Positions 1 to 64,000 of a stretch of DNA of 64,000 nucleotides are shown one piece after another. Made by a program: the position numbers and the translations under genes. The DNA comes from Synechococcus sp. HJ21-Hayes. GTDB taxonomy: Bacteria; Cyanobacteriota; Cyanobacteriia; PCC-6307; Cyanobiaceae. The stretch spans positions 62,001 through 126,000 of the forward strand of contig NZ_JAGQBW010000006.1 in NCBI RefSeq assembly GCF_024345835.1. The letters are read 5' to 3'. The notes under the pieces were generated by a model that worked only from the letters and a program-made list of their open reading frames with translations, ran no database searches and had not been told where the DNA came from. The first letter of the stretch is position 1. Each line of letters begins with the position of its first letter.

Positions 1-278
1 GCGATCGGCCCCGAGTGGCTGATCTTCTGGATCGCCTGCTCCTGCTCGCAGCCACCGGCCAGCAGCTGCTGATCGATCAGGGCCACCGCATCCAGCAGGG
101 CACGGGCGCTCCACACCCCGGCCGGGTGTTGGCGCAGCAGATCCGCCATCGCCCGGCTGATGGCATCCAGACAGGGAACGGTGGCAGGCAGCGCCAGGCA
201 CTGGCGGATGGCCTCCTGGTCTTGCGGTTGCCACGTCGCACCACCTGGGGCGCTGGGCGCATTGCTGCTGGTGCTCAT
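1..278 (-). CDS. Hypothetical phage protein, partial (runs off the left edge)
   Basis: An open frame begins at the ATG whose first base is 278 and runs leftwards without a stop to the window edge, giving 92 residues. Its start overlaps the portal gene stop in an ATGA arrangement, the usual sign of translational coupling in a phage structural operon. The N-terminus reads MSTSSNAPSAPGGATWQPQD, followed by a helix-rich stretch (AIRQCLALPATVPCLDAI, then ALLDAVALIDQQLL). I do not recognise the family. Its place just after the portal suggests a head-assembly or head-tail connector role, but that is inference from gene order only. The full length cannot be known from this window. Confidence 0.6.
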   Translation of the reverse strand, partial: MSTSSNAPSAPGGATWQPQDQEAIRQCLALPATVPCLDAISRAMADLLRQHPAGVWSARALLDAVALIDQQLLAGGCEQEQAIQKISHSGPI

Positions 279-1663
279 GCAGAAGCCGGTGCGACACCGG
301 CCAGATCCCCCAGCCATTGCCGCAACGCCTGCTCGCTGACGATGCCGCGCTCATGCAGCTGCAGCATTTCATCCACAGTCGGTTGCGGCTTGGGCGCTGC
401 GGCCAACGGACTGATCTCCACCAGCAATGCCGGACCCTGCGGCAGGGGAACTGGTTCTCCGGTGATTGCGCACCAGTGCTGCAGCAACGACGAAAACATG
501 GAAGCCTTCTGGATCGCCTGGCTCTGCAAGAGCGCATAGGCCTGTGACGCCGCCAGCGAGATTTCAGTGGCGGTACGCGGTTCCCCCTGGGCGCCGGATG
601 GGATCAGGGCGTCACGGCGCATGCCCTGGTCGAGGGACTCCAGCCAAGCGCGGTGCTCAGCCAGGGAGCGGGCCTGGATCTCCACGAACTGGAAGCTGGC
701 CCCCTCGGGCAGATCAATCACGCTGTTGGGGCCAAGCACCACCGGCTCGCTGGTGCCACTGCCCATGGGACCGACGACCCCTGTACGCACACCCACCGGC
801 AGGGCTGTTCGGTACAGCAGCTCCTGGTAGTCGCTCTGGCAGCGGAAGTGGTTGAGGTATTGATGCGCCAGGCCCAGGTGCGGTAGGTCACCCTCGCCAA
901 AGGCAGCGCCGTCACTGGCGTACCAGATCAGGGGCAGCTGGCTGAAGCCCCTGTAGTGCTGCAGATCCGTGCGTTGCGGGTGCCAGCCCAATGGGGTCTG
1001 CGGGTCTGCCACCAGCTCGATGGTTTCGAGGCTCATGCCCTCGCCATCGAGCGCCACGGACCCGTAGAGCCACGGATGCTGAGGTCGGTCCGGCTCGAGT
1101 AGCTCGCCTTGGGCCTTGGGGTTGGCCAGCCGGAAGCTGACCGCGTCAGGCAAGGACTGGGGGCCAGGCAGGTGCCAGTTCAGAACATCGCGGCGCTCCA
1201 GCAGCGCCAGACGCGGCAGGGAAAGGCGATCACCACGGCGCAGCGCCTGCTGCCGGTCGCCCTCACTGGGCCAGAGGTGCTGTGGAGGCAGGACGCCAAT
1301 CAGTGCGGCTCCATCGCGGAGCACCAGCACATCGGCCCGTTCAAGGAATACGCCCAGGTCCGTGCCGCGTCCATCCACATCACTGATCACCGCCTGCAGC
1401 GAGGCCGGCAGCTCACGCCAATGGCTGGAAGCCAGCATCCCCGCGAAGGTGCGCAGCGCATCGCGGAAGAAGCCGGAGGGCAGAGCCGCCTCCAGCCGTC
1501 GGCGGTAGGCAGTTTCCGGTTCGCGTTCACCGCGGGGGAGGTAGTGCTCCTTGCGGCCAGCGAGGAGATCCCAGCAGTCCTGGATCAGCTCCAGGCGGGG
1601 AAGCAGTGCGGCCAGGGTGGGATGCAGAGGCCAGGGGATTAAATCCAGAGCAAACTGGGACAA
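275..1663 (-). CDS. Phage portal-like protein (DUF4055 type)
   Basis: This 462-residue protein resembles the DUF4055 family, which is annotated as portal-like in many phages. Portal proteins form the dodecameric ring at one capsid vertex through which terminase pumps DNA. The visible hallmark is the N-terminal segment CWDLLAGRKEHYLPRGE followed by a Leu/Arg-rich helix and the GFFRDALRTFAGMLASS stretch (roughly residues 30-80). A later helical region, AHRAWLESLDQGMRRDAL, precedes the Ser/Ala-rich TATEISLAASQAYALLQSQ segment, as expected for the stem and wing helices. The gene lies downstream of terminase in transcription order but is separated from it by a sigma-like gene and cargo genes. The downstream partial gene overlaps its stop by four bases. 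Confidence 0.75.
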   Translation of the reverse strand: MSQFALDLIPWPLHPTLAALLPRLELIQDCWDLLAGRKEHYLPRGEREPETAYRRRLEAALPSGFFRDALRTFAGMLASSHWRELPASLQAVISDVDGRGTDLGVFLERADVLVLRDGAALIGVLPPQHLWPSEGDRQQALRRGDRLSLPRLALLERRDVLNWHLPGPQSLPDAVSFRLANPKAQGELLEPDRPQHPWLYGSVALDGEGMSLETIELVADPQTPLGWHPQRTDLQHYRGFSQLPLIWYASDGAAFGEGDLPHLGLAHQYLNHFRCQSDYQELLYRTALPVGVRTGVVGPMGSGTSEPVVLGPNSVIDLPEGASFQFVEIQARSLAEHRAWLESLDQGMRRDALIPSGAQGEPRTATEISLAASQAYALLQSQAIQKASMFSSLLQHWCAITGEPVPLPQGPALLVEISPLAAAPKPQPTVDEMLQLHERGIVSEQALRQWLGDLAGVAPASA

Positions 1664-2027
1664 GCCCGATCAGCGGCTGCTGGCTATTGCCGGTGCTCCC
1701 TGCGCTGAACCGCAGGCCCCCCGAGCCGGAAAGCGTGATGCACCTGAGCCAAGTCCTTGGGGCTGGATGGTTCTCAGTCCCGCGAACCACACCTACGGTT
1801 GACGAGGCTCAACACAACGCCTCTGCTATCACGACCGTCGAGGATGCCTTGATTGTCACTCTGCGGCTGGTTATCGAACAACAATCGACACGCCGACGGG
1901 GTCCTCGGAACCGTCGAATACCAAGCTGGATTGACAGGTGAGGTTCTTCAAAGCTAGTACTGTGTGTTCGTCGTGTGCTTATTGCCTTGCCGTGCCGGCT
2001 ATGCTTGAGATTGCTCACAGCTAACCA
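1664..2027. other. Intergenic gap upstream of the cargo block, no gene supported
   Basis: These 364 bases separate the portal gene start (minus strand) from the first cargo ORF (plus strand). All open frames here are short, arginine- and serine-rich and lack a ribosome site, so I call none. The divergent orientation means the gap must hold promoters for both sides. The only candidate I can point to is a TATGCT -10-like hexamer at 2000-2005 preceding the ATG at 2028, without a convincing -35. Base composition shifts from GC-rich on the left to A+T-richer on the right inside this gap. Confidence 0.4.
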
Positions 2028-2177
2028 ATGGCCAACCAAGATAATCGCCAACATCGGCTAGACGAAGACTTCAGAAGGTCTTTTAATCATGAGAACAAGA
2101 ATAAGCCATCAGGCGAGCCTCCCTTAAAGCTCAAGAAATCAGAGCAAAATGGGCCGAAGAAAGATCCAAACAAGTAA
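2028..2177 (+). CDS. Small charged protein, 49 aa, cargo block
   Basis: A short ORF starts MANQDNRQHRLDEDFRRSFN and ends in a lysine-rich tail (LKLKKSEQNGPKKDPNK). It has no hydrophobic segment and is likely a disordered or nucleic-acid- or protein-binding peptide. It ends 21 bases before the DUF6338-like gene on the same strand, so the two are probably co-transcribed and could be a functional pair. Its A+T-richer codon use matches the two genes that follow and differs from the phage core genes around it. I do not recognise a family. The main doubt is whether so short a frame is translated; spacing and strand support it. Confidence 0.5.
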   Translation: MANQDNRQHRLDEDFRRSFNHENKNKPSGEPPLKLKKSEQNGPKKDPNK

Positions 2178-2198
2178 ATAGGCGGCGCATCCGTTTCA

Positions 2199-2828
2199 AT
2201 GGTATCTGCTTCACAGGTTGCCGACTTTATCGCATTGGTAGCACCGGGCTTTATCGCTGTAGAGGTCTTCAGATCAGCCTATCCGGTCAAGACTCGCTCG
2301 GACAAGTCTGATCTTTACTTATATGTAGTCTATAGCCTTGTTTGCGCGTCTATTCTTTCCCTGCTTTCACAGCGCTCTTCAATCTTATTACTTGGTCTTA
2401 AGGTCCCGTCCAGGGGTACTACTTTCTATCCTTTTGTTCTGCTAGTAGTTGGATGGCTTGTTGGCCAAGGCTGCGTCATCTATTGCTGGAGTCGACATCG
2501 GCTTTCTAAAGCATGTCGGCATCTCAGCTGGTTGCGACCTGATCCTCAGAATACATGGAATAGGATTAATAGCGATTTTGACAATCAGTGGGCATACGTC
2601 TTTCTCAAGGATGGTTCGGTTTATTTGGGGTATATCAGGTTCTGGAACTTTGATCCAGATTCCCAGGCTCAGGATTTCTTTCTTGGCAGCGCCAGGCGAG
2701 TCGATGAATCAATTGATGTTAGAGGTCGAAAGTCGTCCGAATGGAAAGAGAGATATCTGATTGGAACTGGCGTTTATATCAATACTTCCGAGGTTTCGCG
2801 CATAGAGCTTCATGCCTCTTTTGAATAA
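2199..2828 (+). CDS. DUF6338-like membrane protein
   Basis: A 209-residue protein with three predicted membrane segments in its N-terminal half (about residues 7-24, 40-57 and 78-97) and a soluble C-terminal half. The C-terminal half contains the pattern WAYVFLKDGSVYLGYIRFW, then an acidic stretch and TGVYINTSEVSRIEL, which I associate with the uncharacterised DUF6338 family. That fold suggests a small beta-rich cytoplasmic domain carried on a membrane anchor. Biochemical function is unknown. It follows the 49-aa ORF closely and precedes the HEPN-like gene by 126 bases. Its setting, an A+T-richer insert between phage structural genes, is typical of morons or defence cargo. The family call is from memory of the pattern and should be confirmed by a profile search. 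Confidence 0.65.
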   Translation: MVSASQVADFIALVAPGFIAVEVFRSAYPVKTRSDKSDLYLYVVYSLVCASILSLLSQRSSILLLGLKVPSRGTTFYPFVLLVVGWLVGQGCVIYCWSRHRLSKACRHLSWLRPDPQNTWNRINSDFDNQWAYVFLKDGSVYLGYIRFWNFDPDSQAQDFFLGSARRVDESIDVRGRKSSEWKERYLIGTGVYINTSEVSRIELHASFE

Positions 2829-2954
2829 TCATTTTTGGCAATGCGCAATCCAATATCCAGATGCAGAAGACGGGAGCATAGGGATCCTTGTCATCTCCAG
2901 GGCTTCTCTCCCGCTTCTGATCTGGTGCGTTAGGGGTAAAGAGGTTCCGAGGCA

Positions 2955-3890
2955 ATGAACAGAAGTGGCATGGATGCTCTAGAAAAACATTTCAATCAAT
3001 GGAAGCAAATATCTAATCGACTTCAAGGGCAATTAGGGTCAGTCCTGGAAGCGCAGAGGGCCCTAGAAAAGGCCGTGTGTCCAACTCTTGAGCTTCAGAA
3101 AGTACTTAAGTCACCATTAGAACCCTTTCTTGAAGAGCAAAGGAGGCTGCAGAAGGCATTCGAAGGCATAAAACTGCCAACCCGTAATCTGCCTGACTTA
3201 AGTCCTTTTGCGAAACAAATACAACAGTATCAAAAGTCTCTCGGTGGCATCATTAGTCCCGCCTTTACGGAATTGCAGCGTTCTTTTAAAGAGCTGCCGC
3301 CAAAAATACAAGAAGCCCTGCTATTGCTGGCTCAACACGGTTGGTACTTAGATTTCAATATGCCGCTTCCAAGCCTTTTGGAAATAAAAAAGGCAATATC
3401 GAGTGGCGAAATCGAAGAGGTCGAAGAAGCTCTAGTAGAGTATTTTGAGAGCCAGCTAGATGAAGTCGAAAAGTCCTTTGACGCCAGGTTTCCTCATAGA
3501 TCTCATATTATAAGCTCTGCCATCAAGGCTCATCGCAATGGTGAGTACTTCTTGTCCATCCCTGTTTTGCTCGCTCAAACAGACGGAATATGCAAAGAAG
3601 TAGTTGATCAATATCTTTTCATGAAAAAGGGCAGAAAGCCTCGTACAGCGATATATGTTGAGCAAGTCGCAGCGGATACCTATAAAGCTGCACTGCTGAG
3701 CCCGCTGGCAGCAAGCACCCCAATAAGTGCATCTGTGGATGAGCGAGAAGAAGGCTTTAATCTGCTCAATAGGCATATGGTATTGCATGGAGAGTCCCTA
3801 GATTATGGAAGCAAAGTAAATGGCCTCAAGGCTTTATCGTTAATAAACTATGTATCACAGGCATTGGAAATAGATGCAGGCTACCCCTAG
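2955..3890 (+). CDS. HEPN-like protein with N-terminal coiled coil, candidate RNase effector
   Basis: A 311-residue protein. Residues 1-120 are rich in Glu, Gln, Lys and Leu with heptad-like spacing, so they are probably helical or coiled coil. The C-terminal half (about 180-305) is all-helical and contains AHRNGEYFLSIPVLLAQTDG and then NRHMVLHGESLDYG. Within that, R273 and H278 form an R-X4-H motif, the catalytic signature of many HEPN-superfamily ribonucleases found in toxin, abortive-infection and CRISPR-associated proteins. The surrounding pattern matches a widespread group of hypothetical HEPN proteins. No signal peptide or membrane segment is seen. It is the last of three same-strand A+T-richer genes. 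An effector role in anti-phage defence is inference; the HEPN-like motif is directly visible. Confidence 0.65.
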   Translation: MNRSGMDALEKHFNQWKQISNRLQGQLGSVLEAQRALEKAVCPTLELQKVLKSPLEPFLEEQRRLQKAFEGIKLPTRNLPDLSPFAKQIQQYQKSLGGIISPAFTELQRSFKELPPKIQEALLLLAQHGWYLDFNMPLPSLLEIKKAISSGEIEEVEEALVEYFESQLDEVEKSFDARFPHRSHIISSAIKAHRNGEYFLSIPVLLAQTDGICKEVVDQYLFMKKGRKPRTAIYVEQVAADTYKAALLSPLAASTPISASVDEREEGFNLLNRHMVLHGESLDYGSKVNGLKALSLINYVSQALEIDAGYP

Positions 3891-3996
3891 CAAGGCCGTA
3901 AACTCGGGCGTACCTTTATTCGCTGCACTCACTTCAAATACGCCGGTTACGGCTGGTGTTCGATCACAATTCTTTTCTCCCTGATCACTCTTGATC

Positions 3997-4533
3997 ATGT
4001 CCAAGCCAACGTGGTCAACCGTTAAATCCGCTGCTTCTGAGCTGAGCCAAAAAGAGCTGCTCAGCCTGGTTGGTGAGCTGTATCGCCTCTCCAAGGGCAA
4101 TCAGGCCTTCCTCCATGCCCGCTTCGCGGATTCGGAAGCTGCCATGGCGGATTGCAAGAAGGTCGTCGCTGAATGCCTGTATCCCGATGTATCGCGTGAT
4201 CACCCGCTGCAGGTCGCCAAGGCCAAAAAGGCTGTTGCGGATTTCTGCAAGGCGGTTACTGATCCGATCGCCCATGCCGAACTGATGCTGTTCTTCCTGG
4301 AGCAGGGCAATGCCTTCACACTGGAATACGGCGACATCGATGCGGGCTTCTATAGCGCCTTGGTGGCCATGGCCCGCCGCGCTGCCGAGGTGATCTGCAG
4401 CCTGCCCGTCAACCTGCAGGAGCCCTTCATGGAGCGGTTGGGTGAGGTCGTGCGCTCATCTTCGGGTATTGGCTGGGGCTATCACGACGACCTTGCGGAC
4501 ATCTACGCCGCCGCATTTCCTGATCGGCGCTGA
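3997..4533 (+). CDS. Conserved hypothetical soluble protein, 178 aa
   Basis: The protein begins MSKPTWSTVKSAASELSQKE and continues with LLSLVGELYRLSKGNQAFLH. This helix-rich opening is shared by a family of uncharacterised bacterial proteins whose members also carry the later stretch LEYGDIDAGFYSALVAMARR. No catalytic motif, membrane segment or signal peptide is visible. I chose the ATG at 3997; an in-frame TTG two codons earlier is possible but less likely. Codon use is more GC-rich than in the three cargo genes before it, so it may be a separate acquisition. It converges on the sigma-like gene with a 28-base gap. Function unknown. Confidence 0.7.
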   Translation: MSKPTWSTVKSAASELSQKELLSLVGELYRLSKGNQAFLHARFADSEAAMADCKKVVAECLYPDVSRDHPLQVAKAKKAVADFCKAVTDPIAHAELMLFFLEQGNAFTLEYGDIDAGFYSALVAMARRAAEVICSLPVNLQEPFMERLGEVVRSSSGIGWGYHDDLADIYAAAFPDRR

Positions 4534-4561
4534 GGAGATCTGACCCGGACCTGCTCACTGC

Positions 4562-5092
4562 TCATTCCAGCGCTGGATCAGTCTCACGCACCGTCATCGC
4601 CACCACCCGCACGCTGCAGGCCTGGCCGATCTCCCGCCAGCGCTCCAGCGTGATGCCCAGCCGCCCGAGCATCACCTCCAGCGGCTGACCCTCCCCCAAC
4701 AACCTCTGACCACGCACATGCAGCTCCCGCCAGCGGCCCGGCACTGAGATCAGAAAGCCCTTGTCACGCAGGTAGTGGGTGATCTCGCCGTTCACAAAGG
4801 GCCTGGCGTAGGCGATGAAGTGATTGGGGCTGCGGCCGGGGCGGTGGATGTCGTAGCGGCGTGAGGCCTTGATCAGCCCGATCGCTGCCAGCTGCTCCAG
4901 GTCTTCTTTTGGGTGGCCGGTGCGACGGGCGTAGTTGGCCGCCACTTTCGCTGCAAAGGGCAGGTGCTCCATCACCAAGGCATCAGCAGCGGCATGAGGC
5001 GAGCGCAAAGGGCCTCGCGAACGAACCGATGTCTTTACGCGAGCAATGGTCTGCTGGGGCCTGGGGATGTGAGCCTGTGGTGTGGTGCTCAT
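4562..5092 (-). CDS. Short sigma-70-like factor lacking region 4
   Basis: Residues about 40-120 match sigma-70 region 2: LVMEHLPFAAKVAANYARRT is the core-binding 2.1/2.2 helix, EDLEQLAAIGLIKASRRYD is 2.2-2.3, and FIAYARPFVNGEITHYLRDK is the -10-recognition 2.4 helix. A region-3-like segment follows (VPGRWRELHVRGQRLL, then LGRLGITLERWREIGQ). The protein stops at 176 residues with no region 4, so it should bind core polymerase and melt a -10 element but not read a standard -35. It lies immediately downstream of the terminase large subunit (20-base gap) on the same strand, which fits a late-gene regulator. Short sigma-like proteins without region 4 occur in some cyanobacterial and phage genomes. 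Whether this one is active is not shown by sequence. Confidence 0.7.
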   Translation of the reverse strand: MSTTPQAHIPRPQQTIARVKTSVRSRGPLRSPHAAADALVMEHLPFAAKVAANYARRTGHPKEDLEQLAAIGLIKASRRYDIHRPGRSPNHFIAYARPFVNGEITHYLRDKGFLISVPGRWRELHVRGQRLLGEGQPLEVMLGRLGITLERWREIGQACSVRVVAMTVRETDPALE

Positions 5093-5112
5093 CAGAAATG
5101 GGGGGATGTCCT

Positions 5113-6741
5113 TCAGCGGGAGAACAGCAACGGCCGGGGAGTGGCCGTGCCCTGGCTGCGCCAGTGCTGGCTCTGCAGCCAGATCACGCCCTGGCAGAAG
5201 GCATCCACCAGGTCGTCATGAGCCCCGTTGGGAAAACCCAGTAATTCGCTGATCAGGTCGTCATTGCCACGGCGAAACGCCAACTGGCCCGCCTCCATCA
5301 GCGGGGCCACGGCATGGGCGCGGCTCACCTTGCTGCCGGTGGGCCGCACAGCGATCAGGCCAGGGATCTGGCGCCGCAGCAGCTGGCAGACGGCCGGGCC
5401 GTTGGCGGCATCCTCGATCAGCACTGCATCAGGGCTCTGCCCCTGCCCCAGCGCTCCCAGGGTCTGGCCGAGGAAGTTGACCACCCCCGGTAGGTCAAGA
5501 CGATGGTGCTGGCTCCAGATCACCTCGATTCGGTGTTTGTCGTCTCTCTGCGGTTCGGCCGGTGAGCTCGCGCGGGCAGCGCTGGGGTGGAGCTGTTCAC
5601 CCCGTGCCAGGGCCTGGGCTGCAGGGTGGTGGCGGGTCTCCAGATCCGGGAGCAAGCCGAGCAGGCAGAAGCCGCAGTAGTCGTTCTCAGCTCCCCCCTT
5701 GAAGCTCAGGTCGCAGCTCAGCACCACCGCTGCAAAGGGCCGTTGGCTTGCCTGGGGCCTGGGGGCAGGCGTGCCCGCAGTGGTGCGGATCCAGGCGCGT
5801 TGGAACAGCAGGCCCTCTGCCGGTGAGGGGCGCTGCTGGTAAAGCGCGTTCCACCAGTAACTGCCGGCGCGGATACGGATCTGCTCGAGCTCCGCCAGCG
5901 GGAACCGTTCCGGGCAGAGCGGCTCACCGGGCTGTCGCCAGTCCGCCTCGATGCTGCAGGTTGCCGGGAACTTGATCTGCCGCTGGGGCGGTTCAGCAAT
6001 GGCCGGCAGGTTCAGCACCTGCCACTGCTGCGGGGCATTACCGCTTTCCTGCTCCAGCAGCCAGCCGATCAGGTCGTCCTGGTGCCAGCGGGTCAGCACC
6101 ACCACCTGCGCGGCTCCAGCACTGCCGTTCACCCCTGGTTCAGCGCGGGTGAGCCAGACAGACTGAAACCACTCGATCAGCTTCTGGCGTTGCCCGGCGG
6201 AGTTGGCATCTTCTGGGCCCTTGTAGGGGTCATCGATGATCCCCAGCGCGTAGCCCTTGCCGGTGAAGGGCCCGCGCACACCGGCAGCGATGCAGCCGCC
6301 CCGCTCGGGCGTCAGCCAGTTGCCAACGGCGGTGGAGTCCTTCGAGAGGGGGTGACCGACGGCGCGGTAGTAGTGCCGCGCCTCACGGCTATGGGCATAG
6401 GCCAGCTCCGCCGAATAGGAGGCGATCGCGCAGAAGCGTGTTGGGTAGCGGCTCACCCAGTAGGCCGGGAACAGTTTCGAGACGAGGAGTGATTTGCCCA
6501 GCCGCGGGGGGCAGCAAACGATCAGGCGGTTGAGCTCGCCATCGGCCACCCGTTGCAGCAGGGCGATCAGGCGCTCGGCCCAGGTGTGGAAGGCGTAGCC
6601 GGGATAAGCGGCCACGATGAAGTCACGGAAGGCCTGGTGGGCCTGGGGGCCGTTCAGCTGGCGGCAGGGGTCAGGAACATCCAACAGGCCCCAATCGGCC
6701 CAGCGGTCGCTGGCCGGATCGAGAAGCAGGCCGGCCATCAA
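5113..6741 (-). CDS. terL: Phage terminase large subunit
   Basis: This is the DNA-packaging motor and nuclease of the phage. The N-terminal ATPase has a Walker A variant CPPRLGKS (residues 77-84) and a Walker-B-like LGIIDDP segment (about 166-172). The C-terminal nuclease domain has the acidic positions expected of the RNase-H-like fold: VVLSCDLSFKG (first Asp), VLIEDAANGPAV (Glu-Asp) and GFPNGAHDDLVDAF (terminal Asp pair). Its 542 residues are in the normal range. The start overlaps the stop of the small-subunit gene by four bases. All expected motifs are intact, so the gene appears functional. Confidence 0.93.
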   Translation of the reverse strand: MMAGLLLDPASDRWADWGLLDVPDPCRQLNGPQAHQAFRDFIVAAYPGYAFHTWAERLIALLQRVADGELNRLIVCCPPRLGKSLLVSKLFPAYWVSRYPTRFCAIASYSAELAYAHSREARHYYRAVGHPLSKDSTAVGNWLTPERGGCIAAGVRGPFTGKGYALGIIDDPYKGPEDANSAGQRQKLIEWFQSVWLTRAEPGVNGSAGAAQVVVLTRWHQDDLIGWLLEQESGNAPQQWQVLNLPAIAEPPQRQIKFPATCSIEADWRQPGEPLCPERFPLAELEQIRIRAGSYWWNALYQQRPSPAEGLLFQRAWIRTTAGTPAPRPQASQRPFAAVVLSCDLSFKGGAENDYCGFCLLGLLPDLETRHHPAAQALARGEQLHPSAARASSPAEPQRDDKHRIEVIWSQHHRLDLPGVVNFLGQTLGALGQGQSPDAVLIEDAANGPAVCQLLRRQIPGLIAVRPTGSKVSRAHAVAPLMEAGQLAFRRGNDDLISELLGFPNGAHDDLVDAFCQGVIWLQSQHWRSQGTATPRPLLFSR

Positions 6742-7277
6742 CTTCTGGCCCCGCCCCCATGGGGCTCGGGGGGTTTGATCGGTGCCCGCAGCAGTCCGCC
6801 GATCTCGGCGATCACCCGAAAGGCGCCGACTGCAGCTGAGAACTGCTCAGCATCCATGGCCCGGCGGGCGCAGTCATTGAGGGCAAAGATCTGCTCGGCC
6901 TGATGGCGGCGCCGGTCGGAGATCAGCTCCTCCACCATCCGCTCGCGGGCCAGGTTGAGGTAGCGATTGATCGTCTGGGTGTTCTTCACCCCCCAGCTTT
7001 CACGAGCTTTTTCGGCGATCAGCGCCAGCGGAACGCGCTGGGCGATCCAAAGCTGCGCTTCTGCCACACGCCGCTCCACCTCAAAACGCGAGGGCCGAGG
7101 GGGTGGTTGCAAAGCCAGGCCCCGCGTGCGGCGCGGGGGATTGGCATGCCCGATCGGGCGGGCGGGGTCCGTGGGCTCATACAGCGGCTGGCCGTTGTCG
7201 TCTTCTGCGCTGGCAGCAGAGCGCAGCTCTTCCACTGGATCTGCGGCGCTGTGGTGTTGGCGGGAGTGCAGCGCCAT
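6738..7277 (-). CDS. Phage terminase small subunit-like protein
   Basis: Encoded directly before terL and overlapping it by four bases. The start chosen is the ATG at 7277 (MALHSRQHHS), four bases after the previous gene's stop; a longer frame starting at 7313 would overlap that gene and is less likely. After a Pro/Arg-rich N-terminus of about 60 residues, the protein has a helix-turn-helix-like core (EAQLWIAQRVPLALIAEKAR, then WGVKNTQTINRYLNLARERM). Such a core fits recognition of packaging sites by TerS. The C-terminal helices (FSAAVGAFRVIAEIGGLLRA) would be for oligomerisation. Sequence alone gives weak family evidence; position and HTH support the call. Confidence 0.72.
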   Translation of the reverse strand: MALHSRQHHSAADPVEELRSAASAEDDNGQPLYEPTDPARPIGHANPPRRTRGLALQPPPRPSRFEVERRVAEAQLWIAQRVPLALIAEKARESWGVKNTQTINRYLNLARERMVEELISDRRRHQAEQIFALNDCARRAMDAEQFSAAVGAFRVIAEIGGLLRAPIKPPEPHGGGARS

Positions 7278-7281
7278 GGGC

Positions 7282-7656
7282 TCAGAACGGCAGTGCCGGC
7301 GTCTTGGGGGCACGGATGGTCCAGAAGGGTTTGCCGCGCTTTTCGGTGGCGCTGCCCTGCTGGATGGCGTTCTCCTTGGCAGCCTTGAGCTGCTGCTCGA
7401 TCTGCTGCACTGCTGGCGGGAAGTCGTAGCTCAGCCGCCCGGGGCTGTGGGCAAAAGCCCAGTCGTTGTGGGAGAAGGCTGGATCCAGCTCGCCGGTGGC
7501 CATTGCCGCGTTGAGGGCCTCCAGCAGGGGCTCGAGTTGCTGCTCCAGCTGCCTCTGCTGGGCCTTGATCGCGGTGACGGCATCGAGCAGGGCATCGAGA
7601 TCAGCCGCCTCTGCGGGGGGGGCAGGAGTTGCAGCAGCGAGCAGGAGGTCCGCCAT
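7282..7656 (-). CDS. Hypothetical phage protein, helical, 124 aa
   Basis: A 124-residue protein with a long helical middle (ALLDAVTAIKAQQRQLEQQL) likely to be coiled coil. Its C-terminal part carries SYDFPPAVQQIEQQLKAAKE and KRGKPFWTIRAPK, a pattern seen in small phage proteins of replication or recombination regions. It lies between the terminase small subunit and the RecB-type nuclease on the same strand. I cannot assign a function. The in-frame ATG at 7656 is the only good start. It lacks membrane or secretion signals. Confidence 0.65.
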   Translation of the reverse strand: MADLLLAAATPAPPAEAADLDALLDAVTAIKAQQRQLEQQLEPLLEALNAAMATGELDPAFSHNDWAFAHSPGRLSYDFPPAVQQIEQQLKAAKENAIQQGSATEKRGKPFWTIRAPKTPALPF

Positions 7657-7760
7657 CCGAGGTCACCAGATCAAGAGCCCAGATGATTCCGAGCCTGCTC
7701 AATCTAGCGGCTCTGTATTGCAAGCCAGTGCCCTGGCCGGCCTCGCGGCTGTCTGGGTGA

Positions 7761-8453
7761 TCAGAAGGGGCGGTGGCTCAGGCAGTAACGGCTCCAGGCC
7801 GCTGCCCAGGCCGCCAGGCACTGCTCACGGCTGTAGAAGCTGCTGGTGAAGGCCTCGCCGGGCTTGCTCCAGATCGTCTGGCCCAGCTCGTAGTGGTTCC
7901 CCTGCGAGGCCTCCAGCACCATGTAGCCGCCCAGCTGGGCGGCGGTTGAATAGGGCCGGCCATGGGCCGAGAGTGTTTTGAGGTCGTAGAGCACTCGCAC
8001 CGGTTGGCCGTGGCGCTCGCTCAGCGCCGCTGAGACATACGCCCCATCGAAGGCACCAGCAACGTTGCGGGTGAGGCAGCAGGTGAGCCGTTCGCTGGCG
8101 ATCACCTCCACCTCCTCCCAGAGCGGCAGCTGCAGCAGCGGCAGGATCCAGTCCCGGTACTGGTGATGGCCCGGCATGGCTTCGGCATCCAGCAGGGCCT
8201 CGCTGGCGCTCTTGCCCACCAGGAAGCGGGCCTGGCTGTAGCGCTCCAGAGCTGCATGCACCGTGGTGCCCCGCGGCTCCCAGATCGGCCGCTTGGCTTC
8301 GATCGCCCGTTTGGCGGTCTCGCTGAGGCCATGGGCCAGCACACCGGTGATTGATACCGGAAACAGGTGATCGCCCAGCCAGTAGCGATGGGCCTCCTCA
8401 TCCCGCCAGAGGCCGGGGATGGGATCAAGCCAGGTGGAGGTGGTGGTGACCAT
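7761..8453 (-). CDS. PD-(D/E)XK nuclease of RecB/Cas4 type, phage recombination exonuclease
   Basis: The 230-residue protein has the ordered RecB-like motifs: GTTVHAALERY with H66, GAFDGAYV with D136, VLYDLKT with D157 and K159, and QLGGY with Q173 and Y177. These are the metal-binding and nuclease residues of the RecB/lambda-exonuclease/Cas4 superfamily. In phages such enzymes resect double-stranded ends for a single-strand annealing partner; the ERF-like protein at 15101 is a candidate partner here. It is the first gene after a 287-base non-coding region holding repeats, so it may have its own promoter. All motif residues are present, so it should be active. Confidence 0.8.
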   Translation of the reverse strand: MVTTTSTWLDPIPGLWRDEEAHRYWLGDHLFPVSITGVLAHGLSETAKRAIEAKRPIWEPRGTTVHAALERYSQARFLVGKSASEALLDAEAMPGHHQYRDWILPLLQLPLWEEVEVIASERLTCCLTRNVAGAFDGAYVSAALSERHGQPVRVLYDLKTLSAHGRPYSTAAQLGGYMVLEASQGNHYELGQTIWSKPGEAFTSSFYSREQCLAAWAAAWSRYCLSHRPF

Positions 8454-8530
8454 GACTGTTTCAGTTGTGACGCGGAGTGACGATGGGCGTCACAGCCGAG
8501 CGGGCCGGCGGGCAGAAGCTTCTAGGGGTT

Positions 8531-8546
8531 GCTGTAACGCTGTAAC
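8531..8546. repeat. GTTACA-box pair, copy 1 (inverted orientation)
   Basis: The sequence GCTGTAACGCTGTAAC is two tandem half-sites CTGTAAC separated by one base. It is the reverse complement of the 8647-8662 copy with a single mismatch. It lies about 80 bases upstream of the nuclease start codon. Confidence 0.7.
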
Positions 8547-8646
8547 CCTTTTTCAGAGATAGAGGCTCTAGCAAGCAGCAGGGGCTGATTCGGAGGGTGT
8601 GCATATGCCGTTGAATTCATAGGGGGCTCTATCGGATCCCTGGAGC

Positions 8647-8662
8647 GTTACATCGTTACAGC
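8647..8662. repeat. GTTACA-box pair, copy 2
   Basis: The sequence GTTACATCGTTACAGC holds two tandem GTTACA half-sites separated by two bases. With the 8531-8546 copy it forms a long inverted repeat spanning about 130 bases. Confidence 0.7.
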
Positions 8663-8663
8663 G

Positions 8664-8696
8664 GCCTAGATCGATTGCGTGGCAGTTGATCTAGGC
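8664..8696. repeat. Hairpin with 9-bp arms
   Basis: GCCTAGATC (8664-8672) and GATCTAGGC (8688-8696) are perfect reverse complements around a 15-base loop. No T-run follows on either strand, so it is not a typical intrinsic terminator. It sits directly next to the second GTTACA-box pair. Confidence 0.65.
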
Positions 8697-8740
8697 GTTA
8701 CCGCTGCTGTTATGTCTGGCCCGTTTGTGACGGCTGTTCG

Positions 8741-11359
8741 TTACAGCTCGCCCAGGGGAATGGCGACAGCACGGCTGACCATGCCGGCGCCACAGAAGCG
8801 CACCGGTCCGGCCCGTTGCGCACCAGCCAGGCGCAGCAGCACCACGGGCCAACTGTTCTGCCAGGCGGTATCAGCAAGAAACTGCTCAATCGCCTTGGCG
8901 GTGTTGCTCACCAGCAGCCGGTCCTGATCCACCCGCAGGCCATGGCGCCCAAGGATCTGGGCGGCCAGGCCTGGGCTCACATCTATACAACTGCTGTGGC
9001 AAGCCGCCAGCTCCACCAGCTCGCCAATGGTGCGGGTGACGGGTTTGTCCTCGGTCTCCACCCGCACCTGGCGCTGCAGGATCGTCTGCATGCAGCGGGC
9101 TTCATCCGGTACTTCGGTGCTCTGGCTGTAGCTCTCCCAGTCGTGGCAGGCGATGCAGTGTTCCGCCTCCTCCTTGGTGGGCACCGCATCACTGAGCAGC
9201 GACCAGGCCCCGGCCATCAAGGTGCCGTATTGATCGCCCAGGCGTTGGGAGTCGAAGTGCCGTGCCGCCGCAGCGGAGAAGACCGCGACCGACTGGCGAA
9301 TCACCGGGATCAGCGACACGGTGCGGGCGATCAGCCGCCGCGCCAGCTCCGGGGTGATGTGGCGTTCGAGATCGCGATCGAGGCTCTGCCAATGCAGCTC
9401 CCGCTCCTCCTTGACCATCTCGGTGGGGCTGCGCAGGGTCAGTTGCGCGAAGCGGCTCTTGTCAGCTCCCTGTTTAAGGGCGGTGGCAATGGAGGACATC
9501 AGAAACATCGAGCGCACCCGATAGCGGCTCACATCACCGCTGGGGGAACCCTTAAGCATCTCGGCGCTGCTCTCGCTGCTGGCCACCCGCGCCAGCGACA
9601 GGATCGCCTGCATGCGTTGCTGGTCGCCCTTCTCGTTGCTCTCCGCCTCATCGAAGACCACCGGCACGGCGTCGCAGCAGATGGTCTGACGCAGGCCTGC
9701 TTCTGTGGTCGCGCCCACCACCACCAAGCTCAAATCGCCAAGCAGCGGCGCCACAAAGCGATCGAGGATCTGGCTCTTGCCTGAGCCGGCACCAGCTGTC
9801 AGCCAGAGATGGGGGCGCCAGCGCAGGGCTCCGCAGATCGGAGCCAGGACCACCCAGCCCAGGAGCAGGGTGCCGGAGGCCGGCACCTCCCAGCGAAAGC
9901 GGTTGGCGATGCCCACGATCACGGCCGCCTCCTGCACGGTCAGAGGCTCTACGCCGCACGGTCCCTCCAGGCGCTTGAGGCGCTGGTAGATGTGCCGCGA
10001 GCGAAAGGGTTTGGTGATCGGGTGCTCCCCATCGGGAGTGATCAAGCGATCACCGAGGTGCAGCACGGTGCGGCCCTCATCCCACCAGGCGCCGCGGCCG
10101 CGGATGCGCTCCACCGCAAAGATCCCCATCGCGGCCGAGCTCTTGTGCAGATCACTGGCTGCTGCCGGCCAGTTCACACCAGTCCGGCTGGGGTAGAGGC
10201 TCTCCCAGTACTCCAGTGGTGCCAGGGCCACCAGGTGGGTGGCGGTGTGGCAACCCCGGGGCAGGCGGATCACCTGACCGGTGCTCCCCGGTTGATAGAA
10301 GTTCCCGTCCGCGTCGTACCCCAGGCAGAGAAAGGGTGCTGCCGCCGCTGCCGGAGCAGGTGATGGGGCGGACCCATCTCCGCTGCTATCGGCACCCGTC
10401 TCGGAGGGTGTCCATGGCTGAGCTGCTTTCGCCAGCTGCCGTGCGGCCTGCCGGGGCGTCCAGTCGGCATCAGCCAGGTCCCAGCCCTGGGGCAGGTCTG
10501 GCGGCAGGACCACCAATTGCAGTTGGCAGTCGAGCGGGTGCAACAGGGCGGCCAGGTTCTGCATGGCCTCCACCCCGGCAGCATCGGCATCGGGCCAGAG
10601 CGTCACCGAACGGCCGGCAAGCGGCGTCCAGTCCACCTTGGCGATCGCCTTGGCGCCATTCGCCCAAGTGAGCACCACATGACCTGGGAACAGGCGAGCG
10701 GCCGCATCAGCGGTGCCCTCCCCTTCCACCACCAGCACCGGAGCGTTGGGGCGCTGCAGCAGAACCGGCAGTCCGTAAAGCGGCCTGGGGGTGGGCCAGT
10801 CGCAGCTGAAGGCGTCGCGGCGGCTGGGGCGATGCCAGTCCCCATCCAGCCAGACCCGATGCAGGAAGGCTTTGCCGCCGCTGCGCAGCCGGATCCGCTG
10901 GATCCAGAACAGCACCTCACCGGCGGCATTGCGGTAGGCCCACTGGGCGGTGGCCCCGCGGTTCAACGGCGGTGACGGTGCATCGATGGGGGGCTTCTCG
11001 GGCATCCGCCAGGGCTTGCCGTTGCGGCTGGTGCCCCTGCCGGCACTGGTGCCCTGGTGATCAGGCACCAGGCCGAGAAAGGCCTCCACCTGTCGGGCTG
11101 CCTCCACAAAGTTCCAGCCCTGCCGGCGCATCAGCAGGTCGATGCCGGAGCCAGCGCCGCCGCGCTGGTCCTTGCCGCCGCACTGGTTGCAGAACCAGGA
11201 GCCACTGCCGTCCTTGTCGTCAAAGCGGTAGCGATCCGTCCCGGCGCAGAGCGGGCAGGGCTGATGGCGATTGCTGAGCTGCTCGGCGCTCAGTCCCGCC
11301 AGGGCAGCCAGGATCTCCGGCCAGCGGCCCCGGGCCGCAGCAATGGCATCAGAGGCCAT
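8741..11359 (-). CDS. Phage primase-helicase (zinc finger, Toprim, DUF927-like helicase)
   Basis: I start at the ATG at 11359 (MASDAIAAARGRW), which gives 872 residues; a longer frame to 11512 overlaps the upstream RHH gene. The N-terminus has a primase zinc finger (C35, C38, C57, C60 in CPLCAGTDRYRF and SWFCNQCGG). A Toprim-type region follows (VLVVEGEGTADAA, then LWPDADAAGVEAM). The C-terminal half contains a P-loop (TAGAGSGKSQIL), a VVFDEAESNEKG Walker B and further DUF927-like features. This primes and unwinds phage DNA for replication. The RHH gene ends 10 bases upstream. The non-coding region after its stop holds repeats that could be its origin. Confidence 0.88.
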   Translation of the reverse strand: MASDAIAAARGRWPEILAALAGLSAEQLSNRHQPCPLCAGTDRYRFDDKDGSGSWFCNQCGGKDQRGGAGSGIDLLMRRQGWNFVEAARQVEAFLGLVPDHQGTSAGRGTSRNGKPWRMPEKPPIDAPSPPLNRGATAQWAYRNAAGEVLFWIQRIRLRSGGKAFLHRVWLDGDWHRPSRRDAFSCDWPTPRPLYGLPVLLQRPNAPVLVVEGEGTADAAARLFPGHVVLTWANGAKAIAKVDWTPLAGRSVTLWPDADAAGVEAMQNLAALLHPLDCQLQLVVLPPDLPQGWDLADADWTPRQAARQLAKAAQPWTPSETGADSSGDGSAPSPAPAAAAAPFLCLGYDADGNFYQPGSTGQVIRLPRGCHTATHLVALAPLEYWESLYPSRTGVNWPAAASDLHKSSAAMGIFAVERIRGRGAWWDEGRTVLHLGDRLITPDGEHPITKPFRSRHIYQRLKRLEGPCGVEPLTVQEAAVIVGIANRFRWEVPASGTLLLGWVVLAPICGALRWRPHLWLTAGAGSGKSQILDRFVAPLLGDLSLVVVGATTEAGLRQTICCDAVPVVFDEAESNEKGDQQRMQAILSLARVASSESSAEMLKGSPSGDVSRYRVRSMFLMSSIATALKQGADKSRFAQLTLRSPTEMVKEERELHWQSLDRDLERHITPELARRLIARTVSLIPVIRQSVAVFSAAAARHFDSQRLGDQYGTLMAGAWSLLSDAVPTKEEAEHCIACHDWESYSQSTEVPDEARCMQTILQRQVRVETEDKPVTRTIGELVELAACHSSCIDVSPGLAAQILGRHGLRVDQDRLLVSNTAKAIEQFLADTAWQNSWPVVLLRLAGAQRAGPVRFCGAGMVSRAVAIPLGEL

Positions 11360-11369
11360 GGGTTCCGGC

Positions 11370-11615
11370 TCACCTGCTCGCTGTTGAGGTCGCGGCGGGA
11401 TTCGGTGATGCCCGATCCGGTCTGTCCAGCAGGAGTTCGCGGTCCATGGCGGCATCCAGCACCTGCCGCAGTGCCGCCGAACGACTGAGGGAGCCGTGAC
11501 GCCTGCGGGCATCTAGCCAGGCGAGTTGCTGCTGGGTGATCGAGACACTCACCGGTAGGGCGTAGTCGGGCATCAGGCCATTGCTCGTGATCTGCAGCCT
11601 AATAGCTTTGGCCAT
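11370..11615 (-). CDS. Ribbon-helix-helix-like DNA-binding protein
   Basis: An 81-residue protein with a beta-strand-like start (ALPVSVSITQQQLAWLDARR) followed by helix-turn-helix spacing (HGSLSRSAALRQVLDAAMDR). This is the usual layout of RHH repressors and antitoxin-like regulators. It is the first gene of the leftward replication operon, 10 bases before the primase-helicase, and its start faces the divergent helicase gene 57 bases away. It is therefore well placed to control the divergent promoters. The match is by pattern only; the tail (DRPDRASPNPAATSTASR) is probably disordered. Confidence 0.65.
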   Translation of the reverse strand: MAKAIRLQITSNGLMPDYALPVSVSITQQQLAWLDARRRHGSLSRSAALRQVLDAAMDRELLLDRPDRASPNPAATSTASR

Positions 11616-11620
11616 GCCTC

Positions 11621-11653
11621 GCTAGCCTGAGCCAAAGAAGGCGAGTGGCTAGC
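11621..11653. promoter_or_regulatory. Inverted repeat between divergent early genes, possible operator
   Basis: GCTAGCC (11621-11627) and GGCTAGC (11647-11653) form a 7-bp inverted repeat with a 19-base spacer in the 57-base gap between the leftward RHH gene and the rightward helicase gene. The position fits an operator controlling both early transcripts, perhaps for the RHH protein. No clear -10 or -35 is resolved. Confidence 0.4.
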
Positions 11654-11672
11654 AGTCGTCCCGCTCGATCTA

Positions 11673-13124
11673 GTGCCAATGCCGTCAATCGTTCTGCGTG
11701 ACTACCAGCTGCAGTTGCTGGCCGATCTCCGAGCAGCCCTCAAGGTCCACCGGCGGGTCTGCGCCGTCATGCCCACCGGTGCGGGCAAAGGCCAGACCAT
11801 TGGCGCCATCGTCCAGGGCGCAGCCGGCAAGGGCAGGCGGGTGCTCGTGTTGGCCCACCGGGCCGAGCTGATTGAGCAGCTCGCGGGCACCGTGCGGGCC
11901 TGGGGCCTGGAGCCCGATGTGATCGCCCCCGGCCAGAGGCTGCAGGGCCGGCAGGTTGCCGTGGGCTCGGTGCAGACCGTGGCCCGGCGGCTAGCGCAGC
12001 TGCCAGCGCCGGATTTGATCATTCAGGACGAGGCCCATCACCTGGTGGCCGGCAATGTCTGGGGCCGGATCATCAACACCTGGCCAGAGGCCCATCTAAT
12101 CGGCAAGACCGCCACGCCCGAACGCCTCGATGGCAAAGGGTTGGGCGTAGAGGCCGGCGGCTTTTTCGAGGCCCTGGTCCTGGGGCCCTCTGCGGCCTGG
12201 CTGGTGGAGCAGGACTGGCTGGCCCGGCCCAAGGTGTTCTCCTGGCCAGGTGCCAGGAACAGCAAGGGGCAGGGTCCCGAACTCCACCAGCGGATGGGCG
12301 AGTACGACCTGGAGCAGGCGGCACGCGCCTACGGGGACCGGGCCGCCATTGGTGATGCGGTCTCGCACTACCGCCGCCGACTGCACCCCGGCACGGCCAT
12401 CTGCTTTTGCTGCACGATCCAGCACGCCGAGCAGATGGCTGGCGCCTTCCGCACTGCTGGCTTCCGGGCCGCGGCGGTGAGCGGCGCCACCCCAGCGGAG
12501 GAGCGCAAACGCCTGATCGCCGGGCTCGGTACCGGCGAGGTGGAGGTGCTCAGCAGCTGCATGATCATTTCCGAGGGCACCGACATCCCCTCAGTCGGCG
12601 GCGCGATCCTGATGCGCCCCACCGCTTCCTTGTCGCTCTACCTGCAGATGATCGGCCGCGCCCTGCGGCCCGCACCGGGTAAGCAGGAGGCGGTGATCCT
12701 CGATCACGTCGGCAATGCCCATCGCCACGGCCTGCCCACCGATGAGCGCCAGTGGAACCTGGCTGGCCGCCGCCGCCGGGAAGGTATCTCGATTCCGATC
12801 AAGGTCTGCCCGGTCTGCTTCTGCAGCTGCCCCAGCGCCGCACAGGTCTGCTCCGACTGTGGCTATCTGTTTGTTGCCGACGAGCGCGATGAGCAGCGCC
12901 GCGGGATCCAGCAGCTCGAGGGCGAACTGGTCGAAATCAGCGGGTTGGATCGGCACCGCCCCCAGCTCCCGCAGGCCCGGCCACGCCGCACGCACCCAGC
13001 AGCCGGCTGCCGCACCTTCGAGGACCTGCTGCAGCGGGAGCAGGAACGCGGCTACAAACCCGGCTGGGCCAGGCACGTGTGGGCCGCTCGGCACTACAAC
13101 AAGGCAAACAGCAGTACGCTTTGA
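11673..13124 (+). CDS. SF2 DEAH-box helicase with Cys-rich C-terminal segment
   Basis: The protein has a Walker A MPTGAGKG (residues 33-40), the DEAH box in IIQDEAHHLVAGN, motif III-like TATPERLDGKG, motif V-like EGTDIPSV and motif VI QMIGRALRPAPGK. It is therefore an SF2 translocase of the type many phages use in replication and recombination. After the helicase core there is a cysteine cluster (CPVCFCSCPSAAQVCSDCGY), which looks like a zinc ribbon. The extreme C-terminus is basic. The 483-residue length is normal. It is the first gene of the rightward arm and is followed by the YefM/YoeB pair. Confidence 0.88.
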   Translation: MPMPSIVLRDYQLQLLADLRAALKVHRRVCAVMPTGAGKGQTIGAIVQGAAGKGRRVLVLAHRAELIEQLAGTVRAWGLEPDVIAPGQRLQGRQVAVGSVQTVARRLAQLPAPDLIIQDEAHHLVAGNVWGRIINTWPEAHLIGKTATPERLDGKGLGVEAGGFFEALVLGPSAAWLVEQDWLARPKVFSWPGARNSKGQGPELHQRMGEYDLEQAARAYGDRAAIGDAVSHYRRRLHPGTAICFCCTIQHAEQMAGAFRTAGFRAAAVSGATPAEERKRLIAGLGTGEVEVLSSCMIISEGTDIPSVGGAILMRPTASLSLYLQMIGRALRPAPGKQEAVILDHVGNAHRHGLPTDERQWNLAGRRRREGISIPIKVCPVCFCSCPSAAQVCSDCGYLFVADERDEQRRGIQQLEGELVEISGLDRHRPQLPQARPRRTHPAAGCRTFEDLLQREQERGYKPGWARHVWAARHYNKANSSTL

Positions 13125-13129
13125 CGTAC
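13114..13129. promoter_or_regulatory. Palindrome upstream of antitoxin gene, probable autoregulatory operator
   Basis: GTACG (13114-13118) and CGTAC (13125-13129) form an inverted repeat with a 6-base spacer, 16 bases before the antitoxin start codon and overlapping the helicase stop. YefM-type antitoxins bind palindromes with TGTACA-like cores, so a GTAC-cored site here fits autoregulation. The call is inference from position and motif. Confidence 0.45.
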
Positions 13130-13145
13130 GGGTGAAGGCCATGTC

Positions 13146-13388
13146 ATGACCACCTTGTCCGCCACAGAAGCCCGCAAGCGGCTTTACGCCCTGATCGACG
13201 AGGTGGGGCAGTCCCACGAGCCGGTGCAGATCACCGGCAAGCGCAGCAACGCCGTGCTGCTGTCCCAGGATGACTGGCGCGCCATCCAGGAGACCCTCCA
13301 TCTGGTCTCGATCCCTGGCATGCGTGAGTCGATCCTCGAAGGTATGGCCACTGAGGTGAGCGAACTGAGCAGCGAACCGGGCTGGTGA
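13146..13388 (+). CDS. yefM: YefM/Phd-family antitoxin
   Basis: This 80-residue protein begins MTTLSATEARKRLYALIDEV, the DNA-binding N-terminus of Phd/YefM antitoxins. It continues with QITGKRSNAVLLSQDDWRAI, the conserved second strand and helix. The C-terminal acidic tail (about residues 55-80) is the toxin-binding arm. The family neutralises the partner RNase and represses its own operon. The next gene's start overlaps its stop by four bases, the usual arrangement. In a prophage the pair may stabilise the element or act against other phages. Confidence 0.92.
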   Translation: MTTLSATEARKRLYALIDEVGQSHEPVQITGKRSNAVLLSQDDWRAIQETLHLVSIPGMRESILEGMATEVSELSSEPGW

Positions 13389-13654
13389 GCTGGACGGTTC
13401 TGTTCACCAGGCAGGCCCAGAAGGATGCCCGCAAGCTCGCTTCCGCATCCCCTGCTCTCAAGCAGAAAGCTCAGGCCCTGCTGGACATCCTGGCCGTTGA
13501 CCCCTATCAGCAGCCACCTCCCTACGAGGCCCTGGTCGGCGATCTGCGAGGAGCCTGCTCAAGGCGCATCAACATCCAGCACCGCCTCGTTTACCAGGTG
13601 CTGGAGGAGGAGGGGATCGTGAAGGTGCTTCGCCTCTGGAGCCACTACGAGTAG
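13385..13654 (+). CDS. yoeB: YoeB-family toxin, ribosome-dependent mRNA interferase
   Basis: The 89-residue protein has the RelE/YoeB fold pattern. It opens with WTVLFTRQAQKDARKLA, has the middle helix LKQKAQALLDILAVDP, and then PPYEALVGDLRGACSRRINI and QHRLVYQVLEEEGIVKVLRLWSHYE. The conserved C-terminal WSHYE motif and the Glu and Arg residues of the active site are present, so it should be active. YoeB cleaves mRNA in the ribosomal A site. It is coupled to the antitoxin through a GTGAGC overlap (GTG start at 13385). Confidence 0.92.
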   Translation: MSWTVLFTRQAQKDARKLASASPALKQKAQALLDILAVDPYQQPPPYEALVGDLRGACSRRINIQHRLVYQVLEEEGIVKVLRLWSHYE

Positions 13655-13675
13655 TCCCGCCCGGCAACAGGAGGC

Positions 13676-14053
13676 ATGACCTCCTCCCCCAGCGAACACG
13701 AGATCCAACAGCGCATCCGCCTGGCCTGCGGCCGCGGGCCTGTGCGGCTCTGGCGAAACAACACCGGTGCCCTGGTCGACCAGCAGGGGCGCTTTGTGCG
13801 CTTTGGACTGTGCAAGGGCAGCAGTGACCTGATCGGTCTGCGGTCGCTGGAGATCACACCCGAGCTGGTCGGCCAGCGGATTGCTCAGTTCGTTGCCCTG
13901 GAGATCAAGACGAACTGCGGGGTCATCAGCGCTGAGCAGCGCGCCTTCCTGCAGGCGGTGCAAGATCTTGGCGGCCTTGCTGCCGTCTGCCGCTCGGTTC
14001 AACAGGCCGAGGAAGTTCTGTCGCTGAGCGCCGTCGGGGAGCAAACGGCATGA
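13676..14053 (+). CDS. VRR-NUC domain nuclease
   Basis: A 125-residue stand-alone VRR-NUC protein of the PD-(D/E)XK superfamily. The core motifs are visible: an early acidic helix (SEHEIQQRIRLACG), RLWRNNTGALV, KGSSDLIGL with the catalytic Asp, and FVALEIKTNCG with the E-x-K pair. After these come EQRAFLQAVQDLGGLAAVC. Phage VRR-NUC proteins act as structure-specific nucleases, for example on Holliday junctions, in recombination and replication. It ends in an ATGA overlap with the next small ORF. Confidence 0.88.
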   Translation: MTSSPSEHEIQQRIRLACGRGPVRLWRNNTGALVDQQGRFVRFGLCKGSSDLIGLRSLEITPELVGQRIAQFVALEIKTNCGVISAEQRAFLQAVQDLGGLAAVCRSVQQAEEVLSLSAVGEQTA

Positions 14054-14229
14054 ACCGGCCTGAGCTCAGCCGGCAGCTGCAGGCGCTCGCTCACCGTCAT
14101 CCCGGTACACACCCGTACACGCTGGCCCTGCGCTTCCAGGCTCAGACGGGCCGGATCCTGAGCGGCCTGCAGGTCAAACAGCTGTTAGCCGAGCCGGTAA
14201 ATCACTCAATCCATGCCGCCAAGTCTTGA
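14050..14229 (+). CDS. Small phage protein, 59 aa
   Basis: The ATG overlaps the VRR-NUC stop as ATGA and the frame runs 59 codons to a TGA at 14227-14229. The protein starts MNRPELSRQLQALAHRHPGT and continues with helical, Gln-rich stretches; no known motif is seen. The overlap with the upstream gene makes translational coupling likely. It ends just before the palindrome upstream of the XRE-type gene. Function unknown. Confidence 0.5.
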   Translation: MNRPELSRQLQALAHRHPGTHPYTLALRFQAQTGRILSGLQVKQLLAEPVNHSIHAAKS

Positions 14230-14238
14230 CAGGCTCTG

Positions 14239-14254
14239 GCTTGCAATGGCAAGC
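14239..14254. promoter_or_regulatory. Perfect palindrome upstream of the XRE-type gene, probable operator
   Basis: GCTTGC and GCAAGC are perfect 6-bp arms around AATG. A -10-like TAGAAT lies at 14261-14266, seven bases after the palindrome and seven bases before the start codon. A regulator bound here would cover the -35 region, which suggests autoregulation by the downstream HTH protein. Confidence 0.5.
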
Positions 14255-14272
14255 AGGCCGTAGAATCGGGCT

Positions 14273-15016
14273 ATGACACATGACATGGACCTGACGGGGC
14301 GTACCTACCAGGCCGTCCTCGACTGGCAACAGGAGTCACGTCGGGCCTTCGGGAAGATGCTGTTGAACTGGCGCCGCCGTAACGGCTGGACCCAGTACAC
14401 CGCCTGCGAGTGGGGTGCCGAAGCGAAGTTTGAAGTGATCTCCTACGGCAACCTTTCAGTCATCGAGCAGGGCAAGGCTGGCGAGCTGCGCCAGAAAGCT
14501 TTTTTCCAGCTCGAGGAGCTGAACCGAAGATTGCTGGATAGCAGTCGACGACTGGAAGGGGTCAAATCCCTGCGTATTCGAGAACAAATCGAATACGCCG
14601 AGCCATTGCTGGGCAACGATGGAAAGCCCTGGGGTGCCGTTGAATTCTGGAGCTGCTACATCGGATATCTGGAAGTTCCGGATCGATATCAAGCAGTTCT
14701 CTCTCCCACCTTCTCGTCGAAAGAAGCCGAGGATCTCTGTCAGAACTGGAGGCGCCATGTGCGTCGTGTGATTAAAACGCGCGACGCCGACGTCACCGAT
14801 GCCTTGGAGCAGCTCGCCGCGTCGGTGCCGGAGCTGTACCGCAAGCGTTTTCGCGAGGTCCTGGCCCTCGACGACTACTCCACATCCGAGCTAGCGCAAC
14901 TCTGGACGCAAAACGAGCAGTTCCTTCCTGACGAGTGGATCCGAGCCTGGGAAGCCGACGACCCGACAGGACCGCCCAAGCCGGCCGCCCGGCGGCGCAG
15001 CAAGCAACCCGGATAA
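14273..15016 (+). CDS. XRE-like helix-turn-helix protein, candidate phage regulator
   Basis: The 247-residue protein has an N-terminal helix-turn-helix-like region (FGKMLLNWRRRNGWTQYTAC, then YGNLSVIEQGKAGELRQKAF; about residues 23-80) that resembles XRE/Cro DNA-binding domains with an inserted loop. The remainder is helical with no recognisable peptidase or other domain. It could be the lysogeny repressor or another regulator. A palindrome and -10-like hexamer stand directly upstream. The start could be the ATG at 14273 or the second ATG at 14285. A canonical CI-type C-terminal domain is not seen, so its exact role is open. Confidence 0.65.
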   Translation: MTHDMDLTGRTYQAVLDWQQESRRAFGKMLLNWRRRNGWTQYTACEWGAEAKFEVISYGNLSVIEQGKAGELRQKAFFQLEELNRRLLDSSRRLEGVKSLRIREQIEYAEPLLGNDGKPWGAVEFWSCYIGYLEVPDRYQAVLSPTFSSKEAEDLCQNWRRHVRRVIKTRDADVTDALEQLAASVPELYRKRFREVLALDDYSTSELAQLWTQNEQFLPDEWIRAWEADDPTGPPKPAARRRSKQPG

Positions 15017-15100
15017 GTCCGAGGATGCCAACCGATTGCGGCTCGCGTTAGAAAGCCGCTAAGCTCAGGCCAGCGGGCACGAGCCCGACACCCTGATGTC

Positions 15101-15820
15101 ATGACGCAGATCCCCGCACGCGCAGACGTGCCAGCCGGCGCCCTTGAGCTGCTCGGCGAAAAAGGCGGCGCCGAACGCGCCCTCACGGCCGCCCTGGCCT
15201 CTTTCCAACAGCAGGTGCAGGCCATTCCATCCCTTGACCTGGCCGCCGTGGTCGAAGCGGCCAGGCCGGCATTTGCCCAGGGCATTGCCTTCAGTAGTCA
15301 GCTGGTCGACATCCGCGGCCGCCACAAGTTGCGGGTCACGGTGATGCACGCCGGTGGCGCCGAGGTCAGCAGTGAAGAGTGGGCCGACGAGGTCGACGAT
15401 CCGCTTCAGGCATCCGGCTGGATGCTGGCCATGCTGCTGGGTATTCCTTTGGCTAAACAGGCTATGCCTGTAGAGCCTGAGGTTAGCGCTGCTGCTGAGC
15501 TCGCTTCTGCTGGCAAGAAGCGTCCCGCTTTGTCGGCCAGGGCGTCCTCTTCTGAGGCATCCGAGATCTGTGCAGGCACCGGTGGCGGCGATGTCGCTCT
15601 CGAGCCACTCACGGGCCAGGAAATCGAGGCCACGCACCAGCGCATCCTTGCCCTCCCCCAAGCCGCTCGGCGTGAGCTGACCACGGCGTTCCGTGAGCAC
15701 TTCCAGGTCCCGCGCAATGCTCGCTCGATCGGTGATCGCATCACCCAGCACCAGCACAGCGCCTTCATCGACCGCTTCCTTGAGGAGTTCGAAGGCGCTC
15801 AGGAGCCCACCGAGCCATGA
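15101..15820 (+). CDS. Possible ERF-like single-strand annealing protein
   Basis: No strong motif is present, but residues about 50-115 follow the ERF pattern. ARPAFAQGIAFSSQLVDIRG is followed by LRVTVMHAGGAEVSSEEW and then DDPLQASGWMLAMLLGIP, matching the order of a Gly-rich beta core, a Leu-Val-Thr-x-x-x-His strand and a terminal LLGI in ERF recombinases. The middle is Ala/Ser-rich and disordered, and the C-terminus (LTGQEIEATHQRILALPQAA onward) forms a separate helical domain. A RecB-type exonuclease at 7761, a VRR-NUC protein and an ssDNA-binding-like protein in the same phage support a recombination role. The assignment is inference and needs a profile or structure comparison. Confidence 0.45.
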   Translation: MTQIPARADVPAGALELLGEKGGAERALTAALASFQQQVQAIPSLDLAAVVEAARPAFAQGIAFSSQLVDIRGRHKLRVTVMHAGGAEVSSEEWADEVDDPLQASGWMLAMLLGIPLAKQAMPVEPEVSAAAELASAGKKRPALSARASSSEASEICAGTGGGDVALEPLTGQEIEATHQRILALPQAARRELTTAFREHFQVPRNARSIGDRITQHQHSAFIDRFLEEFEGAQEPTEP

Positions 15821-16053
15821 GCAGGTCCCGTCGCTATGGCGAGCAGCCCCGCTCACGGGCAGGTCGCCATGTCATCCAGACCCAGGTCCGCACCGACGTT
15901 TACCTGCAGGTCCGCGAGTTGATGGAAGCCCGCAATCTCTCGGCCAGCGGCGCCGTGCATCACCTGCTGCGCGAGCGCCTTGGCCTGCCGCCGCTTGCCC
16001 CATTCGATCAACCCCTTTCGTCCACCGTTTACCCCGAGTCAACCCATGGCTAA
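15817..16053 (+). CDS. Small RHH-like phage protein, 78 aa
   Basis: The ATG overlaps the previous stop as ATGA. The N-terminus is basic (MSRSRRYGEQPRSRAGRHVI) and is followed by QTQVRTDVYLQVRELMEARN and LSASGAVHHLLRERLGL. This strand-helix-helix pattern is typical of ribbon-helix-helix DNA-binding proteins. A Pro-rich tail overlaps the next gene's start. It may regulate the recombination genes around it. Short length limits certainty about the family. Confidence 0.6.
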   Translation: MSRSRRYGEQPRSRAGRHVIQTQVRTDVYLQVRELMEARNLSASGAVHHLLRERLGLPPLAPFDQPLSSTVYPESTHG

Positions 16054-16615
16054 GACGATCTTCCGCACGCCCCTCGCCGAAGTGCGCTGGGCCCACCTGA
16101 TCACGCCCCGGCACCAGCTCGACAAGAGCAAACCCAAGGCCTGGACCTGCGATCTGCTGCTTCCCAACAGTGACCAAAAGGCGCAGTCCTTCCTGCTGGC
16201 GATGGAGGACCAGTTCCTTGCTCTGCATGGCAGCCGCAAGCGCCGCGCCGAGAAGGGTTTCCCCTGGAAGCCGGACAAGGAAACGCCCAGCGAGCTCACC
16301 GCGGTGCGCTTCAAGGTGCCGCAGTTTCAGCGGCGTGATGGCTCTCTATCTGAGGGGCCCCGCATCGTCGATGCCAAAAAGCAGCCCTGGGATGGGGCCG
16401 CCATCGGCAACGGCTCCAGGGTCGTTGTGGCCTTCGACATCTACGACTGGGATGGCGAGAACGGCTGTGGCATGACCTTCCAGCCCCGTGCCATCCAGGT
16501 CGTCGAGTTCGTTCCCTACGAGCAGATCGATCCCACTGATGGCTTCGAGGAACAGGAGGGTTACACCGCTGGAGGCGGCTGGGTTGTGGATGACGACGAG
16601 GAGGCCGCCTTCTGA
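16046..16615 (+). CDS. Single-stranded DNA-binding-like phage protein (gp2.5/DUF2815 type)
   Basis: I start at the ATG at 16046 (MAKTIFRTPLAEVRWAHLIT), which overlaps the previous gene by eight bases, rather than the frame's first ATG inside that gene. The 189-residue protein has a KAWTCDLLLPN strand, a charged central region, then VVVAFDIYDWDGENGCGMTF and a strongly acidic C-terminal tail (DDDEEAAF). That tail and the beta-rich body resemble the T7 gp2.5/DUF2815 ssDNA-binding proteins, whose acidic tails contact replication partners. This would coat single strands during phage replication. Recognised by pattern only. Confidence 0.7.
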   Translation: MAKTIFRTPLAEVRWAHLITPRHQLDKSKPKAWTCDLLLPNSDQKAQSFLLAMEDQFLALHGSRKRRAEKGFPWKPDKETPSELTAVRFKVPQFQRRDGSLSEGPRIVDAKKQPWDGAAIGNGSRVVVAFDIYDWDGENGCGMTFQPRAIQVVEFVPYEQIDPTDGFEEQEGYTAGGGWVVDDDEEAAF

Positions 16616-16905
16616 TGGCTGCTCCTCACTTGGTCAGCAACGGCGGCGCCCAGCGCCGCCCCCAGCTTCCGGCGTTCTGCCGCACCCGCCGGCCCATAAC
16701 CGTCGCCGTCTCGGTCAGCAGCCTCACCGCTCTGCGCCTGCTGGTGCTGGTGGGGCTGCTGTTTCAGCTGAGCACCCTGCTGCTGGTGATCGCTGGGCCC
16801 GTGCCGCCGCGGTTGCAAGCGGTCAGCACCAACAACCCTTTCCCCCCAGCAGCCGGCGTCGCCGCCAGTGGGGCCCAGTCCATTTCACCGAGCTCAGACC
16901 GATGA
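16615..16905 (+). CDS. Small membrane protein of the prophage, 96 aa
   Basis: The ATG overlaps the previous stop by one base (TGATG). The protein has one clear hydrophobic segment (ALRLLVLVGLLFQLSTLLLV, about residues 39-60) between a basic N-terminus and a Ser/Pro-rich C-terminus. It is therefore probably a single-pass inner-membrane protein. Its position among early phage genes would fit a superinfection-exclusion or accessory role, but nothing in the sequence proves one. The C-terminal stop overlaps the KilA-N start as ATGA. Confidence 0.55.
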   Translation: MAAPHLVSNGGAQRRPQLPAFCRTRRPITVAVSVSSLTALRLLVLVGLLFQLSTLLLVIAGPVPPRLQAVSTNNPFPPAAGVAASGAQSISPSSDR

Positions 16906-17708
16906 ACAGCACAACAACGTCGTCCCATCCCTCCGCAACTGTCGCTCTGATAAGTCAGCAGGCTCTGGTCTCCCGTTCCTGGAACGGCACTCCGATCTTT
17001 CGGCGCACCAGCGATGGCTACGTGAACGCCACCGCCATGTGCAAGGCCAATGGCAAACGCTGGAAGGATTACCGAGAGTCCGACCGGTGCCAGCACTATC
17101 TAGATGCTCTGGAGGGCGTAGCCGGAATTTCCGTCCACGCCCTTGTTGAGTCCCGCTCAGGCGGCGCCGGCGGTGGCGGCACCTGGGTTCATCCCCAGGT
17201 CGCTGTCGACCTGGCCCGCTGGATCAGTGCGCCATTCGCGGTGTGGATGGATGGCTGGTTTCTGGAGAGCGTCCAGCAGGCTCAATCGCCTCCAGTGGAA
17301 ATACCTCCAGCTCGGATCCGGGAAGCCGAGGTGATCGCCCTGGTGGAGCGCAGCATCGATTTGTTTGAGCGGTTGGGCGGCCTGGATCAGCGCGATCAGC
17401 TTCTGTTCAAGGACATCGTGCGCAGCAACGTGCTCACCGCGAGCTCTGGGATGCTGCCAGGTGTCCCAACTGACGAAGAGCTCACGTTGGGGGATGCCTG
17501 GCTGGAGGTGTTCCAGCAAGTGCTGCCGCGCAATCAGTTCTGCGCCGCCGGCAAGCTCGTGGCCAGGGCTTACCGCGACGAGTTTGGTAAAGAACCCCCG
17601 TGTCGCCAACAATTTGTTGACGGGGCCCCTCGCCAGGTCAAGAGCTACCGCCGCGGCTGGTTGGTCGAAACCCTCCAGCGCTGCTGCGCGCAGCTGGCGG
17701 GGAGCTGA
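16902..17708 (+). CDS. KilA-N domain protein
   Basis: I start at the ATG at 16902, which overlaps the previous stop as ATGA; the longer frame upstream is out of phase with real genes. The N-terminal half is a KilA-N domain: WNGTPIFRRTSDGYVNATAM, CKANGKRWKDYRESD, and later TWVHPQVAVDLARWISAPF and WMDGWFL. KilA-N is a DNA-binding fold of phage and large DNA-virus proteins. The C-terminal half is helical (AEVIALVERSIDLFERLGG and later WLEVFQQVLPRNQFC) with a final basic segment. 268 residues. Probably a phage regulatory or antirepressor-like protein. Confidence 0.85.
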   Translation: MNSTTTSSHPSATVALISQQALVSRSWNGTPIFRRTSDGYVNATAMCKANGKRWKDYRESDRCQHYLDALEGVAGISVHALVESRSGGAGGGGTWVHPQVAVDLARWISAPFAVWMDGWFLESVQQAQSPPVEIPPARIREAEVIALVERSIDLFERLGGLDQRDQLLFKDIVRSNVLTASSGMLPGVPTDEELTLGDAWLEVFQQVLPRNQFCAAGKLVARAYRDEFGKEPPCRQQFVDGAPRQVKSYRRGWLVETLQRCCAQLAGS

Positions 17709-17944
17709 TGGAAACTCAGGTCACGACCACCCGCCAGCGGGTATGGATCAGCACAGCAGAAGCCTGTGAGCTGCTTGGCATCAGCCGAGAAACCCTGCGC
17801 CAGCTGCGGCTGCGCGGGGTGCTGCAGCCCGGCAAGCACTTCCGCCGCTGGGGCTGCACCGAAGGCAAAGGTCCCCTGCAGTGGCACGGGGAGAACATCG
17901 AGGCCTCGATCACCGGTTGGAGCCGCCGCCATCTCAAGCAGTGA
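17708..17944 (+). CDS. xis: Excisionase-like HTH protein
   Basis: The 78-residue protein contains STAEACELLGISRETLRQLR followed by LRGVLQPGKHFRRWG, a winged-helix/MerR-type layout found in phage excisionases and in Synechococcus prophage HTH proteins. It overlaps the KilA-N stop by one base and is the last gene of the rightward phage operon before a terminator. The integrase lies about 1 kb further on in the opposite direction. Excisionases bend the attachment-site DNA to favour excision; the tandem TGTGAGAAGG sites at 20224-20257 could be targets. Name assigned by family resemblance only. Confidence 0.65.
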   Translation: METQVTTTRQRVWISTAEACELLGISRETLRQLRLRGVLQPGKHFRRWGCTEGKGPLQWHGENIEASITGWSRRHLKQ

Positions 17945-17952
17945 GTGGGGTT

Positions 17953-18000
17953 GCAGGCGCGGCCGCTTTCTCTACGGTTCGGGAGAGCGGCCTGCCTTTT
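17953..18000 (+). terminator. Intrinsic terminator after the rightward phage operon
   Basis: GCAGG (17953-17957) pairs with CCTGC (17991-17995), and inside it a GCCGCT...CTC arm pairs with GAGAGCGG, followed by a T-run at 17997-18000. It begins nine bases after the excisionase-like stop. The stem is strong and G+C-rich with one small bulge. Confidence 0.7.
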
Positions 18001-18005
18001 GCCTG

Positions 18006-18914
18006 GTGTCTCTTCGAGCGAGTTTTATTGCCGGCTTGATCGGACTTGGTCCCCTCTGCGGCAGTCCGGCTGTCGCCCAGGTCCTGAAGATGGATTACCA
18101 AAACAACCGCATGAGCGGTTCGTTGCGCAGCGGCGCCGTGGAGGTCAACGCACAGCAGCAGCGGCGGATCAACGAGTCCGGATCAAATGTGCTCCAGCCG
18201 GTGGCTGTCGTTCGTGTGAATGGCAAAGAAGTCGGCCGGCTCGTTGGCGCCGAAAAATGGGGTGGCAGTCCAGCTGCAGTAGTTCAGATCGCAGAAATGG
18301 ATCCGGAGAACCCCTACCCCGAAGTTCTGCTCTCTTCCTTCACCGGAGGTGCGCACTGCTGCAATCAGATCCAGGTGCTCACCAGCGATCGCAGCGGGCA
18401 GAGCTGGCGCGAGGTGACACTCGGACCTTTCGACGGGGGTGATTCACCAGCAGAGGACCCGTTGCGGAATGGCCGCTTCCTGATCGTCGATGTCGACAAC
18501 CGGTTCCTCTATCGCTTCGACTGCTACGCCTGCAGCACAGCACCTGCCCGCATTTGGCAGCTGCAGGGCGATGCCTTTGTGGATGTGTCCCATCGCCCCG
18601 AGTTCAAGCCACTCCACCGCCGCAACCTCCAGCGCATGGCTGACTGGTTCCAACAGAAGAACACCCAGTCACCGAATGGATTTCTGGCCGGTTACGTCGC
18701 TAACAAGGCCTTGGTCGGTGAGCTGTATGACGGATGGGATCGCATGATTCAGCGCTACGACGCCTCCTCGGACTGGGGGCTGACGGAGTGCAAGGGCGAC
18801 CTGGATGAAAACGGCAAGTGCCTAGGCCGGGAGGTTACATACAGCTCCTTTCCGGAAGCTCTCCGCGCCTTTCTGATCGACACTGGTTATATCAAGCCAA
18901 CCGGTGAGCAGTAG
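18006..18914 (+). CDS. Secreted protein carried by the prophage (possible lysogenic-conversion cargo)
   Basis: The start is the GTG at 18006, giving a typical Sec signal peptide (LRASFIAGLIGLGPLCGSPA, cleavage probably after AVA). A mature protein of about 280 residues follows. Conserved-looking features include ENPYPEVLLSSFTGGAHCCN, RFLIVDVDNRFLYRFDCYAC and paired cysteines, suggesting a disulphide-containing beta-rich periplasmic domain. This is a pattern of uncharacterised cyanobacterial proteins. It lies between the operon terminator and the integrase, where phage cargo genes are often found. Function is unknown. I found no catalytic signature. Confidence 0.65.
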   Translation: MSLRASFIAGLIGLGPLCGSPAVAQVLKMDYQNNRMSGSLRSGAVEVNAQQQRRINESGSNVLQPVAVVRVNGKEVGRLVGAEKWGGSPAAVVQIAEMDPENPYPEVLLSSFTGGAHCCNQIQVLTSDRSGQSWREVTLGPFDGGDSPAEDPLRNGRFLIVDVDNRFLYRFDCYACSTAPARIWQLQGDAFVDVSHRPEFKPLHRRNLQRMADWFQQKNTQSPNGFLAGYVANKALVGELYDGWDRMIQRYDASSDWGLTECKGDLDENGKCLGREVTYSSFPEALRAFLIDTGYIKPTGEQ

Positions 18915-18932
18915 TGCCGAACAGCAGCAGGC

Positions 18933-20225
18933 TCAGGACGTCATGCCACTGAGCCGTTTGGCGGCTTTGCTGAAGGCGTCATCCACCACGTCATCCCCGC
19001 ACCAGCGGCTGTAGGCCGCCAAATGGGTTTGAACGCTGTGACCCATTGCGGCGGCGACGACCTTGGGCGGCAGGTCACAGATCACGTGGGCCCGGTGGGC
19101 GTAACCGTGCCGGCAGGAATAGAGCACTAACTTTTCTCCCTGGGTTTCGTACTGCTGGCGCAGGCTTTGCCAGTGGTCTCTCCGCAGCAGGTAGCGACTG
19201 AAGGAATCCGAGCCGAAGCCAGCTCGCATAGGCGGAAGCTTTGCCGGATCAAAGGTTTCGAGGAGCCGCCATTCCGTGGCCCATTGGTCACAGGGCAGCA
19301 GCCGCAGGGGCCTGGGCTTGGTTTTGCCGCGGGAGGCAACCTTTTCATACGTGCACCAGAGCCGTCCCTGGCGAAGCTGCAGATGCTGCAGCTCTTCCGG
19401 TCGCAGGCCAAAGCCGCAGAGCAATTGAAAGGCAAACCGCCAGCGCGGGTCCGGGATGGCCTGCACCATCGCCAGGATGTCTGGCACGGCAATCGGCGTC
19501 GTGACCGCTCGGCTCTCCCGTGATCGGCCGATGATTGTTGAGAGGTCAGGTGGCGGCGCCCATGGGGCTGGAAGCAGCTTCTGGCTGATCGCCCAACGCA
19601 GCAGGGCAGCGGTGTACTGGATTTGCAGTCGTCTGGTGCGGCAGCCAGGGCGCTGACTCCACAGATCAGCCTGCGCTTCCAGCAGTTGGGTTGCATCACG
19701 GGCAGCCGGTGGCCCTTTCGCTGTCTTGAGGACCAGCGCCATTCGCGGCTTATAGAGACGCTCCCAGGTCGTTTCCTTGATTTCACCGCTGCGCAGCTTG
19801 TGTTGCTGGTAGCGGCGGATCAGGCCGGCCCAGTCAATCGAGATGGGGCGGCTGGCTGTTGCTGGAGGTGGAACGCTGTGCTGCAGGGTTGAGGGCTGGC
19901 CGGCCAGGGCTTCTGCCTGGCGCCTGGCCTCAGCCTCAGCCTGGGCTGTACTCAGCTCGGCGATGGAAAGCTCGAGAGGTGCTCCGTTCTGGAAGGCCTC
20001 GTAGACCTTCACTACGCCATCGCGGATGGCTTCGAGTTGGTCCGACTCCCACGGGTAGGGCAGGAGCAGCTGCTTGCGATGCCCATCCCCGGCGCGGGCA
20101 GTGATGTGAAGTCGGGCCCGACCCCTGAAATTCGAGACGGTCCAGCCTCTGCGGCAGCCCCTCTGGCCGAGAGCCCGCAAGACGCCACCACGGAGCAAAA
20201 CATCCCATTCCGGGACCGCTGGCAT
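18933..20225 (-). CDS. int: Tyrosine integrase
   Basis: The 430-residue protein has the catalytic tyrosine-recombinase layout: FGLRPEELQHL carries the first Arg, YSCRHGYAHRAH the His-x-x-Arg region, MGHSVQTHLAAYSRW the late His and the catalytic Tyr. The N-terminal half has a core-binding segment (IDWAGLIRRYQQHKLRSGEI). It drives site-specific integration at the neighbouring tRNA-Arg gene. The reading frame is closed by an in-frame stop 10 codons upstream of the ATG at 20225, so the start is secure. Three TGTGAGAAGG boxes overlap the start codon and may be arm-type binding sites. Confidence 0.95.
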   Translation of the reverse strand: MPAVPEWDVLLRGGVLRALGQRGCRRGWTVSNFRGRARLHITARAGDGHRKQLLLPYPWESDQLEAIRDGVVKVYEAFQNGAPLELSIAELSTAQAEAEARRQAEALAGQPSTLQHSVPPPATASRPISIDWAGLIRRYQQHKLRSGEIKETTWERLYKPRMALVLKTAKGPPAARDATQLLEAQADLWSQRPGCRTRRLQIQYTAALLRWAISQKLLPAPWAPPPDLSTIIGRSRESRAVTTPIAVPDILAMVQAIPDPRWRFAFQLLCGFGLRPEELQHLQLRQGRLWCTYEKVASRGKTKPRPLRLLPCDQWATEWRLLETFDPAKLPPMRAGFGSDSFSRYLLRRDHWQSLRQQYETQGEKLVLYSCRHGYAHRAHVICDLPPKVVAAAMGHSVQTHLAAYSRWCGDDVVDDAFSKAAKRLSGMTS

Positions 20226-20257
20226 GTGAGAAGGTATGTGAGAAGGTCCTTCTCACA
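20224..20257. repeat. Tandem and inverted TGTGAGAAGG boxes, candidate integrase/excisionase arm sites
   Basis: ATGTGAGAAGGT occurs twice in direct tandem (20224-20235 and 20236-20247). The second copy forms a perfect inverted repeat with CCTTCTCACA (20248-20257) around a single central T. The cluster overlaps the integrase start codon and lies about 97 bases from the 3' end of tRNA-Arg, a spacing suited to arm-type sites or an integrase autoregulatory operator. Confidence 0.6.
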
Positions 20258-20296
20258 GCTTGGCACGGGCGAGCAGAAACCGGCAGAGCCTGTCAG

Positions 20297-20327
20297 CCCG
20301 AAAGCCTGTGCCGGAAAGGCTTTTGGG
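20297..20327. repeat. 11-bp-arm hairpin between integrase and tRNA-Arg
   Basis: CCCGAAAGCCT (20297-20307) and AGGCTTTTGGG (20317-20327) pair along 11 positions with one G-T wobble around a 9-base loop. It lies immediately downstream of the tRNA-Arg 3' end in tRNA transcription sense. There is no T-run, so a role in att-site architecture is as likely as termination. Confidence 0.5.
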
Positions 20328-20353
20328 CCGAAAAAGCAGGCCCTGATTGAAAC

Positions 20354-20426
20354 GCCCCCTGTGTGATTCGAACACACGACCGGCTGCTTAGAAGGCAGCT
20401 GCTCTATCCAGCTGAGCTAAGGGAGC
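20354..20426 (-). tRNA. tRNA-Arg(UCU), phage integration target
   Basis: Read on the minus strand, the gene starts GCTCCCTTAGCTCAGCTGG and ends in AGGGGGC. The acceptor stem pairs with one G-T wobble, the D arm is GCTC...GAGC, the anticodon loop CTTCTAA carries TCT, and the T arm GTGTGTTCGAATCACAC is intact. Length 73 bases with no encoded CCA. The prophage integrase lies just beyond its 3' end, so the 3' half is probably the att core. No second copy of the T-arm sequence is seen elsewhere in the window. Confidence 0.95.
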
Positions 20427-20526
20427 TGGGGGTGCTGCTGTGGCAGCGAGCCCATTCTGGCAGTCCAGATCTGGTGCCCTTGCCTGGAGGGGCTTCTATG
20501 GTGGTGTGCTGCGCACCATTTGCCCA

Positions 20527-21294
20527 ATGCCGGCTCCCAGGCTCACGGACAGCCAGAAAGAGGAGCTTGTTGCTCGCTACCGGCAGGGGGAAACAGCCCA
20601 GGCCCTGGCGGAGGCCTATGGCTGCAGCCCCAACACGGTGAGTCGGGTGGTGAAAGCGGCCCTGGCTCCCGAGGAGCTTGCCGCCCTCAAGCAGCAGCGA
20701 GGCCGTGGCACTGCTGCAGCCACCACCCCTCCTCCAGCCGAGGCGCCAGTGGCCGAGGCTCTGGGTGATCCCGCACCGGACGCGACCGCTTCAGACAATT
20801 CGGACCCTGACCCCGCTCCCGCACCGGACGATTCCGACGCCGTTGCGGTGTTGGCGATCGACGATGCCGATGACTTTGCCGATGACGGCCTCGACGACGA
20901 CAGCAGCGATGACGGGGACTTTGGCGATGCCTTTGTGACGGTCCCGGTAGGGATCGCCATCAACGAGCGCGCCTCGGCGGCTCCGCAACCCCTCACCACC
21001 GGCGCCCTTCCCGTGAGCGTCTACATGCTGGTGGACAAAACCGTGGAGCTCCAGGCCAAGCCCCTCAAGGACTTTCCCGAACTGGGGCTGCTGCCTGAGG
21101 ACGAGCAGGAGCGGCAGGCGTTGATGCTCTATTCCAATCCCCGCCAGGCCAAGCGCCAATGCGGCCGCACCCAGCGGGTGATCAAAGTGCCCGATAGCGG
21201 CGTGCTCGAGCGCACCTCCTCCTATCTGCTGGCCCAGGGCATCACCCGGCTTGTGGTGGAGGGTGGATCCCTCTACGCCATTCCCGGCAGCTGA
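20527..21294 (+). CDS. Conserved cyanobacterial protein with HTH and acidic linker
   Basis: I start at the ATG at 20527 (MPAPRLTDSQKEELVARY). The first 55 residues form a helix-turn-helix resembling transposase/homeodomain-like or KorB-type HTH (GETAQALAEAYGCSPNTVSR). A long linker follows, first Pro/Ala-rich and then very acidic (Asp-rich, about residues 100-150). The C-terminal domain includes VPVGIAINERASAAPQ, PVSVYMLVDKTVELQAKPLK and LLAQGITRLVVEGGSLYAIP. It is probably a DNA-binding protein of picocyanobacteria with unknown targets. It marks the first chromosomal gene right of the prophage. Confidence 0.75.
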   Translation: MPAPRLTDSQKEELVARYRQGETAQALAEAYGCSPNTVSRVVKAALAPEELAALKQQRGRGTAAATTPPPAEAPVAEALGDPAPDATASDNSDPDPAPAPDDSDAVAVLAIDDADDFADDGLDDDSSDDGDFGDAFVTVPVGIAINERASAAPQPLTTGALPVSVYMLVDKTVELQAKPLKDFPELGLLPEDEQERQALMLYSNPRQAKRQCGRTQRVIKVPDSGVLERTSSYLLAQGITRLVVEGGSLYAIPGS

Positions 21295-21312
21295 GCCGCG
21301 GGAGATGCTCAC

Positions 21313-21552
21313 CTACTCGTTGACACCCTGATCGCCCCGGGGCAGCAGAAGCGCGGTGGCGCTGCCCCCGGTGATCACCCCCACCACCAGGGCTATGCCC
21401 ACCAGGAAGCCCGTGGGCAGCTCTGAGGTGCGGCCAAAGCCAAGATTCAAGCTGGCTCGTTGGTTTAGGTTCTGAGCCCCGAGGCAGAGGATCAGCAGCA
21501 GCAGCACACCACCGCCAAGGCTGGTGAGCAGCAAGCGCAGGCGCAGCAGCAT
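21313..21552 (-). CDS. Small two-helix membrane protein, LapA-like
   Basis: A 79-residue protein with two hydrophobic segments (LLTSLGGGVLLLLILCLGA, about 9-27, and TGFLVGIALVVGVITGGSAT, about 47-66) joined by a short polar loop. This topology resembles LapA-domain proteins, found widely in bacteria as small envelope proteins. The start ATG overlaps the rsmI stop, so both are probably in one transcript. Function unknown. Confidence 0.6.
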   Translation of the reverse strand: MLLRLRLLLTSLGGGVLLLLILCLGAQNLNQRASLNLGFGRTSELPTGFLVGIALVVGVITGGSATALLLPRGDQGVNE

Positions 21553-22409
21553 CAGCTCGGCTCCGGGTGGTGCAGCAGAGCGTAGAGCTCCCGCTTGGAT
21601 ACGCCCGTTTCCTTCGCCAGTTGCTTGGCAGCATCGCTGTTGCTCAGCCCGGCGGCCACCCGTTGCTCCAGTTCAGTGCGCAGCTCCGCATCGCTGGGGC
21701 GTTCCTGGGTGGTGGGCGCTGCTCCCCCCAGCACCAGGGTGAATTCCCCCTGGGGGGCGGTGTGGCGGAAGTGCTCGAGGGCGGCGCTCACCGTGGGGCC
21801 CACCTGCTGTTCATGGCGCTTGGTGAGTTCGCGGGTCACCGCTAGGGGGCGATCGCCGAGTTCAGCGAGCAGGTCTGTCAGGAGATCCAGCAGGCGATGG
21901 GGGGCCTCGAACAACACCATGGTGCGCGGTTCGCTGGCCAGCTCCTGCAGGCGCTGGCGACGTTGCTGGGCCTTGGGGGGCAGGAACCCCTCGAAGCAGA
22001 AGCGGCCGCTGGGCAAGCCACTGCTCACCAGGGCGGTGGTGGCCGCGCAGGGGCCGGGCACGCAGATCACCGTGCGCCCGGCGGCGCGGGCGGCCGCCAC
22101 CAGGGCCTCGCCGGGGTCGGAGATGCCCGGCAGGCCGGCATCGCTGATCACCGCCACGGATTCGTCTGCGGCCAGCGCCTCCAATAGCTCCGGGATGCGG
22201 GCGTTCTGGTTGTGTTCATGGAAACTCACCAGCCGGTTCTTGATGCCCAGGTTGTGGAGCAGCAGGCCGCTGCGGCGCGTGTCCTCGCAGGCAATGCGGC
22301 CGGCGCCCTCGAGCACCCTGCGGGCCCGGGGTGAGAGATCGCCGGTGTTGCCGATGGGGGTGCCCACCAGATAGAGCACGCCTGCAGCCGGTTCTTCGCC
22401 CTGCATCAC
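21552..22409 (-). CDS. rsmI: 16S rRNA (cytidine1402-2'-O)-methyltransferase
   Basis: This tetrapyrrole-methylase-family enzyme 2'-O-methylates C1402 in the decoding centre of 16S rRNA. The glycine-rich SAM site VGTPIGNTGDLSPRA is near the N-terminus. It is followed by CEDTRRSGLLLHNLGI, DAGLPGISDPGEALV and GFLPPKAQQRRQRLQEL, all classic RsmI blocks. At 285 residues it is full length. A C-terminal Ala-rich helix resembles a small HTH (LSNSDAAKQLAKETGVSKRE). The start is one of two adjacent ATG codons at 22406-22409. It lies divergent to cysQ with 20 bases between start codons. Confidence 0.95.
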   Translation of the reverse strand: MMQGEEPAAGVLYLVGTPIGNTGDLSPRARRVLEGAGRIACEDTRRSGLLLHNLGIKNRLVSFHEHNQNARIPELLEALAADESVAVISDAGLPGISDPGEALVAAARAAGRTVICVPGPCAATTALVSSGLPSGRFCFEGFLPPKAQQRRQRLQELASEPRTMVLFEAPHRLLDLLTDLLAELGDRPLAVTRELTKRHEQQVGPTVSAALEHFRHTAPQGEFTLVLGGAAPTTQERPSDAELRTELEQRVAAGLSNSDAAKQLAKETGVSKRELYALLHHPEPS

Positions 22410-22429
22410 AATGCCCCTTTGTCGCCTCC

Positions 22430-23347
22430 ATGATGCTTGCCGGGATCGCTGAGGAGACCCTGCTGCTGGAGCTGCGGCGGCTGAGTTGGGGCGCAGCTGA
22501 CATCCTGCTGGCCTACGGGCGCGGCGACCAGCCTCCCTATGGTTTCCCTCAGGCCCTGAGCGTGGAGGACGGCGGTGAAGGCCCGGTGAGTGCGGCAGAT
22601 CTGGCCGTGAATCAGTGGCTGCTGGATGGGCTGGCTGCGGCCTTCCCCACGGCCCCCTGGACCCTGCTGAGCGAGGAGACCGCCAAGGAGCAACTCACCG
22701 CAGGCATGCCCCTCGAGGCCGAGTGGCTGTGGATCCTCGATCCGCTGGATGGCACCAAGGATTTTCTGCAGGGCACGGGCGAGTACGCGGTGCATCTGGC
22801 CCTGGTGCACCACGGTGCTCCGGTGCTTGGGGTGGTGCTGCTGCCCGAGCGGGAAGAGCTGTGGTTTGGCCTGGTGGAAGCCGGTGCCGAGGCCCCAGGC
22901 CGCGCCTGGCGCGAGAACCGCGCCGGTGAGCGGTTCCCCGCCAGCCTCAGCCCTCGCCAGGAGCTGGGCGAGCTGGTGCTGGTGGCCAGCCGCAACCACC
23001 GGGATCAGCGGCTGGAGCAGCTACTGGAGGCCCTGGCCCTGGGGGATACCAAGGCCATTGGCAGCGTGGGCGGCAAGGTGGCCACCATCCTGCGGGGTGA
23101 GACCGATCTCTACATCTCCCTCTCGGGTCAAAGTGCCCCGAAGGACTGGGACATGGCGGCGCCAGAAGCGGTGCTGCGGGCCGCTGGTGGTGCCTTCACC
23201 CACGCCGATGGGCGGGCCCTCGCCTACAACAGCGGTGACGTGCGTCAGGCCGGTTGCCTGATCGCCAGCCATGGCGCCAGCCACACCGCGCTCTGCGAAC
23301 GGGTCGCGGCGGCGATGGCCGTGATTGATCCGGGCTTCAGGGTTTAG
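22430..23347 (+). CDS. cysQ: 3'(2'),5'-bisphosphate nucleotidase / inositol-monophosphatase family
   Basis: The family removes 3'-phosphate from PAP, recycling a by-product of sulphate assimilation. The metal-site motifs are present: LLSEETAKEQ, then WILDPLDGTKDFLQGTGEYA, and near the C-terminus PKDWDMAAPEAVLRAAGG. The start is the ATG at 22430, in an ATGATG doublet, giving 305 residues; the longer frame upstream overlaps rsmI on the other strand. Alternative members of the family act on inositol phosphates, so the exact substrate is inferred. The gene is followed by a 6-base gap and a convergent kinase-like gene. Confidence 0.9.
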   Translation: MMLAGIAEETLLLELRRLSWGAADILLAYGRGDQPPYGFPQALSVEDGGEGPVSAADLAVNQWLLDGLAAAFPTAPWTLLSEETAKEQLTAGMPLEAEWLWILDPLDGTKDFLQGTGEYAVHLALVHHGAPVLGVVLLPEREELWFGLVEAGAEAPGRAWRENRAGERFPASLSPRQELGELVLVASRNHRDQRLEQLLEALALGDTKAIGSVGGKVATILRGETDLYISLSGQSAPKDWDMAAPEAVLRAAGGAFTHADGRALAYNSGDVRQAGCLIASHGASHTALCERVAAAMAVIDPGFRV

Positions 23348-23353
23348 CTGGTG

Positions 23354-23947
23354 CTACGTGGCCGCGATGGCTTGCTCGAGTTTGAGGATGCGTTCTTCGC
23401 GGCTGCCCCATAGTTCGATCAGCGGGGGGAAGGTGCTGCTATTGCGCAGTCCGTAGCGTCCATCGCGGTAGATCTGTTTGAAGATCAGGTCCATCGCGTC
23501 GCGATAGGCGTGGTCAATCGGGCGGATTCCGTCATCCTCCAGGTCCACGGGGGCTTGGTCAGTCTTGGGAATGAACACGAGTAGATCCAGGCAGTCGAGA
23601 CATTCACGGGTTGCCTCCAGCATGGATGCCACGAAGGCGTCGTCGATGTCTGAACGGCCACAGTCGGCAGCAAATTGGGAATAGGCGATGAAATCAATCG
23701 GGCACCGATCAAAGATCACCGGTTGCTTGCGTTGGCCATGGCGGTAGCAACGGCCGATGTTGTAGTACAGCATCAGACCGTTGTGATGGCGGGTGGCAGC
23801 ATCACGAAATTGAATCGTGTAAGGGCCATGCAGTCCCAGCACGCGGTAGGGCTCGTCTTCGAGCAGCGTGTTGGGGTGGGTGCTGACCCAGTCCTGCACC
23901 AGCGTGCTTTTGCCCATCGAATGGGCTCCTGTGATCGCAAGATTCAT
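23354..23947 (-). CDS. P-loop kinase-like AAA ATPase
   Basis: The protein has a P-loop at the very N-terminus (ITGAHSMGKSTLVQDW) and follows the nucleoside/shikimate-kinase-like fold, with VIFDRCPIDFIAYSQFA as a lid-proximal motif and LLVFIPKTDQAPVDLEDDGI further on. The domain is often annotated as AAA_28 or a thymidylate-kinase-like ATP-binding protein. At 197 residues it is single-domain and cytosolic. The substrate is unknown. It ends six bases from the cysQ stop and lies beyond the pnp terminator, so it has its own transcript. Confidence 0.7.
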   Translation of the reverse strand: MNLAITGAHSMGKSTLVQDWVSTHPNTLLEDEPYRVLGLHGPYTIQFRDAATRHHNGLMLYYNIGRCYRHGQRKQPVIFDRCPIDFIAYSQFAADCGRSDIDDAFVASMLEATRECLDCLDLLVFIPKTDQAPVDLEDDGIRPIDHAYRDAMDLIFKQIYRDGRYGLRNSSTFPPLIELWGSREERILKLEQAIAAT

Positions 23948-23983
23948 GGCGGTGGCTGCGAGCCCAAGACCCTGAACACAACC

Positions 23984-24014
23984 TAAAAAAAGCCGGCCCT
24001 AGGGGGCCGGCTTT
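23984..24014 (-). terminator. Intrinsic terminator of pnp
   Basis: AAAGCCGGCC (23989-23998) pairs with GGCCGGCTTT (24005-24014) around a 6-base loop. On the minus strand the hairpin is followed by a run of Ts (the A-run at 23985-23991 on the plus strand). It is about 60 bases after the pnp stop in transcription direction. Confidence 0.9.
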
Positions 24015-24074
24015 GCGGAATAACTCCGGTCTTGCTGAATTGATCTGGCTGAACCCGTCAGCCGTGTTGATGGC

Positions 24075-26207
24075 TCAGGCGCCGGCGGGCTCGTCGGCTT
24101 GGGGCACGCCCCGCAGGGTGAGGTTGATGCGACCGCGGTTGTCGATCTCGCGGACGCGCACGGTCACGTGGTCGCCCACCTTCACCACATCCTCCACTTT
24201 CTCCACGCGCGCTTCGGAGAGCTGGGAGATGTGGATCATGCCTTCCTTGCCGGGAAGGATCTCCACAAAGGCACCGATCGGGATCACGCGGGTCACGGCA
24301 CCGCTGAACACTTCGCCCTCGCTGACACGACGGGTGAGGCCCTCGATGATGCGCTGGGCTTCTTCAGCGGCGGCACCGTCGTGGCTGGCGATCGTCACGA
24401 TGCCGCCATCTTCGATGTCGATCTTGGTGTTGGTGCGCTCGGTGATGCCCTTGATGGTGCGGCCGCCGGGGCCGATCACGGTGCCGATCAGTTCCGGATC
24501 GATGCGGAAGCTGAGCAGGCGCGGGGCATGGGGGGAGAGCACATCGCGGGGCTTCTCGATCGCCTCGAGCATCTTCTCGAGGATGTGCAGGCGGGCGGGG
24601 CGTGCCTGGTTGATGGCGTCGGCCACGGTCTTCACCTCAAGACCGGTGATCTTCATGTCCATCTGCAGGGCGGTGATGCCCTTCTCGGTGCCGGCCACCT
24701 TGAAGTCCATGTCGCCGAGGAAGTCCTCGATGCCCTGGATGTCGGTGAGGATCCGCACCTCAGCGCCTTCCTTGATCAGGCCCATGGCGGCGCCGCTCAC
24801 GGGGGCCTTGAGGGGCACGCCCGCATCCATCAGGGCGATCGTGCTGCCGCACACCGAGCCCATCGAGGTGGAGCCATTGGAGCTCAGGCACTCCGACACC
24901 ACTCGCAGCACATAGGGGAAGCTCTCCTTGCTGGGCAGCACGGGCACCAAGGCCCGCTCGGCTAGGGCGCCGTGGCCGATCTCGCGGCGGCCGGGGCTGC
25001 GCATGGGCCGGGTTTCACCCACCGAGTAGGGGGGGAAGTTGTAGTGGTGCAGGTAGGTCTTCTCGGTGGACGGGTTGAGGTCGTCCATTTCCTGGGCGTC
25101 GCTCGGGGTGCCGAGGGTGGCGCAGGAGAGCACCTGGGTGAGGCCGCGCTGGAACAGGCCCGAACCATGCACGCGCTTGGGCAGCACACCGGCGGCGGCA
25201 CTGATGGGGCGCACCTCATCGAGGTTGCGGCCATCCACGCGCTTGCCTTCCTTGATGATCTGCTCACGCATGAGCTTTTTGGTGAGGCTCTTGTAGCTGT
25301 TGCCCAGCACCTTGCCGTTGCTGGACACGGCCACCTTCACGGCATCCTCATCCTTGAGGGCGGTGATCTTCTCGCTCACTTCCGCCTTGATGGCGTCGAG
25401 CTTCTCGTCCCGCTCGGCCTTGGTCTGGGAGAACTGCTTGAGCACCTCGCCGATGCCCTGGGCGCATTCCTTCTCAAGGAACTTGGGCAGGGTGTCGTCT
25501 TCGGCCTTGGCCTCGGGGATCACTTGTTCAATGCCCAGCTCCTTGAGCAGGTTCTGTTGGGCCTTGATCAGTTCGCTCACCGCTTCGTAGCCGAAGTCGA
25601 TGGCTTCGATCACATCCTGTTCGGCCAGCTGGTTGGCACCGGCCTCCACCATGATCACGCCCTGGGGGGTGCCGGCCACCACCAGGTCGAGCTCGGACCG
25701 CTCGATCTCGCGGTAGCTGGGGTTGAGCACGAAGTCGTCGCCCAGCAGGCCCACCCGCACGGCGGCCATGGGTCCATAGAAGGGGATCTTGGCCAGCAGG
25801 GTGGCCATCGAGGCGCCGGTCACGGCGAGCACATCGGGTGGCACCCGCTCATCGAGCGACATGCAGGTGGCCACGATCTGGAGGTCGTCGCGCATCCAGC
25901 TGGGGAAGAGCGGCCGCATGGGGCGGTCGATCAGGCGTGCGATCAGGGTGGCGCGCTCGGGGGGGCGGCTCTCGCGACGCATGAAGCTGCCGGGGATGCG
26001 ACCAGCGGCATAGAGCCGCTCCTCGTAGTCGCAGATCAGGGGCAGGAAATCGATGCCTTCACGGCCGCCGGAGCGGGTTGCCGTTACCAGAACAGCAGTA
26101 TCTCCGCACTCGACCATCACCGAGCCCCCAGCCTGGGGAGCGAACCGACCGGTGGTCAGCCGGATCTCCCGACCATCGAAGGAGATCGACTGAATGTGAC
26201 CTTGCAC
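24075..26207 (-). CDS. pnp: Polyribonucleotide nucleotidyltransferase (PNPase)
   Basis: PNPase degrades RNA 3' to 5' phosphorolytically and can add tails. The 710-residue protein has two RNase PH-like domains (for example [20 protein letters not shown] and [20 protein letters not shown] with the second core), a KH domain ([16 protein letters not shown]) and an S1 domain ([20 protein letters not shown]). All domains are complete. It is monocistronic: rpsN and its terminator lie upstream, and the pnp terminator lies downstream. In organisms such as cyanobacteria this enzyme is central to mRNA turnover and tailing. Confidence 0.98.
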
Positions 26208-26324
26208 TTGGGCTTATGTCCGTTTTGTTGTCAAGGCCGATTCTCGCATTCGGGGCTGGAGTGCTGGGGGAACTGCCCCTTTCTTTTTGGAATGCTCGCC
26301 CGCTGTTCCGCAGTCGCAGGCATG

Positions 26325-26349
26325 AAAAAAAGGCACCTTGCGGTGCCTT
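26325..26349 (-). terminator. Intrinsic terminator after rpsN
   Basis: AAGGCACC (26330-26337) pairs with GGTGCCTT (26342-26349) around TTGC, preceded on the plus strand by an A-run (26325-26331). Read on the minus strand this is a hairpin plus T-run, 44 bases after the rpsN stop. Confidence 0.9.
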
Positions 26350-26392
26350 GGTGGGTTGCCTGATGGGATACGGCTCGTATCCCCAGCCCGGT

Positions 26393-26695
26393 TCACCAGG
26401 ACGACTTGACCACGCCGGGCAGTTCACCCTTGTGGGCGCGCTCACGCAGCTGGTTGCGGCACAGGCCGAAATCGCGATACACACCCCGGGGCTTGCCGGT
26501 GGCCCAGCAACGGTTGCGCAGGCGGGTGCGGGCGCTGTTACGGGGCAGGTTTTGGATCTTGCGGTGGATCTCCAGGCGCTCCATCGGATCCGCAGCCGTT
26601 TCGAAGGCGTCCATCAGGGCGGCGCGCTTGGCGGCGTAGCGCTCGACCATCTTCTGGCGCTTGACGTCGCGCGCAATCATCGACTTCTTCGCCAT
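26393..26695 (-). CDS. rpsN: 30S ribosomal protein S14
   Basis: The 100-residue protein begins [20 protein letters not shown] and has the S14 signature [20 protein letters not shown] followed by [20 protein letters not shown] and a terminal KSSW. It is the long, zinc-free form: the four-cysteine zinc ribbon of the short form is absent. It is bound in the head of the small subunit. The gene follows nth with 35 bases between, and a strong terminator follows. Confidence 0.98.
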
Positions 26696-26730
26696 GCGGC
26701 CTGGGTCTCGTAATGCAGTGATGAATGAGC

Positions 26731-27396
26731 CTACCCCTTCGGGGTGTGGCTAGGGCAGAGGTCGGCAATGGGGCAACCGTTGCACTTGGGGCTCCGGGCT
26801 GTGCATACGGCCCGGCCATGGAAGATCAGCCGGATCGAGAGGTTTTGCCAGTCGGCCTGGGGCACCAGCTTCATCAGGTCGGGTTCGATCTGGCGCGGCT
26901 CGGTTTTGCGGGTGAGCCTGAGGCGCTGGCTCAGGCGGCTCACGTGGGTGTCCACGGTGACGCCGGCATTGATGCCAAAGCACCAGGCCAGCACCACCGA
27001 CGCTGTTTTGCGGGCCACCCCGGGCAGCACCAGCAATTCCTCCATGCTGCGGGGCACCTCGCCGCCATGGCGCTCCATCAGCAGGCGGGAGCTGGCCACG
27101 ATGTTTTTGGCCTTGTTGCGGAAGAAGCCGGCCGATTTCACGTAGGGCTCCACCGCATCGGCCTCCACCGCCGCCGCCGCCGCGGCATCAGGGAAGCGCT
27201 CGAACAGGGCCGGGGTGATCAGGTTGACCCGCTCATCGGTGCACTGGGCCGAGAGCATGGTGGCGATCAGTAGCTCGTAGGGGGTGCGCCAGTCGAGCGA
27301 GCAGGTGGCGTGGGGATAGAGCTCGCCCAGGCGCTCCAGCAGCTGGGGGGCACGGGTTTTGGCCGAGGGGAAACGGCCGCGCCGGGGGCTGGTCAA
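26731..27396 (-). CDS. nth: Endonuclease III
   Basis: DNA glycosylase/AP-lyase for oxidised pyrimidines. The helix-hairpin-helix is [15 protein letters not shown], the catalytic Asp lies in [15 protein letters not shown], and the catalytic Lys in the [15 protein letters not shown] to LPGVARKTA region. The iron-sulphur cluster ligands follow the exact C-x6-C-x2-C-x5-C spacing in [17 protein letters not shown]. Full length (221 residues). It overlaps the rseP stop by four bases, so nth and rseP are translationally coupled. Confidence 0.97.
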
Positions 27397-28481
27397 CGGC
27401 CCAGCAGTTGCTGCACCGCCGCCAGCTGGCTGGTGTCCTTCACGATCAGCACCAGGCTCAGGCCCACCAGGAACACAAAGCCCGACTGCATGAAGGCCAG
27501 CTGGAACTTCTCGGGCACGGGCTTGCCGCGCAGGCCTTCAATCAACAGCAGCGCGAACTGGCCGCCATCGAGCAGGGGCAGGGGCAGGGCATTGAGCACT
27601 GCCAGGTTGATGGAGATCAGCGCGGTGTAGAGGAACAGGCTGCTGCCGCCCTGCTTAGCCAGGGAGGCACCCATCTCCACGATCTTCACCGGGCCTGATA
27701 CCTGGCCGGCGGTTTCGCCGAAGTGGGTGGCCAGGGTCATGAATCCTTCCACCGTGCGCCGGGTGAGAGCGGTGAAGTCCTGATTGGCCTGGCGCAGGAT
27801 TTCACCGGGGCCGGTGGCGGCGCGGAAGGCCTCGCTGCCGTTGGGTTGCAGCTGCGCCCCGATTCGCCCCACGCCCCCCACATCGGCCGGGGTGAGTTGC
27901 AGTTGCAGGCGCTGGTTGCCCCGTTCAGTTTCGAGGCGCAGGGTTTGGTCGGGGGCGGTTTTCACCCGCTGCACCAGATCGGCCACAGCCGCTTGGCCGC
28001 CGCCGAGATCGGCGCCATCGAGCCGCAGGATGCGATCGCCGGGCTGCAGACCCGAGGCCGCTGCAGCCTGGCCGGGCTGTACGCCTGCCACCAGCACCCC
28101 CGGGGTGGCGCTGAAGCCTGCGGGGATGCCCACCACCAAACCCTGGGCCACCAGTACCGCCCAGGCCAGCAGCAGATTGGCCAGCACGCCCGCCGCAATC
28201 ACCAGGGCCCGCTGGGGAAGAGGGCGATTGCGCAGCAGGTCGGGATCGTTGGCGGGGATGGCGCTGTCGTCGTCATCATCCGGGAACGACACGTAGCCCC
28301 CGAGGGGGATGGCCCGCAGGGCGAACTGCACCCCGCGGCGCTGGCGTTCGAGCAGGGCTGGGCCAAAGCCGATCGAGAAACCGCTGACGCGGATGCCCTG
28401 CCAGGTGGCGGCGAAGAAGTGGCCAGCCTCATGAATCACAACCAAGCCGGCCAAAATCAGGAGTGCCGTCAGTACGCCCAC
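27393..28481 (-). CDS. rseP: RIP-family site-2 metalloprotease
   Basis: An intramembrane zinc protease that cleaves regulatory membrane proteins. The HEXXH motif is LVVIHEAGHFFAA in the first membrane segment, and the second metal-ligand motif is LNALPLPLLDGGQ near the C-terminus. A PDZ domain lies between (LQPGDRILRLDGADLGGGQA). Four or more membrane segments are visible. I choose the GTG at 28481 (VGVLTALLILAG) because homologues begin close to it; a GTG four codons earlier is also possible. The frame continues upstream without homology, which is typical of a shadow extension. Confidence 0.9.
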   Translation of the reverse strand: MGVLTALLILAGLVVIHEAGHFFAATWQGIRVSGFSIGFGPALLERQRRGVQFALRAIPLGGYVSFPDDDDDSAIPANDPDLLRNRPLPQRALVIAAGVLANLLLAWAVLVAQGLVVGIPAGFSATPGVLVAGVQPGQAAAASGLQPGDRILRLDGADLGGGQAAVADLVQRVKTAPDQTLRLETERGNQRLQLQLTPADVGGVGRIGAQLQPNGSEAFRAATGPGEILRQANQDFTALTRRTVEGFMTLATHFGETAGQVSGPVKIVEMGASLAKQGGSSLFLYTALISINLAVLNALPLPLLDGGQFALLLIEGLRGKPVPEKFQLAFMQSGFVFLVGLSLVLIVKDTSQLAAVQQLLGR

Positions 28482-28573
28482 GCTGTTGCCCACTGGATCG
28501 ATCCATTGTGGAGCTATCCGGAGAAGGCCGTGGTGGGGCCATAGCGTTGGCAGCGGCTGTTCAAGGCTGCTGC

Positions 28574-30067
28574 GTGACCGCAATTCACCGTTGTGATGCC
28601 CTGCTTGTGGGAGCCGGGATCATGGGGGCCACCCTGGCCAGCCTGCTGAAGCAGTTGGAGCCTGGGCTGGAGGTGGTGGTGCTGGAGCGGCTGCCGGGGC
28701 TGGCGGCCGAGAGCAGTGCGGCGATGAACAACGCCGGTACGGGCCATGCCGCCAACTGCGAGCTCAACTACACGCCCGAGGCGCCTGATGGCTCGCTGCC
28801 CACGGGTAAGGCCCTGGCCATCAATGCCTCCTTTGAGCGCAGCCTTGAGGCCTGGAGCTCCCTGGTGGAGCAGCAGATGCTGCCCGCGCCGAAGTCCTTC
28901 ATCCGGTCGGTGCCACACCTGAGCTTCGTGTGGGGAGAGCCGAACGTGGCGTTTCTGCGGCGCCGCTACGAGGCCCTGAGCGCCTCGCCCCAGTTCTCCA
29001 CCATGGCTTGGAGCACGGATCCGGCGGAGCTGCGCCGGTGGATGCCGTTGGTGATGGCGGGGCGTGCTCTGACCCATCCCCTGGCGGCCACCCGCGTGAC
29101 CCGTGGCACGGATGTGAATTTCGGAGCGCTCACGGCGCTGCTGCTGGAGGGGCTCGCACAGCGGGGCGCGTTGCAGGTGCGGCGGGGCCATGAGGTGATG
29201 GGACTGGAGTCGCTGGCGGTCCCCCTGGGCCGGCGGGAGTGGCGGGTGCAGGCCAAAACGGCCGATGGCCGGCTGGAGCAGTTCCAGGCGCCGTTTGTGT
29301 TCCTCGGGGCCGGCGGCGGCAGCTTGCCGCTGCTGCAGCGCTCCGGCATCCCGGAGGGACGTGTGTATGGCGCGTTCCCTGTGAGTGGCCAGTGGCTGGT
29401 GTGTCGCAACCCCGAGGTGATCGCCGCCCACAACGCCAAGGTGTACGGCAAGGCGGCGGTGGGGGCGCCGCCGATGTCGGTGCCGCACCTCGACACCCGC
29501 TGGATTGAGGGCCAGCGGGCCCTGCTGTTCGGCCCCTACGCCGGTTTCAGCACCCGCTTTCTGAAGCAGGGCTCCCTATGGGATCTGCCCAGGTCTGTGC
29601 GGCCCAGCAACCTGCTGCCCAGCCTGCAGGTGGGCCTGGAGAACTTCGATCTGGTGCGCTACCTGGTGGGCCAGGTGGTGCAGACCCCGGAGCAGCGGCT
29701 CGCCAGCCTGCGCCACTTCCTGCCCGAGGCCCAGGCGGCCGACTGGGAGCTGGCGGTGGCTGGCCAGCGGGTGCAGATCATCAAGCAGGTGAGCGGCCGC
29801 GGCAGCCTGCAGATGGGCACCGAGGTGGTGAGCAGCGCCGACGGCTCCCTGGCGGCCTTGTTGGGTGCTTCCCCCGGGGCTTCCACGGCGGTGCAGACGA
29901 TGCTCGAGGTGTTGCAGCGCTGTTGGCCCGAGCAGATGGCCAGCGAGGCCTGGCAGCAGCGGCTGCAGCAGTTGATCCCCTCCTGGGGGCAGAGCCTTGG
30001 GGCCGATCCAGCGCTGCTGGCCCGGGTGCGCGAGCGCAGTAATGCCCTGCTGGGGCTGGAGGCGTAG
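28574..30067 (+). CDS. mqo: Malate:quinone oxidoreductase
   Basis: FAD-dependent membrane-associated enzyme that oxidises malate to oxaloacetate and passes electrons to quinone. The N-terminal Rossmann FAD site is DALLVGAGIMGATLASLL, followed by GLAAESSAAMNNAGTGHAAN and YTPEAPDGS, typical of Mqo. Later blocks include FGPYAGFSTRFLKQGSLWDL and a C-terminal region with GTEVVSSADGSLAALLGASP. I choose the GTG at 28574 (VTAIHRCDALLVG) because the longer frame begins inside the rseP upstream region and adds non-homologous sequence. 497 residues. Convergent with serS. Confidence 0.93.
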   Translation: MTAIHRCDALLVGAGIMGATLASLLKQLEPGLEVVVLERLPGLAAESSAAMNNAGTGHAANCELNYTPEAPDGSLPTGKALAINASFERSLEAWSSLVEQQMLPAPKSFIRSVPHLSFVWGEPNVAFLRRRYEALSASPQFSTMAWSTDPAELRRWMPLVMAGRALTHPLAATRVTRGTDVNFGALTALLLEGLAQRGALQVRRGHEVMGLESLAVPLGRREWRVQAKTADGRLEQFQAPFVFLGAGGGSLPLLQRSGIPEGRVYGAFPVSGQWLVCRNPEVIAAHNAKVYGKAAVGAPPMSVPHLDTRWIEGQRALLFGPYAGFSTRFLKQGSLWDLPRSVRPSNLLPSLQVGLENFDLVRYLVGQVVQTPEQRLASLRHFLPEAQAADWELAVAGQRVQIIKQVSGRGSLQMGTEVVSSADGSLAALLGASPGASTAVQTMLEVLQRCWPEQMASEAWQQRLQQLIPSWGQSLGADPALLARVRERSNALLGLEA

Positions 30068-30080
30068 CAGGGCCGCTGCC

Positions 30081-30118
30081 CTCCAGGAATGGTGCACCGC
30101 GGTGCACCATTCCTGGAG
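30081..30118. repeat. 38-bp perfect palindrome between mqo and serS
   Basis: Every base from 30081 to 30118 pairs with its mirror position (19-bp arms, centre between 30099 and 30100, no loop); the arm starts CTCCAGGAATGGTGCACC. It lies 14 bases after the mqo stop and 34 bases before the serS stop in the convergent gap. No T-run follows on either strand. It could be a bidirectional termination or protein-binding element, or a cruciform-prone repeat. Confidence 0.9.
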
Positions 30119-30151
30119 ACACCGCGCGAACCTCCTAACCGCCTTAGGCCT

Positions 30152-31429
30152 TCAGGGCGTCGTGACGCGTTCGGCGCCGAAGTAGGGCACCAGGGCTGCC
30201 GGCAGTTGCACCGAGCCATCGGCCTGCTGGCCGGTTTCCAACAGGGCGGCCATGGTGCGGCCCACGGCCAGACCGCTGCCGTTAAGGGTGTGCACCAGCT
30301 GGGTGGCTTTGCCGTCCTTGAGGCGGATGGCCGAGCGGCGGGCCTGGAAGTCGCCACACACGCTGCAACTGGAGATCTCCCGGTAGGAGCCGGCACCGGG
30401 CAGCCACACCTCCAGGTCGTAGGTGCGGGAGGCGGAGAAGCCCATGTCGCCCGTGCAGAGTTCGATCTTGCGGTAGGGCAGCTCCAGGGCTTCCAGCACG
30501 GCTTCCGCATCGGCCGTGATCTGTTGATGCGCCTCGGCGGAGTGCTCGGGATGGCAGAACCAGTAGAGCTCCACTTTGTTGAACTGGTGCAGGCGGATCA
30601 GGCCGCGGGTGTCGCGCCCGTAGCTACCCGCTTCGCGGCGGAAGCAGGGGGTGTAGGCCACGTATTTGAGCGGAAGCTGCTCCGCCGGAATCACCTCGTC
30701 GCGGTGCAGTGAGGTCACAGGCACCTCGGCGGTGGGGGTGAGCCAGAGGTCGTCTTCGGCGCAGCGGAAGCTCTCCTCGGCGAACTTGGGCAGTTGGCCG
30801 GAACCGGTGAGGCTGGCGCTGTTCACCAGGATCGGCGGCATCACCTCCCGGTAGCCCTTGGTGCCGTGGAGGTCGAGCATGAAGCTGATCAGGGCCCGCT
30901 CGAGCCGGGCGCCCTGGCCCATCAGGGTTACGAAGCGACTCTGGGCGATGCGCACCGAGCGCTCCGTTTCGAACAGCCCCAGTCGTTCGGCGATCTGCCA
31001 GTGCTCCTGAAGCCCTTCCTCCACGCGGGGGGTGCCCCAGCGCTTGATCTCAATGTTGTCGGTTTCGCTGCTGCCGTTGGGGGCCTCGGGCGAGGGCAGG
31101 TTGGGCAGGGTGAGGAGCTGCTCGCGCAGCTTGGCGTCCAGCGCCTTCTCTTCCTCCTCCAGCACTGCCACCTGCTGCTTGATGCGGTTGCCCTGGTCCC
31201 GTAGGGCCTGAACCTCCGGACCATTGGCTGCTGCGCCCGCCTTGATCTTGAGGCCCACGTCTTTGCCGATGCGGTTGCCCTCGGCCTGGAGGTTGCTGCG
31301 CTGCTCCTCCAGGTCGCGGGCTTGCTTGGCAATCAACTGCAGGCCCGTGAGATCGAGCGTCATGCCACGACGCCCGAGCTGTTCGGTGATCAGCTCGGGG
31401 TTGTCGCGCAGCAGGCGCTGATCCAGCAC
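30152..31429 (-). CDS. serS: Seryl-tRNA synthetase
   Basis: Class II aminoacyl-tRNA synthetase charging tRNA-Ser. The N-terminal arm is a long helical hairpin (EEQRSNLQAEGNRIGKDVGL). The catalytic domain carries GARLERALISFMLDLHG, motif 2 TPCFRREAGSYGRDTRG and motif 3 with EISSCSVCGDFQARR. The C-terminal GSGLAVGRTMAALLE block is also typical. Full length, 425 residues. It converges with mqo. Confidence 0.98.
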   Translation of the reverse strand: MLDQRLLRDNPELITEQLGRRGMTLDLTGLQLIAKQARDLEEQRSNLQAEGNRIGKDVGLKIKAGAAANGPEVQALRDQGNRIKQQVAVLEEEEKALDAKLREQLLTLPNLPSPEAPNGSSETDNIEIKRWGTPRVEEGLQEHWQIAERLGLFETERSVRIAQSRFVTLMGQGARLERALISFMLDLHGTKGYREVMPPILVNSASLTGSGQLPKFAEESFRCAEDDLWLTPTAEVPVTSLHRDEVIPAEQLPLKYVAYTPCFRREAGSYGRDTRGLIRLHQFNKVELYWFCHPEHSAEAHQQITADAEAVLEALELPYRKIELCTGDMGFSASRTYDLEVWLPGAGSYREISSCSVCGDFQARRSAIRLKDGKATQLVHTLNGSGLAVGRTMAALLETGQQADGSVQLPAALVPYFGAERVTTP

Positions 31430-31481
31430 GGGCCCAATAGCAAGTGGGCTGAGCCTACGGGCCGGGGTTCGGGACGGCGCT

Positions 31482-31757
31482 TCAGAGCACCTGCACCACT
31501 TCGCTCACCTCGGGGATGGCTTCGCGCAGCTTGCGCTCGATGCCCATCTTGAGGGTCATGGTGCTGCTGGGGCAGGAGCCGCAGGCGCCCTGCAGGCGCA
31601 CCTTCACGATCGGGCCGTCGATCTCCACCACTTCCACGTTGCCGCCATCGGCCATCAGATAGGGGCGCAGCTCATCGAGGGTGCGCTCCACGTTCTCGAG
31701 GGTGAGGGCGTGGGGATCGCTGGCCTCAGGGGCTGCGGGGGTGGTGTCGGTGCTCAT
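31482..31757 (-). CDS. nfu: NifU-like iron-sulphur scaffold protein
   Basis: The 91-residue protein is a stand-alone Nfu domain. It has [20 protein letters not shown] and [20 protein letters not shown], with the CxxC cluster ligands. Cyanobacterial Nfu delivers [4Fe-4S] clusters to target proteins such as photosystem I. Short N-terminal acidic linker. Monocistronic in this view, 52 bases beyond the serS start. Confidence 0.95.
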
Positions 31758-31838
31758 GGTGTTCCAGGGGGGGCTTACAGCCGAGCTTAGGAATGGCCCT
31801 TCCTGAGCTGATTGGGGTGGCGCGTTTGGGGCAGCACC

Positions 31839-31946
31839 TCAGCTGTGCGTTGCACCGCTGAGATTCACGATCACCACGCCAGCGGCGATCAGGGCCATGC
31901 CCACCGGCACGATCGCCAGGAGCGACAGCAGCCAGGGATTGGCCAT
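31839..31946 (-). CDS. Small single-pass membrane protein, 35 aa
   Basis: The ATG at 31946 opens a 35-codon frame with one clear hydrophobic helix (LLSLLAIVPVGMALIAAGVV) and a short polar tail. Its size and composition resemble the very small photosynthetic-complex subunits of cyanobacteria, but I cannot match it to a named one. It lies between nfu and lepA, divergent to lepA. Real translation is likely given the neighbouring spacing but not proven. Confidence 0.5.
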   Translation of the reverse strand: MANPWLLSLLAIVPVGMALIAAGVVIVNLSGATHS

Positions 31947-32023
31947 GGCGGGAAAGAGCGGATGTCTCTCCTTAGGATCGAGCGACTGAGATCCACCCAC
32001 CCGAACCGGGACTCCGCCACCGA

Positions 32024-33832
32024 ATGACCGATGCACCCGTCTCCCGGATCCGCAATTTCTGCATCATTGCCCACATCGACCATGGGAAATCGACCCTGGC
32101 CGACCGGCTGCTGCAGGACACCGGCACGGTGGCGGCCCGCGACATGCAGGAGCAGTTCCTGGACAACATGGAACTGGAGCGGGAGCGCGGCATCACCATC
32201 AAGCTCCAGGCGGCCCGCATGGAATACAAGGCGGCCGACGGTGAGGCCTACATCCTCAACCTGATCGACACCCCCGGACACGTTGATTTCAGCTACGAGG
32301 TGAGCCGCTCGTTGCAGGCCTGTGAGGGGGCCCTGTTGGTGGTGGATGCCAGCCAGGGGGTGGAGGCCCAGACCCTCGCCAATGTGTATCTGGCGATCGA
32401 GAACAACCTCGAGATCATTCCCGTTCTCAACAAGATCGATCTGCCCGGTGCCGATCCCGAGCGCATCGCTGAGGAGATTGAGGCGATCATCGGCCTCGAT
32501 TGCACCAATGCCATCCACTGCTCGGCCAAAACAGGCCTCGGCGTTCCCGACATCCTGCAGGCGGTGGTGGATCGGGTGCCGCCCCCGCCGGACAAGGTGG
32601 CCGAGCCCCTGCGGGCACTGATCTTCGACTCGTACTACGACCCCTACCGGGGCGTGATCGTGTACTTCCGAGTGATTTCCGGCTCGATCAGCAAGAAGGA
32701 CAAGGTGCTGCTGATGGCCAGCAAGAAAACCTATGAGCTCGATGAAGTGGGCGTGATGGCGCCCGATCAACGCCAGGTGGAGAGCCTGCATGCCGGTGAG
32801 GTGGGCTACTTGTCGGCATCCATCAAGGCCGTGGCCGATGCGCGCGTGGGCGACACCATCACCCTGGTGAACAATCCAGCTGATGCACCTCTGCCTGGCT
32901 ACACCGAGGCCAAGCCGATGGTGTTCTGCGGCCTGTTCCCCACGGATGCGGATCAGTATCCGGATCTGCGCGAGGCGCTTGACAAGCTGCAGCTCTCCGA
33001 TGCGGCCCTCAAATACGAGCCGGAAACCAGCAGTGCCATGGGCTTTGGCTTCCGCTGCGGCTTCCTGGGGCTGCTGCACATGGAGATTGTGCAGGAGCGG
33101 CTCGAGCGGGAATACAACTTGGATCTGATCGTCACCGCGCCATCGGTGATCTATCAGGTGAACATGATTGATGGCGACACCATGATGGTGGACAACCCCG
33201 CTACGCTGCCCGATCCACAGAAGCGCGAATCGATCGAAGAGCCCTATGTGAAGCTCGAGATCTATACGCCTAACTCCTACAACGGCACCCTGATGGAGCT
33301 GTGCCAGGAGCGGCGTGGTGAGTTCATCGATATGAAGTACATCACCACCGATCGCGTCACGCTGCACTACGAGATGCCCCTAGCGGAAGTGGTGACGGAC
33401 TTCTTCGATCAAATGAAGAGCCGCACCAAGGGCTATGCCTCCATGGAATACTCCCTGATCGGCTACCGCAAGAACGAGCTGGTGCGTCTGGATGTGCTGA
33501 TCAACGGTGAAAAGGCTGATCCCCTCACCACGATCGTGCACCGCGACAAGGCCTACAACGTGGGTAAGGGGCTGGTGGAGAAGCTCAAGGAACTGATCCC
33601 GCGCCAGCAGTTCAAGATTCCCATCCAGGCCTCGATCGGCAGCCGCGTGATCGCCTCCGAAAGCATCAGTGCCATGCGCAAGGATGTGCTTGCCAAGTGC
33701 TACGGCGGCGACATCTCCCGCAAGAAGAAGCTGCTGCAGAAGCAGGCCAAGGGCAAGAAGCGCATGAAGGCGATGGGCAAGGTGGATGTGCCCCAGGAGG
33801 CCTTCATGGCGGTGCTCAAACTCAACCAGTGA
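32024..33832 (+). CDS. lepA: Elongation factor 4
   Basis: Ribosome-associated GTPase. The G1 P-loop is [21 protein letters not shown]3 is [16 protein letters not shown], and G4 and G5 follow ([14 protein letters not shown]). The LepA-specific C-terminal domain includes [20 protein letters not shown] and [15 protein letters not shown]. 602 residues, full length. Preceded by a divergent small gene and followed by a 530-base gap. Confidence 0.98.
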
Positions 33833-34364
33833 GCCACATTGCAACGGCTGCGGCGGCCCTGTAATCGTGCCGCCGGCTCCGAGCTCTGGACGATTCCTTG
33901 CGCCGGCCTTGAGCAGTTCGTGGCCGATATGCGGTGGAGCTGGTGCCCCTCGCCAACTTTCTAGTATTCACCGGCTGGTGTGGCGTTCCTGCAGCAGTAA
34001 ACCCAGGCCTTCCGGCCGCTTTTAGCCCACGGCCATGATCGACGGGTGGAAGGGTTGCGGGCGGCGATCCTGCACACCGCCAAGGGCGGCACGATCTCCG
34101 CGATGGCCATGCTGCGCGAGCTGCCTTCCACCGTCGTGGTTGAACTGGGCGTACCTCCCAAGCAGCGCTCCAGCCTGGCTTGCGAGAACCCACAGCAATG
34201 CACGTTGACGCTGAGCTGGTGAGTGTTCTTGCCGGTCTGTCTGCAGGCGGCGGCACCCGACCCTTTGCTGCCTACGGCAGCACCTTGATGCGATCTCGGA
34301 CCACATGATGACCAAAACCTAGACGGCAGGGGAATGCTCAGCCCATGGTTTGCCGGAATGCTCC
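33833..34364. other. Intergenic gap between lepA and the pilus locus, no gene supported
   Basis: All frames in these 532 bases lack convincing coding character. The best is a 58-codon plus-strand frame from a GTG at 34046 to a TGA at 34220-34222 (starting VEGLRAAILHTAKGGTISAM), without a recognisable ribosome site or family. I do not call it. No tRNA, terminator with T-run or repeat of note is seen. Confidence 0.4.
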
Positions 34365-34811
34365 ATGGTTCAGCGTGTTCATCCGCCCCGGGATGGCGGA
34401 TTTGTGTTGCCCCTGTCGATCACAGGCGCCCTGGTTTTGCTGCTGAGCAGCCTGTCGCTCCAGACGTTGGTGCTACATACCCGTCGGGTGCAGGCGTCTG
34501 AGCGCACGCGACTGCGTGCGGACGATCGCCTGGCCTCGGCGGCGCACAGGGTTGCGGCGGCATTCCAGGGGCGCTTCGCTTGTCTGCAGGCTGTGCCACT
34601 GGCCGCTTGGCGGGTTGGGGCGCTGCCAACCAGCTGTCCTGGTGATCTGGATCCACGCCCCTTGCAGCGGCTGTCGATTGATGGCCAGGTGGTGCAGTTG
34701 GCCGCATGGGAGCCGCAGCAGGGTGGCGGTGCATTGCGGCTGCAGCAGGCCGTTGGTGGCTTGACACGCCGCTACTGGCTGGGTGCGTCAGGTGTGAAGG
34801 AGCTGGGCTGA
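34365..34811 (+). CDS. Minor pilin-like protein, PilX type
   Basis: The N-terminus has a prepilin-type boundary: DGG then FVLPLSITGALVLLLSSLSL as the transmembrane N-helix. The position-5 residue is not Glu, as in PilX/GspK-like minor pilins. The rest is about 100 residues with no motif. I start at the ATG at 34365. It is the first of four same-strand pilin-like genes and overlaps the next by one base (TGATG). A role in pilus initiation is inferred from family and context. Confidence 0.7.
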   Translation: MVQRVHPPRDGGFVLPLSITGALVLLLSSLSLQTLVLHTRRVQASERTRLRADDRLASAAHRVAAAFQGRFACLQAVPLAAWRVGALPTSCPGDLDPRPLQRLSIDGQVVQLAAWEPQQGGGALRLQQAVGGLTRRYWLGASGVKELG

Positions 34812-35233
34812 TGCAGTTGGTGGAAGTGATGATGGCCGCGGCCGTGTTCACGGCGGCATCCGGCGGTTCCTTGCAGGTGTTTGCCCGGATGGCAAGCAGC
34901 AGTCAGCAAGCCGAGCTGCGGCAGCGCCAGCTGGAGCGTATCGAGCTGGACCGTCTGCAGTTGCAGGCCCTCTGGCGACGGGAGCTTCTGGGCCAGGCGG
35001 TCTGTATCAGCAGCATTGATCAGATCAGGGCAATGGCTGCGACGCTGCCGCCGCCGCCTCAGGTGGTGCGGGACCTGCGCGCTGGTGATCAAGTTGATGA
35101 GCTGAGGTTGCGTTGGCGGTTCGAGGGTGAGCCTGGGGTTGTGCGAGAGCGCTTACTGACAATGGCCGGTCTGGGAGCTTCCTGTAAGGCCACCGCGCCG
35201 CTTACCGACAGCCAAGTGGAGGGGGTGGAGTGA
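34811..35233 (+). CDS. Minor pilin-like protein that starts at the mature N-terminus
   Basis: The protein begins MQLVEVMMAAAVFTAASGGS. If Met is position +1, the conserved Glu falls at +5 of a pilin N-helix. The usual leader peptide with Gly at -1 is missing: no GTG or TTG start lies nearby in this frame, while a GAAGGAG ribosome site stands eight bases before the ATG. It may be inserted without prepilin-peptidase processing, or the call of start may be wrong. It overlaps both neighbours in the pilin operon. 140 residues, function inferred as minor pilin of PilV type. Confidence 0.6.
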   Translation: MQLVEVMMAAAVFTAASGGSLQVFARMASSSQQAELRQRQLERIELDRLQLQALWRRELLGQAVCISSIDQIRAMAATLPPPPQVVRDLRAGDQVDELRLRWRFEGEPGVVRERLLTMAGLGASCKATAPLTDSQVEGVE

Positions 35234-35739
35234 TGCGCCATACCCCCACCGCCTATGGCCCTGATGGGTTCTCTCTGACCGAGCTGCTCATGGGGGTCGT
35301 CGTCCTGGGGCTGCTGGCAACGTTGGGCTGGAACGGCGGCCGCGAAAGCCTGGCTCGCCAGCGGCTTGAGGCAGCCACACGCCGGCTGGATCAGGGCATC
35401 CAGCGAGGCCGCGCTGAAGCCCAGCGGCAGGGGCGTGCCTGTGGCCTGAGCCTGCAACCGGATGGTTGGGCACCGCCTGCGCTGAGCACACTGCCAGCGT
35501 GTGTTCAAACGCTGGAGAGCTTGAAGGAGCCGATTGCTGCAGGCGACGTGCGGCTTGTGCATAACTTCCCGGCGATGTTGCGCTTCAGTAGCAACGGGCT
35601 GGTACTCGATGGCGGCACGGCCGTGGTCAGTGCTGCTGGAACGTCTTTGCAGCGTTGCCTGGTGATGGCTCTGCCACTGGGGATCACCAGGCTGGGCCAG
35701 CATCGGAGCGGTCGCTGTGAACCCGACCCCTCGCTGTGA
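35233..35739 (+). CDS. FimT/GspH-like pseudopilin
   Basis: The prepilin site is DG then FSLTELLMGVVVLGLLATLG, with Glu at position 5, followed by RQRLEAATRRLDQGIQRGRA, typical of FimT/GspH pseudopilins. 168 residues from the ATG at 35233; a GTG one codon earlier is possible. FimT-like minor pilins take part in pilus assembly and, in some bacteria, DNA binding for transformation. It overlaps the next gene's start. Confidence 0.8.
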   Translation: MRHTPTAYGPDGFSLTELLMGVVVLGLLATLGWNGGRESLARQRLEAATRRLDQGIQRGRAEAQRQGRACGLSLQPDGWAPPALSTLPACVQTLESLKEPIAAGDVRLVHNFPAMLRFSSNGLVLDGGTAVVSAAGTSLQRCLVMALPLGITRLGQHRSGRCEPDPSL

Positions 35740-36379
35740 AGCCATGGCCGGCTTTTCCCTAGTGGAGCTGATGCTGTCGTTGAGCCTGGGATTGGTGCTC
35801 AGCGGAGTGATGCTGCAAGGTTTGATGGCTGAGGGCCAGAACGGAGCCCGTTTGTCTCGTTTGCTGCGCGAACGGGCCTGGCAACGGCGCACACTTGAGC
35901 TGGTGAAGAGCGATCTCGCTCAGGCCATTGTTGTCAGCGAAACGCCGGAACGCGAGCCGCATGGCTGCAACCTGGCGGGCAGGCAGCCGGTTCTGCACCT
36001 GAGCACCGCAGCTGGACCGATCACCTATTCGGTGGGTCCGGCACCTAGTGCGATCTGGCGAGGCCGGGTGCTGATGCGCTGCGGGCCTGCGTTTGGGCTG
36101 GATGGGCAGTTCACCCATGGCTCCCAGCTACTCAATCGCGTGGTGATTGATGCTCTGGCGGTTCAGCCCCAGGGATCCATGGATTGCGCGCAATGGCTTG
36201 GTTCAGCTAGGGACATTGCTATGCGTCAGTTGGCGGGCCTTTCAAATCAGCCATTCGCGGCCTGCTTGGATCCGCACACCGGTTTGATCGCCCTGAGGAT
36301 TGAGCAGCGGTTTGATGGAATGAGGATGGAAAAACAACAACGGATTGCACTTGAGCTTGTGGTTGGGACGGGAGTGTGA
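35717..36379 (+). CDS. PilW-like minor pilin
   Basis: Prepilin site AG then FSLVELMLSLSLGLVLSGVM, Glu at position 5. The 220-residue protein is PilW/PilJ-like in length, with paired cysteines in the body. It starts at the GTG at 35717 and overlaps the previous gene by 23 bases. It ends the four-gene plus-strand pilin set and converges on the regulator gene at 36509. Confidence 0.8.
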   Translation: MNPTPRCEAMAGFSLVELMLSLSLGLVLSGVMLQGLMAEGQNGARLSRLLRERAWQRRTLELVKSDLAQAIVVSETPEREPHGCNLAGRQPVLHLSTAAGPITYSVGPAPSAIWRGRVLMRCGPAFGLDGQFTHGSQLLNRVVIDALAVQPQGSMDCAQWLGSARDIAMRQLAGLSNQPFAACLDPHTGLIALRIEQRFDGMRMEKQQRIALELVVGTGV

Positions 36380-36508
36380 GATCTGAGCTTTACCACACCT
36401 TATGCTATTCTTGGAATCAGTTAAACTCGAGTAAGCGAGCATTCTTTGTCAGAGATGCCTCCTTCTTCGGTCTCGTGCAAGGGGGGCGGCTGAATTTAGC
36501 GAAGCTCG

Positions 36509-37225
36509 CTATCCTTCCTGTCGCATCATGAAGCCAACGCCACGAACGGTATGAATCAGTTTTGCAAGGCCCGGCCTTTCGATTTTTTGGCGTAAATAGC
36601 GAATGTAGACGTCCAGCAAGTTGTTGTCTCCGTAGAAGTTGTCTCCCCATACGGCCCGCATGATCTCTTGGCGGGAATGAACCTTGCCTGGCGTCTTCAT
36701 GAGGAACGAGAGGAGTTGATACTCCTTGTTCGAGAGTTGTATTTTGCTTTCTCCTCTTGTGACGTCGTGGCTGGCAAGATTTAGCAAGAGATTGCCAACT
36801 TGAAGAGTCTCGGCGTTGGTTCGCGGCCCTGTTCCAGATGACGAGCGTCGATACAGCGCTCGCAGCCGTGCAAGTAGCTCATCGATGGAGAAAGGTTTGG
36901 TCAGGTAATCGTCAGCACCGCTATCCAATGCACTGACGCGATCTTTGATGTCATCATGGGCTGTCAGCATGAGAATGGGTATGGAGATCGCGGTTGCACG
37001 TATGCGCGCACAGATTTCAAGACCGCTGAAGTCCGGTAGGTTCCAGTCAAGAACCATCAGGTCGGGACTTGGTTCACTGCGGAGGGCGATTAAGCCGCTA
37101 GCCCCGTCTTTGGCAACGGAAACTCTGTAGCCCTCAACTTCCAGTTCGCTTTGAAGTAGAGCTGTGATGAGATCCTCGTCGTCAATAACAAGAATATGAG
37201 GTTGGTCGTTGTCTGGCTCGGTCAT
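36509..37225 (-). CDS. OmpR/PhoB-family response regulator
   Basis: Receiver domain with acidic pocket HILVIDDEDLITALLQSE, phosphoacceptor Asp in LMVLDWNLPDFSGLEI, and conserved Lys in YLTKPFSIDELLARLR. The C-terminal winged helix is complete (SNKEYQLLSFLMKTPGKVHS, then LLDVYIRYLRQKIE and the HTVRGVGFMM hairpin). It is a DNA-binding transcription regulator. It is the last gene of the minus-strand array that begins with pilin genes and includes the sensor kinase 123 bases upstream. Confidence 0.95.
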   Translation of the reverse strand: MTEPDNDQPHILVIDDEDLITALLQSELEVEGYRVSVAKDGASGLIALRSEPSPDLMVLDWNLPDFSGLEICARIRATAISIPILMLTAHDDIKDRVSALDSGADDYLTKPFSIDELLARLRALYRRSSSGTGPRTNAETLQVGNLLLNLASHDVTRGESKIQLSNKEYQLLSFLMKTPGKVHSRQEIMRAVWGDNFYGDNNLLDVYIRYLRQKIERPGLAKLIHTVRGVGFMMRQEG

Positions 37226-37347
37226 GAGCTGAATGAGCCGGGATCAGAATCTCGGTTGGTCCTCAATCCATTCTGGTGCTGATTCTCGAAGTGGGCAAGG
37301 GCTGCTGCTCAATTGAAACTGAGTGGGACGCCAGCGAACAGCCGACA

Positions 37348-38787
37348 TTATGGTTCCGTTGCGATGGACAAGTGGAGCTCAAAGCGGCTGCCGACGCCAG
37401 GCGTACTGCAAACCTCGATCCGACCACCCATGGCATCAATGAGCACTTGGACGATTGAGAGTCCTAAGCCTGAACCCGAGCTGCGTTGGCTGGTGGCTCC
37501 CCGATAGAAACGCTTGAAGATATGAGGCAGTTCTTCGGCGTGGATTCCATCGCCGTGGTCGCTCACTGCGATCACATACACATCAGCCTGTGTGCTGATG
37601 CTAATTTCTATTGGTTTGCCCTTTGCTGAGTATTTATCGGCATTCTCAATTAGATTGATGATCACTTGCTTGAGTTGATCTGGGCACGCCAAAATCATGA
37701 GATGTTGACCTTCTGCTATCTCATTGGAATTCAAGGTGACCAGTCTGCCCATGGTTTGGCTGCTCTGGGTGATCACATCTCTGAGCAAAGGAAGTGGATC
37801 TATCGCCTCGAGACTAATTGCCAATTGGTGACAGTCACTGCGGGAGAGTGAGAGGAGATTCCCAAGCAGCCTGGCCATCCGTTGCGCCTCTTGTTCGGCA
37901 ATGGTCAGATTCTCTCTGTCATTGGTCTGAAGTGTTGTGCTTCGGCGCAGGGTTCGCTGCAGGTAGCCTGAAACGATGGTCAGCGGTGTTCTCAGTTCGT
38001 GAGAAACACTACTGACAAAACTCTGCTGCTGCTGCCAGGCTTCTGTTAGACGGTTGATTAGTTGATTATAGGCAGCGGCCAGTTCTGTGACTTCTGATGG
38101 GGAGTACTGAATGGCAATATGGCTCTGCGGCAAATTGTCTGAATTTACAGTTGCTGCTGCTTTACTAAGCTGGCGTAGTGGCCGTACGATACGTCTCACC
38201 AATCGCGTGGTCAGCTGCAGACTTAGCAATAGGGCTCCACCCCAAGTCAGGGCCAGCAGCAGGTACTGGTGATTAATGGCAGTTGTGAAAGCTGTGATGT
38301 TTTGAGCCACACCAATTTGAAGACCAGGAATTTCAGATTCACTCACTATCGAGAGAATGGTGGTGCCATCGCTGAGATGGGTGTAGGTGGGCTTGCTTTG
38401 TTGGTTGCGATTGCCGCGACTAGCCAATTGCCAGATGACGTCGGGTGGTACGGAGCCTTCTGATCTGCTTGGTAATAAGTGACTGCCATCATCGAGTTCG
38501 AGCCAGACCGTGTGCTGCCAGTTTGTTTGTTGTTCACGAGCTTGCAATAATTTGCGGTCACGTTCAAGACCTGGTAGTTCCACAACTGCTTTGGCTTCCT
38601 TGCTGATGCCCTGGTTCACAAGCTGGCTTTGTTTGTGAAGCTCTTTTAATAGGTTCTGATTACTGACCCATAAAGTGGCCAGGCTAGCGACTGTAAAACC
38701 AGTTACCACTACCAAGCCAGTGGCCAGCTGTAGCTGCCCTTCGATACTGCTAGGCAGTAGCTTTTTCCAGCCTGAATTCATTCTCAT
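37348..38787 (-). CDS. Sensor histidine kinase
   Basis: I start at the ATG at 38787 (MRMNSGWKKLLPSSIEGQLQ), which overlaps the upstream receiver gene's stop as ATGA. It has an N-terminal membrane segment (LATGLVVVTGFTVASLATLW), a periplasmic region of roughly 120 residues, a second membrane segment (YLLLALTWGGALLLSLQLT) and a HAMP-like linker. Phospho-acceptor His is in FVSSVSHELRTPLTIVSGYL. The ATP domain has N box VIINLIENADKYSAKG and G boxes SDHGDGI and GSGLGLSIVQ. All motifs are intact. Confidence 0.95.
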   Translation of the reverse strand: MRMNSGWKKLLPSSIEGQLQLATGLVVVTGFTVASLATLWVSNQNLLKELHKQSQLVNQGISKEAKAVVELPGLERDRKLLQAREQQTNWQHTVWLELDDGSHLLPSRSEGSVPPDVIWQLASRGNRNQQSKPTYTHLSDGTTILSIVSESEIPGLQIGVAQNITAFTTAINHQYLLLALTWGGALLLSLQLTTRLVRRIVRPLRQLSKAAATVNSDNLPQSHIAIQYSPSEVTELAAAYNQLINRLTEAWQQQQSFVSSVSHELRTPLTIVSGYLQRTLRRSTTLQTNDRENLTIAEQEAQRMARLLGNLLSLSRSDCHQLAISLEAIDPLPLLRDVITQSSQTMGRLVTLNSNEIAEGQHLMILACPDQLKQVIINLIENADKYSAKGKPIEISISTQADVYVIAVSDHGDGIHAEELPHIFKRFYRGATSQRSSGSGLGLSIVQVLIDAMGGRIEVCSTPGVGSRFELHLSIATEP

Positions 38788-39149
38788 CTGGATGATAGGT
38801 GCATCTGCAGTAACGCTGGCAGGTTCTGCAATAGGTCTGATTTCAGGATGCAGCTCGTTGCTCCTGATTCGTAGGCTTCTCTCCAAAGCTTTGGATCGCA
38901 CAAGGCTGTAAAGATGATGACTTTTGTGGTGATGCCTCTTTCGCGCAGATTGCGCAGGCATTCAATTCCACCAATGCCGGGCATCAGAAGATCCAGGAAA
39001 ATCAATCGAAATAGTGCTTCGTGAGCGATGGCTAGTATTTCTTCGGCGCAGCCAAATTCCGTAGTTATATAGCCTTCGTCATTCAGTTCTGCCGACAAGA
39101 GTTTCCTGATTCTGATATCGTCGTCAACAATGGCGATGGACTTTTCCAC
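38784..39149 (-). CDS. Stand-alone receiver-domain protein
   Basis: The 121-residue protein is only a receiver domain: SIAIVDDDIRIRKLLSAELN, phosphoacceptor Asp in LIFLDLLMPGIGGIECLRNL, switch Thr in VIIFTALCDPKLW, and conserved Lys in SCILKSDLL. No output domain is present. It starts 48 bases after the vWA-pilin stop and its stop overlaps the kinase start, so it is embedded in the same transcript. Such proteins can act as phosphate shuttles or bind partner proteins. Confidence 0.88.
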   Translation of the reverse strand: MEKSIAIVDDDIRIRKLLSAELNDEGYITTEFGCAEEILAIAHEALFRLIFLDLLMPGIGGIECLRNLRERGITTKVIIFTALCDPKLWREAYESGATSCILKSDLLQNLPALLQMHLSSR

Positions 39150-39196
39150 GCACTTCGAGAATCTTGCTTAGGGGCAGGGCAGGCGAATGCTGTGGC

Positions 39197-40825
39197 TCAG
39201 TTGACAGATGTATAAGCTTGGTTCACAAGTTTGTAAACGCCGCTCGATCCATCGCTGATCAGCTTTAGCCAAACGGAGTCTTGGCCTATTGATACTGTAT
39301 TGACGGTCAAGCGGTTTGACCGGCTGTTGTTCATATTGAGATAGGTATTGGCGGTCCGCTGGTAATCAGAAGCTGACCAGCTGCCACCATTTCGGTCGTT
39401 ATTGGGGTCGCCATCCGTCATGAAATACAGGCTCTTGGCTGTGGCTACTCCCATGGCCTTGTCAAGACTTGACCATGGACTTGTTCCTCCCCAGCGAGTG
39501 ACATCGCCGCTGGAGAGTGTATTCACAAATGCTAGCGCGCTGCTTCGGTTGCTATTGGTGAGGGGCGTCATGTTTCCATTCATCCAGGCTCGATGGTTGA
39601 GATAACCAGGAGAGCTGAATACCTGGAGGCTGATGTTTGCTGCACTTGGTAAGGATGTCAGCAGGTTGCGAAGTTCATTCTGCAACGACTCCATCCTCGT
39701 GACCAGACAGTTGCGCCGGGTACTCATGTATGACGAGCCGTTAAAGTAAATTCGCGACGAGCTATTTGTTGTTGTGCCCCAAGTGATGCAGGCACTCATT
39801 GATCCCGATCCATCCACAATGATCTGGAGGGAATCGCTGTTCATTGGTATTCCGTAAAAGCTGCATGTACTGCCCGTGCAGCCAGAGAGTGTTGTTGGAG
39901 ACGCTGTTCCAGCGGGGTCCCCATTCATTACTTCATAGTAGGAATCACTCCTGGCCACCTTGTCGGCACGCGCGTAGGCCATTAAGTTGAGTTCCACGGT
40001 CGCAGCTTTGTTGCTGCCGGGCAATTGCAGAAAGCTTTGCTGAACATTGTCGCCATCTTCGGTTGGATCGACGAGTTTCAGCATCTTGCGAATTGGATCT
40101 GTCTGTATCGCGATCGCTGGCTCCCTGTAACGCCCGATCTTGCTTCGATTGTTACTGTCAAGACTTGTATCCACCGCGTCGACAATTTGGCCGAGGCTTA
40201 GGACCTCTTTGTTATTGCCTTTGGGAGGCTCACAGGTGCCATCATCTTGATCGCAAGGGATTGTGCCAATGTTTTCAAGAATCGTGGCCAGAATAAGATC
40301 TTCAGTCTCGTAGCGACCATCTGCATTAAGTGGAGGGCCGCAGCGTATCAGTGCATAGTTCAACCCATTTTTCGCCAAGCCTAGACCGTAGATCACTGGT
40401 GTGTTTAGTTCGGCCATCTTCATCCCAAACATGGGGGTAAAGCTTCCACTCCCTTTGAGAGCTTTGCATTCCGCGATGACGGATGCGTACAATGGCTGAT
40501 CAGCATTGTCGAGGTTCGTGTAGTCACGATCAGAATCGTGGGTCCCCCCTCGTACAATCATGTATAAGCTTCGCTGAACTTCGGATCGAAGCATGCGCAT
40601 GCCACTAGTGGCGTTTGCTCTCAGGCTTGAGAGCTCACTACTGTGCTGAATCGATGAGCTGATCGTGCGGAGACCTGCGGCACCAGCTGTGATGAGTACA
40701 GCCCCAGCTGCTACCCCAATCACAGTCTCAGTGAGGCTATATCCTGAGTATGGATGTGACCGTCTGGCTGCTCTGCCTTTGCTGAGCTTGTTGAGGGCTG
40801 GCAGTGGATTTTGCATCGGCCTCAT
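39197..40825 (-). CDS. Pilin-like adhesin with von Willebrand factor A domain
   Basis: The N-terminus is a type III prepilin: YSG then YSLTETVIGVAAGAVLITAG, with Glu at position 5 of the mature form. The middle is about 260 residues with several cysteines. A von Willebrand factor A domain follows: MIDAS residues D338, S340, S342 (in VDGSGSMS), T448 (in WGGTSPW) and D471 (in FMTDGD), all in the right order. vWA domains bind ligands through a metal ion in adhesion. This is therefore a modular pilin likely to present an adhesive tip. Pilin-vWA fusions are known in Gram-positive type IV pili such as Streptococcus sanguinis PilB. 542 residues. Confidence 0.88.
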   Translation of the reverse strand: MRPMQNPLPALNKLSKGRAARRSHPYSGYSLTETVIGVAAGAVLITAGAAGLRTISSSIQHSSELSSLRANATSGMRMLRSEVQRSLYMIVRGGTHDSDRDYTNLDNADQPLYASVIAECKALKGSGSFTPMFGMKMAELNTPVIYGLGLAKNGLNYALIRCGPPLNADGRYETEDLILATILENIGTIPCDQDDGTCEPPKGNNKEVLSLGQIVDAVDTSLDSNNRSKIGRYREPAIAIQTDPIRKMLKLVDPTEDGDNVQQSFLQLPGSNKAATVELNLMAYARADKVARSDSYYEVMNGDPAGTASPTTLSGCTGSTCSFYGIPMNSDSLQIIVDGSGSMSACITWGTTTNSSSRIYFNGSSYMSTRRNCLVTRMESLQNELRNLLTSLPSAANISLQVFSSPGYLNHRAWMNGNMTPLTNSNRSSALAFVNTLSSGDVTRWGGTSPWSSLDKAMGVATAKSLYFMTDGDPNNDRNGGSWSASDYQRTANTYLNMNNSRSNRLTVNTVSIGQDSVWLKLISDGSSGVYKLVNQAYTSVN

Positions 40826-40903
40826 CGTCCTTCTTTTATTATCACCCTGCAGCAGAGACGGTGGATGAAAGTGATCTTCGGAGATTCTGAGAGTTTCATG
40901 AGC

Positions 40904-41548
40904 TTATTGATTGTGGCGACAGCTTCCTGCTGCGAAGTTGCCGCCAATCCATGTTCCCCTGATGAGGGAGCCGGTCATTGGCTCCAAGCTGAGACAGCGT
41001 TCGAACCCCTTTGCCTGATTGTGGAGTGTTCGTGAGCGTACGCGGATAATCAGTGGCTGATTACTGGTTGTTGCGTCGGGTGCTGAGACCCCTCCAACGG
41101 TGGTCATCGAAATGGAAGTCGGTGAAATGAGCAGCCTTAGATCGTTTCGTTGTTGGTTTGTTAGGGATCCTTTTAGGTTGGTCATCCTCAGTTCTGTTGA
41201 GGCCATATCTAGTCCATTCATGTCGGTCGGTTGCGGACAGTCCGTTCCTTCGCCTGTTGTGTCGATCTGTAGGCTTTCCAGCGCCATGGGATTAATTTCC
41301 ACCTCAGATCCTGCGCCGCTTGGGAAATTGATTTTGCAACTGTCCTGTCTGCCAATCATATTCGCTTTCAGTTGATTAATGCCTGCTTCCAGTTTGCTGG
41401 TATAGGAGTCCACCGCAGCTTGCTTGAACCTTTGCTGTAATTGGGGGATTGCGGCTGTTGCAAAGGCCGCACTGATCGCGAGGGTAATTAGAAGTTCCAG
41501 GAGGGAGAATCCGGTGCTCTCATGCGTGCATTTCATGGCAATGGGCAT
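40904..41548 (-). CDS. Minor pilin-like protein
   Basis: Prepilin site STG then FSLLELLITLAISAAFATAA, Glu at position 5. The 214-residue protein has four cysteines in the body, two of them near the ends (QDSCKINF and AGSCRHNQ) that may form a disulphide. It overlaps the previous gene in the array by 16 bases. Function inferred as minor pilin. Confidence 0.85.
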   Translation of the reverse strand: MPIAMKCTHESTGFSLLELLITLAISAAFATAAIPQLQQRFKQAAVDSYTSKLEAGINQLKANMIGRQDSCKINFPSGAGSEVEINPMALESLQIDTTGEGTDCPQPTDMNGLDMASTELRMTNLKGSLTNQQRNDLRLLISPTSISMTTVGGVSAPDATTSNQPLIIRVRSRTLHNQAKGFERCLSLEPMTGSLIRGTWIGGNFAAGSCRHNQ

Positions 41549-42000
41549 TCGGACAGGAAGCTTGGGTTGATTTCTACAATCCGCTGTTCTGTTGAGGTGT
41601 CGCCAGTCATTTCAGATGTGCTGAAGCTGTAGGTGATCCTGAGGAGCGTCGCATCCGTTGCCACAAGCTGTCTTTCCCATGGTGCATCTGATGCCACTGG
41701 ATTCATGCTTTCGATCTTGCCCTTGAGGTATGTCGATCCTCCACCGGAGCCGCACCCGTTTAGATCGCTACTTAGGCTCGTGTCAATCCCCTGGATGATC
41801 TCAATATCATTGAGAATATCTGATTCTATCTGCATCCTGCTGGCGCCCTGGCGGCTATTGGCCATGCTCATCATTAATGTCCGGTTCGCGCTGGAAAGTA
41901 GAACAAACAGCACAGCTGCGGCAATCATCACTTCGACAAGGCTGAAGCCTTGCGCGGGGTGATGGTGGCCTAGGCCTTGGCTGTTGCGCATTCTTACCAC
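41533..42000 (-). CDS. PilV-like minor pilin
   Basis: Prepilin site QG then FSLVEVMIAAAVLFVLLSSA, Glu at position 5. The 155-residue protein has a helical N-domain and a short Ser/Thr-rich body, like PilV/GspI minor pilins. It overlaps the genes on both sides, consistent with one transcript. Confidence 0.85.
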   Translation of the reverse strand: MVRMRNSQGLGHHHPAQGFSLVEVMIAAAVLFVLLSSANRTLMMSMANSRQGASRMQIESDILNDIEIIQGIDTSLSSDLNGCGSGGGSTYLKGKIESMNPVASDAPWERQLVATDATLLRITYSFSTSEMTGDTSTEQRIVEINPSFLSECPLP

Positions 42001-43643
42001 CGCCTGAATAGATCCAGTCCGGTGCCGCGAATGCCACGGGTTACGGTGCGTCCAAACGTGAGGCTGCTATCCCACTTCCAGGTGTTGATGAAACCTTCAA
42101 CAATGGAGCCTCCACTTACATTGTTGGTTCTCAGTGTCAGCCCAGGCGCTGCACAGATGTTTTTCGCCCAGATCAGACCATGGATGCTTGTTGTTCCACT
42201 GGTTGATACGGAGCCTTGTGGCATCAACACCAGAGCAGCGGGAAGACTGGTTGCTGTGAGGCTCAGGACCTGGGTTGCTGCACCGCACGAACTTGCATCG
42301 TCACCATTGCTTGCCACAATGGCAAGTCGCTCTGCCATCGGTGAGCTGCTGCAGGGTAGGGGTGATGCCTGGGAGCTCTGATAGTCTGCCTGACAGAGCA
42401 GGCCATTATTCAGCCTGATCGAGTCTTGGGGGCGGAGCATCCTCAACACCACCGGTCGGGCTCCACTGCTGCTGCTGGTCTCGATCGAGAGCCTCGCCCC
42501 ATTTCGGAGCTGGATGCTTTCAATCCAGATCAGGCATGGCTCTGTGCTGACGCCATTGCAGAGTTGTTCGGCGTGCAGGCTGATGGCGGTCACAGAGCCA
42601 TTGACCCGTTTGACAGAGCTTGTGGATTCAGCGCTGGTCCAGCTTGTATCGGCTTCCCCTCGCGTGCAGATCGCTTCGCCGCTCAGCCCCGTGCCAGGAC
42701 TGAGGCCAGAACAGGTTGTGGTTCGTTTGTCGTCGATGTTCCAGATTCGCCGCTTTATGCTCGTTCCGCTGCCGATCTGATCGACGCGCGACAACTGATC
42801 AAAGATACCTGGACTGGGAAAGTCAGTGCCCACAACCGGCCAGAGACGTGCCTGAGTTGTTGAGTTGGTGCTGCCTGTGGCCCCTCCGAGGCTGCTGGTG
42901 CTACATGCGCCTGAGTTGCTGAATCGTCCCGCTCCGGCACTGTCCATCAGCCAAAGAACCTTGCCAGTTCCGGCGATTGAGCTATCGCCTAGATTCAGAT
43001 TCTTGGCTGCCATGACAGCCCACTGATCGTTGTTTCTCACATAGCGCTTCAGCGCTAAAACTCGGGTCAGCAGTGATCGTGCAAGGATTTGAGTGCCTGC
43101 ACTGTCACTTTGTGTGGCATATCCCTCAATGTAAAACGTGGCCTTGCTGTCTCCAGGTGAATAGCTGTATGAGCGAAGTCTGTATTGCATGCCAATCTTC
43201 TGCTCACGGCCATCCTGTCGCAGGCTTGTTGTGGGCGAAATGTCCCCCGCCAGTAGGTTGCTTTGGATGGTGCTTGTCAGGTTCAGCGGGTAGCAAGGTT
43301 GTTCCATGGCTGGCCTGAGCTGCGCTTCGCTGAGGTCCCATTGCTTGGTGGGCGTTCCTGAGGGTTGATATTCCTGATTCTGGCTTAGGTGCCAGAGATA
43401 GCTGATGTCGCTGCCTTCTATATCGTTAAGGGCTGCCAGGATGCGATTCAGGCCATTGCTGGATGCCATTTCGGCTATCTGCTTATAGCTTTCTGTGGCG
43501 CCTGTTCGCCGCAGCATCAGCAGTTTCGTTGCCAGCCCCGCGCTAGCAATCAGAAGGATGGCTCCAATGATGAGTGCAATCGGCAAGGCAAGGCCTGCCT
43601 CGGTTTTTCCGCGATGCTGTCTTGCTGTTATGTGTCGTTCCAT
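41994..43643 (-). CDS. Large PilX-like minor pilin
   Basis: I start at the ATG at 43643, 13 bases after the previous stop; an upstream in-frame ATG would overlap that gene. The N-helix is AG then LALPIALIIGAILLIASAGL, lacking Glu-5 as in PilX. The following 450 residues are Ser/Thr- and Gly-rich with several cysteines, which is much larger than usual PilX (about 170-200) and suggests an extra extracellular domain. No catalytic motif. It overlaps the PilV-like gene by seven bases. 549 residues. Confidence 0.75.
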   Translation of the reverse strand: MERHITARQHRGKTEAGLALPIALIIGAILLIASAGLATKLLMLRRTGATESYKQIAEMASSNGLNRILAALNDIEGSDISYLWHLSQNQEYQPSGTPTKQWDLSEAQLRPAMEQPCYPLNLTSTIQSNLLAGDISPTTSLRQDGREQKIGMQYRLRSYSYSPGDSKATFYIEGYATQSDSAGTQILARSLLTRVLALKRYVRNNDQWAVMAAKNLNLGDSSIAGTGKVLWLMDSAGAGRFSNSGACSTSSLGGATGSTNSTTQARLWPVVGTDFPSPGIFDQLSRVDQIGSGTSIKRRIWNIDDKRTTTCSGLSPGTGLSGEAICTRGEADTSWTSAESTSSVKRVNGSVTAISLHAEQLCNGVSTEPCLIWIESIQLRNGARLSIETSSSSGARPVVLRMLRPQDSIRLNNGLLCQADYQSSQASPLPCSSSPMAERLAIVASNGDDASSCGAATQVLSLTATSLPAALVLMPQGSVSTSGTTSIHGLIWAKNICAAPGLTLRTNNVSGGSIVEGFINTWKWDSSLTFGRTVTRGIRGTGLDLFRRW

Positions 43644-43656
43644 CTCGCCATCACGC

Positions 43657-44163
43657 TCAGTTGCAGTTAGGCGTCTTGGCACCTGCCTCACTGCTGCCGA
43701 GCTTGATGTCGGATAATCCCTTTTTGGTGTTGAGACAAGCTTTGATGTCCCATCGACTTGTAGAGCCCTGTCCTTTGGCCTCTGCCGTCATGGTCATGAT
43801 CTCTTGGTCTTGAGCCTGCACGGAGATTGTGTAATGGCCTCCATTGCTCGATGTGATGCTTGAGAAGCTTGTGCCACTGGCGCTTCCATTGTTTGTGGCA
43901 ACTGGTGTGATTCGTGCCAGCTCTGTCCACCCCGAGGGGTTGCCCAGGAATTCTTCCCTGTAGCCCTGGATGGCTGTTTGAATCTGCGAGAGCTGACTGG
44001 CTACATCCTTTTGTCGTGTCGACTTCATGGCATTGAGATAGCCAGGCAGTGCAAGAGTGCTGATGATCCCTAGGATCAGGACAGCGATCAACATTTCCGC
44101 CAGCGTGACCCCGCTGTTGCCATGTGTTCTCGGCCGTGCGTGACTCGGGCTGATGCTTTGCAT
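43657..44163 (-). CDS. Type IV pilin-like protein, PilE type
   Basis: I start at the ATG at 44163 (MQSISPSHARPRTHGNSG). The prepilin site is SG then VTLAEMLIAVLILGIISTLA, Glu at position 5. The 168-residue protein has a typical pilin body with a C-terminal Cys pair (IKACLNTKK and TPNCN). A second PilE-like gene just after the major pilin is a common arrangement. About 240 bases separate it from pilA, which leaves room for a promoter or processing site. Confidence 0.85.
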   Translation of the reverse strand: MQSISPSHARPRTHGNSGVTLAEMLIAVLILGIISTLALPGYLNAMKSTRQKDVASQLSQIQTAIQGYREEFLGNPSGWTELARITPVATNNGSASGTSFSSITSSNGGHYTISVQAQDQEIMTMTAEAKGQGSTSRWDIKACLNTKKGLSDIKLGSSEAGAKTPNCN

Positions 44164-44405
44164 GGTTGGAGTCTCGTTTCGTGCGATTGGGGCATTGCAC
44201 GGTCGCGTATTAGAGCATGATTGCTTGGCGCTTAGCCTCGCGGTTTGGAATACTTGTCGTTGATTCGGAGGCAATGCGTATTGCTGCTGTTCTTCTTTGG
44301 GATCACGCCTTGAAGGGTGTATGGATAAGTCTTCTTGTGGCCCTAGGGACTGTGCGGGTTGTCTCTGAATTGTGATCTCGCGGTTGATCGGCTTCTGGAG
44401 TCGGA

Positions 44406-44903
44406 TTAGGAGCCTCCTGTTCCTGTTCCTGCGTAAGTGATGTCTCCCGTCACATAGTTGACGGTGATTGTGCATGCCTCTTTGGCTGAAAGTGTATCTG
44501 AGCCGCACTTGACCCCGTCGGCTGTTGCTGGTTCCGTTCTGTAAGTCACGTCCTCATCCGGCTTGGTGGCTGTGTCGCCGTCATTGCAATTTCCGGAGAT
44601 TTTTAGTCCGGTTACTGTTGTATTGTCTGTAGTGAGTGTGTAAGAAGCTGGATAGGGCGATTCGCTGATGATTGCGGCTGCACATTCTTTGGCAAGGCCT
44701 GATGCTTCTCCGATCTGAGTGTTGATCTTGGCTTTGTCCTTGACCCCGAGGAATCTTGGCAGGGCGACGGCGCTGAGGATGCCAACGATCACGATCACCA
44801 CCATCAGCTCCACCAAGGTGAAGCCATTGCGAACAGTGGCCTGCGTGAGCTTGTTCAGCGCTGCTGGGCCAGCGAGGCGTCGTGAGCGTTTCTGATTGGT
44901 CAT
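44406..44903 (-). CDS. pilA: Major type IV pilin, PilA
   Basis: The start is the ATG at 44903 (MTNQKRSRRLAGPAALNK), giving a long leader. The prepilin cleavage site is NG then FTLVELMVVIVIVGILSAVA with Glu at position 5. The mature pilin is about 130 residues with cyanobacterial-style features: LPRFLGVKDKAKINTQIGEA and Cys residues in ECAAAI and KCGSD/EACTI. It is the major filament subunit for twitching, adhesion or DNA uptake, and heads the minus-strand pilin array. Confidence 0.92.
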   Translation of the reverse strand: MTNQKRSRRLAGPAALNKLTQATVRNGFTLVELMVVIVIVGILSAVALPRFLGVKDKAKINTQIGEASGLAKECAAAIISESPYPASYTLTTDNTTVTGLKISGNCNDGDTATKPDEDVTYRTEPATADGVKCGSDTLSAKEACTITVNYVTGDITYAGTGTGGS

Positions 44904-45237
44904 GGTGCTTTTCTGATGCAGAACGGCGCGCCGATGGCGCATCTCAAATCATTATTGCCCTGATTCTGCTGCAATTCCTGAAGCTGTCCTTTGCTTTCGG
45001 GTATTCTTGCTGAGCTGAGACTTAAGACTTGATGAGCGGGCAACCTGCGGTGGTGCTCTCGTCTCGCAGCAGCCTTTCAGTCCGCTCGCTGGGAGCTCTC
45101 GGCCGTGCGCTCTTCTTGGTGTTCCTCTCGCCGGGCCTGTGCGCAGGCCTGTTGCCGTGTGGGCTGGAGAGAGAAAAAGGCAGTGTGAGCCCCTCCGGCT
45201 TGGCCGCCAGCGGCCATCGGTGGCATGGTGAGGCCCA

Positions 45238-46128
45238 ATGACTGAGCCTCTTTCATCCGCTTCGCGCCTGCTGCGCTGGCGTCCTCGCACCCTGGCGGCA
45301 CGCATGGCGCGCTGGGGGGTGGTGATCGTGCTCGTGTATCTGCTGATCGCCCTGCTCACACCGCTGTTCACTCGGCTGGGTTGGCTGCCGGATGTGAACG
45401 CCGGGCTCGATAACCCCATCTACAGCGCGCCCTCCTGGCAGCACTGGTGTGGCACCGATCGCCTCGGCCGTGATGTGTGCACTCGCACCCTTGCCGGCAG
45501 TGGTGTGGCCCTGCAGGTGGTGTTGATCGCCCTCACGGCTGCGCTGGTGATCGGCGTGCCGCTGGGCATGGTGAGCGGCTACCTGGGCGGCTGGCTGGAT
45601 CGTGGCCTGGTGTTGCTGATGGACACCCTCTACACCCTGCCGGTGTTGCTGCTCTCGGTGGTGCTCGCCTTTCTGCTGGGCAAGGGCCTGCCCAACGCGG
45701 CCGCCGCCCTGTGCGTGGTGTACGTGCCCCAGTATTTCCGCGTGGTGCGCAACCAAACCGCCCAGGTGAAGGCCGAGCTGTTCGTGGAGGCAGCCCGCTC
45801 CCTGGGGGCTGGGCCGGTGTGGATTCTGCGCCACTACCTGTTCCGCAACGTGATCACGTCAGTGCCCGTGTTGCTCACCCTCAATGCCGCCGATGCGGTG
45901 TTGGTGCTCGGTGGCCTGGGTTTTCTCGGCCTTGGCCTGCCGGAAACCGTGCCCGAGTGGGGCAGTGATCTGCAACAGGCCCTCAGCGCCGTGCCCACGG
46001 GCGTGTGGTGGACGGCCCTCTATCCCGGTGTGGCCATGTTCGTGCTGGTGCTCGGCCTCTCCTTCCTGGGGGAGGGCCTCGAGAGCTGGCTCAGTGGCAG
46101 TGGCCAAAGCGGCAAGTCGGCCCGCTGA
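45238..46128 (+). CDS. ABC transporter permease, dipeptide/nickel type (DppC-like)
   Basis: Inner-membrane permease with five or six membrane segments. The N-terminal segment is RWGVVIVLVYLLIALLTPLF, followed by the conserved HWCGTDRLGRDVCTR opening of DppC-like permeases. The EAA loop with the typical EAARSLGAGPVWILRHYLF sequence contacts the ATPase. Later segments include LGFLGLGLPETVPEWG and a final membrane stretch. Binding protein, partner permease and ATPases are not adjacent, so they must be encoded elsewhere. 296 residues. Confidence 0.92.
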   Translation: MTEPLSSASRLLRWRPRTLAARMARWGVVIVLVYLLIALLTPLFTRLGWLPDVNAGLDNPIYSAPSWQHWCGTDRLGRDVCTRTLAGSGVALQVVLIALTAALVIGVPLGMVSGYLGGWLDRGLVLLMDTLYTLPVLLLSVVLAFLLGKGLPNAAAALCVVYVPQYFRVVRNQTAQVKAELFVEAARSLGAGPVWILRHYLFRNVITSVPVLLTLNAADAVLVLGGLGFLGLGLPETVPEWGSDLQQALSAVPTGVWWTALYPGVAMFVLVLGLSFLGEGLESWLSGSGQSGKSAR

Positions 46129-46162
46129 TTCCTCGCCACACTGAATCCACGGAGGTGGCGCC

Positions 46163-46333
46163 CTGCTTTGGGCCAAGGGCAGGCGCAATCAGGATGATGT
46201 GATCGGTCTGCTGCAGGTGATGATCGCCGTGGCGGCCTTCATGGTGGTCTTGCTGGGCGTTCGCCCGATGCTGCTGGAGCTCTCCGTCTTGGCCCTGGCC
46301 CTGTGCCTGCCCCGGGCCGCCAGCCCTCAGTAG
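46163..46333 (+). CDS. Small two-helix membrane protein, possible CTG start
   Basis: The frame encodes a protein with two membrane helices (VIGLLQVMIAVAAFMVVLL and MLLELSVLALALCLP) after a basic N-terminus. No ATG, GTG or TTG lies at the expected site; a strong GGAGG (46151-46155) sits seven bases before a CTG at 46163, which suggests a rare CTG start giving 56 residues. Initiation from an internal GTG is the alternative. It overlaps the trmH stop by seven bases on the opposite strand. Such small membrane proteins are common in picocyanobacteria. Confidence 0.5.
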   Translation: MLWAKGRRNQDDVIGLLQVMIAVAAFMVVLLGVRPMLLELSVLALALCLPRAASPQ

Positions 46334-47022
46334 CGCAGTTTCACGGTGCGCGGCATCACTTCGGCGATCTCGCCTTCAGCGCTGAGGGCTGGATAGGGCC
46401 GTCCCTGCCGCCGGCACCACTCCGCCACCTGCGGGTAGGCCCACTCGAACAGGATGCGCCGGTATTCAGGCTCGCCGCCCGGGATGCCTTCGCCTCGGCT
46501 GGGCACCAGGCCGGCCACCTCCCGCTGGCGCAGGGCTTCAAACAGGAGGGTGGCCGCCGCCACGCTCACATTCAGGCTCTGCACCATGCCCGTCATCGGG
46601 ATGAACAGGGGCTGGTCCACCAGGGCCAGGGCGGCCTCGCTCATGCCCCATTTCTCCGCCCCCAGCAGGAAGCAGCTGGGGGCGGTGAAGTCGCACTCGC
46701 GGTAGTCCTTCGCGTTCACGCCCAGGTGGGTGCCGTAGATGCGAAAGCCCTTGCTTTTCAGTCCGGTGAGGCACTCCTCGATGCCCGGATGGGGGTGCAG
46801 CGGCACCCACTTCTGGCTGCCCTTGGCGGTTTTGTTGAAGGTGCGGGGCCGCCCCGGCAGGCTCACCACATGGGCCTCCATGGCGCCCACCGCATCACAG
46901 GTGCGCAGGATCGCCGAGAGGTTATGGGGTTTATCCACCTGCTCCAGCACCACCGTGAGGTCGCCCATGCGGCGATTCAGCACGGCCTGGAGCCGCTCAT
47001 AGCGACGGGGCAGCAGCGGCAT
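46327..47022 (-). CDS. trmH: tRNA (guanosine-18-2'-O)-methyltransferase
   Basis: SpoU-family knotted methyltransferase that methylates Gm18 of tRNAs. The SAM-fold motifs are VDKPHNLSAILRTCDAVGAM, CFLLGAEKWGMSEAALALVD and FIPMTGMVQSLNVSVAAATL, the three classic SpoU blocks. The C-terminal extension (GGEPEYRRILFEWAYPQVAE) is TrmH-like. 231 residues, normal length. Confidence 0.95.
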   Translation of the reverse strand: MPLLPRRYERLQAVLNRRMGDLTVVLEQVDKPHNLSAILRTCDAVGAMEAHVVSLPGRPRTFNKTAKGSQKWVPLHPHPGIEECLTGLKSKGFRIYGTHLGVNAKDYRECDFTAPSCFLLGAEKWGMSEAALALVDQPLFIPMTGMVQSLNVSVAAATLLFEALRQREVAGLVPSRGEGIPGGEPEYRRILFEWAYPQVAEWCRRQGRPYPALSAEGEIAEVMPRTVKLRY

Positions 47023-47111
47023 GGTGGAGGAACGGCCAGGCCCATCGTGTCTGATGAGCTGTCGGCTCCAGCTGGCTTACAAGCTTGAACGCCTCGGTTT
47101 GTTGGGCTCTT

Positions 47112-47459
47112 ATGGCCTTGGGGAGCTTTGATCAGCGGGTGTGGCGCGTGGTGGAGCGCATTCCCCCCGGCCAGTTGGCCACCTACGGCCAGATCGCGGA
47201 GTTGATCGGGGCCTATGGCTGTGCCCGCCAGGTGGGCTGGGCCCTGCGGCGGCTCTCCCTGCCCTCCCCCGTGCCCTGGCATCGGGTGGTGAACGCCCAG
47301 GGGCGGATCGCCATGAGCCTGAGCCGCGAGGGCTCCGATTGGATCCAGCGTGAGCTGTTGATCGCCGAGGGAATACCGGTGGATGCCGCCGGCAGGCTGC
47401 CCCTCGCCCGTTACCGCTGGCAGCCCGCGGCCCCCTGGGCGCTAGTTGTGGAGCATTGA
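47112..47459 (+). CDS. atl: Alkyltransferase-like protein (MGMT family, catalytic Cys replaced by Trp)
   Basis: I start at the ATG at 47112, not the TTG at 47085. The DNA-binding domain of O6-alkylguanine transferases is present (FDQRVWRVVERIPPGQLATY and GCARQVGWALRRLSLPS). The catalytic PCHRV motif reads PWHRVVNAQGRI, with Trp where the alkyl-accepting Cys should be. The protein can therefore bind alkylated DNA but not repair it by itself. ATL proteins signal such lesions to nucleotide excision repair. 115 residues. It overlaps rsmB by one base. Confidence 0.92.
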   Translation: MALGSFDQRVWRVVERIPPGQLATYGQIAELIGAYGCARQVGWALRRLSLPSPVPWHRVVNAQGRIAMSLSREGSDWIQRELLIAEGIPVDAAGRLPLARYRWQPAAPWALVVEH

Positions 47460-48814
47460 TGCCCCGCTGGCCCTTGAGTAGCTCTCCCGTCACCACCACG
47501 GTGCCCAGGGGCCTGGCGCCACGGCAGCTGGCCTGGCAGGTGCTGCAGGCCGTGGCGGCCGGGGCCTATGCCGATGGTGCCCTGGAGCGGGAGCTGGGGC
47601 GGATGGAGCTCTCGGTGGCGGATCGGGGCCTGGCCACGGAGCTGGCCTATGGGGCGATTCGCCAGCGGCGCTTGCTCGATGCCTGGCTGGATCTGTTGGG
47701 CAAGGTGCCGGCCCAGAAGCAGCCTCCCAAGCTGCGCTGGTTGCTGCATCTGGGCCTCTACCAGCTGCTCGCCAGTGATCGCATCCCTGCCTCCGCGGCC
47801 GTGAGCACCACGGTGGAGTTGGCCAAGCGGGGTGGCCTGGCCAAGCTGGCCCCGGTGGTGAATGGTCTGCTGCGGGCTTGTTTACGTCGCCAGGAGGCCG
47901 GTGAGCCTCTGCCCATGCCCCAGGATCCCGCGGTGGCTCTCGGGGTGAGCCAGTCGCTGCCCCAGTGGCTGGCGCAGGATCTGCTGGCGTGGCTGCCTGC
48001 CGATCAGGCCGAAGCCTTTGGGCGTGCCTGCAACAGCCCACCAGCGCTGGATCTGCGGGTGAACCGGTTACGCAACAGCCGGGAGGCTGTGCTCCAGGCC
48101 TTGGCTGCAGCCGACGTGGCGGCCGAGCCGATCGAGCATCTGCCCATGGGGATCAGCCTCACGGGCCGCAGCGGTGATCTGCGCCAGTTGCCGGGCTACG
48201 AGCAGGGCCACTGGTGCGTGCAGGACCGGGCGGCTCAGCGCATTGCCCCGCTGCTGGATCCGCAGCCAGGTGAGCGCATCCTTGATGCCTGCGCAGCCCC
48301 GGGTGGCAAGAGCACCCATCTGGCCGAGCTGATGAACAACGAGGGCACCGTGGTGGCCCTGGATCGCGCTGAAGCGCGGCTGCGACGGGTAGCCCGCAAC
48401 AGTGAGCGGCTGGGCCTTCCCTGCATCCACCCCCGCCACGGTGATGCCGCCACCCTGGTGGAGCGTATGCCGGAGTGGCGGGGCAGCTTCGATCGCATCC
48501 TGGTGGATGCCCCCTGCTCAGGTCTGGGCACCCTGGCGCGCCATGCCGATGCCCGCTGGCGCATCGAGCCGACGGCCATTGATGGGTTGGTGCTGTTGCA
48601 GCGGCAGCTGCTGGAGGGATTGCTGCCTCTGCTCAAGCCCGGCGGGCGGCTGGTGTATGCCACCTGCACGGTGCATCCCCGCGAAAACAGCGAGGTGATC
48701 GCCGCATTCCTGGCGGACCATCCCAGCTGGACACTGCTGGAGAACTGGCAGCTCTGGCCGGGATCCTCATCGGGCGGCGATGGCTTTTTTGCGGCGGCCC
48801 TCGCGGCTGGTTAG
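47459..48814 (+). CDS. rsmB: 16S rRNA (cytosine967-C5)-methyltransferase
   Basis: NusB-like N-domain (LAWQVLQAVAAGAYADGALE, then RLLDAWLDLLGK) plus a Rossmann methyltransferase. The SAM motif is ILDACAAPGGKSTHLAELMN, and the two catalytic cysteines lie in VDAPCSGLGTLARH and YATCTVHPRENSE. 451 residues, full length. I use the ATG at 47459 rather than the TTG one codon earlier. It converges on the penicillin-binding gene with a 4-base overlap. Confidence 0.96.
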   Translation: MPRWPLSSSPVTTTVPRGLAPRQLAWQVLQAVAAGAYADGALERELGRMELSVADRGLATELAYGAIRQRRLLDAWLDLLGKVPAQKQPPKLRWLLHLGLYQLLASDRIPASAAVSTTVELAKRGGLAKLAPVVNGLLRACLRRQEAGEPLPMPQDPAVALGVSQSLPQWLAQDLLAWLPADQAEAFGRACNSPPALDLRVNRLRNSREAVLQALAAADVAAEPIEHLPMGISLTGRSGDLRQLPGYEQGHWCVQDRAAQRIAPLLDPQPGERILDACAAPGGKSTHLAELMNNEGTVVALDRAEARLRRVARNSERLGLPCIHPRHGDAATLVERMPEWRGSFDRILVDAPCSGLGTLARHADARWRIEPTAIDGLVLLQRQLLEGLLPLLKPGGRLVYATCTVHPRENSEVIAAFLADHPSWTLLENWQLWPGSSSGGDGFFAAALAAG

Positions 48815-50907
48815 GGCAACGGGGGTGGCGGAGCCACGGGCGGCGGCGGTACCGGAGGTGCGGCCACTGGTACCGGTGGTGGCGAGGCCGGCGTTGCCGG
48901 TGCCGACTGAACGGGTGCGGGAGTTACGGCGCTCGGCGGTGTGCCCCTTGTGTTGCCTGGTGCCGGTGCTGTTGGCTCTGTCCGCGCGCCGGAGTCAAGC
49001 GGCTGCCCTTGCCATTCGTTGGGCCGGCGGATGTCGGCCTCTGGGTTGGCCCCAGTTTGCCTCCGCGGCTTGAGCGAGAGGGGGTTGAACTTGCCGGTGA
49101 GCACGGGCTTGGGCGGGAACTGGCGCACCGGCAGGTCTTGGGTGATCGGTGCCATGTAGGCCTGCCAGGCGGCCACGGCTGTGGCGCTGGTGCTGTTGGT
49201 GGTGCGGCTGTTGTCGTACCCCAGCCACAGGGCGGTGGTGAGCTGGGGGATCGAGCCGATGAACCACAGGTCGCGCCCCCCCTCGGAGGTGCCGGTTTTG
49301 CCGGCTACGGGGCGGTTGGGCAGGGCAGCACCGGCACCGGTGCCACCCCGCACCACCTGCTCCAGCATCCAAACCATGGCGTCGGCGATGTCGCTGGGCA
49401 CCACCCTGCGGCCCGTATCGCCATCCACGCGGCGGCTCCACAGCAGGTCACCGTTGGGGCCGAGGATGTCCTCGAACGGCGTGGGTTTCACATACACGCC
49501 CCGGTTCGTGATGCCGGCGTAGGCGGCCGCCATGTCCAGTACCGTCTGCTCGGTGGCGCCCACCGCCAGGGGGTAGAAGCGCCCCAGCTCGCGGCTGATA
49601 CCAAGGCTCTGTGCGGTGGCAATCACCTTGTCGAAGCCGAGTTTCTGCAACAGATCCACGGCCACGGTGTTGAGCGAGTTCTGCAGCGCCACCCACATGG
49701 GCACGCTGCCCATGTAGCGACCACCGAAGTTCTTGGGGCAGTAGCCGGCGAAGCAGCGGGCGGAATCCCGCATGATGTCTTCGGGTTTCATGCTCTCTTT
49801 CAGGGCCGTGAGATAGATAAACAGCTTGAACGTGGAGCCGGGTGAGCGCAGGGCCTGAACGGCCCGGTTGAACTGGCTGGTTTCAAAGTCATTGCCGCCC
49901 ACCATGGCCCGCACCAGCCCGGTGCCGGGCTCCATGGACACGATCGCGCCCTCCATGTCGCCTGGGGCGTAGGCATCGATGGTTTTCTGAGCCTGCTCCT
50001 GCCAGCTGAGATTGAGGCTGGTGCGGATGGTGAGGCCGCCCACTTCCAGTTCCTCAGGGTTCAGTACCTTGGGCAGCTCCTGGGCCACCCAGCTCGTGAA
50101 GTAGGGGGCACGGCTGGTCCAATACTTGGGTTCAGCCGGTTTCAGCTGCAGGGGCGCGGCATTGGCCTGCTCCTGTTGGAGATCGTCGATGAAGCCGGCT
50201 TCGCGCATGCGCCGCAGCACCGTGGCCCGGCGCTCCAGTGCCAGATCGGGATTCACCAGCGGTGAATACACCGAGGGTGCCGGCGGCAGCCCGGCGATCA
50301 GGGCCGCTTCAGGCAGGGTGAGTTGCGCTGGTGTCTTGGAGAAATAGATCCAGGCCGCATCGGCCACGCCGTAGGCGCTGGAGCCTAGATACACAACATT
50401 GAGGTATTCCTCAAGGATCTGTTGCTTGCTGAGCTGGCGTTCCAGCTTCCCGGCCAGGGCGGCCTCCTTCAGCTTGCGGATGATGGTGCGGTCCTGGCTC
50501 AGGAACACCGTGCGGGCCAGCTGTTGGGTGATTGTGCTGGCGCCCTCCTCAACGGAGCCCTGTCTGAGGTTGCGCAGCATCGCCCGGGCGATGCCCGTGG
50601 GATCGATGCCGTCGTGTTGATAGAAGCGACGATCTTCGGCGGCGATGAAGGCCCGCTCCACCAGCTGCGGCATCTGGCCACTGGCCACTTTCTCGCGGGT
50701 GGCAGGGCCAAGCTTCTGAATGACCTGGCCATCGGCCGATAGCACCGTCACGGTGCCCGGCCGGTTGTACGCCTTCAATCGCTGCACATTGGGGAGCAGG
50801 GCATCACTTGCCTGCACCAGCAACAACTGAGCCCCAGCCACAACAACACCTGCGCCAGCACCGATCAGGCCTGCGATTAGCAGATGGCGGCGGCGCCGTT
50901 GTCTCAC
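48811..50907 (-). CDS. Class A penicillin-binding protein (bifunctional transglycosylase/transpeptidase)
   Basis: Peptidoglycan synthase with one N-terminal membrane anchor (LLIAGLIGAGAGVVVAGAQL). The GT51 domain is recognisable by FIAAEDRRFYQHDGIDPTGI and EGASTITQQLARTVFLSQDR. The transpeptidase has the three motifs: SPGSTFK, SLNT and KTGTSEGGRDLW. A Pro-rich tail of about 100 residues ends the 698-residue protein. Its start overlaps the chlG stop by four bases, so petP, chlG and this gene form one operon. Confidence 0.96.
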   Translation of the reverse strand: MRQRRRRHLLIAGLIGAGAGVVVAGAQLLLVQASDALLPNVQRLKAYNRPGTVTVLSADGQVIQKLGPATREKVASGQMPQLVERAFIAAEDRRFYQHDGIDPTGIARAMLRNLRQGSVEEGASTITQQLARTVFLSQDRTIIRKLKEAALAGKLERQLSKQQILEEYLNVVYLGSSAYGVADAAWIYFSKTPAQLTLPEAALIAGLPPAPSVYSPLVNPDLALERRATVLRRMREAGFIDDLQQEQANAAPLQLKPAEPKYWTSRAPYFTSWVAQELPKVLNPEELEVGGLTIRTSLNLSWQEQAQKTIDAYAPGDMEGAIVSMEPGTGLVRAMVGGNDFETSQFNRAVQALRSPGSTFKLFIYLTALKESMKPEDIMRDSARCFAGYCPKNFGGRYMGSVPMWVALQNSLNTVAVDLLQKLGFDKVIATAQSLGISRELGRFYPLAVGATEQTVLDMAAAYAGITNRGVYVKPTPFEDILGPNGDLLWSRRVDGDTGRRVVPSDIADAMVWMLEQVVRGGTGAGAALPNRPVAGKTGTSEGGRDLWFIGSIPQLTTALWLGYDNSRTTNSTSATAVAAWQAYMAPITQDLPVRQFPPKPVLTGKFNPLSLKPRRQTGANPEADIRRPNEWQGQPLDSGARTEPTAPAPGNTRGTPPSAVTPAPVQSAPATPASPPPVPVAAPPVPPPPVAPPPPLP

Positions 50908-51911
50908 ATCGTCAGGGGCAAGGCGCCTGCGGAGGTCACCAAGTCACTGTGGCCAATGGCAAGGGCTGTCACGAGCATTCCCAGCACCAGGAATGGCTGG
51001 GCGCTGGCCTGGTATTTCACATCGAAGGCAACGGGATCCCGTAGTAACCAGATGTCTTGAAAGGTGATCTGGGGAATGATCAACAGCACCAGTAGCACCG
51101 CGGCGAAATGCTGACCGATCGCGATCAGCACGGCAACCATGGCGAGTTGGAAAAGATCGATCATTCCGGCACTGATCCAGCTCGCTGTCTCGATGCCGAA
51201 GGCCACTGGCAGGCTCTGCAGCCCGAGGGCCCGATCCCCTTCCACGCTCTTGAAATCATTCACCACCGCAATGCCTAGGCCCGCCAGGGAGTAGGCCAGC
51301 GTCAGCAAGGCCGTGGTCCAGGTGAGCTGCCCGAACAGGGCTTGACCGGCCCACCAGGGCAGGGCGATGTAGCTGGCGCCGAGGGCGTAGTTGCCCAACC
51401 AGCCATTCTGCTTGAGTTTTAGCGGTGGCGCTGAATAGATGAAGCTCACGAAGGAGCCCCCCAGGGCCAGCAGGAACAGAACCGGCGTGGCGTGGCCGGC
51501 CCAGACATCGAGGCCATAGGCCACACCGAGGCCGGCGAGCAGTAGCACCCAGATCTGCACTTTAACCTGCCAGAGCGGAATCGCACCGGAGGGAATGGGC
51601 CGGTAGGGCTCGTTGATCGCGTCAATCTCGCGGTCGTAGTAGTCGTTGATGGTCTGGGTGTAGCCCGCCAGTAGGGGGCCGCTCATCAGCATGCAGGCGA
51701 TCGAAGCGCCCACTTCCGGAAGGGTCCAGTGGAAGTTGCCGGAGGCCGCAGCACCGCAGAGCACTCCCCAGATCAGGGGAATCCAGGTCACCGGTTTCAT
51801 GAGCTGAAGCCGGATCTTCCAAATGTTGGAGGTGCCGCTGGCACCTTTCATGCCCAGCAGCTGGCGGGCCCCACCACCCGAGGCGGCGGTGGGATTAGGG
51901 GAATCGCTCAC
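50904..51911 (-). CDS. chlG: Chlorophyll synthase
   Basis: UbiA-family prenyltransferase that esterifies chlorophyllide with phytyl or geranylgeranyl diphosphate. The first Asp-rich motif is QTINDYYDREIDAINEPYRP, followed by the second, NDFKSVEGDRALGL. At least seven membrane helices are visible. The protein is 335 residues, usual for cyanobacterial ChlG. Its start overlaps the petP stop by four bases, and the stop overlaps the penicillin-binding gene start, so all three are co-transcribed. Confidence 0.98.
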   Translation of the reverse strand: MSDSPNPTAASGGGARQLLGMKGASGTSNIWKIRLQLMKPVTWIPLIWGVLCGAAASGNFHWTLPEVGASIACMLMSGPLLAGYTQTINDYYDREIDAINEPYRPIPSGAIPLWQVKVQIWVLLLAGLGVAYGLDVWAGHATPVLFLLALGGSFVSFIYSAPPLKLKQNGWLGNYALGASYIALPWWAGQALFGQLTWTTALLTLAYSLAGLGIAVVNDFKSVEGDRALGLQSLPVAFGIETASWISAGMIDLFQLAMVAVLIAIGQHFAAVLLVLLIIPQITFQDIWLLRDPVAFDVKYQASAQPFLVLGMLVTALAIGHSDLVTSAGALPLTM

Positions 51912-52120
51912 GCTGCGGTGATCTCGTCGTCGAAGAACCAGGTGGTGGTCCCGTTGGCGAGCTCCACCACCACGCCGATGCCCTTGCCGTCGGTCACCTT
52001 GAAGTCCTTCACCGTGCCGGTGGCGTCGGCCTGGAGGGCCGTCACCAGATCAGCGGGAATGCGGTCGCGCACCCGGGTGACCCGCACCTTCGAGCCGATG
52101 GTGATGGCAGCCTGGGACAT
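51908..52120 (-). CDS. petP: Cytochrome b6f subunit PetP
   Basis: The 70-residue protein is an SH3-like DUF2862 protein ([20 protein letters not shown], then [20 protein letters not shown] and [10 protein letters not shown]). In cyanobacteria PetP is a loosely bound peripheral subunit of the cytochrome b6f complex that affects its stability. No membrane segment. It starts the petP-chlG operon and lies divergent to hisF. Confidence 0.92.
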
Positions 52121-52176
52121 GTCCGGCGCAACTAGAAAAGTGGCGCAAGGCTAACCCGCTGCCAGCCCGTTCTTCC

Positions 52177-52968
52177 ATGGTCGCCAAACGGATCATTCCC
52201 TGTCTTGATGTGGCCGATGGCCGGGTGGTGAAGGGGGTCAATTTCGTGGGCCTGCGCGATGCCGGTGACCCGGTGGAGCTGGCCTGTCGCTACAGCGCTT
52301 CCGGGGCCGATGAGCTGGTGTTTCTGGACATCGCCGCCAGCCACCAGGGCCGCGGCACCCTGGTGGAGCTGGTGCAGCGCACCGCTGAGGCGGTGACGAT
52401 CCCCTTCACTGTTGGGGGGGGGATCAGCAGCGTGGAGGGCATCACCGAGCTGCTGCGGGCCGGTGCCGACAAGGTGAGCCTCAACTCCTCGGCCGTGCGC
52501 GATCCCGGCCTGGTAGCCAGGGGGGCCGAGCGCTTCGGCTGCCAGTGCATCGTGGTGGCCATTGATGCCCGTCGCCGCGAGGGGTCAGAGCCCGGCTGGG
52601 ACGTGTATGTGAAGGGAGGGCGCGAGAACACAGGACTCGATGCGGTGGCCTGGGCCCAGCGGGTGGTGGCCCTGGGCGCCGGAGAGATCCTGCTCACCTC
52701 CATGGACGGCGATGGCACCCAGGCGGGTTACGAGCTCAACCTCACCCGTGCGGTGGCGGAAGCCGTGGAGGTGCCGGTGATTGCCTCCGGTGGGGCTGGC
52801 AGCATCGACCACATCGCCCAGGCGCTCCAACACGGCAAGGCGTCCGCGGCGCTGCTGGCGTCGTTGCTGCACGACGGCGTGTTGACGGTGGAACAGATCA
52901 AGGCCGACTTGCTCGGCCGTGGCCTGAACCTGCGTCCGCTGGATCCGGGGCTGCAAGCGGTGGGCTGA
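52177..52968 (+). CDS. hisF: Imidazole glycerol phosphate synthase cyclase subunit
   Basis: Beta/alpha-barrel enzyme of histidine biosynthesis working with HisH. Catalytic Asp residues are in the N-terminal [15 protein letters not shown] and the later [17 protein letters not shown]. The phosphate-binding Gly-rich loops are [15 protein letters not shown] and [16 protein letters not shown]. 263 residues, full length. Not clustered with other his genes here. Confidence 0.98.
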
Positions 52969-53033
52969 GTCGCGTCTGCCCGTTACCTCCCGTTACATTG
53001 GGCTCAGTTTCACCCGCTGCTTCAGCCCTGGCC

Positions 53034-53360
53034 GTGCCGGCGTTGCTCCAGACCCACTCCACTGCCTTGGCCGTTGTCCTGGTGGTCACCGTGGTGGCGA
53101 TGGTGGCCTGGGCTTTGCAGCTGATGCAGGCCGCTGTCGACCGCAAGGAGTTCTCGCTCATGCTGGCCGGCTGCATGGTGTGTTCGGCCGCAGTGGGTCT
53201 GGCCACGGTGATGCTGATCACCTTCACCAGTGCCGATCGGCTCCAGGCCCAGGGCTATTTGAGTGGTGGTGAATCAGGCGCAGTGGAGTTGGCCTCGGGG
53301 GGTGTCAGTCTCGATTCCATTTCCCTCCCCTGGGATGCCAGCTTCCATTCGTCCCGGTGA
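53034..53360 (+). CDS. Small membrane protein with two helices, cyanobacterial
   Basis: I start at the GTG at 53034; a TTG twelve codons earlier is an alternative. Two hydrophobic segments (LAVVLVVTVVAMVAWALQLM and MLAGCMVCSAAVGLATVMLI) are followed by a Ser/Gly-rich tail. It overlaps the menG start in a different frame by 26 bases. Function unknown. Confidence 0.6.
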   Translation: MPALLQTHSTALAVVLVVTVVAMVAWALQLMQAAVDRKEFSLMLAGCMVCSAAVGLATVMLITFTSADRLQAQGYLSGGESGAVELASGGVSLDSISLPWDASFHSSR

Positions 53361-54051
53361 TCCCGATCAGGTCCGTGATCTATTCGATCAGATCGCTCCT
53401 GCCTACGACCGCCTCAACGACACCTTGAGCCTCGGCCTCCATCGCCTCTGGAAGCGCCAGGCGGTGGCGTGGCTAGACCCCGCCCCTGGCCAGAGGCTTC
53501 TGGACCTGTGCTGCGGTACCGGAGACCTGGCCCTAGTGCTGGCCCAAAAAGTGCGCCCCGGCGGGTTGGTGCTGGGCCTGGATGCGGCGGCGGCGCCCCT
53601 TGGTCAGGCCCGGCGCCGGGCCGCCAGTCAGCCCTGGTTGCCGCTGGAGTTTCGCCAGGGTGATGCCCAGGCCACCGGCTTGGCGGCGGGCTGGGCCGAT
53701 GGCGCTGTGATGGCCTACGGACTGCGCAATCTCCAGGATCCCGCCGCGGGGTTGCAGGAGCTGCGGCGGCTGCTCAAGCCCGGCGCCCGGGCAGCGGTAC
53801 TTGATTTCAACCGCCCCGTCGATGGGGCTGGCTTCACGGCGGGTTTCCAGCGGTTCTACCTGCGGCAGCTGGTGGTGCCCTTAGCCCGTAGGGCGGGTCT
53901 GGAGCCCCAGTACGCCTATCTGGAGGAGAGTCTGCGGCGCTTCCCCACGGGAGCACAGCAGGAGCAGCTGGCCCAGTCTGCCGGCTTCGCCCAGGCTCGC
54001 CACCGCCGGTTGGCTGCTGGGCAGATGGGCCTGCTGCAACTGGTGGCTTGA
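53335..54051 (+). CDS. menG: Demethylphylloquinone/demethylmenaquinone methyltransferase
   Basis: SAM-dependent methyltransferase for phylloquinone or plastoquinone-related quinone. It starts MPASIRPGDPDQVRDLFDQI, with the conserved FDQIAPAYDRLNDTLSLGLH opening and SAM motif LLDLCCGTGDLALVLAQKV, then VMAYGLRNLQDPAAGLQELR. I use the ATG at 53335, since the longer frame extends into the preceding gene. In cyanobacteria MenG makes phylloquinone for photosystem I. 238 residues. Confidence 0.93.
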   Translation: MPASIRPGDPDQVRDLFDQIAPAYDRLNDTLSLGLHRLWKRQAVAWLDPAPGQRLLDLCCGTGDLALVLAQKVRPGGLVLGLDAAAAPLGQARRRAASQPWLPLEFRQGDAQATGLAAGWADGAVMAYGLRNLQDPAAGLQELRRLLKPGARAAVLDFNRPVDGAGFTAGFQRFYLRQLVVPLARRAGLEPQYAYLEESLRRFPTGAQQEQLAQSAGFAQARHRRLAAGQMGLLQLVA

Positions 54052-54201
54052 GGGGCGGGGCCTTGGGGCTTGGCGGGGTGGCGCTCCAGCACTCTCCTGA
54101 AACCTGCGCAGCCTGTACGGATTTCAGGAGGCGCCTCGGCAGACCCTCTCCGCTCCGGACCCGCCGCCATCGACAATGGCGCCACGAGCGGCCAGCCCCC
54201 A

Positions 54202-55065
54202 GTGCATTTTCAGGACATCATCCAGACCCTTAACCGCTTCTGGGCCGAGCGGGGCTGCCTGATCCTGCAGCCCTACGACACCGAAAAGGGCGCTGGCACC
54301 ATGAGCCCCCACACGGTGCTGCGGGCGATCGGGCCGGAGCCCTGGGCTGTGGCTTACCCCGAGCCCTGCCGCCGGCCCACGGATGGCCGCTATGGCGATA
54401 ACCCCAACCGGGCCCAGCACTATTTCCAGTACCAGGTGCTGATCAAGCCCAGTCCTGATGCCATCCAGGAGACCTATCTGGCTTCGCTGGAAGCCCTCGG
54501 CATCCAAGCCAAGGACCATGACATTCGCTTCGTGGAGGACAACTGGGAATCCCCCACCCTCGGCGCCTGGGGCGTGGGCTGGGAGGTGTGGCTCGATGGC
54601 ATGGAAGTGACCCAGTTCACCTACTTCCAGCAATGCGGCGGCCTCGATTGCCGGCCGGTGTCGATCGAGATCACCTATGGCCTGGAACGCCTGGCCATGT
54701 ACCTGCAGGACGTGGAGAGCATCTGGGACCTCAGCTGGGACGGCAACCGCTCCTACGGCGACATCTGGCTGCCCTTTGAAAAGGGCCAGTGCACTTATAA
54801 CTTCGAGGCCTCAAACCCCGAACGGCTCAAACAGCTGTTTGCCATTTATGAGGCCGAGGCCGCCGATCTGGTGGCCCAGAAGCTGCCCGCCCCAGCCCTG
54901 GACTTTGTACTCAAGTGCAGCCACACCTTCAACCTGCTGGAGGCTCGCGGTGTGATCTCGGTGACCGAGCGCACCGCCACCATCGGCCGCATCCGCAACC
55001 TCGCCCGCCAAGTGGCTGAAGCCTGGCTGGCCGAGCGTGAGGCCCTGGGTTTCCCCCTGCTCTAA
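54202..55065 (+). CDS. glyQ: Glycyl-tRNA synthetase alpha subunit
   Basis: Catalytic alpha subunit of the heterotetrameric GlyRS; the beta subunit is elsewhere. The conserved N-terminus is [19 protein letters not shown] followed by [21 protein letters not shown] choose the GTG at 54202 because homologues begin here; the frame's earlier ATG at 54070 adds 44 non-conserved residues. The domain is complete (287 residues), including [19 protein letters not shown]. It converges with the LysM gene by four bases. Confidence 0.95.
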
Positions 55066-55709
55066 GGCGCGGGCGGTACGGGCACGGCGGGTCCATCGAG
55101 GGTGTTGCTGCAGAGGTCGAGCACGATCCGCTGGGGAACGGAACCCGGTAGGGGTGTTTCCCATGGCTGCCATTGGCCATTGATGCGCCAGGTTTGGCGC
55201 AGGCTCTCGCACTGCACCGCCACGGCGGAGGCGGCTGATCCACGCACGCCGAGGTCGGCCGCGGATGCTTTCACCAGCGTGATGCGCACACCGCCGGGGT
55301 GGAGTTTCCAGCCGGCCCAGTCCACCGCCGTGGTGTTGAACCATTTCCAGCGAGCCTGGCCCGAGAGCTCCCGCAGTTCAAGCTCGGCCCGGTCTCTGCG
55401 TTCGGCTGGGCTCAGCAGCAGGGCCGCGGAGGCATCACCGCTGCTACCTGGGGGTGGCGGTGGCGCCAGTTCCGCTGTCGGTTTGCCGGGCAGCGTGAGG
55501 ATCTGACCCACCTGCAGCAGGGTTGGGTCCTTGATGCCGTTGATGCGGATCAAGGCCTCAAGGCTCACCCCATGCCGGATGGCGAGTTGCTCCAGCGTGT
55601 CGCCCTCCGCCACGGCGATGCTGCTGGCCCGGGCTGCGGGGTACGGGGCCAGCAGAACAGCGCTCAGCACCAGGCAGCTCAGCAGTCCAGGGGTGGCGGA
55701 GTGGCGCAC
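55062..55709 (-). CDS. Secreted LysM-domain protein
   Basis: The N-terminal signal peptide is [21 protein letters not shown] LysM domain follows ([20 protein letters not shown], then [19 protein letters not shown]), which binds peptidoglycan. The remaining 120 residues carry a Cys pair (VQCESLRQ and DLCSNTLDG). It is a periplasmic or cell-wall protein of unknown enzyme activity. 215 residues. Convergent with glyQ. Confidence 0.88.
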
Positions 55710-55767
55710 GGTAGTGGGGAGCGCGGCCGAACCCTAGGGGAACCCTCAGGGCACCGCCTGGCCATCC

Positions 55768-57756
55768 ATGCCCGCTGCCCTGGTGTCCCTGCTGGTGATC
55801 GCCCTGGCCATCGGGGTGCTGCCCCTCCCCTGGCCTCTGCAGTGGGCGGCTCTGGTGGGTCTGCTTCTGCTGGCGGTGCTATTGGCTCGCCGCTGGGGGC
55901 TGGTTCTGCTGTTGGTGCTGCCCATCCTGTTCGGCTGGGGACTGCTGGCCCAGCCCCAGGCAGGACCTACCGATCCCGTGCGTCTGATTCCGGCGGGTGC
56001 GGTTTCGGCGCCCGTGCAGGTGCGCGGCCAGCTGCTCTCGGATCCCACGCTCGACCCCTCAGGTGCCAGCTGCCGGGTTGTGCTGCAGAGCAGGGCGGGT
56101 CGCACGGAGCTGCGCTTTCAGCCCTGCCCGCGGCTCCAGCAGGGCTGGCGGCTGCAGGTGAGTGGGGTCCTGGGGCGTCCACGGGCGGCGGCCCATCCCT
56201 TGCTTTCTGGCTCGGCCGAACGCTTGGCCCGGCAGGGGGTGTGGAGCCAGTTGCGCGTGCAGCAGTGGCAGGTGTTGGAGCGTCCGGCTACGCCCATGGC
56301 CGATCTGCGCCGTCGCATGGCGGCCGCCCTGTTGGCGGTGGGGGGGGCGGATGCAGGCGGGGTGCTGGCCGCGCTGGTGTTGGGCAGTGCCGTGGTGCCA
56401 GTTCCCATGGCAGTGCGCGAGGCCTTTCGGGTGGCGGGGCTCTCCCACGCCCTGGCGGCCAGCGGTTTTCATCTCACCGTGTTGCTTGGCGCTGTGATGG
56501 CCCTTGGCCGCTCCGCACCGAAGCCCGTGCGCTGGCTGCTCGCCCTGGGGGCGATGCTGTTGTTCCTGCTGTTGGCCGGGCCGCAGCCCTCCGTGGTGCG
56601 GGCTGTGCTGATGGGGGCCGTTGCCTTTGTGGTGCAGGAGAGCGGCCGGCGTGCCAGGCCCCTCGGCGTGTTGTTGCTTTGCCTGCTGCTGATCCTGCTG
56701 GTAGCGCCTGCCTGGCTCCTGGACGTGGGCTTTCAGCTCAGCGTGGCCGCCACCGCTGGCCTGATGCTCACGGCGCGGCCGCTGGAGCAGGCCCTGGCGC
56801 GGTGGCCGTGGCCCACCTGGGCAGCGGCAGGCATCGCCGTGCCCTTGGCCGCGTCCCTCTGGACCTTGCCCCTGCAGTTGCTGCATTTCGGCGCCCTGCC
56901 CCTCTATGCCGTGCCCGCGAATCTGGTGGTGGCGCCACTGCTGTCGCCCCTCACCCTCGGGGCGATGGCCATGGCGGTGGCGGCTGTCACGTTCACACCG
57001 TTGGTGACGCTGCTGGGCTGGGCGCTGGTGCCCCTCACCCGGATGTTCCTCTGGTTGGCGGCGTTCTTCTCAAGCCTGCCTATGGCCCAGTGGCAGCTGG
57101 GCAAGGTACAGCCGTTGTTGGTACTGGTGTTTGGCCTGGGGCTGTTGCCATGGCTGTTGCTGGAGCAGGCCTGCGGCCGCCGCTGGCGCTCCTGGGGGAT
57201 GGCAGCGATGGCGGCCGTGATGGCGGTGCACCTGGGGTTGCTGCATGGCGATCAGCTGTTGCTGGTGCGCGAGGCGCCGCGGGATTGGCTCGTGGCGCGC
57301 CATGGCGGCCGGGCAGCTCTGATCACCAGCGCCGCCGATGGCCTCAGCTGCAGCCGGGCGCGTCAGCTGGCCGTGGGTTTGGGTATCCAGCGTTACGACT
57401 GGGCTTTGCTGCTCGATCCCGTGGCCGCCGAGGGGGCCAGTTGCTGGCAGGCGCTCACCCCCACCCTGGTCGAGGGGCTGCAGCTGGGGCAGCGGCTGGC
57501 CAGCCCTGGCCTGCAGGTGGAGCCTTTGGCGGAGGACAGCCAGGCGCTGCTGTTGCAAGCTGGCCGCCTGCAGTGGGGATTGCTGCCGGATCGTCAGGCC
57601 TGGTGGAGCTGGCAGCGTCAGCCGCAGCGGAGGGTGGATGGCCTGTGGCTGGGATTTGAGCCGGGCCGCCGCGAGCGCCAGGCCCTTCCATCACTGCCAG
57701 CCAACCGCCTGTGGTTCCCTGCTGCCGGTTCACCCAGCGGTTGGCGCCAGGCCTGA
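55768..57756 (+). CDS. comEC: ComEC/Rec2-type competence protein
   Basis: Inner-membrane channel for single-stranded DNA uptake in natural transformation. It has an N-terminal membrane region with a small OB-like domain (VSAPVQVRGQLLSDPTLDPS), then the competence core with many membrane segments (for example SHALAASGFHLTVLLGAVMA and LDVGFQLSVAATAGLMLTAR, both ComEC signatures). The C-terminal region of about 150 residues corresponds to the metallo-beta-lactamase domain, but I find no HxHxDH motif, so any nuclease activity may be lost. 662 residues, shorter than full ComEC of about 750. It supports competence in the same region as the pilus locus. Confidence 0.9.
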   Translation: MPAALVSLLVIALAIGVLPLPWPLQWAALVGLLLLAVLLARRWGLVLLLVLPILFGWGLLAQPQAGPTDPVRLIPAGAVSAPVQVRGQLLSDPTLDPSGASCRVVLQSRAGRTELRFQPCPRLQQGWRLQVSGVLGRPRAAAHPLLSGSAERLARQGVWSQLRVQQWQVLERPATPMADLRRRMAAALLAVGGADAGGVLAALVLGSAVVPVPMAVREAFRVAGLSHALAASGFHLTVLLGAVMALGRSAPKPVRWLLALGAMLLFLLLAGPQPSVVRAVLMGAVAFVVQESGRRARPLGVLLLCLLLILLVAPAWLLDVGFQLSVAATAGLMLTARPLEQALARWPWPTWAAAGIAVPLAASLWTLPLQLLHFGALPLYAVPANLVVAPLLSPLTLGAMAMAVAAVTFTPLVTLLGWALVPLTRMFLWLAAFFSSLPMAQWQLGKVQPLLVLVFGLGLLPWLLLEQACGRRWRSWGMAAMAAVMAVHLGLLHGDQLLLVREAPRDWLVARHGGRAALITSAADGLSCSRARQLAVGLGIQRYDWALLLDPVAAEGASCWQALTPTLVEGLQLGQRLASPGLQVEPLAEDSQALLLQAGRLQWGLLPDRQAWWSWQRQPQRRVDGLWLGFEPGRRERQALPSLPANRLWFPAAGSPSGWRQA

Positions 57757-57793
57757 AGCCTGCCCCTCCATCCGTACACTGGATGGGTCTCCT

Positions 57794-57878
57794 GGAGAGG
57801 TGGCTGAGTGGTCGAAAGCGAACGACTCGAAATCGTTTGAAGGGAAACCTTCCGTGGGTTCGAATCCCACCCTCTCCG
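57794..57878 (+). tRNA. tRNA-Ser(CGA)
   Basis: The acceptor stem GGAGAGG pairs with CCTCTCC. The anticodon stem-loop is AACGA CTCGAAA TCGTT with anticodon CGA, a long variable arm follows (TTGAAGGGAAACCTTC region), and the T arm GTGGGTTCGAATCCCAC is intact. 85 bases without encoded CCA, as expected for a long-arm tRNA-Ser. Confidence 0.96.
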
Positions 57879-57909
57879 TATCAAGCACGTCCCACGAGGA
57901 CTACTCAAG

Positions 57910-57939
57910 TCCCACTTCCCTTGCGGCAGTGGGATTTTT
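57910..57939 (+). terminator. Intrinsic terminator after tRNA-Ser
   Basis: TCCCACT (57910-57916) pairs with AGTGGGA (57928-57934) around an 11-base loop and is followed by TTTTT (57935-57939). It lies 32 bases after the tRNA-Ser end. Confidence 0.88.
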
Positions 57940-58168
57940 GCTATGCGGACGGCCTGGGTTTGTCCACCGCTGATTCATGGTGTCTGCACCTTGTGCTGTT
58001 GGATTGCCTTGATGGCATCACGGGTGTGGTTTAGGGGAAGGGATGTCAGTACTTCGGAATGGATTTCGCGAGTCTTCCAATTCTGGTTCTTTTGATCTAG
58101 GGAGACTCTGGAGAACCAGCACCTTTCGCGGGAGAATGATCCTGTGATCGCAGGCCAGAACTGGGGTG

Positions 58169-59185
58169 ATGGGCAGCAAGTAACTCGGCTTCTCGGATTA
58201 CGAGCTCACCACCGCCCCTACCTCGACCAACGGTCGAGCGTGGCGGAGCCACTAGAAGCAGACCAAACGGGAGACGTTTCTCTCTGAGATGGAGGCGGTG
58301 GTGCCCTGGCAGGCGCTGATCGAGCTAATCGAGCCCCACGACCCCAAAGCGAGTCAGAAAGGAGGCCGGCCTCCCTATCCACTGGCCACGATGCTGCGGG
58401 TTCATCTCCTGCAGCAGTGGTCTTCGCTCAGCGACCCGGCGATGGAAGAGGCCCTGATCGAGGTGCCCAGCATGCGCTGTTTTGCTGGCATCGAGCTGAT
58501 CAGTGACCGGATCCCTGATGAGACGACGATCCTGACCTTCCGCCACCTGCTGGAGAAGCACGATCTAGGGGAGCAGATCTTTGAGACTGTCAAAACCCAC
58601 CTCAGTGCTCGGGGCATGACGATGCGGCAGGGCACGATCGTGGATGCCACCTTGATCGCGGCGCCCAGCTCCACCAAGAACAAAGAGGGGAAGCGGGATC
58701 CGGAGATGCACCAGACCAAGAAGGGCAACCAGTGGTACTACGGGATGAAAGTCCATATCGGTGTCGACAAGGACTCCGGCCTGATCCATTCAGTCGTCAC
58801 CACAGCCGCCAACGTGCACGACCTCACCCCAGCGGCTGAGCCGTTGCATGGCGATGAGGAGGTTGTTTACGGCGATGCCGGCTACCCAGGCATCGCCAAA
58901 AGACATGAGCTGGCGGGCCATGCAACAACATTCCGAGTGGCGATGCGGCCGGGGAAACGCCGAGCACTGCCGGATATACCTGAGGGCCGGTTGGAGGATC
59001 TGGTCGAAACCGCCAAGGCCCACATCCGCTCAAAAGTGGAGCACCCATTCCGGGTGATCAAACAGCAATTCGGATTTCAGAACACCCGGCTGCGCGGCCT
59101 GGCCAAGAACAGCTGCAAGATGCATGTGCTGGCAGCCTTGACGAATCTGTTCCTGGCGCGGCGGCAGTTGCTAGCGACAGTCTGA
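58169..59185 (+). pseudogene. IS5-family transposase, disrupted at its 5' end
   Basis: The remaining frame from the ATG at 58289 encodes 298 residues with an intact DDE pattern: IVDATLIAAPSS, DAGYPGIAKR and HIRSKVEHPFRVIKQQFGF, all typical of IS5-family transposases. Upstream, from an ATG at 58169, the same frame continues the family's N-terminus (MGSK, stop, LGFSDYELTTA), then 13 codons of unrelated sequence with a second stop, then KQTKRETFLSEM running into the main ORF. The first stop (TAA) looks like a point mutation of a Gln codon; the second is in an inserted double-hairpin. Full-length function is therefore lost, though the internal ATG could give a truncated protein. IS ends were not resolved. 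Confidence 0.85.
58217..58255. repeat. 39-nt double-hairpin insertion in the transposase
   Basis: The inserted segment has two small perfect hairpins side by side. CTCGACC (58222-58228) and GGTCGAG (58232-58238) enclose AAC. GTGGC (58240-58244) and GCCAC (58248-58252) enclose GGA. It is 39 nt long, so the transposase frame is kept, and ends in an in-frame TAG. It resembles the small palindromic repeats that spread in cyanobacterial genomes. Confidence 0.7.
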
Positions 59186-59651
59186 GTATGGGAATGGTGT
59201 GTCTAAACGCCCTAAATCAGCCTCAGAAATCAGTTAAAAGAGGCTGAGAATGAGCCCATAGAGCCGCCAAGGCATGGTCTCAGACGCAGATCAGGGCCAA
59301 AAGCAGCATGGCCGATCTCAGCGGCTGCTCATGCCCCTGTTGCCCAGAAATTTCCTAGTTCTCTTTGGCGCACGATGGTTCCAGCAGCTTATGCATAGTG
59401 ATGACTCTCTTATCCCCGCTGCCGACTCTTTGCTCAGATTCGCTCCAAGGACCGACGGAACTCATTATCCTTCATCGGCCGTGCCAGGTTGTGCTTGCGG
59501 ATGGTACTGCTGATCCACTAGACCTGAAGACCGCCAAAGGCAAGAGCGAGCAGTCCCAGTTGCAGGTGTCCCCAGGTTGAGACATCCATGACTCACGAAA
59601 CATCCTCAGTTCGTAGAATCTATTTCTCCCCCTGCTCTGCGTGAGGTCCTA
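59186..59651. other. Gap after the IS remnant, no gene supported
   Basis: The first 65 bases belong to the distal part of the IS or its flank and contain an 8-bp-arm hairpin (TCAGCCTC at 59217-59224 with GAGGCTGA at 59240-59247). After that the open frames are short and none has a ribosome site with a recognisable product. I found no matching terminal inverted repeats to fix the IS boundary. Confidence 0.4.
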
Positions 59652-59825
59652 ATGCCTCTACTGCCCCGCTGGCGTTTCATGACCGATGAGGCAAAGGCGC
59701 TCACCAAGCGAACGGCCATCTCTGCTGTGGTCGTGTTAGCCGCCCTAGTGCTGCTAAGGGCTCTGCTGCCTTGGGTTGTGGTTGCCGTGATCGCCTGGTG
59801 GATTTGGAAGGCGGTTAGCAAGTAA
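59652..59825 (+). CDS. Small membrane protein, 57 aa
   Basis: A short ORF begins MPLLPRWRFMTDEAKALTKR and continues with a hydrophobic helix pair (ISAVVVLAALVLLRALLPWV and VVAVIAWWIWKAVS). A GAGGT ribosome site stands five bases before the ATG at 59652. Real translation is likely from the ribosome site, composition and clean stop. Function unknown; similar tiny membrane proteins are frequent in picocyanobacteria. Confidence 0.65.
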   Translation: MPLLPRWRFMTDEAKALTKRTAISAVVVLAALVLLRALLPWVVVAVIAWWIWKAVSK

Positions 59826-61673
59826 CCGGCAGTTGGCTTTGGATGTCCTTGCCCGATCTCCGGCCCGACTTGTTCGGGATCCCAGTGGAGGAATTCCGTG
59901 GCCATTCCTACGTCTCGTCCATGCCTTGGAACTTCTTCGGGTGGTCATCGCATAACGCCCTTGTTGCCTCCCGCCATTGGGCGGAAGGCCTTGTGGCATA
60001 ACAGGATGTCGGACTGCTCTCAGGACTGGCTGGCGCAGACGCGCATCTCAATAGGTGGTGTCGCCAGGGCATTGGATTGTTGCCGTTTTGGCGATGGCAT
60101 CACGGGTCGGCAGTAGCGGGGCGCCAAGGAGAAGAAGCAGTTGTTTTCGTACTGCGAGACCTGTCAAGGTGGAGGGTTGGTGGGTGCTGTGTCGTAGCGC
60201 ACTTGCTTCAGTGCCCCTTGCCAGAATGGTGACGCTGCTTCCTTCCAGCTCGGAACACCGCAAGGCCGGGGGCAGTACCCCGTCTTGTTCATGGCAGCTC
60301 CAGGGAGGGCTCGATCATCAAGGCTCCCCAGGGTGCCAAGCAGGGATCCGCTGCTGTCTCTGCAATGGCCATTCGCGTTGATAGGGCTGGTGCGGTGACG
60401 TATCACATCCCCGCTTGCGTTGGCCTCAACCGCACTGCCACGCCTGTGAAGAGTGATGGAGCAGGCCCCTGGGCGGGCGCCCCTCGCTGCAAGCTGGAAG
60501 AGATCCTTAAGGTTTTGCTGTGTTCGGTTCCTGGTCCAGCAAGTGCTCCAATTGCGCCAACTACTCGGGATCCCAGCAGTCGTGTGGGTTCTGTCGGGTT
60601 TGGGGCGCGGTGGTGCTTCCGGATTCGAACCTCACCAGGCAGTGCCCTCATTGGGCTAGTCGGGAAGCAGTCAGGGTTGCTTCCGCTTGAGCGACCGATC
60701 CCTAGGACGACCATCTGACTAAGCGATCTGCTTCGGACCTTTTCCTCTTCGTGATCATCGTAGTCGCCAATGCTGTCGGGGATTTACCACCCACTCTGGT
60801 GCTCAATGGCTGCAAGCCATCCCTGCTGTTCATGCCGCTGTCGATGATGTTGTTGGATTGCTGAGGTTCCACTCGCTGACAGGGTGAACTGCCTAAGTGG
60901 TGTTGGGGTGGTGTTTTTAAGTTTCCATTGCAATCGCTGCCTCGGCCCTTCTACTTGATTGGGTACCTGATGTGTAAATAGCAAGATCGGCAGTCCTTAC
61001 GCGTAGGGCGGTGAGGACAAGGTCGCCAATTCCCAGGTCTGATTCTGCTGATATTGAATGCGTTCCTTAGGGTGATGAAGCGCTCTTCAGTCAGAATCGA
61101 TATCTGCTCAGTCGCTGAACAGGCGAGTTGCAATCAGTTTGGGCATCAGCGTTGCGCAGAGCCCCTCAAGCCTCGGCAGGTGTGAAGAAATGCCCGCTTC
61201 GTGAGGACATGTGTCCCGCCCTGGCGGTTTATTCGTGATTCCTTTAGAAATGAGGGAGTAGTCGGAGTTGTTCTGAGAATCACTATTTTCCCGTCCTTGT
61301 TGGCGCTGGTGGCCCTGTTTGGTTTCCTCTTGTTGGAGCTTGTACTGCAGGTCATTGCCTGATTTCCCTGCCTTGCCGCAATAGTCGTTGCGGTGGCACC
61401 AGTCAGTGGCAGAGGAGCCGTCGTCACAAAAAAACCAATCGATTCGTCTTGCTGTTGTCTGCTTGATCTTGTTTTGCTGATCTTGTCTGTACTACTGCCA
61501 TTGTCCAGAGGATTGCTGATTGCCCAAGGAAAGGGGCGCAAAACAGCGCGTTACGGCTCCTCTCTCGTAGCCCAGCTGTGGTGGATGCCGTGATTCCAGC
61601 GCTTCTGCTCTGATGTGCGGTGAAGCATGATGGCATCATTCACTGGCTGTTGCTCCCATCTGATTGACCTGAT
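59826..61673. other. 1.85-kb stretch without supported genes
   Basis: Every frame longer than 60 codons here has shadow-like composition (Ser/Pro/Arg/Cys-rich), no ribosome site and no family feature. One weak candidate is a 53-codon frame from a GTG at 61201 to a TGA at 61360-61362, with a hydrophobic C-terminal helix (FPSLLALVALFGFLLLELVL). The region is bracketed by the tRNA-Ser/IS zone and several small genes, so it looks like degraded accessory DNA. No tRNA, rRNA or known regulatory RNA was recognised by eye. Confidence 0.45.
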
Positions 61674-61877
61674 ATGACGTTCACGATCTACACCCACGAC
61701 TCCTGGGGGCTTGTCACTGTTGGCCACTATCAGTCCCTTGATCAGGCAAGAGAGGTATTCCATGCTCTCTGCAACGACCCTTGGTACAAAGACGATGGAA
61801 CCGTCAAGGGCTTGGAGTTGATGCAAAACGTAGAGGAGGGAGCTGGCTTGAGAATCGACTGGTTTGCGTTTCAGTAG
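61674..61877 (+). CDS. Conserved small cyanobacterial protein, 67 aa
   Basis: Starts MTFTIYTHDSWGLVTVGHYQ and contains SLDQAREVFHALCNDPWYKD, then GTVKGLELMQNVEEGAGLRI and a terminal WFAFQ. The even pattern of conserved-looking aromatics and charges suggests a folded soluble domain, and I associate it with a widespread picocyanobacterial hypothetical family. No signal or membrane segment. Function unknown. Confidence 0.7.
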   Translation: MTFTIYTHDSWGLVTVGHYQSLDQAREVFHALCNDPWYKDDGTVKGLELMQNVEEGAGLRIDWFAFQ

Positions 61878-61960
61878 GCCTGAGCCTTTTGGGCAATCGC
61901 CTTGTCCTTCTCATCTGCAGCAACGTTGCACTTGGTCCCTATTGGAATTAACGCCTATAA

Positions 61961-61987
61961 AAAAGCGGACCCGTCCAGGACCCGCTC
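61961..61987 (-). terminator. Weak intrinsic terminator, minus-strand sense
   Basis: An A-run on the plus strand precedes AGCGG, which pairs with CCGCT of the downstream arm, with two further inner C-G pairs across an internal loop. Read on the minus strand this is a hairpin then a T-run. It would serve the leftward small membrane gene starting at 62227; the stem is short. Confidence 0.4.
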
Positions 61988-62056
61988 GATGACCAGCATT
62001 ATTCTATGAACTTGTGTGAAGGTACCGTGGGGTCTTGGGCTTGCGGGCTTGAGGTT

Positions 62057-62227
62057 TCAGCTCCTCCCTTGATCTCGCTGCCAGGTTTGCTCCAGTGCCT
62101 CTCTGAAGGTTTCAGTGCTACTGGAGGTTCCCAGGGGTTTCCGCCGGAACGCCGTGGTGAGCCGCCAAAACTTGGTGCCAGCCGCCAGCGCAAACACCAG
62201 CCATGGCACGAGAATCCAGAATTGCAT
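62057..62227 (-). CDS. Small membrane protein, 56 aa
   Basis: ATG at 62227, 56 codons to a TGA at 62057-62059. The protein has a membrane helix (FWILVPWLVFALAAGTKFW), a basic stretch (RLTTAFRRKPLG) and an amphipathic C-terminus (TETFREALEQTWQRDQGRS). This shape is shared by small picocyanobacterial membrane proteins. It lies on the same strand as the 99-aa exported protein, 63 bases upstream. Too short for the usual length cut-off but well formed. Confidence 0.65.
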   Translation of the reverse strand: MQFWILVPWLVFALAAGTKFWRLTTAFRRKPLGTSSSTETFREALEQTWQRDQGRS

Positions 62228-62289
62228 GATGTTGATTGATTGTGCCGGGCCTGAACTTCAGGTGTGGCCGGTATGAGGCCTGCTAGTCA

Positions 62290-62589
62290 TTAGTAATTAT
62301 CGCCGTATTTCACTTCGGTGCTGGCATTCATCAGTTCCACTGTGGTTTGATAGCCTTTGGCCACGGTCAATTCATGTTGAATGCCGATGTCCCTGAGAGC
62401 ATCTATGTCGAATTGCGGGGCGGTGATCCAGCTGAAGCCCTTGCCGAAGGTGTTGTCTGGATTCACGACATACCAGTGACAGGCTGTATCCGGAACGGAC
62501 ACAGAGCATTTGGTCCAGTCATTGTCCCATTGCGGGACCTGGACGAAGGACAGGGCCGCAAAGAGGAGGCCAAAAATATTGAGAAACAT
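62290..62589 (-). CDS. Exported small protein, 99 aa
   Basis: The N-terminus is a hydrophobic signal-like segment (MFLNIFGLLFAALSFVQVPQ). The mature part contains KCSVSVPDTACHWYVVNPDN with two cysteines and then FSWITAPQFDIDALRDIGIQ and a terminal EVKYGDNY. It is probably periplasmic with one disulphide. A plus-strand frame overlaps it completely but lacks such features. Function unknown. Confidence 0.65.
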   Translation of the reverse strand: MFLNIFGLLFAALSFVQVPQWDNDWTKCSVSVPDTACHWYVVNPDNTFGKGFSWITAPQFDIDALRDIGIQHELTVAKGYQTTVELMNASTEVKYGDNY

Positions 62590-62742
62590 GGGACGCTTTG
62601 GGAATCTTTACAAAATCTATCATGGGTTTTGGTTTTTGATGTTTTGTGCGTTTCCCCTGGTCTGGCCATTGCGGGCCGGTCTGGGGCGGGCGCTGCGACC
62701 TGCGGCAGGTTGCGGCAGAGTGCGCTGACATGCGGTGTTGGG

Positions 62743-62922
62743 TTGGTCGATCCTGCCTTTTTGCTTGATCCATCTCGGTTCCCGCGGCGCCTGGATCTGG
62801 ATCTGTCGGATCAGGCGGTGGAGCGTTTACAGCGTCTCAGCGCCAGCACGGGCAGGTCGGTCTCCGACCTCGCCGCCGATCTTCTTCAGCAGGCCCTTGC
62901 CGACATGCCGTCCGATCCCTGA
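62743..62922 (+). CDS. Ribbon-helix-helix-like small protein
   Basis: The C-terminal 45 residues read as an RHH domain: RRLDLDLSDQAVERLQRLSA and STGRSVSDLAADLLQQALAD. The start is uncertain; a TTG at 62743 gives 59 residues, while a longer frame overlaps the exported-protein gene on the opposite strand. Small RHH proteins of this type are often antitoxins or regulators. No toxin-like partner was recognised next to it. Confidence 0.45.
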   Translation: MVDPAFLLDPSRFPRRLDLDLSDQAVERLQRLSASTGRSVSDLAADLLQQALADMPSDP

Positions 62923-63354
62923 ATGGCTTGGGCCGGGCCCGTCAGCGCGCTCAGGCGCTGTGGCGAGGCCCTGCGGGCCGGTGCTGATCTTGGGGGCTCT
63001 GATCTCCTCGATCAGCTCGTCGCTCTCCTCTAGGCCCTGCTCGATCAGATGGGCCGCTGGGTTACTCAGGGGAGAGTCCTGCACGGTGGCTGCGCTGCTC
63101 CAGTGCCAGACACGTGGCATAGGGAAGGATCACGGATATCCTTTTGGGGCTTCTGCTCTGGGCCCTGAGGGGTGAGCCGCAGAGGCGTTGTCAGTCGCAT
63201 AGTCCATGCGAATTCCGTCTGGTGGATAGGTTCATTTTGCTTCGGTGTTGGGTCGGTTGCAGCCTGCTCCTGGTAACGATTTGCGTTCTTGTTCGAAGCA
63301 TCAGGGCGTCGTGTGGCCTGGCTTCGTCGTCATGACTTCTGCGGATCCCCTGGT
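62923..63354. other. Gap between the RHH-like gene and the Fet4-like gene, no firm gene
   Basis: A 36-codon plus-strand frame from 62923 and a minus-strand frame from 63120 both exist but neither has a ribosome site or recognisable family. I leave both out. No repeats or RNA genes seen. Confidence 0.35.
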
Positions 63355-63765
63355 TCACACCTCGGGGCTGTCTGTGTCTTCCCAGCCCTGCAGGATGGCT
63401 TGCTGTGCATCCCGGGCTAGGGCTTCGTAGCGATCCCTGAATGCATCCAGCTGCATGTCTGTGCGCTCCTCAAGGTCGAGCAGGGCGTTGTGCGCACCTT
63501 TGGTGGCTCGGATCAATTCGTCCAGCTTGATCTGCACGGCTTCCGTATCCCGGTTCTGCGTGTGCTGGATCAGAAACACCATCAGGAAGGTGATGATCGT
63601 AGTAGCCGTATTGATGGCCAGCTGCCACGTGTCGCTGTAGTGGAAGAGGGGGCCTGTGGCCAGCCAGAGCAACACCGTGCCGCAGGCCAGCATGAAGGTG
63701 CCCGATTTTCCCGTTGTTCGAGCTGCAATCTTCGAGAGCGTGCCGTACCAGGTCTTGGATTCCAT
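63355..63765 (-). CDS. Low-affinity iron permease-like protein (Fet4 family)
   Basis: The 136-residue protein has two membrane helices (MLACGTVLLWLATGPLFHY and LAINTATTIITFLMVFLIQH), the second followed directly by TQNRDTEAVQIKLDELIRAT. This is the conserved core of the bacterial low-affinity iron permease family, half the size of yeast Fet4. The C-terminal tail is charged and helical. Actual transport function in bacteria is unproven. Confidence 0.85.
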   Translation of the reverse strand: MESKTWYGTLSKIAARTTGKSGTFMLACGTVLLWLATGPLFHYSDTWQLAINTATTIITFLMVFLIQHTQNRDTEAVQIKLDELIRATKGAHNALLDLEERTDMQLDAFRDRYEALARDAQQAILQGWEDTDSPEV

Positions 63766-63800
63766 GGTTCCTGCATCAATCTGCTCAGCCTTGGTTGGCC

Positions 63801-64000
63801 TCAGCTGTGGAAGAGCAGCACCAGGCCCTTGCTCACCTGGTGAAATTCTCGTTCCTCGCGGCTTAGGTCGAGGCCCACTTCCAGGCCCTCTTTAAGGGCG
63901 TTGTCGTAGGGCGGTGGCGTGGGGGGGTGACCCTCGATCCACAGGGCCGCAATCCCCACTGGCGTGGCATGCCAGCTGAAGCAGGATGTCTGTCCGATTG
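63801..64000 (-). CDS. Conserved cyanobacterial protein, C-terminal part only
   Basis: An open frame from the right edge to a TGA at 63801-63803 gives 65 residues: WHATPVGIAALWIEGHPPTP, then YDNALKEGLEVGLDLSREER and QVSKGLVLLFHS. It continues beyond the window. The regular composition and conserved-looking Gly and aromatic residues support a real gene. Function unknown. Confidence 0.65.
   Translation of the reverse strand, partial: IGQTSCFSWHATPVGIAALWIEGHPPTPPPYDNALKEGLEVGLDLSREEREFHQVSKGLVLLFHS

Follow-up and report, generated by a model that had tools for sequence, protein, structure and literature searches.

The window, a 64,000-nt stretch of Synechococcus sp. HJ21-Hayes DNA, encodes a type IV pilus (T4P) minor pilin in which a PilW-like pilin module is fused to a C-terminal vWA domain with a conserved MIDAS. 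The gene stands in a conserved pilin operon, and the fusion co-occurs with the pilus motor. Our preferred reading, at a probability of roughly 0.6, is that this protein serves as the J (PilW) subunit of the T4P priming complex and that its MIDAS-intact vWA domain gives the pilus tip a metal-dependent adhesive or surface contact without PilY1.

Architecture of the vWA pilin

The open reading frame opens with ATG and is divided as follows.

39197–40825, reverse strand: vWA modular minor pilin (PilW/GspJ-like), 542 aa (ORF, 28-member family, AlphaFold2 (AF2), Foldseek, hhalign)
40742–40825, reverse strand: class III prepilin leader, residues 1–28, predicted cut G28^YSLTE, E33 being E5 (sequence, alignment)
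39971–40741, reverse strand: pilin module, about residues 29–285 (AF2; homologous to the PilW_b and RTX-PilW pilin modules)
39218–39883, reverse strand: vWA domain, about residues 315–536, with a β-hairpin at 346–376 flanked by C346 and C373 (AF2, Foldseek, conservation)
39800–39814, reverse strand: MIDAS motif 1, D338-G-S340-G-S342 (sequence, alignment)
39482–39484, reverse strand: MIDAS T448, in the loop before helix 451–459 (AF2, alignment)
39413–39415, reverse strand: MIDAS D471, directly after strand 465–470 (AF2, alignment)

The N-terminus, ...RRSHPYSG^YSLTETVIGVAAGAVLITAG, is a class III prepilin signal. Across 28 aligned sequences, comprising the vWA pilin and 27 relatives, E33 (mature E5) never varies, and at least 90% have G28; Pfam N_methyl is found in five of these members and not in the window's own protein. 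Since the prepilin motif is combined with a C-terminal domain that is not specific to pili, the protein is a modular type IV pilin. The original prediction of a prepilin N-terminus fused to a vWA domain is thus borne out, with the ORF, the G28^YSLTE site, the 28-member family, and AF2 and Foldseek all in agreement.

The structure prediction that had been proposed as a check recovers the vWA fold. The AF2 model (mean pLDDT 78, mostly above 80 across residues 320–530) has the strand and helix order of vWA, and its strand 332–338 ends at D338. The best PDB matches found by Foldseek are TFIIH chains (E 6e-6), which we take to be vWA folds, and von Willebrand A1 domains (target TM 0.54–0.60); over all isolated vWA domains matched, target TM values span 0.54–0.66. 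Model, Foldseek and alignment place DxSxS, T and D at the canonical sites on the Rossmann fold, and all five MIDAS residues (D338, S340, S342, T448 and D471) occur at the positions first given for them. In a family alignment with a mean column identity of about 36%, the first four are invariant in 28 of 28 members and D471 is present in 27. Pfam, NCBIfam and PDB sequence searches recognised no vWA domain in the window's protein, to which Pfam assigned no domain of any kind, the best NCBIfam match being CglB (E 0.02); among the 28 members, Pfam recognises VWA_2 in 11 and VWA_3 in 10. The β-hairpin 346–376 comes after the DxSxS loop, and because its bounding cysteines, C346 and C373, are kept in 27 of 28 members, a disulphide between them is likely.

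A PilW-like subunit in a conserved operon

Profile comparison by hhalign of residues 1–290 with each pilin family at the locus identifies the pilin half as PilW-like, at the GspJ position; in T4P, PilW corresponds to GspJ. The module aligns over about 146 columns both with the PilW-like pilin of a second operon, PilW_b (probability 97.3, E 2e-11), and with pilins that we term RTX-PilW (probability 98.5, E 2e-15), and shares an RCGP...DG motif with these matches. The remaining pilin families align over the N-terminal helix only, and NCBIfam PRK10557 matches weakly (E 0.05). The surrounding genes are these.

44406–44942, reverse strand: pilA-like pilin, 178 aa or shorter, with an ATG also at 44903 (N_methyl E 5e-8, operon)
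43657–44163, reverse strand: pilE-like pilin, start inferred by inspection (N_methyl, operon)
41994–43643, reverse strand: large PilX/GspK-like pilin, without E5, β-rich; likely start ATG at 43643, with a GTG at 43691 (alignment, AF2, Foldseek)
41533–42000, reverse strand: PilV/GspI-like minor pilin, 155 aa (N_methyl E 6e-6; weak gspI; operon)
40904–41548, reverse strand: FimU/GspH-like minor pilin, 214 aa (N_methyl E 4e-5; conserved operon place)
38784–39149, reverse strand: receiver-only response regulator (Pfam Response_reg E 4e-21)
37348–38787, reverse strand: HAMP histidine kinase, start inferred (Pfam HisKA, HATPase_c, HAMP)
36509–37225, reverse strand: OmpR-type response regulator (Pfam)
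34350–36379, forward strand: second minor-pilin operon (PilX-, PilV-, GspH- and PilW-like), without vWA (ORFs, Pfam, operon comparison)
32024–33832, forward strand: lepA, conserved neighbour of the locus (gene-order comparison)

The five pilin genes upstream of the vWA gene lie on its strand, and several overlap. The order pilA-pilE-PilX-PilV-FimU-vWA(pilW), with the vWA gene last, recurs in about 19 genomes, mostly beside lepA, and its carriers include Synechococcus WH7803 and RCC307. The protein thus has what defines a PilW/GspJ-type core minor pilin, a PilW-homologous globular module with H, I and K partners encoded alongside, and this module, together with its last place in the six-pilin operon, places it in a minor-pilin tip set in which H, I, J and K are all represented. 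The second minor-pilin operon, likewise complete, suggests two alternative tip complexes per cell. Promoter and terminator scans gave no signal above that of shuffled sequences. Three genomes (G101, G169 and G222) hold the six-pilin operon in two tandem copies; in L035, L037 and L039 the whole operon is duplicated in this way, with a vWA pilin of its own in each copy. Downstream, 47 bp separate the vWA gene from the receiver-only response regulator, and the HAMP kinase and OmpR regulator are linked to the vWA pilin in several relatives as well.

The large PilX/GspK-like partner is assigned to K, weakly, on the missing E5, its size and a faint fold match. In Foldseek, ComZ of Thermus (6qvi) is the only PDB match of its model below E 0.001 (E 7e-4, TM about 0.25), and a sequence match to ComZ was not found, making the likeness a model-based lead, not an assignment. 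Thermus thermophilus ComZ is, like this partner, a large pilin of modular build, with a modelled place at the tip, but ComZ binds DNA, and the resemblance involves the partner and not the vWA pilin (PMC6561018). A viral fold search with the partner gave no match. The partner also has several conserved cysteines. In WH7803, a pilA1-pilE mutant contains about three-fold less SynWH7803_1797 in cells and 2.5-fold less in the exoproteome; this protein, annotated as of unknown function, is encoded immediately downstream of pilA1-pilE. Judged by gene order, SynWH7803_1797 is probably the large PilX-like pilin, and its drop could be a polar effect; by the same reasoning the vWA pilin of WH7803 would be about SynWH7803_1800.

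Distribution

A search of picocyanobacterial genomes for the same fusion, suggested at the outset, found strong matches, mostly full-length, in 29 of the 251 genomes sampled from the bacterial family, so the fusion is not a chance event. A single-sequence scan of the genome contigs found no relative; querying the same contigs with the alignment then did. Synechococcus WH7803 (G246; CT971583.1) carries the gene, and the fusion occurs in none of 15 other genomes of the window's genus. Beyond the family, among 386 genomes of the phylum, matches span the pilin part only. Every one of the 29 strong carriers encodes T4P ATPases (E 2e-55 or better). With phylogeny ignored, the 29 would all fall among the 186 genomes positive for an ATPase with a chance of about 1e-4. 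The window's own genome also encodes a secretin.

The fusion architecture persists in divergent Prochlorococcus-like members. Three of them (L050, L100 and L101) have an intact MIDAS motif, and DxSxS is broken in three others (L099, L102 and L107), which form a natural test of the importance of the metal site.

Relation to known vWA pilins and PilY1

vWA modular pilins are already on record from monoderms and from one Tad system. The original statement that they are best known in Gram-positive bacteria holds in that they are known there, but needs widening: modular pilins occur in diderms (PMC8179133), and the Gram-negative Caulobacter has a vWA minor pilin, CpaL, implicated in regulating surface sensing (PMC12607857). 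New here are the picocyanobacterial vWA pilin family, its PilW identity, the conserved operon and the RTX alternative. In a literature of partial coverage we found no description of vWA modular pilins in cyanobacteria, and the text of the WH7803 pilus paper does not mention von Willebrand.

A close parallel in design is Streptococcus sanguinis PilB, an adhesin modelled at the pilus tip, which likewise joins an N-terminal pilin module to a C-terminal vWA domain whose MIDAS is complete, shares its pilus with a second modular pilin and has a β-extension beside the MIDAS; our hairpin 346–376 recalls its ‘arms’ at that place (PMC8179133). Unlike the cyanobacterial protein, which belongs to a full HIJK-type set of a diderm, PilB carries no PilW/GspJ assignment (PMC8179133), and a PDB profile search with the vWA pilin alignment returned no matches, revealing no sequence kinship to the PilB family. 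Caulobacter crescentus CpaL resembles our protein in being a minor pilin of a Gram-negative bacterium, with a MIDAS-bearing vWA domain and a modelled position at the tip, but it belongs to a Tad (type IVc) pilus, its vWA domain is split by a β-rich insert and its role lies in surface sensing (PMC12607857). Finally, PilY1 of Pseudomonas and Myxococcus has a vWA domain with MIDAS, shown on a minor-pilin tip complex. PilY1 is not a pilin, however, and has a C-terminal β-propeller, for which the vWA pilin gave no Pfam match, whereas the cyanobacterial vWA is covalently part of a PilW-like pilin.

Function of the vWA domain

Under our preferred reading, PilD would cut the protein after G28, and the mature subunit would start pilus assembly together with PilV (I), FimU (H) and the large E5-less PilX (K) from its operon. 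As the assembly starter, this complex would end up at the filament tip. There the vWA domain would engage a ligand by way of a divalent cation and so equip the pilus for adhesion or surface contact in the absence of PilY1, doing the job of the PilY1 vWA while covalently attached to PilW. A tip-located vWA domain touching surfaces is what we infer by analogy with HIJK minor-pilin sets, which sit at pilus tips, with the tip vWA of PilY1, and with PilB and CpaL.

Of the initial proposal of a tip adhesin in place of PilY1, the first half gains from the complete MIDAS on a PilW-like core minor pilin, expected at the tip from hhalign and the operon. The second half is plausible: PilY1 gave no match in the window's own genome or in 292 cyanobacteria, but two control assemblies labelled Gammaproteobacteria were equally silent, which leaves its absence unproven. 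Ecology is in keeping with an adhesin: WH7803, a carrier of the gene, adheres to chitin and other surfaces, and no adhesin is known for this. Three points count against an adhesin. The WH7803 pilus is known to serve in flotation and grazing defence, and no aggregation of its cells occurred in liquid culture; the paper on this pilus leaves open how flotation and attachment pili differ. PilB stripped of its MIDAS metal still binds fibronectin and fibrinogen (PMC8179133). Lastly, the MIDAS is degraded in some divergent Prochlorococcus-like members.

The vWA domain might instead be mainly a mechanosensor or assembly regulator, reshaped by tension at the tip and signalling surface contact, perhaps via the linked two-component system. 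Such sensing has been proposed for PilY1 and CpaL, the latter being a vWA minor pilin with a role in regulating surface sensing (PMC12607857). With a receiver protein, a HAMP kinase and an OmpR regulator encoded just downstream of the vWA gene, there is room for regulated expression or contact signalling; in one relative the kinase lies 14 bp from the vWA gene, and the conservation of C346 and C373 would also suit a sensor. In many marine genomes, however, the linked kinase does not adjoin the vWA gene, no sensing output is known, and sensors usually need binding as well; we consider this reading unlikely.

We regard it as distinctly improbable that the tip complex serves natural transformation as a DNA receptor, in which the ComZ-like pilin would bind the DNA and the vWA pilin would be the scaffold. 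ComZ, a tip DNA receptor, is the best structural match of the large operon pilin, and competence in S. elongatus requires minor pilins, but that match is weak in fold and absent in sequence, and free-living marine picocyanobacteria, thought to have lost competence, retain the operon. A pilin for assembly only, with vWA as a structural cap and the MIDAS vestigial, would fit the three Prochlorococcus-like members with a broken motif; we think it very unlikely, as the MIDAS residues are kept (nearly) invariant in 28 members at such low overall identity.

Conserved in picocyanobacteria of both the sea and fresh water, the vWA pilin is a good candidate for the part through which these mostly planktonic cells make contact with surfaces or hold on to them. 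Encoded with pilA, it offers a single gene for testing attachment in the genetically tractable WH7803, and it points to a possible route by which diderms with no detected PilY1 could make a vWA-tipped pilus.

Alternative tip modules and evolution of the locus

Two genomes of the same genus (G009 and G064) carry a lepA-side PilV-GspH-PilW set whose PilW has RTX repeats at its C-terminal end (Pfam E 7e-13 and 2e-13), and a third genome (G163) has a similar protein (Pfam E 4e-9). The genes, encoding PilW-like pilins with C-terminal RTX calcium-binding repeats, are placed as follows.

L093, 9733–10980: RTX-PilW, at the lepA-side pilin locus
L094, 10017–11252: RTX-PilW, at the lepA-side pilin locus
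L095, 8934–10211: RTX-PilW

Their pilin module is homologous to that of the vWA pilin, but RTX repeats take the place of vWA, apparently an undescribed type of modular pilin. Strong RTX-PilW matches occur in 17 genomes. Two of these also have vWA-PilW, against 2.65 expected, so mutual exclusion of the two is unsupported; in both genomes the RTX pilin is encoded in a different pilin operon. The lepA-side locus is therefore one of tip-module diversity without mutual exclusion.

A broader picture, possible but on balance doubtful, is that picocyanobacterial T4P carry a two-winged tip, vWA-PilW plus ComZ-like PilX, built by their own minor-pilin set; that exchangeable lepA-side tip cassettes (vWA or RTX) set the contacts of the pilus; and that planktonic Synechococcus and deep-branching Prochlorococcus attach to surfaces or particles through the vWA tip, which would be the factor so far missing.

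In the vWA tree the window groups with a Cyanobium MAG, consistent with the LepA tree. RCC307 (L041) and G204 (L044), by contrast, differ in position between the two trees, and this discordance suggests exchange, although several branches are long. Two contigs labelled Coxiellaceae and Gammaproteobacteria (L064 and L071) bear a picocyanobacterial vWA pilin and are probably mis-binned MAG contigs.
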